From a virus, in IMG/VR virus record IMGVR_UViG_3300042328_000040, positions 1 to 33,223 of that record: DNA of 33,223 nucleotides, one strand, 5' to 3'. Below, piece by piece: positions 1-33,223 of this stretch. The notes under the pieces are model-generated. The model had not been told where the DNA came from. It did not search any database and worked only from the letters and a program-made list of their open reading frames with translations. Position 1 is the first letter of the stretch, and each line of letters begins with the position of its first letter. A program made the translations under genes and the position numbers.

Positions 1-250
1 CGTTAGTAATGCCATATTTAAGTAGCCATTGTTTAGGTTCTTTAGGTAAATCATAAGTAAGAGTTGGAGAGTTAGACGGATTAGTAATAGGGATACTATC
101 TCTACTATTTACTCTCTCACGTATTGACTTTATGTCATCTTTGTGCTTAGTATACTTACACCCAAAGCAAAAGAAGTGGTCATCATACTCAGCTAAATTG
201 TCCTTACTACCACACTTTGGACAAGGCAGATGTCTAATGAATTGTGCCAT
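1..250 (-). CDS. T7 gp4-like primase-helicase, N-terminal part (cut by window edge)
   Basis: The frame opens with ATG at 250 and runs off the left edge after 83 codons. An AGGAG stands about 5-6 bases upstream (256-260). The first residues form a zinc-binding module with C10-x2-C13 and C28-x2-C31, followed by basic residues. This is the arrangement of the N-terminal zinc domain of phage T7 gp4-type primases, which recognises the priming site on single-stranded DNA. The Toprim primase and the ring helicase would lie outside the window. It is the last visible gene of the minus-strand early operon. The minus-strand DNA polymerase at the other window edge fits a circular gene order of primase-helicase then polymerase. 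The family call rests on the zinc motif and context only. Confidence 0.75.
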   Translation of the reverse strand, partial: MAQFIRHLPCPKCGSKDNLAEYDDHFFCFGCKYTKHKDDIKSIRERVNSRDSIPITNPSNSPTLTYDLPKEPKQWLLKYGITN

Positions 251-258
251 AACTTCTC

Positions 259-453
259 CTAATTTCCATTAACTTCTGGTATCTCCTCTGATTCAATGGA
301 AACAACAGTCTCTAAATCCTTACGACTAGTGCTCGGAACTTCGTCCCTCACAGTGAAATAACAGTCACTACAAAGATCTAAGTAAGTACCATGATGATCC
401 TTTCGAGTAGCTTCGTAGTCACTTAGTTCACAATCACACGCTTGACATCTCAT
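259..453 (-). CDS. small zinc-ribbon-like protein, 64 aa
   Basis: The protein has two CxxC pairs (C3/C6 and C28/C31 counted from the chosen start) with an acidic C-terminus, so it probably binds one zinc ion. I chose the ATG at 453 because a GGAG lies 9 bases upstream. Two earlier in-frame ATGs overlap or sit directly on that ribosome binding site. The start overlaps the stop of the preceding 50-residue gene as ATGA, and the stop lies just before the RBS of the primase gene, so the three are probably co-translated. Function is unknown. Many phages carry such small zinc proteins among their early genes. Confidence 0.7.
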   Translation of the reverse strand: MRCQACDCELSDYEATRKDHHGTYLDLCSDCYFTVRDEVPSTSRKDLETVVSIESEEIPEVNGN

Positions 454-602
454 GATGCACATTCTCCACATGAAGGTTGAAATTCAAATCGTTTTTGTTC
501 TACATACTGAAATAGAATTGAGAGTAGTTCAGCATCATTCACATAATGCATACCTAATATCTTTTCTAATTCATCTAGTATTTCTAAAGCATCATTCATC
601 AT
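450..602 (-). CDS. small hypothetical protein, 50 aa
   Basis: This short minus-strand frame starts with two consecutive ATGs (602 and 599) behind AAAGGAGAAG and ends with an ATGA overlap with the next gene at 453. The first half is rich in Leu, Asp and Glu (NDALEILDELEKILG) and looks helical. The end carries a Cys-x2-Cys pair (CGEC). I do not recognise a family. The strong RBS and the tight stop-start coupling are the reasons to call it real. Confidence 0.6.
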   Translation of the reverse strand: MMNDALEILDELEKILGMHYVNDAELLSILFQYVEQKRFEFQPSCGECAS

Positions 603-687
603 TCTTCTCCTTTAATAAATGGGTGGGGTACTCATAACATCTTGCATAGCTCATCCCAGCTACTGATGTTACTTTCCCCCATAGACT

Positions 688-1467
688 TTAATTTAAATAA
701 TCTTTGAAAGCTTGTGCATATTTCTCTAACGTAGTTCCAGTAAGACCTGGAGCAGTGTTGACTTCAAATAAGAATACTTTGTTGTCACGTTCACGATAAC
801 CAATGTCGACTGCACCGAAGTCTAGACCTAGAATCTTAACAGCCTTGATAGCAGCTTGCTCTATCTCTACTGGATAGTTAATATCAGCACGAGCGTAGAT
901 ATAACCGTTAGAGTGATTACGAATGCCAGTGTCACCTCCAGTCCAATTAAGTCTACGTTTCTTTTGCTGAACATCTATGACCGACTCTCTGAATACATGA
1001 ACACGATACTCATACTTATGTTTAGTACCAAGAGTATACAAGGGTGCCTCGACTAGATCAAGGATGTTCTTAGCTATTACTATACCACCTCCGCTGTGAC
1101 TTGTCAAGGAAGTTCTACAATATATAGACTCCTTGCCTAATCGTTCGCCCCCTTCTGTAGCTATGTAGAGCATGTTAGATGCCTGATATCTACTTAGACA
1201 ATACTGTGGTAGATATGGATACTCATGTTCATACAGTTTATTGAATGTATCTAGTTTGTTACATGCTATAGCAATAGCACTATGCTTATTGAGATCAGTC
1301 TCTACATAAGGCATACTCTCAGACAGACGAGAGTTTCCCCAGTTAATGATAATATCTCTACGCTTGGCTTCGTAACTAGAACGAACTCGTCGGCACCCAA
1401 GAGCCTGAGCTAGGGCTTTCGCTGATGATGACCCCATCTTGTAAGGAAACACTTTTATAAACTTCAT
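688..1467 (-). CDS. ATP-grasp ligase, 259 aa
   Basis: ATP-grasp enzymes activate a carboxylate as an acyl phosphate and join it to an amine or thiol. The C-terminal half shows the family pattern: R118 and a Gly-rich loop at 124-129 (HSGGGI), a basic stretch at 151-172, then D221 and the metal-binding E235-x-N237 in the FEVNTAPGL segment, which resembles RimK / D-Ala-D-Ala ligase-type enzymes. The N-terminal half is a short preATP-grasp domain. Start ATG 1467 has AGGAG 7 bases upstream. The first 92 bases overlap the end of the SH3-like gene. Together with the class II glutaminase and the GS-like amidoligase upstream it forms a putative peptide-bond-forming system. The substrate is unknown. 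Confidence 0.85.
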   Translation of the reverse strand: MKFIKVFPYKMGSSSAKALAQALGCRRVRSSYEAKRRDIIINWGNSRLSESMPYVETDLNKHSAIAIACNKLDTFNKLYEHEYPYLPQYCLSRYQASNMLYIATEGGERLGKESIYCRTSLTSHSGGGIVIAKNILDLVEAPLYTLGTKHKYEYRVHVFRESVIDVQQKKRRLNWTGGDTGIRNHSNGYIYARADINYPVEIEQAAIKAVKILGLDFGAVDIGYRERDNKVFLFEVNTAPGLTGTTLEKYAQAFKDYLN

Positions 1468-1840
1468 CTTCTTGCTCCTTTTGTTTTAGTTTCTGTAATT
1501 GTTGAATCTTGAATCTAGTCTCCATCTGTTTAATCTTGATGGCAATACCACGCAATCTAGGATCATCAGGTAAAGGGTTAGCCTTAATATCAGTAGTAAT
1601 AGGACCTAACTTAGCTTCGTGTACATCTAGGTTATATCCTCGTTGAACTAAACTAAGTCCACCACATGAGTGGAAGTTTTGTTTATCATCATGATCCCAT
1701 TCAACAGATACTATACCAGCATAGCCCCTATCTGTGTGAAACTTAAGGACAGTGCCTGTCATACCTGCTAAGAAAGATGTACCATCATAGTCAAAGTCTT
1801 CAGTTACTACAAGTCTTTCACCTTTATTAAATTCTAACAT
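1376..1840 (-). CDS. SH3/KOW-like small protein in the amidoligase cluster, 154 aa
   Basis: The first 65 residues look like a small beta barrel of the SH3 or KOW type: short hydrophobic strands separated by FLAGMTGTVLKF, an AGIVSVEWD strand and a closing HSCGGLSL segment. The remaining half is charged and helical (residues 95-130) with a Ser-rich tail. ATG 1840 follows the stop of the glutaminase gene by two bases, with GGAG about 10 bases upstream. Its 3' end overlaps the ATP-grasp gene by 92 bases. It could be a binding partner or adaptor for the ligases. That role is inferred from position only. Confidence 0.65.
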   Translation of the reverse strand: MLEFNKGERLVVTEDFDYDGTSFLAGMTGTVLKFHTDRGYAGIVSVEWDHDDKQNFHSCGGLSLVQRGYNLDVHEAKLGPITTDIKANPLPDDPRLRGIAIKIKQMETRFKIQQLQKLKQKEQEDEVYKSVSLQDGVIISESPSSGSWVPTSSF

Positions 1841-1842
1841 GA

Positions 1843-2751
1843 TTAGATTACTCCATAAGGATAAATAACTACTGGTTCTACTGGTGCCTCATAATCTTCT
1901 TCTAACAACTCAATGTCCATGAACTTGACATTGTAGAGGAAGTTAGGAACATCAGAGTTCTCATCAGCTGAGTCAGCCATTAAGTCTACTGAGTAGTCAC
2001 GATTAACTGCAACGATCTCCCATACAGAATCTTTAGGGAAGTAAGACTTAGTGCCTGCATCATACTGTCCACTAAGCAGAGTCACTAACTCACCTAGTGC
2101 TATGTTCTCTTTCTTGTAAGCCCATGTTTGTTTGTTATCGTAGTAACGATTAGTTAACAAAGAAGCTTGACGAGTTGGATAATATGTGCTAGGTGGTGGT
2201 GGAACATAAGGTGCTGGTTTCTTGTAACTAGAATTAGAATACCACACATCGTTATCCCATACACCCTTGTCTTCATTAAAGATCTTAGTATTACCTGTGT
2301 TATCCATAAAGATTAACTTAGAGTAACCGATACGAGCCTCGATAAGTTTTTGTATAGGGTCTTGGAATAAACCTAAGTTGCCCCACTTGTCAACGAATGG
2401 TTGTAGTATATCCTCATTGAATAACCAAGTGTCAGACTTATTAGGATCAGTGTACCCTGAGATCATACCATTGTGCACGAATGCAAAGTTGTCATTGATC
2501 TTGTATGGATGACAGTTAGCCTCATTGATTAAGCCATGTGTCTTGATACGGAAATGTATGACCGTCTCTTTCTTCTTATCACGACGATATGATTTCCAGA
2601 AGTCAGCGAAAGAGAAGAAACCTTTCTTGACATACAGTTTACCATTCTTGTGGAACATATAGCCAGCACCATCAGAGTTAGCTTTGTAACATTGAGCTAG
2701 AGTTTCTTGAGGAATCTCTTTACCCTCTGGTTTATAAATAGCGATACACAT
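1843..2751 (-). CDS. class II glutamine amidotransferase (Ntn hydrolase), 302 aa
   Basis: The protein begins Met-Cys2, so Met removal would expose Cys2 as the N-terminal nucleophile of class II glutaminases (the GATase found in PurF, AsnB and GlmS). Other family landmarks are HFRIKTHG at 66-73 with R68, NCHP near 79-82 and FVHNGMISGY at 91-100. It would release ammonia from glutamine for a partner ligase. The catalytic domain covers about residues 1-180. The rest is Tyr/Pro-rich, ending in an acidic segment. Its ATG shares one base with the stop of the amidoligase gene (TAATG), which implies translational coupling. There is no synthetase domain on this chain, so the acceptor is probably the adjacent amidoligase or ATP-grasp enzyme. 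Confidence 0.85.
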   Translation of the reverse strand: MCIAIYKPEGKEIPQETLAQCYKANSDGAGYMFHKNGKLYVKKGFFSFADFWKSYRRDKKKETVIHFRIKTHGLINEANCHPYKINDNFAFVHNGMISGYTDPNKSDTWLFNEDILQPFVDKWGNLGLFQDPIQKLIEARIGYSKLIFMDNTGNTKIFNEDKGVWDNDVWYSNSSYKKPAPYVPPPPSTYYPTRQASLLTNRYYDNKQTWAYKKENIALGELVTLLSGQYDAGTKSYFPKDSVWEIVAVNRDYSVDLMADSADENSDVPNFLYNVKFMDIELLEEDYEAPVEPVVIYPYGVI

Positions 2752-4304
2752 TATGCGAATCCTTTCAAGCAGTTAGATAATTCAGGATATGATTTACGAT
2801 TGTTAAGGACCCAATGCATAAAGCTACGATGTCCTGTAAGTTGTTTGAGTGGCACACTAACTTGAGCTGGTTGACAGTAGTCAGTCAATGCTTGACAGAA
2901 CTCTAGTCTAGCAGAGAACTCTTCCCAATTCTTAGGTGTACTAAAGATACGGAACTCAATAGTATCACGATTAGATAAGTTAAGTGCATTGTATCGTTCA
3001 CCTTGTTGCCCATTGATGAATGGGAAGGTAACAGATCGACCAGTGATCCTAGCATATTGATTGTCAATACGACCAGCGATGTGAGCAATGAATGTTTTGT
3101 TATCCATACGATTAAGGAACTCAGTCATCTTACCAATGGTAAATACATTGAGAGGCTTGCGACTCACATGCACATGCATACCTGTGTTCTTGTCAGGGAA
3201 CAGACCAAGAGAACCATATGAACTATAGAACTTCTTGAACTCCTCAAGGTGAATGTCTAGAGTAGCAGGACAAGTAACAATCTCAAAGCCATTCTTGATA
3301 GAACCATCGTGTTTCATAATGGCATGACCCTGTAAAGCTTTACCTACCTTGATCTTAGATACATCACGATCAGATGACTCATACTCTAACTCTATACCTA
3401 GATATACAGTAGAAGGTTTAACATTCTTAGCCTTGAACTTAAGAAGCTCAGGAACCTTGGTGCTATAGTTATGAATCTTATATAGATTCTCATTACATTT
3501 GAAACATGCCCCATCTATGATAGATAAGTCAGGCACTTCGTTGTGGCATACAGGACACTCACACATAGTAACTTCACTACGTTTGTATACTCTACCTTGA
3601 ATGAAGCACTCGTCATTACGAAGAAAGATATAACCGTGACGATACTCGTGACGAGAGAATCCATAATCAGTAGGTGAAAGAGCACCATTTATCTGACGAA
3701 TACCCTCAGAGAACTCATAGTTTCTACCTAAGTAATAAGGTAATACTGCTCCTGTCAAGTGGCATTTGAATAACTCTATGTTGTAGGTATTGCTCATGTG
3801 GTTTACAAGAGCATCTGGATCTGCAATTAATGCTTCATGTTGAGCAGATATAACTATGTTAAGTAACTCATGAGTGTAACCACTCTTACACCATCTTTCT
3901 GAGTTTAGACGTTTAGATACTTGTTTGTAAATACCTTTACGAAGAACCCCATTCTTTGTGGTTAGTTTAACGGGATTGGATTTGTAATACATAGCATCTA
4001 CTACAGCTTGCTCACCATCCCAACTGTTACGGATGAGGACTAGCCCAGCTGCTGCTGCTACTGTTGAATTGTAGTCACGCATATAGCCACTATTACTAAC
4101 TGAGAATAAGTGATACCATTCTTCATTGATAATAGTCATACTACTAGTAATAGATAAGGCACTACCTTTTACATAGTATCTTTTTAGAATAACTTCTCTA
4201 CCATAACTGTTGAACCCCTGCTCTATCTTCATCTTAAAGTCTGGATGTAGATTAGGTATTTCACAATTGTTTTTAACGAACTGGCTGTTGGTAAACGGTC
4301 TCAT
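2751..4304 (-). CDS. GS-like amidoligase (COOH-NH2 ligase) with zinc ribbon, 517 aa
   Basis: Residues 300-480 match the glutamine-synthetase-like amidoligase fold (Amidoligase_2 type). Visible landmarks are GIELEYE (303-309), GFEIV (339-343), MHVHVS (376-381), the basic RYNALNLSN (437-445) and EFRIF (450-454), which would bind metal, ATP and the carboxylate. C250/C253 and C267/C270 form a zinc ribbon before it. The N-terminal 240 residues are unassigned. Such enzymes form amide bonds between carboxylates and amines, and comparative genomics has placed them with ATP-grasp and class II glutaminase genes, as here. Start ATG 4304 has AAGGAG 10 bases upstream and overlaps the previous small gene. 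The target (peptide, cell wall, nucleotide or metabolite) cannot be read from the sequence. Confidence 0.8.
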   Translation of the reverse strand: MRPFTNSQFVKNNCEIPNLHPDFKMKIEQGFNSYGREVILKRYYVKGSALSITSSMTIINEEWYHLFSVSNSGYMRDYNSTVAAAAGLVLIRNSWDGEQAVVDAMYYKSNPVKLTTKNGVLRKGIYKQVSKRLNSERWCKSGYTHELLNIVISAQHEALIADPDALVNHMSNTYNIELFKCHLTGAVLPYYLGRNYEFSEGIRQINGALSPTDYGFSRHEYRHGYIFLRNDECFIQGRVYKRSEVTMCECPVCHNEVPDLSIIDGACFKCNENLYKIHNYSTKVPELLKFKAKNVKPSTVYLGIELEYESSDRDVSKIKVGKALQGHAIMKHDGSIKNGFEIVTCPATLDIHLEEFKKFYSSYGSLGLFPDKNTGMHVHVSRKPLNVFTIGKMTEFLNRMDNKTFIAHIAGRIDNQYARITGRSVTFPFINGQQGERYNALNLSNRDTIEFRIFSTPKNWEEFSARLEFCQALTDYCQPAQVSVPLKQLTGHRSFMHWVLNNRKSYPELSNCLKGFA

Positions 4305-4464
4305 TTCCTTTAAGCTCCTTATTAGTTGATAAACTCGATACTAACTGTATCAAGGTCTTACGGTCTATACTACTACTACTTTTAGGAAGTCTATTAAACT
4401 TCTTAAAATACAAATGACAATACATCTCGTTGAGAGTATCAGTCGAATACTTCGAGATTAACAT
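4273..4464 (-). CDS. small hypothetical protein, 63 aa
   Basis: This is a basic, mostly helical small protein with the segment NEMYCHLYFKKFNRLPKSS. The chosen ATG (4464) has AAAGGA 8 bases upstream. The earlier in-frame ATG at 4473 sits on that site. The gene starts inside the end of the 52-residue gene and its last 32 bases overlap the amidoligase start, typical of tightly packed phage operons. No family is recognised. Confidence 0.5.
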   Translation of the reverse strand: MLISKYSTDTLNEMYCHLYFKKFNRLPKSSSSIDRKTLIQLVSSLSTNKELKGNETVYQQPVR

Positions 4465-4597
4465 AGTAATCATCCTTTCCTGTTAGGATTGTTTGTTGCC
4501 CATTTCTATCTGTTAGGACTACATAGCACACATTTGATGATAAGTCAACAGATACTAGAATAATTAATACACTTACTAAACCTAATAGTAATTTCAT
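4439..4597 (-). CDS. small membrane or exported protein, 52 aa
   Basis: From ATG 4597 (AAGGAA 7 bases upstream) the protein starts MKLLLGLVSVLIILVSVDL, one hydrophobic segment that could be a membrane anchor or signal peptide. A short polar domain with NGQQTILTGKDDYY follows. A longer reading from 4672 exists, but its extra residues lack an RBS and are not hydrophobic, so the short form is preferred. It is the first confident gene after the terminator at 4790-4816. Function is unknown. Confidence 0.6.
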   Translation of the reverse strand: MKLLLGLVSVLIILVSVDLSSNVCYVVLTDRNGQQTILTGKDDYYVNLEVFD

Positions 4598-4747
4598 TTT
4601 TGAATTCCTTAATTGATTCGCCCTATCCAGCACATTATCCGAAAGCCCTTTGCCACCAAGCTCCAGGAACATTACTAGGAACAGGATTGGTTTTAGCGAT
4701 GGTTAAATCTAAGCCAAAGGCAATTAACATAATGACCGTCTCGTGTC

Positions 4748-4783
4748 GGAAGTGCAAGCGACTAGCTTGCTTCCTTTTGTTTT
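4748..4783 (+). terminator. plus-strand intrinsic terminator-like hairpin
   Basis: GGAA-GCAAGC pairs with GCTTGC-TTCC around the loop GACTA, with a two-base bulge, and TTTTGTTTT follows on the plus strand. The shape is that of a rho-independent terminator for rightward transcripts. No plus-strand gene lies to its left, so it may stop antisense transcription. Alternatively the same stem may structure the leftward mRNA. Confidence 0.5.
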
Positions 4784-4789
4784 AGGTGT

Positions 4790-4816
4790 AAAAAAACCCA
4801 CCGATATTCTGGTGGG
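4790..4816 (-). terminator. intrinsic terminator after the 254-residue early gene
   Basis: On the minus strand CCCACC pairs with GGTGGG around an 8-base loop and is followed directly by seven T residues. It lies 20 bases after the stop of the 4836-5600 gene. No good promoter is visible between it and the next minus-strand genes, so read-through may supply those genes at a lower level. Confidence 0.85.
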
Positions 4817-4835
4817 CTTGTTCAATTAACTATTC

Positions 4836-5600
4836 TTAGTCTTGCGGTGCTACCATACCTTGTTGTGGACGACAAGTCCAACGAGCGAATGCTAGAATCT
4901 CAGGGTCAATGTAACCTGCTTTGCCTGCCATTAAGCTTGCCTTAGCACGATCTAGCATACCTATCGCTGACTGATGAATGATATACAGAGGGTCAATCTT
5001 CATCTCTGCGATTGCATTCTCTAAGTCATCGTAATCACAAGAACCATTTAGATGTTCTAAGCGTGGTTCTTTTGTTACACCGAAGATTTCTGTTAGAGCA
5101 TGGTCTACCAGCTCATCTACTTCTGATGTTACATCTTTCAAAGGGATATCAGTCTTGATACCTAATGCTCTAGCTTGGTCTTGACGCTGAGTGTTAACTC
5201 GACCTGCCTTGTAGTTTTGGAAGTTACGGATGTAACTCTCAAGTGATGGGATGTTATACCAAGCGAATGGATTGATTGGAGCACCTGTTCGTGTATCGTA
5301 ATCCTCAAACTCTGCTAATTTACTTAGCGTGTAGTGTAGGTAGAAGAAAGCAGAAACTAGTGTCTCTAAGTCTGCTGGTTGTTTAGCTTGCACCTCGTCT
5401 GGTGTTGTAGCTAACTCACCACCATCGATGATATCTTGTTTAGATAAACCGTAACCGTTTGTAACAGGGTGACGAGCAATAGCACCACCTACATGCCATA
5501 GTAAGTTACGAGCACCGAGGTGTTGCAAGGTCTCGCCTTTCTCACCATCGATAATTGTTTGAAAGGTAAAGCTTGAAGTATTAAGTGTAGCGTTTGACAT
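4836..5600 (-). CDS. early protein of unknown function, 254 aa
   Basis: ATG 5600 has AAAGGA about 8 bases upstream. The protein is soluble, without signal peptide or membrane segment. It has an early LQHLGARNLLWHVGGAIARH segment, a helical, aromatic central part (SAFFYLHYTLSKLAEFEDY) and no catalytic motif that I recognise. It has its own leader hairpin and its own strong terminator, which suggests high or separately controlled expression early in infection. It is the first sizeable gene of the leftward arm, a position where phages often place host-takeover proteins. That role is inference from position. Confidence 0.75.
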   Translation of the reverse strand: MSNATLNTSSFTFQTIIDGEKGETLQHLGARNLLWHVGGAIARHPVTNGYGLSKQDIIDGGELATTPDEVQAKQPADLETLVSAFFYLHYTLSKLAEFEDYDTRTGAPINPFAWYNIPSLESYIRNFQNYKAGRVNTQRQDQARALGIKTDIPLKDVTSEVDELVDHALTEIFGVTKEPRLEHLNGSCDYDDLENAIAEMKIDPLYIIHQSAIGMLDRAKASLMAGKAGYIDPEILAFARWTCRPQQGMVAPQD

Positions 5601-5634
5601 GATTTGTTTCCTTTAATAAGTAAAGTTTAAATGT

Positions 5635-5654
5635 GAGGTAGTAACCGCTACCTC
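5635..5654. promoter_or_regulatory. leader hairpin before the 254-residue early gene
   Basis: GAGGTAG and CTACCTC form a perfect 7-bp stem with a 6-base loop, 35 bases upstream of the early gene start. On the minus strand no T-run follows, so it is more likely a 5' mRNA stabiliser or processing site than a terminator. On the plus strand a TTTTT tract follows 6 bases later, which makes a weak terminator possible. Confidence 0.4.
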
Positions 5655-5663
5655 GTTCGGTTT

Positions 5664-5804
5664 TTAAAGCTTATAATTGAAACCATTAATTTTTGAATGT
5701 TTAGCATGTTTCCGTTTAGCTACAAGTGTAACACATAAATCAGCTATACAAAACAGACCACACAAACAACCAATAAATACTAATAATAAGATTAAATTTT
5801 CCAT
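5664..5804 (-). CDS. small single-span membrane protein, 46 aa
   Basis: ATG 5804 has GGAG 9 bases upstream. Residues 3-28 are strongly hydrophobic (LILLLVFIGCLCGLFCIADL is the core) and contain four Cys by residue 24. A basic tail starting AKRKHAKHSK follows, so the tail should face the cytoplasm. It is the first gene after the long non-coding leader of the leftward promoter. Short membrane proteins at this place in phages sometimes act in superinfection exclusion or host takeover. No family is recognised. Confidence 0.6.
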   Translation of the reverse strand: MENLILLLVFIGCLCGLFCIADLCVTLVAKRKHAKHSKINGFNYKL

Positions 5805-5910
5805 AACAAGTTACTCCATATAAAGATGATTAAGATAATAATGAGAGGATTATGTTGTCCTCTGATTGCGTCATCGACAGAGTTAACCTTATAGGTTGTC
5901 AATGATTCGT

Positions 5911-5996
5911 TGAAAGAATTTCATTGGTCTTAGTTGTCACACTCAAACACAATCTATAATCTTAATCATAGAACTAAGAGCAATGAAATTGTTTCA
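5911..5996. repeat. long inverted repeat, 25-base arms
   Basis: The arms 5911-5935 and 5972-5996 are complementary at 23 of 25 positions. Both mismatches are G facing G, one at each end of a 10-bp block. The loop is 36 bases (5936-5971). There is no T-run on either side, so it is not a standard terminator. Confidence 0.8.
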
Positions 5997-6002
5997 TAAG
6001 AA

Positions 6003-6250
6003 CAGCGTGAGCTGCGTTTTTCTTTGGCGTTTTCCGACAAAGAAAATTCACGAAGTGAAAGTCATTTACAATCTATAAGTTAATAGCTGTATAATCCGCT
6101 ATCAAAGGATAGCGTAATCCTCTCTCTCTACCGTAGGTTTATCAGGGTAGCGACAGCGACCGTCATGCCATACTCTAATGAGCGAGGGACTCGAGCGAAA
6201 CGTGCACTACCAAGCACGACAGGATGTCGTATAACGAGCGTAAGCGAGTG
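6003..6250. other. hairpin-rich, GC-richer segment
   Basis: Perfect stems include TTTTCTTTG/CAAAGAAAA (6018-6046), TTCAC/GTGAA (6047-6059), CGCTATC/GATAGCG with loop AAAG (6097-6114), CGAG/CTCG (6183-6193), CGTGC/GCACG (6201-6218) and ACGACA/TGTCGT (6216-6230). The last two share bases and exclude each other. No tRNA or rRNA signature is present. It could be a structured RNA or a DNA site for replication or packaging. Confidence 0.55.
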
Positions 6251-6782
6251 ATAAGAAAGCGTTAGACTCAACTAGATTTTGAACTATGATTTTGAATTGG
6301 ATTTTACTTTAATAATCAATAACATATATTATAATATGTAATAGCTACAAAGTATTATGTAGATAGTGTAGATACTACATATGATGATACCTAGAGAATA
6401 ACTAGATTGATACCTATAGTGCACCACATTACACATATACACTTAAAGAATTAGATAGAGTGTGAGTATATCTGCATAGTATCTATATCATACACTACAC
6501 ATACCACATACTCAGTCTGTCTTTAACTTACCGAAGGTAAGACATAGTCATCTATGTAGACAAGATAGGGGGGGGGTATCCTATGAAGAGCACAAGGTTT
6601 TGATGATGTACCTACTTAGACACAACAAAGGCTAAATTGGACTATCCAGAAGAGAAGGGATTCTAACGAACAAAGGAGGGCGTATACAAGACTATATAGA
6701 TCTGAGACATTACTCAAAGTAACTCTAATTCTAAATACTAGATTTTAGTATTTGTTTTACTTTGTGTTTACTATATAGTACT

Positions 6783-6811
6783 ATTATAGCATATTTTTCT
6801 ATAAAAGTCAA
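6783..6811 (-). promoter_or_regulatory. leftward sigma70 promoter (early arm)
   Basis: On the minus strand TTGACT (6811-6806), a 17-base spacer and TATAAT (6788-6783) make a near-consensus sigma70 promoter, with a TGC extension before the -10. A 12-base palindrome TACTATATAGTA (6770-6781) lies at the predicted start site and could be an operator. It reads into the non-coding region and then the early genes. Confidence 0.85.
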
Positions 6812-6880
6812 TATCCGACATAGCAAAATCTTAAAATAAATCTTTCTTCTTAAATTGCGAACGCAGTGAGCATAATTTGC

Positions 6881-6909
6881 TTGACTTTTAGTTTCTTCTG
6901 TGTTATAAT
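6881..6909 (+). promoter_or_regulatory. rightward sigma70 promoter (late arm)
   Basis: TTGACT (6881-6886), a 17-base spacer and TATAAT (6904-6909), with TGT before the -10, form a near-consensus promoter. It faces away from the leftward promoter, with 69 bases between their -35 boxes. A small hairpin TCCACT/AGTGGA (6933-6948) lies in the leader just before the HNH ribosome binding site. Confidence 0.88.
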
Positions 6910-6967
6910 GATTACATAGTTAGTAAATTATTGTCCACTCTTTAGTGGATCGAGCGGAGCGAGAGAC

Positions 6968-7237
6968 ATGCCATACATGACGAACGGCAAACGAGATTAT
7001 AAAAAAGAATTAGAGTGGGAACATGAACAAAGTAAGAAGCGTGTTAAAGACCGTGCTGCTCGTAACAAGGCTCGTAAAGAAGCTGGACTTAAAGTAGGAG
7101 ACTCTCGTCAAGCTGATCACAAGAAGCCTCTAGACTCAGGAGGTTCTAACAAGAAGTCTAACGTTCGAGTTGTCTCGGCTAAAGAGAATGCAGATAAAGA
7201 AGTAAAACGCAAGAGGTCTAAACCTGGGAATAATTAA
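6968..7237 (+). CDS. HNH endonuclease, 89 aa
   Basis: This small, very basic protein has the HNH core at residues 48-75: A-D50-H51 with KKPLDSGGSN after it, then N65-VRVVSAKEN74. The Asp-His pair and downstream Asn residues are the expected metal and catalytic positions. Short HNH proteins next to terminase genes assist DNA cleavage during packaging in many phages. ATG 6968 has GGAG 8 bases upstream. A second ATG at codon 4 is possible. The stop shares one base with the next start (TAATG). It is the first gene behind the rightward promoter. Confidence 0.85.
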   Translation: MPYMTNGKRDYKKELEWEHEQSKKRVKDRAARNKARKEAGLKVGDSRQADHKKPLDSGGSNKKSNVRVVSAKENADKEVKRKRSKPGNN

Positions 7238-7686
7238 TGACTGAAGAAACAATTGATACGGCAAAGGCTACCAAGCCTCGTAGAAAAGGTAGGAGAAGTA
7301 GAGAGGAGACTAACAAGATTAGAGCTGCTCTTGGGTTAACCGTTAAGGTTGCTCCCCCTAAAAGGGACTACACTCCACCTGCTATTCTACCAGAGAAGAC
7401 TAAGGCTAAGTCGCAAGAGATTCTTGCTGCTATGCTCACAGGTAAGAGCACTCTTGTAGTAAAGAAAGTAATGGACAAAGCTTTAGATGACAACGACTCT
7501 GATCAGATGGCTTGTCTCAAACTGCTTATAGATCGTATGATCCCTACATCTTATTTCGAGAAAGAGAATAAGGGTAACAAGGGGATTACTATTCAGATCA
7601 TGGGCGTAGGTGAAGTAGGTATAAAAGAAAACGAAGACGAACCGATTGAAGCTGAGTATGTAGAGGAGGAGCCAATAGATGGCTAA
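7237..7686 (+). CDS. putative terminase small subunit, 149 aa
   Basis: The N-terminal 60 residues are basic and look disordered. Residues 65-110 are helical (SQEILAAMLTGKSTLVVKKV, then DNDSDQMACLKLLIDRMIP), and the tail is acidic. Size, position directly before the large subunit and an 8-base overlap with it support a small terminase or terminase-associated role, which would recognise the phage DNA for packaging. The family resemblance is weak by eye, so this is mainly a call from position. Confidence 0.6.
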   Translation: MTEETIDTAKATKPRRKGRRSREETNKIRAALGLTVKVAPPKRDYTPPAILPEKTKAKSQEILAAMLTGKSTLVVKKVMDKALDDNDSDQMACLKLLIDRMIPTSYFEKENKGNKGITIQIMGVGEVGIKENEDEPIEAEYVEEEPIDG

Positions 7687-8938
7687 TCTTCAGGTAAAGC
7701 TTCATGAGAAACAGTTAGAGATATTCAACGATCCACATAGGTTCAAAGTAGTAGCAGCAGGTCGACGCTTTGGTAAGTCTCGACTAGCAGCTTGGACCTT
7801 GATCATTGAGGCACTGAAGAGTACTGAGAAGGATGTGTTCTACGTAGCACCTACTTATCAGCAGGCTAGGGATATTCTCTGGTCTCTTCTTAAAGAGATA
7901 GCTAGAGATGTCACAGCATCTGCCCACGAGAACACTTCGGTGTTAACTCTAATTAATGGGCGTAAGATTTACCTTAAAGGTTCAGATAGACCAGATACTC
8001 TTCGGGGTGTAGGTTTAGCGTATGTAGTAATTGATGAGTACGCTGACATGAAGCCTCAAGTGTTCGAACAGATCTTGAGACCAGCGTTAGCAGACGTTAG
8101 GGGTGGTGCTTTATTTATTGGTACCCCTAAAGGTAGGAACCACTTCTACGAACTGTTTAAGTACAGTGAGGGTGAGAAGGATCCTGACTGGAAGTCGTTC
8201 CACTACACTTCTTATGATAATCCTCTCCTTCCTAAGGATGAGATTGAAGCAGCTAAGTTGTCTATGTCTAGCTTTGCGTTTAGACAAGAGTTTATGGCTT
8301 CGTTTGAAGCTGCCTCACGAGATTTATTTAAAGAAGAATGGGTACACATAGATGAAGAAGAACCTAGTGAAGGTCGTTATTTCGTTGCTGTTGACTTGGC
8401 TGGCTTTATCAATGTGGATAAAGAGTCTGGTAATAAGAATAAAAAACTAGATGAGACAGCGATTGCTGTAGTTAAGGTACATGATGGTGGTTGGTGGATT
8501 GCTGATGTACTCCATGGTAGGTGGGATATTAAAGAGACTTGTTCTCAGATAATGTCTGCAGTTGTTAAGTACGAACCCGTAGCTGTAGGTATTGAAAAAG
8601 GGAGTCTAAAGAATGCAGCATTACCTTACCTTACTGATCTTATGCGTAGGCACAATCACTACTTTAGGATTGATGACGTTACTCATGGTAACCAAAAGAA
8701 AACAGATCGAATCGTCTGGGCTCTCCAGGGTCGCTTTGAACACGGAAAAGTCTCGTTAAACTATGGGTCTTGGAATAATGAGTTCATTGATCAGTTAGTT
8801 AACTTTCCTAACTCACAGTTACATGATGACTTGATTGATGCGGTAGCATACATAGATCAGATACAGATAGTAGAATACTTTCATGATTATGACAGTGAAG
8901 AGCAGTACGAACCTCTTGATATGGTTAGTGGATTTTAA
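7679..8938 (+). CDS. terL: terminase large subunit, 419 aa
   Basis: This is the ATP-driven DNA packaging motor and headful or site nuclease. The Walker A is AAGRRFGKSR (26-35), the Walker B VVIDE (116-120), followed by the coupling segment IGTPKGR (147-153). The RNase H-like nuclease domain has D239 in VAVDLAG, the DET at 258-260, and the HDD near residue 393. AGGAGGAG lies 8 bases before ATG 7679, inside the end of the preceding gene. The length is normal for podovirus terminases. Confidence 0.95.
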   Translation: MANLQVKLHEKQLEIFNDPHRFKVVAAGRRFGKSRLAAWTLIIEALKSTEKDVFYVAPTYQQARDILWSLLKEIARDVTASAHENTSVLTLINGRKIYLKGSDRPDTLRGVGLAYVVIDEYADMKPQVFEQILRPALADVRGGALFIGTPKGRNHFYELFKYSEGEKDPDWKSFHYTSYDNPLLPKDEIEAAKLSMSSFAFRQEFMASFEAASRDLFKEEWVHIDEEEPSEGRYFVAVDLAGFINVDKESGNKNKKLDETAIAVVKVHDGGWWIADVLHGRWDIKETCSQIMSAVVKYEPVAVGIEKGSLKNAALPYLTDLMRRHNHYFRIDDVTHGNQKKTDRIVWALQGRFEHGKVSLNYGSWNNEFIDQLVNFPNSQLHDDLIDAVAYIDQIQIVEYFHDYDSEEQYEPLDMVSGF

Positions 8939-8940
8939 AT

Positions 8941-9264
8941 ATGGATAAACCAGAGTTTTTAGATAGAATAGAAAAACCAGAAGAATACCCTTATATTGAG
9001 AATAAGGATGGTTCTTTCTCTACCCATAAGATGTCTGCTGAAGTAGATGACAAAGGTAATTGGTATGTTTTTCCTACTATTGTTCAGATGCCTACAGGCG
9101 AACTTTACGAGTTTAAAGATCCATATCAAGCTATGGAATATAACAAAAGAACTGGTAACTATCTACCAATGAAATCTAAAGAAGAAGCTATAAGTTATGC
9201 TTCTGGTGGATATAAAAAGAATACACCACTAGAAAGCTTTAATCCATTAAAAAAAAGGAAATAG
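8941..9264 (+). CDS. conserved phage protein between terminase and portal, 107 aa
   Basis: The body contains NKDGSFSTHKMSAEVDD, then WYVFPTIVQMPTGEL, MEYNKRTGNYLPM and the closing KEEAISYASGGYKK. This pattern recurs in many phage virion proteins and small head-region proteins as an unnamed domain. The end is Lys-rich. It starts two bases after the terminase stop with only a weak GGA RBS, so coupling to terminase translation is likely. The biochemical role is unknown. Confidence 0.7.
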   Translation: MDKPEFLDRIEKPEEYPYIENKDGSFSTHKMSAEVDDKGNWYVFPTIVQMPTGELYEFKDPYQAMEYNKRTGNYLPMKSKEEAISYASGGYKKNTPLESFNPLKKRK

Positions 9265-9268
9265 ATAA

Positions 9269-11257
9269 ATGAGTTCTAATAAATTAGTAGATTGGATTAA
9301 TGATAGCGTTACTGAGTGGCGTGATCATCGGGATGACAATTATCTATCTGATTGGAAAGAATATGAACGCTTGTGGCGTGGCATCTGGGCTGCAGAGGAC
9401 ACTACTAGACAATCAGAACGTAGTCGTATTACCTCTCCTGCATTGCAACAAGCTATTGAAAACCACACTGCAGAAATAGAAGAAGCAGTCTTTGGTCAAG
9501 GTGATTATCTATTTGATATAGATGATGACATGAATGATCAGAATCCTGCTGATGTAGAGTACATGAAGCGTTACATGAAAGAGTGCTTCAAGAAGAATAA
9601 GGTTCGTAAAGCAGTAGGAGATGTAATTCTTCTAGCTTCTATCTATGGTACTGGTATTGGTGAACTTACTGTTAAGAATACAAAAGAACTAGTACCTACT
9701 ACTAAACAAATGGAAGGTTTAGACATTTCTGCTATTGGTGTACAAGAAGTAGAAAAAGTAGGAGTGTATTTACGTCCAATTAATCCTCAGAACTTCCTTA
9801 TAGATCCTAATGCTACTTCTATTGAAGATGCTATGGGTGTAGCAATTGAAGAGTTTGTATCAGCACACTCAGTAGCTCAAGCTATTAGACAAGGTATCTA
9901 CCGTGATGCTAAGAACTTAAGTGATGACTCTACTCCAGATAATGATCTTGAAGCTAGTTTTATAGATACTCAGTATGATGATGATAAGATTCGAGTACTT
10001 CGTTATTATGGTTTAGTACCTAAACACTTACTTGATAGTGCCATGAAAGAAGATGGTGAGGTTGTAGATCTATTTGGAGAAGATAAAAACTCCAAAGAAG
10101 ATGAAGATATAAGTGAACTAATGGAAGAGTATGGAGATCTAGTAGAGGCAGTAGTAGTTATTGCTAATGAGTCTTCCCTTCTAAAAGCAGAACTTTCTCC
10201 TTATATGATGAAAGATCGTCCAGTAGTTGCTTATCAAGATGATACTATCCCTAATAGATTCTGGGGTCGTGGAGTTGCAGAGAAGGGCTACAACATGCAG
10301 AAAGCAATTGATGCACAGCTACGTAGCCACTTAGATAGTTTAGCCCTTGCAACCGTGCCTATGATGGCTATGGATGCTACTCGACTACCTCGTGGTAGTA
10401 AGTTTGAAGTACGTCCAGGTAAAACTATCCTTACTAATGGTAATCCAGCTGAAATCCTAATGCCATTTAAGTTTGGTTCAGTAGATGGTGCTAACATTCA
10501 AACAGCACAACAGTTCGAACAGATGTTATTACAGGCTACAGGTACTATGGATACTGCTGCAATGCAGTCCCAACCTGAAGGTGCTAACATGTCGTTTGCT
10601 CTTTCTGCTATTATTAAGAAAAATAAACGAACTTTAGTTAATTTCCAAGATCAATTCCTTATTCCATTTGTAGAAAAAGCAGCTTGGAGGTTCATGCAGT
10701 TTGATCCTGATCACTTTAAGACACAAGACTGGAAGTTTATACCTTCATCTACACTAGGTATGCTTGCTCGTGAGGTTGAACAGCAACAGTTTATCAATTT
10801 GATGAAAACTCTAGGTCCAGATAGTCCTTTAGTCCCTATCTTGATGCAAGGTGTACTAGAAACTTCTAACTTAGCTAACAAAACACAGCTACTACAGTTG
10901 TTAGCACAGTCACAACAACCTAATCCACAACAACAACAGATGCAAATGCAGCAAGCACAGCTTCAAATGGGTTTAATAGCAGCTCAAACTGCAGATCTTA
11001 ACACTAAAGCAGGTAAACAACAAGCAGAGGCACAGCAAATTGCTGTTGAAACTCAACTTGAGCCTGAAGTAGTAAAAGCTAAACTAGTTGCAGCTCTCTC
11101 TACTAATCTGCAAGTAGGTCAAGATGATGATAAGGAGTTTGAGCGTCGTGTTAAAGTTGCTGATCTCCTACTAAAAGAGAAATCTCTTGATTTAAAAGCA
11201 GTAGATAGTGCTCAAAATAGAGAGATTGTCAAGATGCAAATGAATACTAAAAAATAA
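9269..11257 (+). CDS. portal (head-tail connector) protein, 662 aa
   Basis: The portal forms the twelve-part ring through which DNA enters and leaves the head. Size, place after the terminase, and sequence features fit podovirus portals: an N-terminal WKEYERLWRG segment, RITSPALQQAIENHTAEIEE, an acidic middle, PVVAYQDDTIPNRFWGRGVAEK and a long helical C-terminus. Residues about 545-572 are Gln-rich (QQQQMQMQQAQLQ), probably a coiled barrel. AAGGAAA lies 10 bases upstream of ATG 9269. No frame break was seen. Confidence 0.9.
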   Translation: MSSNKLVDWINDSVTEWRDHRDDNYLSDWKEYERLWRGIWAAEDTTRQSERSRITSPALQQAIENHTAEIEEAVFGQGDYLFDIDDDMNDQNPADVEYMKRYMKECFKKNKVRKAVGDVILLASIYGTGIGELTVKNTKELVPTTKQMEGLDISAIGVQEVEKVGVYLRPINPQNFLIDPNATSIEDAMGVAIEEFVSAHSVAQAIRQGIYRDAKNLSDDSTPDNDLEASFIDTQYDDDKIRVLRYYGLVPKHLLDSAMKEDGEVVDLFGEDKNSKEDEDISELMEEYGDLVEAVVVIANESSLLKAELSPYMMKDRPVVAYQDDTIPNRFWGRGVAEKGYNMQKAIDAQLRSHLDSLALATVPMMAMDATRLPRGSKFEVRPGKTILTNGNPAEILMPFKFGSVDGANIQTAQQFEQMLLQATGTMDTAAMQSQPEGANMSFALSAIIKKNKRTLVNFQDQFLIPFVEKAAWRFMQFDPDHFKTQDWKFIPSSTLGMLAREVEQQQFINLMKTLGPDSPLVPILMQGVLETSNLANKTQLLQLLAQSQQPNPQQQQMQMQQAQLQMGLIAAQTADLNTKAGKQQAEAQQIAVETQLEPEVVKAKLVAALSTNLQVGQDDDKEFERRVKVADLLLKEKSLDLKAVDSAQNREIVKMQMNTKK

Positions 11258-11260
11258 CTC

Positions 11261-11289
11261 TTGACTTTTAAATAATCTTATGGTATAAT
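11261..11289 (+). promoter_or_regulatory. internal sigma70 promoter before the scaffold/capsid genes
   Basis: TTGACT (11261-11266), 17 bases, TATAAT (11284-11289), with TGG before the -10. It lies between the portal gene and the next four head genes and would raise capsid expression. Confidence 0.88.
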
Positions 11290-11340
11290 CATTATATAAG
11301 TAAAGCTATTATAACACATTCTTATGAAAGGTGCAATAGT

Positions 11341-11583
11341 TTGGATAGAGAATTACAAGATTATTACGAAGAAAGATTTAGTACGATGTCCTCTAAAGGG
11401 TGGAAAGACCTAATAGAGGATGTTCAAGCGATGTATGATGCAACAAACCAGATTAGTAGTACAGATAACTTTGAGGGGTTCCATAAGCGTAAGGGTCAAC
11501 TAGATATCCTACAGTGGATTCTCTCACTAAAACAGGTTTCCGAACAAACGTATGAGGAATTGCTAAATGCGGATAATGCTTGA
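11341..11583 (+). CDS. small head-region protein, 80 aa, TTG start
   Basis: The frame begins with TTG 11341 behind AAAGGTG. The first in-frame ATG is 16 codons later. The first ATG after the promoter (11323) is in another frame, so TTG is the best start. The protein is acidic and helical (YYEERFSTMSSKGWKDLIED, then LQDILQWILSL-like heptads around residue 55-65). It lies between portal and scaffold. I recognise no family. It may be a head or scaffold accessory. Confidence 0.7.
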   Translation: MDRELQDYYEERFSTMSSKGWKDLIEDVQAMYDATNQISSTDNFEGFHKRKGQLDILQWILSLKQVSEQTYEELLNADNA

Positions 11584-11788
11584 TTTTAAGTGTACCGTAT
11601 GTGATCATACAGATGAACGGTATGTAGATAACAATACAGAATACACTGAGTGTTCTATATGTAATGGTAAAGCTACTCGAATGATTAGCACACCTACTAT
11701 TTCATTAGAAGGATACTCAGGTAGCTTTCCAGGTGCAGCAGCCGCTTGGGAAAAAAAGCACAGAATGGCTGCTACCCCAAGAGATTAG
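11567..11788 (+). CDS. FmdB-like zinc ribbon protein, 73 aa
   Basis: Two CxxC knuckles (CTVC near 9-12 and CSIC near 30-33) separated by an acidic turn, followed by GKATRMISTPTISLEGYSG, give the pattern of FmdB-type zinc ribbons that many phages carry close to their head genes. The end has FPGAAAAWEKKH. ATG 11567 has GAGGAA 7 bases upstream and overlaps the previous gene by 17 bases. Role in the virion or in regulation is unknown. Confidence 0.7.
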   Translation: MRIMLDFKCTVCDHTDERYVDNNTEYTECSICNGKATRMISTPTISLEGYSGSFPGAAAAWEKKHRMAATPRD

Positions 11789-11848
11789 CTACGATAGCCA
11801 AGTAACTAGTTCCTTTCCTAAAATGCTTATATGCACAGGAGACTTAAT

Positions 11849-12640
11849 ATGGCACAAGTGATAGATGAAGTTTTAATTAATGATTTAGAGACTGACTCAT
11901 TAGATGATAATGATAACTCAGAACCTCTAGATACCTCAGCTAATAAACCAGACGAGGCTGTAGAAGATCTACCAGAGAAATACCGTAACAAATCACTAAA
12001 AGATATTATCGCAATGCACCAAGAAAGTGAAAAGCTTATTGGTAAACAAGGTAATGAAGTTGGTGAACTACGTCGAACAGTAGATGATTTTATTAAAACT
12101 CAAACTTCTAGAAACTTAAAGACAGATGTAGAACCAGAACTTAGTGATGATGACTTTTATAGTGATCCAATACAAGCAACTAAACGAGCTATTGATGAAC
12201 ATCCAGCAATAAAGGATGCTAAACAACAAGCTATGGCTATGAAGCAAGCAGCTGTGCAAAATCAGATTGCTTCTAAATATCCTAACTTCCGTGAGATTGC
12301 TACAAGTGAAGAATTTGGTAATTGGGTAGGTGCTTCTAAAGTACGTTTAGAGTTATACAATAGAGCTCAAGATCAGTTTGATTTTGACTCTGCTGATGAA
12401 CTCTTATCTACTTGGATTGAACGTCAAGAGTACACTAAGAAAGTAACTGATACCTCTAAATTAGACCGAGAGCAACAACTTAAATCGGCAGATATGGGGA
12501 CATCAGGTGCAACTGAATCTACATCAAAAAAGAAATATCGTCGAAGCGATATTATTAAACTTATGCAAACCGATCCTGATCGATACGATAGTATGGCACC
12601 AGAAATTATGCAAGCCTATCGAGAGAACAGGGTAATATAA
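11849..12640 (+). CDS. capsid scaffolding protein, 263 aa
   Basis: Very acidic N-terminus (residues 5-45), helical middle with LIGKQGNEVGELRRTVDDF and a basic C-terminal tail (SKKKYRRSDIIKLM) directly before the capsid gene. This is the usual composition and place of podovirus scaffolds, which assemble the procapsid and are then removed, with the basic tail binding the coat. ATG 11849 has AGGAG 7 bases upstream. A six-codon longer version from 11831 lacks an RBS. Confidence 0.8.
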   Translation: MAQVIDEVLINDLETDSLDDNDNSEPLDTSANKPDEAVEDLPEKYRNKSLKDIIAMHQESEKLIGKQGNEVGELRRTVDDFIKTQTSRNLKTDVEPELSDDDFYSDPIQATKRAIDEHPAIKDAKQQAMAMKQAAVQNQIASKYPNFREIATSEEFGNWVGASKVRLELYNRAQDQFDFDSADELLSTWIERQEYTKKVTDTSKLDREQQLKSADMGTSGATESTSKKKYRRSDIIKLMQTDPDRYDSMAPEIMQAYRENRVI

Positions 12641-12666
12641 AAACAATTTAGAAAAGGATTTACAAA

Positions 12667-13578
12667 ATGGCTTTAGGCTCAAATCACGTAACAAATACTA
12701 CAGGCGCAACCTTCATTCCAGAAATTTGGAGTGATGAGATTATCGCTGCTTATAAGAAATCTCTTGTAGCAGCTAACCTATTTAAGAAAATGTCTTTCAC
12801 TGGTAAAAAAGGTGATACTATCCATATCCCTTCTCCTACTCGTGGTGTAGCTTCTCTTAAAGCTGCTGAAACACAAGTAACTCTACAAGCAGCTACTGAA
12901 ACAGAAGTGAACGTATTGGTAGATAAACACTACGAATACTCACGTTTGATTGAAGATATTACAGAAGTACAAGCTCTATCATCTCTTCGTCGTTTCTACA
13001 CTGAAGATGCTGGTTATGCTTTATCTAAACAAGTTGATACTTCCTTGATCCAATTAGGTCGTACTTTCAACGGTGGTTCTGGTGTTACTTACGGTGGTGC
13101 TTACATAGGTGGTGACGGTACTACTGCTTACACATCAGGTTCAAGCAATGCTTCTGCATTAACTGATGCTGCTATCCGTCGTACAATCCAACGTTTAGAT
13201 GACAACGATGTTCCTATGGATGGTCGTTTCTTCTTGATTCCTCCTTCAGCACGTAACACATTGATGGGTTTATCTCGCTACACTGAACAAGCCTTCGTTG
13301 GTGAAGTTGGTAATGGCAACACAATCCGCAATGGTGAAATCGGTAACTTGTATGGTATCCCTGTATTTGTATCAAGCAACTGTGATACTGCTACTGGTGG
13401 TGCTCGTATCGCTTTACTAGGTCACAAAGATGCTGCCGTGTTGGTTGAACAACAAGGTGTTCGTTCACAAACTCAATACAAACAAGAATACTTAGGTACT
13501 CTATACACTGCTGATACATTGTACGGTGTTAAAGAGCTACGTGACAACGCTTGCTTTGCATTAGCTGTTCCAGCCTAA
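12667..13578 (+). CDS. major capsid protein, 303 aa
   Basis: Place after the scaffold, length and features such as FIPEIWSDEIIAAYKKSLVAANLF, GDTIHIPSPTRG, the YEYSRLIEDITE segment and a C-terminal GVKELRDNACFALAVPA fit the HK97-fold coat protein of podoviruses. AAAGGATT lies 7 bases before the ATG. A strong terminator follows directly. Coding is smoother and slightly GC-richer than in neighbours, as expected for a highly expressed gene. Confidence 0.92.
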   Translation: MALGSNHVTNTTGATFIPEIWSDEIIAAYKKSLVAANLFKKMSFTGKKGDTIHIPSPTRGVASLKAAETQVTLQAATETEVNVLVDKHYEYSRLIEDITEVQALSSLRRFYTEDAGYALSKQVDTSLIQLGRTFNGGSGVTYGGAYIGGDGTTAYTSGSSNASALTDAAIRRTIQRLDDNDVPMDGRFFLIPPSARNTLMGLSRYTEQAFVGEVGNGNTIRNGEIGNLYGIPVFVSSNCDTATGGARIALLGHKDAAVLVEQQGVRSQTQYKQEYLGTLYTADTLYGVKELRDNACFALAVPA

Positions 13579-13593
13579 TAAGTAATTAGGTTT

Positions 13594-13630
13594 AAACCTC
13601 TTACCCACACGACTCGGGTAGGGGGTTTTT
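13594..13630 (+). terminator. intrinsic terminator after the major capsid gene
   Basis: A 13-bp stem with two G-U pairs (13594-13606 with 13616-13628) around a 9-base loop ends in TTTTT at 13626-13630. It separates the capsid unit from the fibre unit. No new promoter is obvious after it, so some read-through is needed for downstream genes. Confidence 0.88.
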
Positions 13631-13657
13631 GCATAATTACTTAATAGGAGAAGTATA

Positions 13658-13837
13658 ATGGCTAAATTTAAATGTAAACTTTCAGGTGTAGTGGTTAGTT
13701 TTGAGTATGAGCATGATATTAAGTCAATGCTTAAACATCCTCAGTATGACTTAGTAGATGAATCTCCAGCTAAAAAAGCACCTGAAGGTTTAGTAAAAGA
13801 AAAAACAGTAGCAGTAAAATCTATATTTAAGGACTAG
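13658..13837 (+). CDS. small conserved head-region protein, 59 aa
   Basis: A short frame with AGGAG 8 bases upstream of ATG 13658. The protein begins MAKFKCKLSGVVVSFEYEHD, continues DIKSMLKHPQYDLVDE and has a Lys-rich end. Small proteins with this kind of opening strand pair and KHPxYD follow the capsid gene in many phages. Function is unknown. It is shorter than usual gene-calling cutoffs and is easily missed. Confidence 0.75.
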   Translation: MAKFKCKLSGVVVSFEYEHDIKSMLKHPQYDLVDESPAKKAPEGLVKEKTVAVKSIFKD

Positions 13838-13841
13838 TTTA

Positions 13842-16616
13842 ATGGCGATATTTAGAGGTCCAGGAGGTAGTGGTGATGCTACGGCAGATACTTCTAATAA
13901 CTCCATTACAGCTGTTAATGCTGCCAATGCTGCTCAAGCAAGTGCTACAGCTGCTGCTGCTAGTGCTACTTCTGCTAGTAACTCTGCTAGTTCTACAGCA
14001 GGTGATGTAGCTGCTGCTTCTGCATCTGCAACTAGTGCCTCTAACTCAGCCACTACTGCTACTACTAAAGCTTCTGAAGCTAGTACTTCAGCAACTAATG
14101 CTGCTACATCAGCATCTACAGCAACTACCAAAGCAAGTGAAGCAGCTACTAGTGCGTCTAATGCAAGTACTTCTGCAGCTACTGCTACAACAAAGGCAAG
14201 TGAAGCTGCTGCTAGTGCTACCTCTGCTTCTGGTAGTGCTACTACAGCAACTACTAAAGCTAGTGAAGCTTCTACATCAGCTACTAGTGCATCTACTAGT
14301 GCTACAACAGCTACAACAAAAGCAAGTGAAGCAGCTACTAGTGCGTCTAATGCTGCTAGTTCAGCAACAAGTGCTTCAACATCTGCTACTAATGCAGCAT
14401 CTTCAGCTACAGCAGCTAGTGGGTCAGCTACAACAGCTTCTACACAAGCAACTAATGCAGCAGCATCAGCTACTACAGCCTCGACACAAGCCACCAATGC
14501 AGCGGCATCTGCTTCAAGTGCCTCAACATCTGCTGCTACAGCCACAACACAAGCTACTAATGCTAGTTCTAGTGCAAGTGCTGCAAGTGGTTCAGCTACA
14601 ACAGCAACTACACAAGCAGGAATAGCTACTACTAAAGCAGGAGAAGCTTCTACCTCTGCTACTAACGCTGCATCTAGTGCTTCTACTGCTACCACTCAAG
14701 CTACTAATGCTAGTACTAGTGCTACAAGTGCTTCAGGTTCTGCTACAACAGCCACAACTCAGGCAGGTATAGCTACTACTGGAGCAACTACTGCAACTAC
14801 ACAAGCAGGTATTGCTACCACTCAGGCTACTAACGCTGCAACATCTGCTTCTACAGCAACTACACAAGCTGGCATAGCTACTACACAAGCTACTAATTCT
14901 GCTACAAGTGCTGCTGCATCTGCTGCTGCTCGTGATGCTGCCTTAGCTGCTTTAGATTCATTTGATGATAGATATTTAGGTTCTAAGAGTTCAGATCCTA
15001 CTTTAGATAATGATGGTAATGCTTTAGTATCAGGTGCTTTGTATTTTAATACAACTACTAATAGTATGAAAGTATTTGATGGAAGCGTTTGGTTATCTGC
15101 TTATGCTTCTTTGTCAGGTGCTTTATTATCAACAAATAATTTAAATGACCTAACTAGTATATCAACTGCTAGAACTAATCTTGGTTTAGGAACTCTTGCT
15201 ACGCAATCAGGTACTTTTAGTGGAACTTCTAGTGGTACTAATACTGGAGACCAAATTAATATAAGTGGTAATGCTGCAACTGTTACAACTAATGCTAATT
15301 TAACAGGAGATGTTACATCTGTTGGTAATGCAACAACATTATCTGCAAGTGGTGTAACTGCTGGTTCATATACAAATACAAATATTACTGTTGATTCTAA
15401 AGGTAGAGTTACAGCAGCAGCAAATGGTTCTGCTGGAGGAGTTACTAGTGTAACTGCAACATCACCAGTAGTATCTTCAGGTGGTGCTACACCAGCTATA
15501 AGTATGGCAGCAGCTACTACGTCAGTTAGTGGGTATTTAACATCTACTGATTGGAATACATTTAATGGTAAACAACCTGCAGGGTCTTATGTAACAGTAG
15601 GCGGTGCATTAGGTACACCATCAAGCGGTACTTTAACAAACTGCACATTTCCAACGCTTAACCAAAACACCACAGGCAGTTCGGGTTCATGTACTGGTAA
15701 CAGCGCAACGGCTACAACTTTAATTGGTGACCAATCAAATTGGGCATCATACCGTTCAAGTGCCGTGGCAAACATGTTAAGTTGGAAAAATTACGGTAAT
15801 GGTCATATTATATTTGACGCTTCAGCATCAACATCGCCAACTGGAAGTGCGGTAAATAACACAAATGCTCAAATTGCTTGGACAGGAACATATCCTACTT
15901 TAATGGGTTGGAACGGGACTAACACTTATGGTGTTAGGGTTGATTCAGCTAGAATTAGCGATTCAACTTCAGGTTCATCAGCATCATGCACAGGCAACGC
16001 GGCAAGTGCATCATCTGTTGCCGCATCAGGCATTACAGGTCAAACAGGGATGTGGACAAGTGCCGCAAGACCAGGGGCTTATCGTTTATATCGTAATGAT
16101 AGTAATGACCCTTATAATATCCAAACAACTTGGAGTGCGGATGTAAGTGGATATTGGTCTTTGCGTGGATATTATAATGATACCTATCATGCCCCTTGTT
16201 ATGTTGGATATGCTGGATATTCAAACACAGCAGGTTCAGCACCAGCAAATGGAGGCACATCTGCAGCTTGTTCAGGTAATTCAGCAACTGCTACAGCACT
16301 ATCCACAGCTTCAGGTTCAGCACCATCATATTCAGCAAGGGCTTGGGTAAACTTTAACGGTACTGGTACAATTGCTATTCGTGCAAGTGGTAATGTCAGC
16401 TCATTGACAGATAACGGAGTCGGTAATTACACAGTCAATTTTACAACAGCAATGCCTGATGCAAATTATTGCACAACAACTGCATTAAGCAATGCAACTT
16501 ATGCCCCTGTTAATATGATAGGAACATATACAACTACATCAGTACAGTTACAGAATTTTGCTGATACAGTAGCGGCAAGGGATTTTACAACTGTAACTGC
16601 CGCTATACATAGATAA
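13842..16616 (+). CDS. tail fibre protein with Ala/Ser/Thr repeat shaft, 924 aa
   Basis: The N-terminus MAIFRGPGGSGDATAD is that of tail fibres that attach to the tail of many podoviruses. Residues about 29-365 form a shaft of seven-residue Ala/Ser/Thr repeats, often grouped by three with KASEA or QATNA. A segment with SGALYFNTTTNSMKVFDGSVW follows near 395, then repeated strands typical of fibre stems, three copies of a (S/A)C(T/S)GN motif, and a C-terminal receptor-binding part (about 620-924). The last 80 residues contain an AWVNFNGTGT domain shared with the protein at 20229-20990. Base use changes near 15,590, which suggests exchange of the tip. It determines host binding. Confidence 0.88.
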   Translation: MAIFRGPGGSGDATADTSNNSITAVNAANAAQASATAAAASATSASNSASSTAGDVAAASASATSASNSATTATTKASEASTSATNAATSASTATTKASEAATSASNASTSAATATTKASEAAASATSASGSATTATTKASEASTSATSASTSATTATTKASEAATSASNAASSATSASTSATNAASSATAASGSATTASTQATNAAASATTASTQATNAAASASSASTSAATATTQATNASSSASAASGSATTATTQAGIATTKAGEASTSATNAASSASTATTQATNASTSATSASGSATTATTQAGIATTGATTATTQAGIATTQATNAATSASTATTQAGIATTQATNSATSAAASAAARDAALAALDSFDDRYLGSKSSDPTLDNDGNALVSGALYFNTTTNSMKVFDGSVWLSAYASLSGALLSTNNLNDLTSISTARTNLGLGTLATQSGTFSGTSSGTNTGDQINISGNAATVTTNANLTGDVTSVGNATTLSASGVTAGSYTNTNITVDSKGRVTAAANGSAGGVTSVTATSPVVSSGGATPAISMAAATTSVSGYLTSTDWNTFNGKQPAGSYVTVGGALGTPSSGTLTNCTFPTLNQNTTGSSGSCTGNSATATTLIGDQSNWASYRSSAVANMLSWKNYGNGHIIFDASASTSPTGSAVNNTNAQIAWTGTYPTLMGWNGTNTYGVRVDSARISDSTSGSSASCTGNAASASSVAASGITGQTGMWTSAARPGAYRLYRNDSNDPYNIQTTWSADVSGYWSLRGYYNDTYHAPCYVGYAGYSNTAGSAPANGGTSAACSGNSATATALSTASGSAPSYSARAWVNFNGTGTIAIRASGNVSSLTDNGVGNYTVNFTTAMPDANYCTTTALSNATYAPVNMIGTYTTTSVQLQNFADTVAARDFTTVTAAIHR
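13926..14930 (+). repeat. tandem repeats encoding the fibre shaft
   Basis: About 1 kb of degenerate tandem 21-base (seven-codon) units rich in GCT, GCA, ACT and AGT codons. Some units group into 63-base blocks, for example around ACTAAAGCAAGTGAAGC. Such DNA can gain or lose units by slippage. The repeats create long artificial open frames on the other strand. Confidence 0.85.
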
Positions 16617-16664
16617 TGTTTGGCATAGCAGCATTTTTATAAATAATAACAAGCGAATGTATTA

Positions 16665-16871
16665 ATGATAAATATAGACCCAGTTGAATATGGCAAACTA
16701 ATCTCAAAGGTAGATTCCCTTGAGAAAAAGATTGACAAGATGGAGTGTGCTCTTGATGAACTACTTGCCTTAGCCAACAAGGGTCGTGGTGGCTTTTGGA
16801 TGGGTATGATGATTGCATCTCTTGTAGGAGCTATTATTTCTTATGTATCTCGTGCTTTTGTAGGACACTAG
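16665..16871 (+). CDS. small membrane protein, holin or lysis accessory, 68 aa
   Basis: A helical amphipathic N-terminus (KLISKVDSLEKKIDKMECALDEL) likely forms a coiled coil. A Gly-Arg hinge and one membrane segment (about 44-63, WMGMMIASLVGAIISYV) follow. The design resembles XhlA-type lysis proteins, which help holins at the inner membrane. It stands directly before the endolysin. The RBS is weak. The start was chosen as the first ATG. Confidence 0.6.
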   Translation: MINIDPVEYGKLISKVDSLEKKIDKMECALDELLALANKGRGGFWMGMMIASLVGAIISYVSRAFVGH

Positions 16872-17288
16872 ATGCAACTGACACCTCACTTCTCTCTTGC
16901 TGAACTTACAGTTACTAATACTAAAATAGATAACACACCATCTAAAGAAGTAATAGAAGTCTTACGCACAACTGCTTTTTATATGGAGAAAGTGAGAGAG
17001 ATACTAGGCAATGTGGCTATCACTATCAATAGTGGTTATCGCAGTCCTGATGTCAATCGTCAAGTAGGTGGCACTAGCAACTCGTCACATACTTATGGGT
17101 ATGCTGTAGACTTCACAGCCTATGGTCATACTCCACTTACTATATCTAATATCTTAAGTAAAAGTAATCTTAAGTTTGACCAATTGATTTATGAAAAGAC
17201 TTGGGTTCATATATCCTTTGATCCTCGTATGCGTGGGAATATTCTCACACTCAAGGGCAAAGGCAAATACGTAAAGGGGATTGTATAA
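16872..17288 (+). CDS. endolysin, M15-type D-Ala peptidase, 138 aa
   Basis: The N-terminus (MQLTPHFSLAELTVTNT) and the motifs S54-GYRSP, H73-x6-D80 (HTYGYAVD) and WVH113 are the zinc site and signature of peptidase family M15 enzymes, which cut the D-Ala-containing cross-links of peptidoglycan. It would degrade the cell wall at lysis. There is no signal peptide, so a holin should release it. It lies between two small membrane proteins and its end overlaps the next start by one base. Confidence 0.88.
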   Translation: MQLTPHFSLAELTVTNTKIDNTPSKEVIEVLRTTAFYMEKVREILGNVAITINSGYRSPDVNRQVGGTSNSSHTYGYAVDFTAYGHTPLTISNILSKSNLKFDQLIYEKTWVHISFDPRMRGNILTLKGKGKYVKGIV

Positions 17289-17662
17289 TGTGGTCTGTTT
17301 TATTTCCAGCTCTACTGCCAGCTTTAACAGATGGTGTTCGTGGTATCTTTGCTAAGTTTACAAAAGGTGCAGGAGGTAATCCTGTCAATGTAGCTGAACG
17401 CATACAACTCATGCAAGCAGAGACAGCTCGTCTACAAGCACTAGCAGAGATAGATAAACCAGCAGGTGAACCTTCTATCTGGGTTACTAACTTAAGATCT
17501 AGCTTTAGGTATATTGCAATTATCATTATTTGGTTAGCTACAGTAAGTGCAGTATTTACTCCTTCAGTAGCTGAACCTATTACTCTAATTCTATTAGATT
17601 TAAGTGGTGCGTGTATGAGCTTCGTTATCGGTGAGCGTATGTATCTTACTTTAAGGAAATAA
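17288..17662 (+). CDS. holin-like membrane protein, 124 aa
   Basis: An N-terminal amphipathic or membrane segment (MWSVLFPALLPALTDGVRG) is followed by a helical AERIQLMQAETARLQAL part, then W-x-TNLRSSFRYIAIIIIWLA with a membrane helix and a second one near residues 93-112. This layout resembles the three-helix GTA-type holins found beside M15 endolysins. TAATG coupling to the endolysin supports a lysis function: it would form the hole that lets the endolysin reach the wall. Confidence 0.7.
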   Translation: MWSVLFPALLPALTDGVRGIFAKFTKGAGGNPVNVAERIQLMQAETARLQALAEIDKPAGEPSIWVTNLRSSFRYIAIIIIWLATVSAVFTPSVAEPITLILLDLSGACMSFVIGERMYLTLRK

Positions 17663-17663
17663 T

Positions 17664-17936
17664 ATGCCAATCAAAAAAGGACAAGAAACTTTTGCTGGGT
17701 ACAATAAACCTAAACGTACTCCAGGTCATCCAACTAAATCTCATGCTGTATTAGCAAAAGAAGGAGATAAAGAGAAACTAATTCGCTTTGGACAACAAGG
17801 TGTTAGTGGTGCTGGATCTAACCCTAGTACTCCTTCTGAGAAAGCTAGGCAAAAGTCATTCAAAGCTCGTCATGCATCTAACATTGCTAAGGGTAAAATG
17901 TCTGCAGCATACTGGGCTGATAAAGTCAAGTGGTAA
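17664..17936 (+). CDS. conserved small basic phage protein, 90 aa
   Basis: Very basic, with KRTPGHPTKSHAVLAKEG, KLIRFGQQGVSGAG and a C-terminal ARHASNIAKGKMSAAYWADK segment. This combination recurs in many phage genomes near head and tail genes, without a known function. The basic character suggests nucleic acid contact or a virion role. Start ATG 17664 follows TTAAGGAAATA, 2 bases after the holin-like stop. Confidence 0.7.
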   Translation: MPIKKGQETFAGYNKPKRTPGHPTKSHAVLAKEGDKEKLIRFGQQGVSGAGSNPSTPSEKARQKSFKARHASNIAKGKMSAAYWADKVKW

Positions 17937-17944
17937 TAAATACC

Positions 17945-17973
17945 TTGACAAACAAAGTCTATTGTGGTATAAT
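17945..17973 (+). promoter_or_regulatory. internal sigma70 promoter before the tail genes
   Basis: TTGACA (17945-17950), 17 bases, TATAAT (17968-17973), with TGG before the -10, is essentially consensus. It would drive the tail tube and internal virion genes from 17999 to 26742. Confidence 0.9.
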
Positions 17974-17998
17974 TGTATTATAATTAAGGGATTTTAAA

Positions 17999-18640
17999 TT
18001 GACATACTTAGAATGTGTAAATAGAGTTTTAAGACGACTTCGTGAGAATGAGGTTACTACTGTCAATGAAACTCCATACTCCAAACTAATAGGAGATTTA
18101 GTTAATGTAGTGAAAGTAGAGGTAGAAGACTCATGGGATTGGTCTGCTCTTCGTACAACACTTACAGCAACTACTACTGCTACTTTATTTAACTATGTAT
18201 TAACTGGTTCAGGTACTCGTCTTCGTGTTCTTGATATCATTAATGATACAGATAACTTTTTTATTGAGCAACGTGGAACTCGTTGGTTTGATGAACAGTT
18301 TCTAATTAATGTAGAGCAAGTAGGTTCTCCTTTATACTACAACTTTAATGGTGTAGATAGTAATGGTGATACTCAAGTAGATTTCTTTCCTATTCCAGAT
18401 GGTACATATAACATACGTTTAAACGTTATCTTACCTCAAGCAGAACTTGTAGCAGACTCAACTCAGATACAAATACCAGCTCTCCTTCTAGTAGAAGGTG
18501 CATTAGCTCGTGCTATTAGTGAGCGTGGTGATGATGGTGGTTATGCTGAACAAGAGCAACGTTATCGTTCTATGGCTTCAGATCTAATTGCTCTTGAGTC
18601 TAGTCAACGTCTTGATGAAATGGTTTGGACAGCACAATAA
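17999..18640 (+). CDS. tail tubular protein A-like, 213 aa, TTG start
   Basis: Resembles T7 gp11-type tail tubular protein A: it opens TYLECVNRVLRRLRE, has a VEDSWDWSALRTTLTATT segment, a WFDEQFL middle and an ALLLVEGALARAISERGDDG helix near the end. It would form the ring below the portal. The frame starts with TTG 17999, with AAGGG about 8 bases upstream. The nearby ATG (18014) is in another frame. It is the first gene behind the promoter at 17945. Confidence 0.85.
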   Translation: MTYLECVNRVLRRLRENEVTTVNETPYSKLIGDLVNVVKVEVEDSWDWSALRTTLTATTTATLFNYVLTGSGTRLRVLDIINDTDNFFIEQRGTRWFDEQFLINVEQVGSPLYYNFNGVDSNGDTQVDFFPIPDGTYNIRLNVILPQAELVADSTQIQIPALLLVEGALARAISERGDDGGYAEQEQRYRSMASDLIALESSQRLDEMVWTAQ

Positions 18641-20229
18641 TGGCAGGTCAATTAAAAGCTCTTAGCAATGCGTCACTTGGCTTTCTTGGGTTAAACACTC
18701 AAGAGAGTGGTGTGACATTAGAGAGTGGGTATGCCACTAAAGCTACTAACTGTATCATAGATAAGTTTGGTCGTTTAGGTAGTCGTAGAGGTTGGACTGC
18801 TGTTACTACAAACAATGGTACACTAGGTGATACAGATAAGATAGAAGCTCTATATGAGTTCTTTAATTCTGATCAAACAACTACCTTCTTATCTGCTGGT
18901 GCACTTAAGTTATTCTCGGGCACTACTACTCTTACAGAGATGCCTGTTAAACAAGCAGATCAAACTACAAACCTAACTATTACTTTTACTGGTAATAGAT
19001 GGCAGTTCTCTCAACTACAAGAGGGAGCAGGTTATGGTAGTTCTATATATGGCTTTGCTGCACAGAAGGGTAATCCTCTTTTAGTGTATCGTAAAACAAA
19101 TCATACTGGAGCTTACATATTCCAACGAGTAGGTGATTATGGTACTAAACCTACAGGTGTAACTACCTTTGATCCAGATTGCACTCATACTGCATTTGGT
19201 CGTCAATGGGTAGCAGGTGTAACTGGAGCCAAGACTACTGTATTCTATAGTCAGTTATTAGATGGTGCTTTATTTACAGGTACAGGTTCAGGACTACTAG
19301 ATATAGAGACTGTTGTTGGTGGTAGTGATGAGATTGTTGCTATATCTTCACACAATGGCTTTCTTATTATATTCTGTCAAAAGAGTATAGTTGTTTATGC
19401 AAATCCAGATGATCCTTCTAATCTTACTCTATCTGATGTAATTACTGGTGTTGGTTGTATTGCTCGAGACACTGTTCAACAAACAGGCACTGATTTAATA
19501 TTCCTTAGTCATAGTGGTATTCGTAGTTTAAATCGAGTAGTACAAGACAAGAGTATGCCTATGCGTGACTTGTCTATGAACATTCGAGATGACTTAGTTA
19601 CATATGTTGGTGGTGAAGTATTAGATAATATTAAGAGTGTTTACTTTGAGAGAGATGCTTTCTATCTCTTAGTACTCCCTTCTCTAAAACAATCTTTTTA
19701 CTTTGACTTGCGTCAAACATTAGATAATGGTGCTGCTCGTGTAACTACATGGGAAGGCTTTATACCATCATCACTTTGTAATACTAAAGACAATAATCTA
19801 TATCTAGGAATGCCTGGACGTATTGGTAAATATACTGGGTATACAGATAATGGTAGTACATATCGTTTAGAGTACTACACTTCTAACATTGATGCTGGTG
19901 AACCATTTAGTCTTAAGTTCTTAAAGAAAGCAAGTGTAGTTGTAATTGCTTCAGGTACTCAAGATATTGTATTTAAATATGGGTTTGACTATCAAAATGT
20001 ATACTCAAGTAGAACGTACACAAAAGACTTTGTAGGTGGTACAGCTGAGTATAATATCTCTGAATATAATATAGGTGAGTTTACTGCTGGTAGTGCTATT
20101 CAAGATATTACTATGCACCTAGGCGGTTCAGGTAAAATATTACAATTTGGTGTTGAAGTTCCAATTGAAGGTGCACCAGTTAGCTTACAACAACTAACAA
20201 TCTATTTGAAAACAGGGAAAATGGTATAA
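18640..20229 (+). CDS. tail tubular protein B-like (nozzle), 529 aa
   Basis: Follows tail tubular protein A with a TAATG overlap, which decides the start at 18640. Opening LSNASLGFLGLNTQESGV, then YATKATNCIIDKFGRLGSRRGW is typical for podovirus gp12-type nozzle proteins. The remainder is rich in beta strands, in line with a propeller and nozzle. It would extend the tail tube and close it before ejection. Confidence 0.85.
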   Translation: MAGQLKALSNASLGFLGLNTQESGVTLESGYATKATNCIIDKFGRLGSRRGWTAVTTNNGTLGDTDKIEALYEFFNSDQTTTFLSAGALKLFSGTTTLTEMPVKQADQTTNLTITFTGNRWQFSQLQEGAGYGSSIYGFAAQKGNPLLVYRKTNHTGAYIFQRVGDYGTKPTGVTTFDPDCTHTAFGRQWVAGVTGAKTTVFYSQLLDGALFTGTGSGLLDIETVVGGSDEIVAISSHNGFLIIFCQKSIVVYANPDDPSNLTLSDVITGVGCIARDTVQQTGTDLIFLSHSGIRSLNRVVQDKSMPMRDLSMNIRDDLVTYVGGEVLDNIKSVYFERDAFYLLVLPSLKQSFYFDLRQTLDNGAARVTTWEGFIPSSLCNTKDNNLYLGMPGRIGKYTGYTDNGSTYRLEYYTSNIDAGEPFSLKFLKKASVVVIASGTQDIVFKYGFDYQNVYSSRTYTKDFVGGTAEYNISEYNIGEFTAGSAIQDITMHLGGSGKILQFGVEVPIEGAPVSLQQLTIYLKTGKMV

Positions 20230-20990
20230 TGGCAAACTACGTCAAAGCAACGAACTTCTTTACAAAGGATGCCTTGCTTACAGGTAATCCTAATAAGATT
20301 ATTAAAGGTAGTGAGATTGATGCTGAGTATAATGCTATTGCAACAGCTATAGCTAGTAAAGCAGATACGACCTCTCCTACATTTACAGGGACACCTATTG
20401 CTCCAACAGCTACCGCTGGGAATAATTCAACACAGATAGCAACTACAGCTTATGTGGCGACTGCTATAGGTACTCCAGGAACAATGGCAGCACAGAATGC
20501 TAATGCTGTAGCAATTACTGGTGGTACTGTTGCTGGTGTAACTGTTGCTGGAACTTTTACTGGAAACATTACAGGAAATGTCACAGGAAATGCAACTGGT
20601 TCTTCAGGTTCTTGTACAGGCAATGCAGCTACAGCTACAAAGTTATCAACTGCAAGTGGTTCAGCATTATCATATTCAGCTAGGGCATGGGTTAATTTTA
20701 ACGGAACTGGTACAGTAGCAATTAGAGCAAGCGGTAATGTTAGTTCTATTACAGATAATGGTACAGGCGATTATACTGTTAATTTTACAACAGCTATGAT
20801 AGATGAAAATTATGCAATGGTATCTAGTGGCGGAGGAGATGCATCCGATAATAGACCAGACCCAATTGGAACAAATACAACAACAGCCCCTACTGCTAAT
20901 GCAATCAGATTAATCCAATGGTATATGACAGGAACAACAGGTCAAGCACCTCTTGATGGCACTTGGAATAATATAGTAATTTTAAGATAA
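20229..20990 (+). CDS. second tail fibre/tip protein, 253 aa
   Basis: Residues 30-80 show IDAEYNAIATAIASKADTTSP and a FTGTP-type segment common in fibre proteins. SCTGNAATATKL follows near residue 135, then an AWVNFNGTGTVAIRASGN domain that matches the fibre at 13842-16616. The N-terminus lacks the fibre anchor, so it may be a separate tip or a domain attached to the nozzle region. It starts with a one-base overlap with the nozzle gene. Confidence 0.75.
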   Translation: MANYVKATNFFTKDALLTGNPNKIIKGSEIDAEYNAIATAIASKADTTSPTFTGTPIAPTATAGNNSTQIATTAYVATAIGTPGTMAAQNANAVAITGGTVAGVTVAGTFTGNITGNVTGNATGSSGSCTGNAATATKLSTASGSALSYSARAWVNFNGTGTVAIRASGNVSSITDNGTGDYTVNFTTAMIDENYAMVSSGGGDASDNRPDPIGTNTTTAPTANAIRLIQWYMTGTTGQAPLDGTWNNIVILR

Positions 20991-20999
20991 GGAAAAATT

Positions 21000-21194
21000 A
21001 TGAAAAGAATTATATATAAAACAATAGATGGTGGAGTAGCAGTAATAGTTCCTACACTTGAATATTTAGAAACACATACAATAGAAGAATTAGCAGCAAA
21101 AGATGTACCTGCTGGTGCAGAGTTTCAAATTGTAGATGTGACTGACATTCCAGAAGACAGGACATTCCGTAACGCTTGGGAGTATTCAGCATGA
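21000..21194 (+). CDS. small tail-region protein, 64 aa
   Basis: An acidic protein that opens with basic MKRIIYK and ends VPAGAEFQIVDVTDIPEDRT followed by FRNAWEYSA. This ending is frequent in small proteins encoded next to phage tail fibres, some of which are thought to assist fibre assembly. AAGGAAAAATT precedes the ATG. The stop overlaps the next start as ATGA. Confidence 0.65.
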   Translation: MKRIIYKTIDGGVAVIVPTLEYLETHTIEELAAKDVPAGAEFQIVDVTDIPEDRTFRNAWEYSA

Positions 21195-21415
21195 TTACTA
21201 TTAATATAAATAAAGCCAAAGAAATTACTAAAGCAAGATTACGCACAGAGCGTGAGCCATTACTTGTTGCACAAGATGTAGCATTTCAACGTGCATTAGA
21301 AAGTGGTGCGGATACTGCTGGTATTGTAGCTGAAAAACAACGCTTGCGTGATATTACTAAAGTAGTGGATACCTTAACAACAGTAGATGAATTAAAAACA
21401 ATTACAGTTAGCTAA
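21191..21415 (+). CDS. small tail-region protein, 74 aa
   Basis: Helical and charged: INKAKEITKARLRTEREPLL, VAFQRALESGADT, KQRLRDITK and a C-terminal TVDELKTI. This pattern (KAKEI..R..R.PLL..D..F..A) is common in proteins downstream of phage tail fibres, possibly assembly helpers. ATG 21191 gives the ATGA overlap and has GGGAG upstream. A five-codon longer form lacks support. Confidence 0.65.
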   Translation: MITININKAKEITKARLRTEREPLLVAQDVAFQRALESGADTAGIVAEKQRLRDITKVVDTLTTVDELKTITVS

Positions 21416-21705
21416 TGAAACATCCAGTATTAGTTAAAAAAGACTATACAATTTACTTTGAATATGTTGATGACTTTATAGCTGTACATTGTGATGTGCA
21501 TAGGTGGAATAAAGAAGTAAAGCAAAATTGGTTAAGAGATAGTTTTTATTTGTTTGCATTACAAGAAAAACGTATATTTGCTTTTGTAGATAAAACTAAT
21601 ACTAAGCTCTATAAGTTTACAAAGATGAATGGGTTTAATGTGTTTAAAGATGAAGTATCTACAGAAGATGGGAATAAGATAATGTTTATATGGGGTAAAA
21701 TATAA
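21415..21705 (+). CDS. GNAT-like small protein, 96 aa
   Basis: The segment IAVHCDVHRWNKEVKQNW, the strand RIFAFVDKTN and the C-terminal TKLYKFTKMNGF with a closing strand IMFIWGK resemble the short GNAT-fold proteins that podoviruses carry beside internal virion protein genes (T7 gp13 is one with this type of fold). Full acetyl-CoA loop residues are not visible, so an enzymatic role is uncertain. Its start and stop each share one base with neighbours. Confidence 0.55.
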   Translation: MKHPVLVKKDYTIYFEYVDDFIAVHCDVHRWNKEVKQNWLRDSFYLFALQEKRIFAFVDKTNTKLYKFTKMNGFNVFKDEVSTEDGNKIMFIWGKI

Positions 21706-22487
21706 TGGGAAAGCTTGTTAGTGGAGTAACAAATTTATTTGGAGGTAAGAAGGTTGATACCTCTCAAGCAGCTTTTAAACCTTATGCTTTAACAACTCCA
21801 GGTGGTAGTAGCTACTTTGATACTGCTAAAGGTACTGGTGGTATTAATCTATCTCCTGATCTGCAAAGCATGTGGGATTCCTACATTGGAGGAGCACAGG
21901 GAGCTTTACCTTCAGAAGAACAGATGCAAGCTGCAGGTACAGTATCAGATTATGGTATGGGTTTGTGGGATAGAGCAGCTAACTTAGATACTCAAGGTAT
22001 TACTAAAGACTACTTAGGTAAGCAGATGGCTCTTCTAGAACCAGGTCGAGCTCAAGAGTCTAGTCGTTTAAATGATTTAATGTTTAGTGGTGGTACTTTA
22101 GGTCAAGGTGTAGGTATGGGTGGTGGTTATGTTAACCCACAACAATATGCTTTAGCTATGGCTCGTGAACAACAGAATGCTGGGTTAGCTACAGCAGCTG
22201 AAGATAGAACTAGAACCATGCAGAATGAGGACTTACAACGTGCTCTTGGATTCTATGGTATGGGTCAAGAACTTAAATACCAACCTTATAAACAATCTGC
22301 TGATATCTTAGGGTATGGTACTGAGTTACAGAACTTAGCTATGCCAGCGTTACAATATGGTATTCAGTCAGGTCAAGCTTCTGCTTCAGCTGGTGCTAAT
22401 ATGGCACAATTACAACAAAAAGCTAGAGATTCTAATATGTCCTTCTGGGGTGGTTTACTCACAGGTGGCATGAATAAATTTGGATAA
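21705..22487 (+). CDS. internal virion / DNA ejection protein, 260 aa
   Basis: Opens MGKLVSGVTNLFGGKKVD. It has Gly/Gln/Ala-rich helical regions (GQGVGMGGGYVNPQQYALA near 138-156) and a C-terminal SFWGGLLTGGMNKFG. This composition, an N-terminal Gly-rich membrane-like start, and position before two larger internal proteins fit podovirus ejection proteins packed in the head and released into the cell envelope. There is no catalytic motif. Confidence 0.7.
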   Translation: MGKLVSGVTNLFGGKKVDTSQAAFKPYALTTPGGSSYFDTAKGTGGINLSPDLQSMWDSYIGGAQGALPSEEQMQAAGTVSDYGMGLWDRAANLDTQGITKDYLGKQMALLEPGRAQESSRLNDLMFSGGTLGQGVGMGGGYVNPQQYALAMAREQQNAGLATAAEDRTRTMQNEDLQRALGFYGMGQELKYQPYKQSADILGYGTELQNLAMPALQYGIQSGQASASAGANMAQLQQKARDSNMSFWGGLLTGGMNKFG

Positions 22488-22498
22488 TAGGATAAATT

Positions 22499-23680
22499 AT
22501 GGCAGAAGCTAAACGATTATTTGGTCCAACAGTTGAAGAGTTAAATGCTCAATTAAAAGCAGATCAATCAGCATTCATGGAACGAGCTGCACAACTTGGT
22601 CCTGATTATGCTGCTGGTGCAGGTGTGGGGAGCCTACTAGGTGGTGTAGTAGGTAAAATGTTTGGTATTGAGAATCCACAACTTAAGAGGGCTAGGACTC
22701 TAGAAGAGATTCAGAAAAAGATTCATGCTGATAATCCAGGTCTTAAGGACAAAGGTGCTTACTATGATATAGCTGCATCTTATCTAGCTGAAATCCCTGG
22801 TTTTGAGAATGAAGTTATGCAAGCACAAGAAATGGCTAATGAATACAGATTGTCTGAGGAAGGTAGAGCTTTAGATACTGAATATAAACAAGCTCAGATT
22901 GGTAATCTTAAATCAGAAGCTGAAGCTAGACTTTTACCTAAACCTTACGAAGTTAAATCTCCTATTGGTAAACTACGTGCTGATTTAGCTTATGCTAAAG
23001 CTAATGGAGATACTGATACTGTTAAAGCAATTGAAGCAGAGATAGCTGCTGAAGCTCAAAGTAAATTACCTAAAGTAGAAGATAAAGTAGATAGACTTAT
23101 ATATGATGGTTTAGTTAAACAGTATGGTGGTGATGAAACTAAAGCTGCTAATACGTTTAGTAGAATATCAGTTAATCAGAAGAAAGAAATAGCTAGAGCA
23201 GGAGCTGGAGATTCTTTAACTAAAGCTTTAGAAGTAATAAAAAAACAATCAGAAGTACAAGATAGACAAGCTTCTATTAAAACAGTAGATACTAAACTTT
23301 ATACTGAGAATTTAGCTGCACAACTTAATGAAACTTATCCTGATGTTTCTGAGGCAGAACAAGCTAAGATGTTGACTGATTACAAGAATGCTAAGAAGCA
23401 TGCTCTTAGAAGTGGATACTCTGAAGATGAAGCTGAAGCTTATGCTGAGGAGCGTATCTCTAAAGGAATTATGGTAGAAAAAGGTCGCTTTATGGATAGC
23501 ACTGTTTACAAAAGCAGTCCGTTAACTAAAATACAGGAATCACCTGTTGCAGAAACTCCAGCTAAAGGTGTTTCTAAAGTACCTATGGCAAATGGAGCAA
23601 TTGATGCAAATGCTCTTAAATCTGGAGTAAATTATGAAGGTTTAGGTACTTGGGATGCTAAATCTAAGACTTTTAAATAA
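22499..23680 (+). CDS. internal virion protein, 393 aa
   Basis: The N-terminal 60 residues carry a Gly-rich hydrophobic part (GAGVGSLLGGVVGKMFG) that might insert into membranes. Most of the remainder is charged helix. The last 60 residues are less ordered. Position between two other ejection-type proteins suggests the middle component of the T7-type ejectosome. No transglycosylase motif is seen. AGGATAAATT precedes the ATG. Confidence 0.7.
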   Translation: MAEAKRLFGPTVEELNAQLKADQSAFMERAAQLGPDYAAGAGVGSLLGGVVGKMFGIENPQLKRARTLEEIQKKIHADNPGLKDKGAYYDIAASYLAEIPGFENEVMQAQEMANEYRLSEEGRALDTEYKQAQIGNLKSEAEARLLPKPYEVKSPIGKLRADLAYAKANGDTDTVKAIEAEIAAEAQSKLPKVEDKVDRLIYDGLVKQYGGDETKAANTFSRISVNQKKEIARAGAGDSLTKALEVIKKQSEVQDRQASIKTVDTKLYTENLAAQLNETYPDVSEAEQAKMLTDYKNAKKHALRSGYSEDEAEAYAEERISKGIMVEKGRFMDSTVYKSSPLTKIQESPVAETPAKGVSKVPMANGAIDANALKSGVNYEGLGTWDAKSKTFK

Positions 23681-23688
23681 GGTATATT

Positions 23689-26600
23689 ATGGCACTTACG
23701 TTAGAACAAGCTAATGCTCAATTAGCCACTACATCTGAAAGAAAGCCAATATCACTAGATGAAGCTAATTTACGAGTATCTACTACTACTGAAACTAAAA
23801 AACCTATAACTCTAGAGGAGGCTAACCGTACTCTTAAAACAGTACCTATTACTTCTAAGGCACCTAGTGAATTAGAGAAAGGAACTGCTAAAGCTATTGA
23901 AGGAGTTGCTGGTGAATCTTTAGCTTTAGCTAATTTAGTTGCTTCTGCTCCTGAGTTCGTTATGGCTACTGGATTTACAGTATTAGATGCTCTTACTCAA
24001 GTTCCTTCTGCTTTAGTTGATGGTTCGGGTATTGATTGGAAGAGATCTAGGGAAACTGGTCAACGAGTAGCTAAACCTTTTGGTGTAGTAAGTCAAGGTC
24101 TTAATAAGCTAACTGATCTTACTAAGGGATCAGAATTAGACTTATCTAAAGCTATGGAAGAGTCTAAAGTAAATGAAGGCATGGCTGCTTTATCTACAGG
24201 TATACAGAAAGGTGCAGCTGCTACAGAAAAAGCTACTGGTATTCCTAAAGAAGCTGTAGAAACTTTTGCAGATGTTTTGATGGTTCTAGGAGTACCTGGA
24301 GCTAGGTCTATTAAGACTAAAGTATCTGAAGTGTTATCTCGTCCTACCTCTAAAAGTATTGCTGACTACCAGAATACAGTTAAAGCTAACTTAGGGTATC
24401 AAAAACCTAATAGAATCATGGAGTTTAATAATACTCTTTTAGATACTGTTGATACTCCTAAAGTACTTCCTAAAACAATTGAAGATCACAATAGCCTTCA
24501 AGAAGGGTTTATTGAATTACAAGGTCGTGCTGCTGCTGATAATAGTATAGCTCTTAAATTAGATGCTGAATTAAAAGATATCTCTCCAGAAACTCAAAAT
24601 AAATTTAGACAAGAGTTAGAAAAAGAGCGAGTAAATGCTGAAGAGTTTGAGACTAAGATGACTAGTCTAGAGTCTCGTCATGCATTCTTAGTAGAAGAAT
24701 TAAATACTGCCAATAAAGCTAGACGAGAAGGCACTGTTGCTTACTCTCGTGATGGAACTCGTCTATTAGATCCAGTTCAGATTACTGAACAGATCAAGAG
24801 AACTAGAGAAGATGCTATTAGATTAAGTAAAGAACCTAAAAAGTTTGTAGAACTTAATCCAGCAGAGTCTGCTTTGTATCATTTAGTCCCTTATAAACAA
24901 GTAGCTAAATCTAAAGAATTAATTCAAAAGTTAATAGAGAAAGGTAGACTTGAAGATATACCTATGTCTGCTGAGTTTGCTCCTCGTAGACGTCTTCCTG
25001 CAAAGCCTAAAGGTTTTATTGAATCTCTTACTAAAGATACAAGTGCTTTAGATAAAGATTATGCTACTCCTGATGCAGCTGAAAGACGTACTTTGTTTGT
25101 TTTAGAGAATAAGTTAGGCTCTCGTAAGGTAGTTACTGAAAGTAATGGTAACATACTACAAGTCTATAAACAAAAGATGACTGCTTTAGGTAAGGTTCCT
25201 GCAGAAGGACTTGTTCCTGGAACTAAAATAGGTAACTCTATTGTTAAAGAAGCTACTCAAGCTGAGATAGTACGACATACAGGTAAAGAGTTTAGTAATA
25301 ATACCACAATGTCTACCACTCAATCTCTTGCAGAGACTAGAGAATTAGCTAGGACTACTGAGTATATTGAGAACTGGATGGAGACCGATCACTTTAAAGA
25401 TAATGCAGTTAAGTTAATTGAAAATCAAGGTGTTCCTGAAGGATATATTGTACCTGAGGGAATTAGCAATAGAACTCCTCAACTTAGAAATTATGCCTTT
25501 AAACCTGAAACTGCTTATCTATTAGAAGATTTTAATCGAGTTGTATCTCCTACTGCTCTTACTAAAGGTAGTGATCTTATAGTTAAGACTATGATGATTC
25601 TACCATTTAAACACATGCACAATGAGTTGTATCACTGGTATGTTACAAGGGGTGCTAGTAAGTTTGCTTCTCCTAAAGCTTGGGTAGATCTAGTAGCTAC
25701 AATGGGTGAGGCATATAGTGAGGTTGTTACTCAAGGTCCTAAGTATCAACAATTACTTAGAGAAGGTGGTTCTTTAATGTCTGATAGGTCTAGAAACCTA
25801 CCTGCAATGGAAGAGGCTCTTCGTAAAGGTACAGTAGAGTTACTTAAAGATAAGAACTTTAGAGAGATTGCTAAACTCACAGGAAGAACTCCTGCTGATA
25901 TGATGAATGCTGTATCTAGATTTTCTAACAAGGCTATGTGGACTACTCGTGATATTCTTTATATGCAACTTGCATTAGAGAAAGGGTACAATGCTAAACC
26001 TGGAGAGTATGTAGGAATTAAAGAAGCAGCTAGAGATGTAGAACGTCACATGCCTTCTTATCGATTACCTACTAAGATTCTAGGATCTAGAGGTTTACAG
26101 AAAGTCTTAAATAATAAGAATTGGTTTATCTTTGCTCGATATAAACATGGTATGTTATCTTCAGGTTTAAATACTGTAAAAGATATAGCTATGTTAGATA
26201 AGACAGCTCCTAAATCTAAACAGATTAGAGATGGTGTAGATTCTGCTATTGCTACTGCAGTTGCCTTAAGTATTGTGTACCCAGTACTAGATGACTTTTA
26301 CACACGGTTGTTTAACAAAACTGCTGAGGTACGTCGTCCTGGATTTGCACATGTTCTCTCTACTGTAGGATCAGTTGCTACTGCTGAGAAAGATCCTTTT
26401 GCTTTACTTTCTGTAGTTGCTACTATGAATCCTATTTTACAAATGTTTGTAGAGACTGCTGCAGGATATGAATTGTATAACAGACAACCTATTTATTACT
26501 TAAATGATAAAGCTAAAGTTATTTGGGCAGATTATAGAAAATATCTACTTAAGAAAATTCCTATGCTAAGTGATATGACTCGTGCCAATGAAGAAGTTGG

Positions 26601-26742
26601 AGGAGGAGCTGGAGAATTTGCTAGGAATATGTTTGATATTAACACTAAATCTTACAAAGAAAAAGCTCAAGCTAAAGAAAGAGCAGCAATTCGTAAGACA
26701 GCATCTAAAAACAGAGAAAAAGAGTATGAGGAAGAGAATTAG
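23689..26742 (+). CDS. large internal virion protein, 1017 aa
   Basis: The longest gene in the window and the last of the late arm. The N-terminus has three imperfect copies of a LTLEQAN/ISLDEAN/ITLEEAN unit in the first 50 residues. Hydrophobic stretches occur near 75-110 and 860-880. The rest is mainly long charged helices. Size and position match the large ejection protein (T7 gp16-like or gp15-like role) that forms the trans-envelope channel. I see no lytic transglycosylase motif. It ends 122 bases before pqqA, which faces it. Confidence 0.75.
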   Translation: MALTLEQANAQLATTSERKPISLDEANLRVSTTTETKKPITLEEANRTLKTVPITSKAPSELEKGTAKAIEGVAGESLALANLVASAPEFVMATGFTVLDALTQVPSALVDGSGIDWKRSRETGQRVAKPFGVVSQGLNKLTDLTKGSELDLSKAMEESKVNEGMAALSTGIQKGAAATEKATGIPKEAVETFADVLMVLGVPGARSIKTKVSEVLSRPTSKSIADYQNTVKANLGYQKPNRIMEFNNTLLDTVDTPKVLPKTIEDHNSLQEGFIELQGRAAADNSIALKLDAELKDISPETQNKFRQELEKERVNAEEFETKMTSLESRHAFLVEELNTANKARREGTVAYSRDGTRLLDPVQITEQIKRTREDAIRLSKEPKKFVELNPAESALYHLVPYKQVAKSKELIQKLIEKGRLEDIPMSAEFAPRRRLPAKPKGFIESLTKDTSALDKDYATPDAAERRTLFVLENKLGSRKVVTESNGNILQVYKQKMTALGKVPAEGLVPGTKIGNSIVKEATQAEIVRHTGKEFSNNTTMSTTQSLAETRELARTTEYIENWMETDHFKDNAVKLIENQGVPEGYIVPEGISNRTPQLRNYAFKPETAYLLEDFNRVVSPTALTKGSDLIVKTMMILPFKHMHNELYHWYVTRGASKFASPKAWVDLVATMGEAYSEVVTQGPKYQQLLREGGSLMSDRSRNLPAMEEALRKGTVELLKDKNFREIAKLTGRTPADMMNAVSRFSNKAMWTTRDILYMQLALEKGYNAKPGEYVGIKEAARDVERHMPSYRLPTKILGSRGLQKVLNNKNWFIFARYKHGMLSSGLNTVKDIAMLDKTAPKSKQIRDGVDSAIATAVALSIVYPVLDDFYTRLFNKTAEVRRPGFAHVLSTVGSVATAEKDPFALLSVVATMNPILQMFVETAAGYELYNRQPIYYLNDKAKVIWADYRKYLLKKIPMLSDMTRANEEVGGGAGEFARNMFDINTKSYKEKAQAKERAAIRKTASKNREKEYEEEN

Positions 26743-26756
26743 CTAGAAAACGACCT

Positions 26757-26840
26757 CTAGAATCGAGCTACAACGCATTTAAATTATAAGTTGATATACT
26801 TGTATCAAAATATACCTTAAACTCGTTGTAGCTTCTTCTA
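26757..26840. other. nested hairpins between the converging arms
   Basis: AGCTACAACG (26766-26775) pairs with CGTTGTAGCT (26824-26833), and after a small internal loop CTAGA (26757-26761) can pair with TCTAG (26836-26840). Inside is a second stem TTGATA/TATCAA (26791-26808). There is no T-run on either strand. It lies after the late arm and 24 bases after pqqA, so it may act as a bidirectional mRNA 3' end, processing or stabilising structure. Confidence 0.65.
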
Positions 26841-26863
26841 GTAGTGTCTATGACGATTTGACC

Positions 26864-26935
26864 CTATTTATTCATTACGTACATTGTAACTTCAAAGCCA
26901 AAGCGCATTTCTGTTGCTGATGGTGATTTCCACAT
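26864..26935 (-). CDS. pqqA: PqqA-like PQQ precursor peptide, 23 aa
   Basis: ATG 26935 has AAGGAG six bases upstream. The peptide begins MWK, has P5, R11 and G13, E15-V16-T17-M18-Y19, and ends N22-K23. In characterised PqqA peptides (23 residues in Klebsiella and Pseudomonas) M-W, P5, R11, G13, E15-V-T and Y19 are conserved, and the radical SAM enzyme PqqE with PqqD joins Glu15 to Tyr19, which together become pyrroloquinoline quinone. Both are present at exact spacing. No pqqB, C, D or E is in the window, so host enzymes would be needed. A promoter-like inverted repeat lies upstream and hairpins downstream. It is too short for ordinary gene finders. Processing by the host is inference. Confidence 0.9.
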   Translation of the reverse strand: MWKSPSATEMRFGFEVTMYVMNK

Positions 26936-26957
26936 AACATACTCCTTAATATATACT

Positions 26958-27008
26958 ACACAAAATAGTTTGTCTGTAATATTTATTGATTTATTACACA
27001 CAAAATAG
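26958..27008. repeat. two direct 11-base repeats in the pqqA leader
   Basis: ACACAAAATAG occurs at 26958-26968 and 26998-27008, 40 bases apart, between the promoter-like sequence and the pqqA RBS. This may be a binding site for a regulator or chance in AT-rich DNA. Confidence 0.35.
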
Positions 27009-27014
27009 CATAAA

Positions 27015-27048
27015 CTTATACTATACTAGTATTATAGCATAGTATAAG
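27015..27048 (-). promoter_or_regulatory. extended -10 promoter inside a perfect inverted repeat, upstream of pqqA
   Basis: On the minus strand TGCTATAAT (27039-27031) is an extended -10 box. The expected -35 is poor. CTTATACTAT (27015-27024) and ATAGTATAAG (27039-27048) form a perfect 10-bp inverted repeat around it, like an operator. The 12 bases TATGCTATAATA are identical to the leftward early promoter. The start of transcription would be about 88 bases before pqqA. Confidence 0.6.
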
Positions 27049-27070
27049 CTTTTAGCACTACGTATTAGTA

Positions 27071-27232
27071 TTAACTTTCCATAATGTATTTACTGAATAC
27101 TAACCTCAGTATACCCACATGAAGTACGACTACCCATTTTAGATTATCACCTTTGACATCGAAATCCTGATTGTCCATAATCTCAGCACCAAAGGCTAAA
27201 CCACCTATTGTTTCCCATGTAAATTCTATCAT
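27071..27232 (-). CDS. small hypothetical protein, 53 aa
   Basis: ATG 27232 overlaps the ribonucleotide reductase stop as ATGA, with AGGAG about 12 bases upstream. It opens with MIEFTWETIGGLAFGAEIMD, followed by an acidic turn and KWVVVLHVGILRLVFSKY, a hydrophobic strand or helix. No family is recognised. Coupling to the reductase suggests co-expression. Confidence 0.6.
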   Translation of the reverse strand: MIEFTWETIGGLAFGAEIMDNQDFDVKGDNLKWVVVLHVGILRLVFSKYIMES

Positions 27233-29100
27233 ATCTCACATACTCCTGATACACACGCTAGTTGTTGGGCACCTTCAGTATTATCATCGAGTTCTATAAA
27301 ATCACTCCAATCAATATTTGTTGGCATTTCACTTAGTAACTTATGATAAGTCTCTTCATCGATATCTTCGTAAGGAGCCTGTACATAAGTATGGTTTGAG
27401 TGAGGTAAGAAAGACACACCACTTACTTCATCAAAGTATTTCCAAACCCAAGCACCTACTTCAACCCACTCCTCATCTTTTACTGAGATAGTGACTGAGG
27501 GTTTGTGTTCACACCAGTGACGCTGATAGATTAACCACAACTCTAACTGTTCAATAGCTGACTTAGAGTTACGAGTAATAGCACCAGTAGGAGCCTTCAT
27601 AGGGAAGCCAAAGACAGCAGTTGAATCAGGTCTAAATGCTTCATCTTCTACTGGAACACCTTTACTTTTTAGATATTCGTAGATCGGATCCTTTTTATCC
27701 ATACGAATACGTCGTAAGTAGTAATCGTTGTGTCGAGCATGAATGCCACTAGCACTGTCCACCAACTGAGAGACTGTACCTGAAGGCTTAACAGCAGTGA
27801 TAGCAGTAGAAGCAGGAATACCAAGTTTTTCAGCAAGTTCCTCATTTGTTTTCCTAGCAACATCTCGTAAGTATTCTAAAGCAGAAGGTAAAGGATCAGA
27901 AGTAAACTCACAATCCATGATACCTGTTAAACTAACACCTAACAAACGTTCTTCTGAAGTGTTAGCTACCCACTCTTCACTCAAGAATTGAAACTTATTG
28001 AGAGTAGATTGAATAGTACCTAGAACAGAAGCTAACTTAACTTTACGTTCAAGAGATTCGAGTGTATCCCCGTTCCGTACAACCACTTCCGTAAGATTGC
28101 AGAACTGTTTATCACGGAGGATAATCTCTGAGCATGGATTGGTTCCGTAGCTGTGATCTTTAGAACGTCGTCCCCACTTAGCAGCTTGAGTTTGAGCAGC
28201 AATACGATTAAATATTCCTCGTTCACCTGACTTTGATTTAACCAGAGATAACCATTCTTCCATGAAAGTCTCACTATCTGGTCGTTCTGTGTAGGCAACT
28301 GAGTTGTTAGCAAGTCCTCGGTGTGGATTATCATTATACCATGCTCCCATTTTAGCTTCACGCATACGACGATCTGTAAGATTAGAGAGGGAGATTAGAG
28401 CACTGCGACGTACCCCACCTACCACAACAATCTCACCTACCATACACATTATGTCGTGTACTTCAATACTAGTGAGTTTTCGTCCACTAGCTTCTTTAAA
28501 CGATTTAATCGTGAAGTCAAAGAGTCGTTTAAGAGGCTCAGGTCCTGATGCTCTTCCACCAAAAACTTTAAGTCTTGCTCCAGCTGGTCGAATCTTTGAG
28601 TAATCAATCTTAGGGATATCTCCCTCCCAGAGAGAAGAGAGAAGCTTTTTGAATCCTTTTGCCCATCCAAGTTTGCTGTCTTGTACAAAGATGACATCAT
28701 CTACCTCACGTAATTTCTCAGGAATAGCTGGTAACTTACTGACTTCTTGACGTTCACAACTAAAGCCTACACCAGTACCATTCATAAGAATGTATAGAGC
28801 TTCGCTAAACGCTCGTTTGTTGTTGACTGCTAGGTAACTACAGTTATAAGCTGCAATGTTATCTCGCTCTACTGCTTCACCTGCTGACATCATAAGACGC
28901 ATAGAAGGCATTACTTCTAGATTTAGAATAGAGGCTCTTAGTTCATCATAAGGTATCTCTACATCTTTAGTTTGTGTCTTTAGGTATGTGATAAGACGAT
29001 CTACTGTCTCTTCCCATGACTCACGACGTTGTTCCTTATCTAGGTAGCGAGAGTATCGACTACGATGGATAATGGATTGATAGATACTTGGTAGTTCCAT
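27229..29100 (-). CDS. nrdJ: class II (B12-dependent) ribonucleotide reductase, 623 aa
   Basis: It makes deoxyribonucleotides for phage DNA with adenosylcobalamin as radical source, without oxygen need or a small subunit. Landmarks are the substrate-region Cys (C87 in NCSYL and C115 in GFSCE), the conserved NPCSE (321-325) with thiyl radical Cys323, the second active-site Cys334 in FCNLTE, and a C-terminal redox pair C616/C621 (CVSGVC). No second NrdB-like gene is nearby. Length and the N-terminal arrangement suit monomeric class II enzymes. GAGGATAACTA precedes ATG 29100. Host supply of cobalamin would be needed. Confidence 0.92.
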   Translation of the reverse strand: MELPSIYQSIIHRSRYSRYLDKEQRRESWEETVDRLITYLKTQTKDVEIPYDELRASILNLEVMPSMRLMMSAGEAVERDNIAAYNCSYLAVNNKRAFSEALYILMNGTGVGFSCERQEVSKLPAIPEKLREVDDVIFVQDSKLGWAKGFKKLLSSLWEGDIPKIDYSKIRPAGARLKVFGGRASGPEPLKRLFDFTIKSFKEASGRKLTSIEVHDIMCMVGEIVVVGGVRRSALISLSNLTDRRMREAKMGAWYNDNPHRGLANNSVAYTERPDSETFMEEWLSLVKSKSGERGIFNRIAAQTQAAKWGRRSKDHSYGTNPCSEIILRDKQFCNLTEVVVRNGDTLESLERKVKLASVLGTIQSTLNKFQFLSEEWVANTSEERLLGVSLTGIMDCEFTSDPLPSALEYLRDVARKTNEELAEKLGIPASTAITAVKPSGTVSQLVDSASGIHARHNDYYLRRIRMDKKDPIYEYLKSKGVPVEDEAFRPDSTAVFGFPMKAPTGAITRNSKSAIEQLELWLIYQRHWCEHKPSVTISVKDEEWVEVGAWVWKYFDEVSGVSFLPHSNHTYVQAPYEDIDEETYHKLLSEMPTNIDWSDFIELDDNTEGAQQLACVSGVCEI

Positions 29101-29172
29101 TAGTTATCCTCATTGTTATATGGTACATTATAGAGATTAATGGGAGGAAGAGTCAGTTCCCCCCATACTATG

Positions 29173-29364
29173 CTACTTCTTTTTAGAATTGAATAGTTCT
29201 TCATCACTTGGATTGCTATGACCGACCCTGCTATCTGCAATGTCCAGTGCCGTACTATCTAGCTCATCGACTTGCTTCTTAAAGATTAGATCAAAGTTAT
29301 CCTCAAACTGTTTATTGTTAGTCCTACTGATTATCTTATCACCTGTGATATCGTTTCTACTCAT
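29173..29364 (-). CDS. small hypothetical protein, 63 aa
   Basis: ATG 29364 has GGAG 9 bases upstream, within the end of the previous gene. A TTG two codons earlier would sit too close to this RBS. The protein is hydrophilic with mixed charge (SRNDITGDKIISRTNNKQF at the start, and a SNPSDEELFNSKKK tail). It has no membrane segment or known motif. It lies between small operon genes and nrdJ. Confidence 0.5.
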   Translation of the reverse strand: MSRNDITGDKIISRTNNKQFEDNFDLIFKKQVDELDSTALDIADSRVGHSNPSDEELFNSKKK

Positions 29365-29533
29365 CTTCAAACTCTCCTAATATAAGTTCATCTAAAATTT
29401 GTGCATACTTAGCTTCAAGTTTATCTTCGAAAGCATTGACTAGATCCCAAGTAGTTAGTCCTAGTAAATCAACTAAGTCAAACTCTGTTATCTGCTCTGC
29501 TACTTTCTCTTTTAACTCATTTAACGTCAACAT
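29357..29533 (-). CDS. small acidic helical protein, 58 aa
   Basis: ATG 29533 with AAGGAG 7 bases upstream. The sequence (LKEKVAEQITEFDLVDLLGL, then DLVNAFEDKLEAKYAQILDEL) predicts two acidic helices. Similar short acidic proteins are common in phage replication operons. No function is known. Its two ends overlap the neighbouring genes. Confidence 0.6.
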   Translation of the reverse strand: MLTLNELKEKVAEQITEFDLVDLLGLTTWDLVNAFEDKLEAKYAQILDELILGEFEDE

Positions 29534-29738
29534 TTTCAAACTCCTTAACTAACTGTATGAAATGTATGGCTTTATCTAAGTCTTGTACGCCCCCTTTGTT
29601 ACGCCACCTGCAAAGATACTTAATAGCTGTTGCTTCTAGATAAGGTATCTTGTTTATATGGCAGAAATAAGCAGGTTGTATTGGAAATCCTTTGTAGTGA
29701 TCTCCTCCTACTTGTACCTCACTAGCTAACTGTTGCAT
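29517..29738 (-). CDS. DUF3310 (SaV-type) small protein, 73 aa
   Basis: Contains the DUF3310 signature: GGDHYKGFPIQPAYFCH near the N-terminus, then ATAIKYLCRWRNKGGVQDLDK and a short amphipathic end. The family is widespread in phages and often annotated as a nucleotide kinase-like protein without solid biochemical evidence. It lies in the replication and nucleotide operon. AAGGAAGAAAT precedes the ATG, which overlaps the previous gene by 17 bases. Confidence 0.85.
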   Translation of the reverse strand: MQQLASEVQVGGDHYKGFPIQPAYFCHINKIPYLEATAIKYLCRWRNKGGVQDLDKAIHFIQLVKEFENVDVK

Positions 29739-30501
29739 ATTTCTTCCTTAAGTATTTCAAACTAACTGGCATTTCATCAAAAGAACCATTGACAACATCA
29801 TGTAGAATGTAGAGACCTCTCCAATGATTGTTAGTCTGGTGATTGAGATAGTGTTCCTCATGTTCGTAGCAACTACCAGCAATCAGAGCAGTCATCTCAG
29901 AACCATCAGCACGTTTACCGTAAGCAATGTCACGACCCTGTTGATGCCCTGCTATACAAGACTGATGATGCTTAAGTAAAAGCATACGAGCAGTATTACA
30001 AGGGTTGCCCATAACTCCGCTGACGAAGTAGTGACAAAACGCAATGCCTTCGATAACAATTGGTTGAAGGAACGGAATAAATTCCCAGCCACTTTTCTCA
30101 TACTCTAAGTCCTCCAGAGAGATTAAACCATCAAGTTTAGGATCATTCTGAATAGCCCTATTGATACGATGTTCATGATTGCCACCTAGCATAACTAGAC
30201 GAGGTTTCCACCTAGCACGTTTAGTCTCAATCAGACGCTTCTGTTCCGCCCTTACGGGCGAAAGCAGAACCTTCATTGCATCTTTAGAAGCTTGGATATC
30301 AGCTTTGTAACGCTGACCTTCCATTGACTTACTACCAGCCTTATCATGAGAAGAGAGTGAAGGCATGTCAGCAAAGTCACCTAGGTGAACAATGATGTCA
30401 GGCTTCATATCTACTGCATAACGACCAATAGCATCAAGGAAAGTAAAGTCATCACCAGGTCTAATTTGAGTATCTGGAATAACCATGATACGTTTACTCA
30501 T
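29722..30501 (-). CDS. metallophosphoesterase, 259 aa
   Basis: Calcineurin-like phosphoesterase motifs are clear: D10-x-Q12 (DTQ, where the common His is Gln), GD42 (HLGDFAD), GNHEH (107-111), and later SCIAGHQQG with the GH pair. This places two metal ions for hydrolysis of phosphodiesters or phosphomonoesters. A DNA-repair or nuclease role is possible in this replication operon. ATG 30501 has GGAG 9 bases upstream. An eight-codon longer version from 30525 has no RBS. The Gln substitution may alter metal preference. Confidence 0.85.
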   Translation of the reverse strand: MSKRIMVIPDTQIRPGDDFTFLDAIGRYAVDMKPDIIVHLGDFADMPSLSSHDKAGSKSMEGQRYKADIQASKDAMKVLLSPVRAEQKRLIETKRARWKPRLVMLGGNHEHRINRAIQNDPKLDGLISLEDLEYEKSGWEFIPFLQPIVIEGIAFCHYFVSGVMGNPCNTARMLLLKHHQSCIAGHQQGRDIAYGKRADGSEMTALIAGSCYEHEEHYLNHQTNNHWRGLYILHDVVNGSFDEMPVSLKYLRKKYATVS

Positions 30502-30628
30502 TATAGTGATCTCCATTGTTACCATTCTGACCTATGTTATCGATACGATCTTCATCCCATTCATCAGCTGTATCTTCATCAATCATTTCCTCTGTTAGCT
30601 GATCGTTGGGATCTAGTGGACAACTCAT
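30494..30628 (-). CDS. tiny acidic protein, 44 aa
   Basis: A short frame with an excellent RBS (AAGGAGGTG, 9 bases before ATG 30628). The first base of its stop codon lies inside the phosphoesterase start region, and its start overlaps the end of the preceding gene. It is extremely acidic (EEMIDEDTADEWDEDRID in the middle), a composition seen in DNA-mimic inhibitors. No family is recognised. It is below common gene-length cutoffs. Confidence 0.6.
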   Translation of the reverse strand: MSCPLDPNDQLTEEMIDEDTADEWDEDRIDNIGQNGNNGDHYNE

Positions 30629-30822
30629 GATGGGACACCTCCTTCTTGTTTAAATAGATCTAACTCTTGTTGTACATCTGATTCTTGAATCTTGATGATG
30701 CCATTGAACACTAAGTTCTTGATTGCATGGTCCATTAAGAAACCAGCTTCAGCTTCTGTAACATTGAAGTCAAAGTCTAAGCTACCATCTTCCTCATTGC
30801 GAACACAATTGTCTATACGCAT
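30625..30822 (-). CDS. small hypothetical protein, 65 aa
   Basis: An acidic protein with EEDGSLDFDFNVTEAEAGFL and an HAIKNLVFNGIIKI helix-strand segment. Comparable proteins with a D-G-S-L-x-F motif followed by a LxxHA helix are found in phage replication operons. The start overlaps the endonuclease gene by 29 bases. AAAGGATTGGTTAA precedes the ATG. Function is unknown. Confidence 0.6.
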   Translation of the reverse strand: MRIDNCVRNEEDGSLDFDFNVTEAEAGFLMDHAIKNLVFNGIIKIQESDVQQELDLFKQEGGVPS

Positions 30823-31180
30823 TTAACCAATCCTTTCTAAAGTCTAACCATTCAAAGTTGTTAGCCTCAGCCCACATTGCATAAGTTGTCTTACTACCTC
30901 TGTGTAACTTATTGGATGCATTCTGGAATAACATTATTATTCTGATGTCTGGATTACACTCTCTAAACCATATCATCTTCTTACGAGTCTCTAGATCTAG
31001 TAACCCTTTAGCCTCAAGATATATCTCTCTATTCTCATCTACTTTAAAGTCTGGAGTATAGGTTCTTTCTTGAACTGGTTGTGTGAACTTGATCCTAGTT
31101 GGTTCGTATTGTACAGAAGGATACTCTTTAATTAGTGTATTCCAAACCTTCTCTTCTAACTTACTCTTGAACTTGGGCAT
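30794..31180 (-). CDS. T7-type endonuclease I (Holliday junction resolvase), 128 aa
   Basis: The active-site arrangement of T7 endonuclease I is visible: E9/E10 in the first helix (SKLEEKVW), PD44 (TYTPDF), and E56-x-K58 (YLEAKG). This PD-(D/E)XK enzyme cuts branched DNA, resolving recombination and replication intermediates before packaging. T7 endonuclease I is slightly longer, and this one is close to it. It overlaps the exonuclease by 20 bases. Confidence 0.9.
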   Translation of the reverse strand: MPKFKSKLEEKVWNTLIKEYPSVQYEPTRIKFTQPVQERTYTPDFKVDENREIYLEAKGLLDLETRKKMIWFRECNPDIRIIMLFQNASNKLHRGSKTTYAMWAEANNFEWLDFRKDWLNAYRQLCSQ

Positions 31181-31880
31181 TTAGTAATGTCTCATATCGA
31201 GTAGCAAAGCTATCTCCTTCATGACGTAAGAGCCATAGGCATTGTGAATCTATTAAGAAGTCTTTCTTGTTTGGATATAAACCATACACGATGTTAAACA
31301 TCTCTTGCTCAGTCTTAATACCCTGTAAAAGTTTCTTAGCTTTAGCTTCACCTAAACCCTTGATTCCCTTAACATTATCAGAAGTATCTCCTTTAATACA
31401 TTGCTCATAGAATAATCTAAGTCCTTCTAACTCTGTTTGTTCTACAAAGTTATCAGGTTTAGACCAACTAAGTGTGCCTATTGCCCATTGAAAGTGTTTC
31501 CCTGGAACTTGTAACATATCCTTATCTAAAGAGCAGATAGTAGTAGTACCTCCCACCTTATCTTGGTGAATAGACATAGCATCATCTGCTTCTAGAGTAT
31601 CAGGAGCCCACTCAGCATTTAACTTCTTAACTGCATACTGCTGTAATGCAGCTAAGTGTATAGGCTTAGGAGCTGTTCTGTTAGCTTTGTACAAGGGATT
31701 GATAGTCTTACGGAAGTTGTTAGGTCCCGTGAGGAAAGCTCTGTAAGAGGTAGCACCAACCTTAGATTGAATGCCCTCAAACAGATCCTTCATCCTAGAT
31801 ATGGCGATGCCTACTGATTCATTCTCAGCACTAGCTGCACTACGAAAGCAAACAAGATCCATATCTATAAGAGCTATCAT
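31161..31880 (-). CDS. 5'-3' exonuclease (FEN/PIN type), 239 aa
   Basis: The acidic residues of the nuclease are present: ALIDMD at 3-8, LEADD at 97-101, SLDKDM at 118-122 and GDTSDN at 164-169. The helix-hairpin-helix KGIKGLGEAKAKKLL (171-185) binds DNA. It removes RNA primers and degrades host DNA in T7-like replication. TAATG overlap with the SSB gene gives the start. Confidence 0.9.
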   Translation of the reverse strand: MIALIDMDLVCFRSAASAENESVGIAISRMKDLFEGIQSKVGATSYRAFLTGPNNFRKTINPLYKANRTAPKPIHLAALQQYAVKKLNAEWAPDTLEADDAMSIHQDKVGGTTTICSLDKDMLQVPGKHFQWAIGTLSWSKPDNFVEQTELEGLRLFYEQCIKGDTSDNVKGIKGLGEAKAKKLLQGIKTEQEMFNIVYGLYPNKKDFLIDSQCLWLLRHEGDSFATRYETLLNAQVQE

Positions 31881-32284
31881 TATACAGCTACTCCTTCAGG
31901 GATAGAACCAGCTGCTTCATAAGCAACAAGGTCAGTAACTACTAAGGTAGTAAGAGAAGGTGATTTACCAGACTTACCTTTGAACTTCCACTCGTAGGAG
32001 TCCACAACGGCAATTGCATCGCTACCATTACCGACACGAACATCAGTAGCAATAGGTACGCCATCGTTGTTAGTAGCCTTGATAGGATAGGTTGACTTAC
32101 AGGTAATGTAGTGACCACGTTCATACTCGTCATCTTCTCGCTTGTTAACATTGATACCTAGAGCAGTTAACTCTTTGACAGCATCTGCACTTAGGTTAGC
32201 TAAGTCTACTTGGTACTTACCAGACATCTCGTTAGGTTCGTTTAGTTGAGCCCAGAACAACTTTGCTTTAATTTTAATTGCCAT
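31880..32284 (-). CDS. single-stranded DNA-binding protein, T7 gp2.5-like, 134 aa
   Basis: Opens MAIKIKAKLFWAQLNEPNEM, followed by GKYQVDLANLSADAVKELTA. Further on it has strands of an OB fold (HYITCKSTYPIKAT, KVRVGNGSDA-like, SYEWKFKGKSGKSPSLTTLV). These features appear in gp2.5-like SSBs of T7-type podoviruses. The end lacks the very acidic tail of T7 gp2.5, with only GSIPEGVAV. ATG 32284 has GGAG 10 bases upstream. The longer form from 32359 has no RBS. Confidence 0.75.
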   Translation of the reverse strand: MAIKIKAKLFWAQLNEPNEMSGKYQVDLANLSADAVKELTALGINVNKREDDEYERGHYITCKSTYPIKATNNDGVPIATDVRVGNGSDAIAVVDSYEWKFKGKSGKSPSLTTLVVTDLVAYEAAGSIPEGVAV

Positions 32285-32365
32285 ATTTAAATACTCCAGT
32301 GATGATATACATTTACAATAATGTGAATACAAGTTACTACTTCTAGTACTGTGATCCAAGTTTTA

Positions 32366-32647
32366 CTAAAGGGGAACATCGTCGTCTCCTTTAGGTTGCA
32401 CTAAATCAAAGTCAACCCATTGAACAAACCCTTTAGCATCAGCTTCATCCACAATATCTATTTCGGTACCCTTTGTCCAACTACTCGCAGCTCTGTACAC
32501 ATTCTTATTTCTAAAAGAGAATAATCTTTTAGATAAGACTTGGTCCTCATTATCCCTGAAGATAACTTCTATAGCTTGATACTCTAAGCCATTAGCTGAT
32601 TGGTGAGAGCTAGGGGTACCAACATCAATAATTTTAATTCTAAGCAT
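32366..32647 (-). CDS. small protein between polymerase and SSB, 93 aa
   Basis: Beta-rich, about 80 residues plus an acidic tail (GDDDVPL). It could be an OB-fold-like or polymerase accessory protein: the strands IEVIFRDN, KRLFSFRNKN, TEIDIVDEA and VQWVDFDLV support a small barrel. The acidic end is similar to tails that SSBs use to bind partners, so SSB-type activity is possible. It overlaps the polymerase stop by 8 bases. Family not recognised. Confidence 0.55.
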   Translation of the reverse strand: MLRIKIIDVGTPSSHQSANGLEYQAIEVIFRDNEDQVLSKRLFSFRNKNVYRAASSWTKGTEIDIVDEADAKGFVQWVDFDLVQPKGDDDVPL

Positions 32648-33223
32648 TCACTTCCTCCATGTTGCCCCAGTCAGGTCCTACTTCACATTGAACCCTCATA
32701 GGTAGGTTAAACTCCGTACCAAATATCTTTTTAAAGTTAGCTGGCACATCGTTGAAACAGTTATTAACTATCTGCACTAGACTAATATTATCCCATACTT
32801 TGGGATCAAAGTCAAGTATTATTGAGTCATGAACTGTATTGACCATCAAGACTCCTTCTTTACCTTTCAATCTATTACGAAGTGAGACACGAGCTAGAGC
32901 CATGAGATCAGCACCTAAGCCCTGTACTGGATAGTTAAGTATCTTAGTACGAGGAAACTTAACTTTACCATACTTAACCTCAGGCTCAAACTTATAGAAC
33001 CTACCAGTAGGCATATCGATACGACCATCACGCATAGCACGTTCTAGTAGTTGTTCATGCCATACCTTTAGTCCTGCGTACTTTTCGTAGAATTGATCGA
33101 TAACTCCTTGCCAGAACGTTTCATCTCCAATACTTGAGAAGTTAAGATCATTCGCATAAGAGTACGCTGATCCTCCGTAGATGAGTCGAAACACGAACGT
33201 TTTAGCAATAAGTCGACTTGGTA
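32640..33223 (-). CDS. family A DNA polymerase, C-terminal part (cut by window edge)
   Basis: The frame enters from the right edge and ends at 32640. The palm and fingers motifs are present: motif B R-LIAKTF with FRLIYGG (the O-helix R, K, F/Y), then the GRFYKFEPE thumb/fingers segment, YPVQGLGADLMALA, and motif C VNTVHDSIILDF. These define T7-type DNA polymerase I-like replicative polymerases. The exonuclease domain and motif A would lie outside the window. A GTG at 33194 inside motif B is not a start. The gene heads the visible part of the minus-strand replication operon. Confidence 0.93.
   Translation of the reverse strand, partial: PSRLIAKTFVFRLIYGGSAYSYANDLNFSSIGDETFWQGVIDQFYEKYAGLKVWHEQLLERAMRDGRIDMPTGRFYKFEPEVKYGKVKFPRTKILNYPVQGLGADLMALARVSLRNRLKGKEGVLMVNTVHDSIILDFDPKVWDNISLVQIVNNCFNDVPANFKKIFGTEFNLPMRVQCEVGPDWGNMEEVNA

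Follow-up and report, generated by a model that had tools for sequence, protein, structure and literature searches.

Gene organization of the amidoligase locus

The stretch of DNA analyzed here in full, referred to as the window, comprises all 33,223 bases of a virus record from a freshwater bacterial virus. The window belongs to a Zobellviridae-like podovirus that is kin to the Methylophilales phages MEP401 and MEP402 (Zobellviridae). It is recognized as a podovirus from this kinship and from its genes for terminase, portal, capsid, DNA polymerase, ribonucleotide reductase and phosphoesterase. The original prediction described four genes in a row at positions 688-4304, and the minus strand over this span does contain all four open reading frames (ORFs). 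The features of the locus are:

688..1467, minus strand: RimK-like ATP-grasp ligase, 259 aa (PHROG match, RimK chains, invariant residues, ribosome-binding site (RBS) AAAGGAG)
1376..1840, minus strand: predicted accessory small beta-barrel (SH3/KOW-like) protein (ORF, conserved basic C-terminal helix)
1843..2751, minus strand: class II (Ntn) glutaminase/amidotransferase, 302 aa (motifs, GlmS models)
2751..4304, minus strand: glutamine synthetase (GS)-superfamily amidoligase, 517 aa (Pfam, PHROG, AlphaFold2/Foldseek, invariant residues)
4273..4473, minus strand: short conserved 66-aa ORF immediately upstream of the amidoligase (same place in MEP401, weak match, E 1e-4)
6783..6811, minus strand: candidate sigma-70 promoter reading toward the cluster (11/12, extended -10; pattern match only)

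The genes had been described as coupled by overlaps of one to 92 bases. This holds for the amidoligase and glutaminase, where the stop codon of the former and the start codon of the latter have one base in common within TAATG, and for the SH3-like ORF, which overlaps the ATP-grasp gene by 92 bases with AAAGGAG preceding the ATP-grasp start; the glutaminase and SH3-like genes are instead separated by a 2-base gap. The 92-base overlap is confined to part of the lineage, and in loci L011, L014 and L041 the SH3-like ORF, with ..YDF as its last residues, extends only ~10-11 bases into the ATP-grasp gene. The candidate promoter comes from a sigma-70 pattern scan in which total matches were not above those in shuffled sequence. 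A PADLOC search for anti-phage defence families gave no match for the cluster.

All four genes are under purifying selection, with dN/dS values well below 1. Pairwise values calculated from the window are 0.17-0.38 for the amidoligase, 0.14-0.24 for the glutaminase, 0.12-0.24 for the ATP-grasp ligase and 0.30-0.66 for the SH3-like protein, the last of which is affected by gene overlap.

Three predicted enzymes and a variable accessory protein

The 517-aa protein matches Pfam Amidoligase_2 (PF12224) over residues 408-473 only (27.5 bits versus a cutoff of 22, E 3.6e-6) and phrog_16683 (E 5.6e-18). An AlphaFold2 model built from a 43-sequence alignment has a pLDDT of 86.9 and a pTM of 0.55, and the relative placement of its domains is therefore unsure. 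The first 12 Foldseek PDB matches of this model are all GS-superfamily COOH-NH2 ligases, with 1tt4 (YbdK type, E 2e-4) and GmaS 9qur (7e-4) followed by PafA-Pup and Dop. The best entries for YbdK, GmaS, PafA and Dop have Foldseek probabilities of 0.90-1.00, and the low whole-chain TM-scores (0.2-0.3) arise because only part of the amidoligase matches. Residues E305, E307, D333, E341, H377, H379, E450 and R452 are invariant among the 43 aligned sequences, as are the GxExE, DGS, E, HxH and ExR motifs. Four cysteines (C250, C253, C267 and C270) are likewise invariant and would fit a C4 zinc ribbon, as had been proposed. The protein is thus organized as an N-terminal domain without an assigned family (about 1-245), the putative zinc ribbon and a ligase domain at about 300-480, a boundary set from Pfam and the invariant residues and not from Foldseek ranges. 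The model is GS-like, in agreement with the original prediction, and the 517-aa protein is best modelled as holding a GS-superfamily ligase domain that is predicted to carry out ATP-dependent amide formation.

The 302-aa protein has a predicted N-terminal Cys2 nucleophile together with RxxT[HS]G, NxHP, HNG and DT motifs, and residues C2, R68, T71, G73, N79, H81, N94, G95 and D107 are invariant in 40 aligned sequences. Its nearest NCBIfam models are GlmS glutaminases (E about 5e-7, residues 27-102), and its profile finds both GlmS glutaminases and 3mdn, the best PDB sequence match. Scores against Pfam GATase_4 and GATase_6 are below the cutoffs (17.3 and 17.1 bits versus 23 and 27), so that family placement relies on the motifs and the GlmS/GFAT matches; a glutaminase alignment of mixed composition diverged too much to be used for scanning. 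From these features the protein is classed as a class II glutaminase predicted to deliver ammonia to the synthetase, with a class II residue set that cannot tell a glutaminase from an EgtC/Dug3-type gamma-glutamyl hydrolase.

The 259-aa protein matches phrog_2599 (E 6e-68). The nearest solved structures by sequence are RimK chains 5zct/4iwx (E about 6e-8 to 8e-8), and E153, R155, D221, E235 and N237 are invariant in the alignment. The protein is below the cutoffs of the NCBIfam rimK models and scores 14.9 bits against the R2K ATP-grasp clade (PF18299), for which the cutoff is 26.2. We classify it, by homology, as a RimK-like ATP-grasp ligase. The conserved catalytic signatures that had been read from the window are not due to chance, given the Pfam and PHROG matches, and the ligase and glutaminase assignments drawn from them are supported.

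The remaining gene had been cast as an SH3-like partner of the amidoligase, and a fixed partnership is not borne out. In the window the slot between the glutaminase and ATP-grasp genes is filled by the SH3-like ORF. Many relatives have no small protein there and others have 1-4 divergent proteins of ~100 aa, and the SH3-like protein itself is missing from most relatives. Its model has a pLDDT of 59 with no fold match at E <0.5, the weak matches including eS4, CAP-Gly, Tudor and SH3 barrels. Constraint is strongest in a conserved basic helix near the C-terminus, at about residues 86-112. Overall, the SH3-like gene is an accessory one, optional and duplicated to varying degrees. A role as an amidoligase-specific partner was discarded upon finding similar small proteins adjoining DNA polymerase genes in CVT22. 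The small slot proteins end in ..GYAF or ..YDF, and the CVT22/CW02 small proteins end in LENE or LEENV. A carrier function suggested by such common ends was also rejected, as the DNA there codes for an RBS and the out-of-frame start of the next gene (TATGCNTTTTAA; TTGGAGAATGAATAA); for this reason the ends do not constitute evidence for a substrate tail.

The ligase-glutaminase pair is the core of the cluster

Among relatives, the amidoligase gene is followed by the glutaminase gene in 69/69 cases. At 18 of these ligase-glutaminase loci there is no nearby ATP-grasp gene, an arrangement that occurs in phages of the MEP401 type, in mycobacteriophage Marvin and in actinobacterial loci. In MEP401, whose genome is complete, both the ATP-grasp and the SH3-like genes are missing. 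On the ligase tree the presence of ATP-grasp changes at least 3 times, with long branches that leave the deep order unsure. Because of this invariant pairing, the loci lacking ATP-grasp and the repeated changes on the tree, the core consists of the ligase and the glutaminase, to which the ATP-grasp enzyme is an add-on. Consequently, the two ATP-dependent amide-forming steps originally envisaged apply where ATP-grasp is present, which is a property of a clade, but not to the core pair as such. A non-phage bacterial operon was also sought as a clue to function and was set aside, as the only clear bacterial loci are sporadic, with L132 and L133 neighborhoods that appear plasmid- or element-like by eye; 0/296 other genomes of the class gave a match.

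Compact and long layouts are alternatives

Amidoligase cassettes are common among phages and have been recognized since 2009. A long form has been published as a predicted phage "peptidoglycan modification cassette" (PMC5498523), which substantiates the link to published amidoligase, ATP-grasp and glutaminase clusters with cell-wall proposals that had been drawn for the window. On the basis of prediction, this long cassette has also been linked with superinfection exclusion (PMC5498523, PMC11945000), and the passages of these papers that concern the prediction cite Iyer and colleagues and Hardies 2013. In PSA-HP1 the long cassette is transcribed immediately after infection (PMC7082346). Mass spectrometry of a crude preparation of SU10, a phiEco32 relative, found the ATP-grasp enzyme, a glutamine amidotransferase and a YtfP/UPF0131 protein (PMC4281155). 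MEP401/402 and more than 30 metagenomic genomes carry an amidoligase and a GATase (PMC10580990). A search of the open-access literature found no paper that reports the product of either form of the cassette or an altered host peptidoglycan, and none on the compact ligase-glutaminase-ATP-grasp form.

The compact layout, as in the window, consists of one large zinc-ribbon amidoligase, a small glutaminase and ATP-grasp. A scan with the amidoligase found 28 loci, and a scan with ATP-grasp, in which the best 80 of 519 were confirmed and which is thus biased toward near kin, provided 58 non-redundant loci with at least 3 kb of upstream sequence. Among these 58 loci, 40 are compact, 18 are long, 0 have both layouts and 0 have neither. 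The two layouts are therefore mutually exclusive in this set. Long-form markers (a PF14395 COOH-NH2 ligase, a long GFAT-like glutaminase, and C26 and/or GGCT) occur in 0/40 compact loci, and the compact and long labels need only 2 changes on the ATP-grasp tree versus 18.3 when shuffled. The compact layout would appear to replace the other ligase and glutaminase genes of the long cassette with a large amidoligase and a small glutaminase, an equivalence drawn from the common ATP-grasp gene and the matching place in the genome rather than from chemistry. Dozens of relatives have the cluster, which is real, conserved and widespread and represents a compact version of a phage cassette already known from prediction.

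Two further observations concern individual long-form genes. Stenotrophomonas phage StenR_269, counted as long form, is partly mixed in that a small window-type glutaminase, GS-like genes and ATP-grasp adjoin a long-form amidoligase and glutaminase, without the window-type ligase. The N-terminus of the window ligase was also considered as a fused version of the ~190-aa protein that precedes the long-form amidoligase, and hhalign gave nothing significant.

Proposed function and alternatives

A GS-superfamily ligase phosphorylates a carboxylate to activate it, as an ATP-grasp ligase would for a second bond. GS-superfamily enzymes ordinarily take free ammonia or amines, which counts against a coupling to a glutaminase. 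Our preferred reading, which we judge about evenly poised between right and wrong, is that the cluster is a compact non-ribosomal amide-forming module with the ligase and glutaminase as its core pair, an optional ATP-grasp bond and a host peptide carboxylate as its likely target. We infer the following order of steps. The small class II glutaminase, which is translationally coupled to the ligase, probably acts on glutamine to free ammonia, or handles a gamma-glutamyl group in some other way; glutamine is the presumed ammonia source because of the invariant pairing and the translational coupling. The ligase would then use ATP to activate a carboxylate, by way of an acyl-phosphate, and convert it to an amide, with the zinc ribbon and N-terminal domain probably recognizing the acceptor. 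Where present, the RimK-like ligase may form a second amide bond, probably by attaching an amino acid, and the small beta-barrel proteins in the slot before it may act as accessory adaptors. The most likely target, modified early in infection, would be a host peptide carboxylate made in the cytoplasm, on either a protein or the stem peptide of a peptidoglycan precursor, rather than phage DNA. AsnB/LtsA-type class II enzymes amidate peptidoglycan stem-peptide carboxylates. MurT/GatD is described as doing so as well (PMC3267633), and because of both precedents a wall-precursor target is chemically reasonable.

DNA modification had also been raised as an outcome of the cluster. Although the cluster genes adjoin replication genes, a base hypermodification pathway that uses amide ligation is highly improbable, because a thymidylate-synthase or QueC homologue was found in 0/17 long relatives, by searches that were both positive in control genomes and over records some of which may be incomplete. 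Additionally, no base-modification family was found in the 44 MEP401 proteins scanned. A real if minority possibility is that the pair builds and trims gamma-glutamyl bonds, with the GS-like ligase making a gamma-glutamyl amide (like GmaS and GshA/EgtA) and the class II Ntn enzyme hydrolyzing the bond (like EgtC/Dug3). There would then be no ammonia transfer, and the system would make or recycle a small metabolite or protecting group. The presence of YbdK and gamma-glutamyl-methylamide synthetase as top ligase folds argues for this, as does the fact that 3mdn is a stand-alone class II domain protein. The long-form relatives also have C26 and GGCT, which are gamma-glutamyl-active families, but the compact form is without them and the NCBIfam models nearest to the glutaminase are those of GlmS.

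Tagging of a host or phage protein, with both ligases adding amino acids by a RimK/Pup logic and the small beta-barrel proteins perhaps serving as carriers or substrates, is in our view unlikely. The affinity of the ATP-grasp protein to RimK, the occurrence of PafA and Dop among the ligase fold matches and the 1-4 slot proteins with a common constrained helix are consistent with tagging. However, the shared GYAF and YDF residues have the translational explanation given above, and many compact clusters have no small slot protein. A bolder version of the amide-forming module, to which we give a low probability, is that the pair constitutes a glutamine-dependent amidating enzyme on a glutamine-synthetase fold, that phages employ it early for the amidation of peptidoglycan precursors (or a protein) of the host, and that the one large ligase of the compact form does the job of the two in the long cassette. 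We know of no characterized example of a glutaminase paired with a glutamine-synthetase-fold amidating enzyme. With the compact form the cassette problem comes down to three enzymes, and with the MEP401/Marvin form to two. MEP401 and Marvin (M. smegmatis) are minimal cultured systems that lend themselves to direct tests of the chemistry and of the cell-wall hypothesis.

Comparison with known systems

The ligase of the window has a fold in common with YbdK, GmaS and PafA/Dop. In contrast, identity to these enzymes is 11-16%, which does not amount to sequence-level membership, and the window ligase has an extra N-terminal domain and zinc ribbon. For the ATP-grasp protein, the closest solved structure by sequence is RimK, the ribosomal protein S6 glutamate ligase.

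The long cassette of phiEco32, LUZ24/UFV-P2, RIO-1/PSA-HP1, CW02 and CVT22 shares with the window the ATP-grasp family phrog_2599 (37-43% identical in many members), a GS-like amidoligase, a class II glutaminase and an early position, which in Zobellviridae is upstream of primase. The long cassette differs in having a PF14395 COOH-NH2 ligase, an amidoligase of another kind, a long glutaminase resembling GFAT and a ~190-aa protein, frequently together with C26 and/or GGCT; all of these are missing from the window. The related phages MEP401/MEP402 have orthologous amidoligase (30-32% identical) and glutaminase (45-46%) genes in the same order as the window, but MEP401 carries the pair without ATP-grasp or SH3-like genes. 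The same ligase-glutaminase pair also exists in Marvin (gp105-gp106) and in actinobacterial loci L132, L133 and L136, where it is far diverged from that of the window, has no adjoining ATP-grasp gene and possesses a different cysteine-rich N-terminus.

Window positions 4836-6967

Positions 5601-6967 of the window form a long span without any ORF of at least 60 aa. This region is likely a boundary separating early from late transcription, and the two promoter-like sites within it point apart, in a divergent arrangement. The 254-aa protein encoded beside it is found in some close relatives only.

4836-5600: 254-aa protein, no family match
6783-6811, minus: candidate promoter-like site (pattern match, 11/12)
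6881-6909, plus: candidate promoter-like site (11/12)

Variation among related loci

Small ORFs are numerous in Citrobacter phage CVT22 (locus L043, 476-8173 and 10472-13538), where about 15 of 60-90 aa, mostly KOW/SH3-like and ending in LENE, are dispersed among early genes; several such ORFs in CW02 (L044) end in LEEN[VIL]. Because these C-terminal ends overlie the ribosome-binding site of the next gene in both phages, the data suggest a proliferating gene-plus-RBS cassette. Tandem duplication of SH3-like genes is observed in loci L070 (6036-6798) and L068 (319-1126), with the copies retaining the C-terminal helix PxDPRLRGIxxKI while the barrel is divergent. Locus L019 carries a truncated second copy of the glutaminase C-terminal part (4671-5063) downstream of an intact ligase-glutaminase pair.

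A phage-type compact cluster is also present on a 7.3-kb contig (L131, JAGWGB010000033.1) under a Thaumarchaeota MAG label. Its ligase exhibits 43% identity, and the contig is probably of phage origin and binned with that MAG. Finally, Stenotrophomonas phage StenR_269 (L052, 4190-12354) contains a hybrid cluster that combines, within one region, a small glutaminase, two GS-like genes and an ATP-grasp with the long-form amidoligase and glutaminase and a GGCT.
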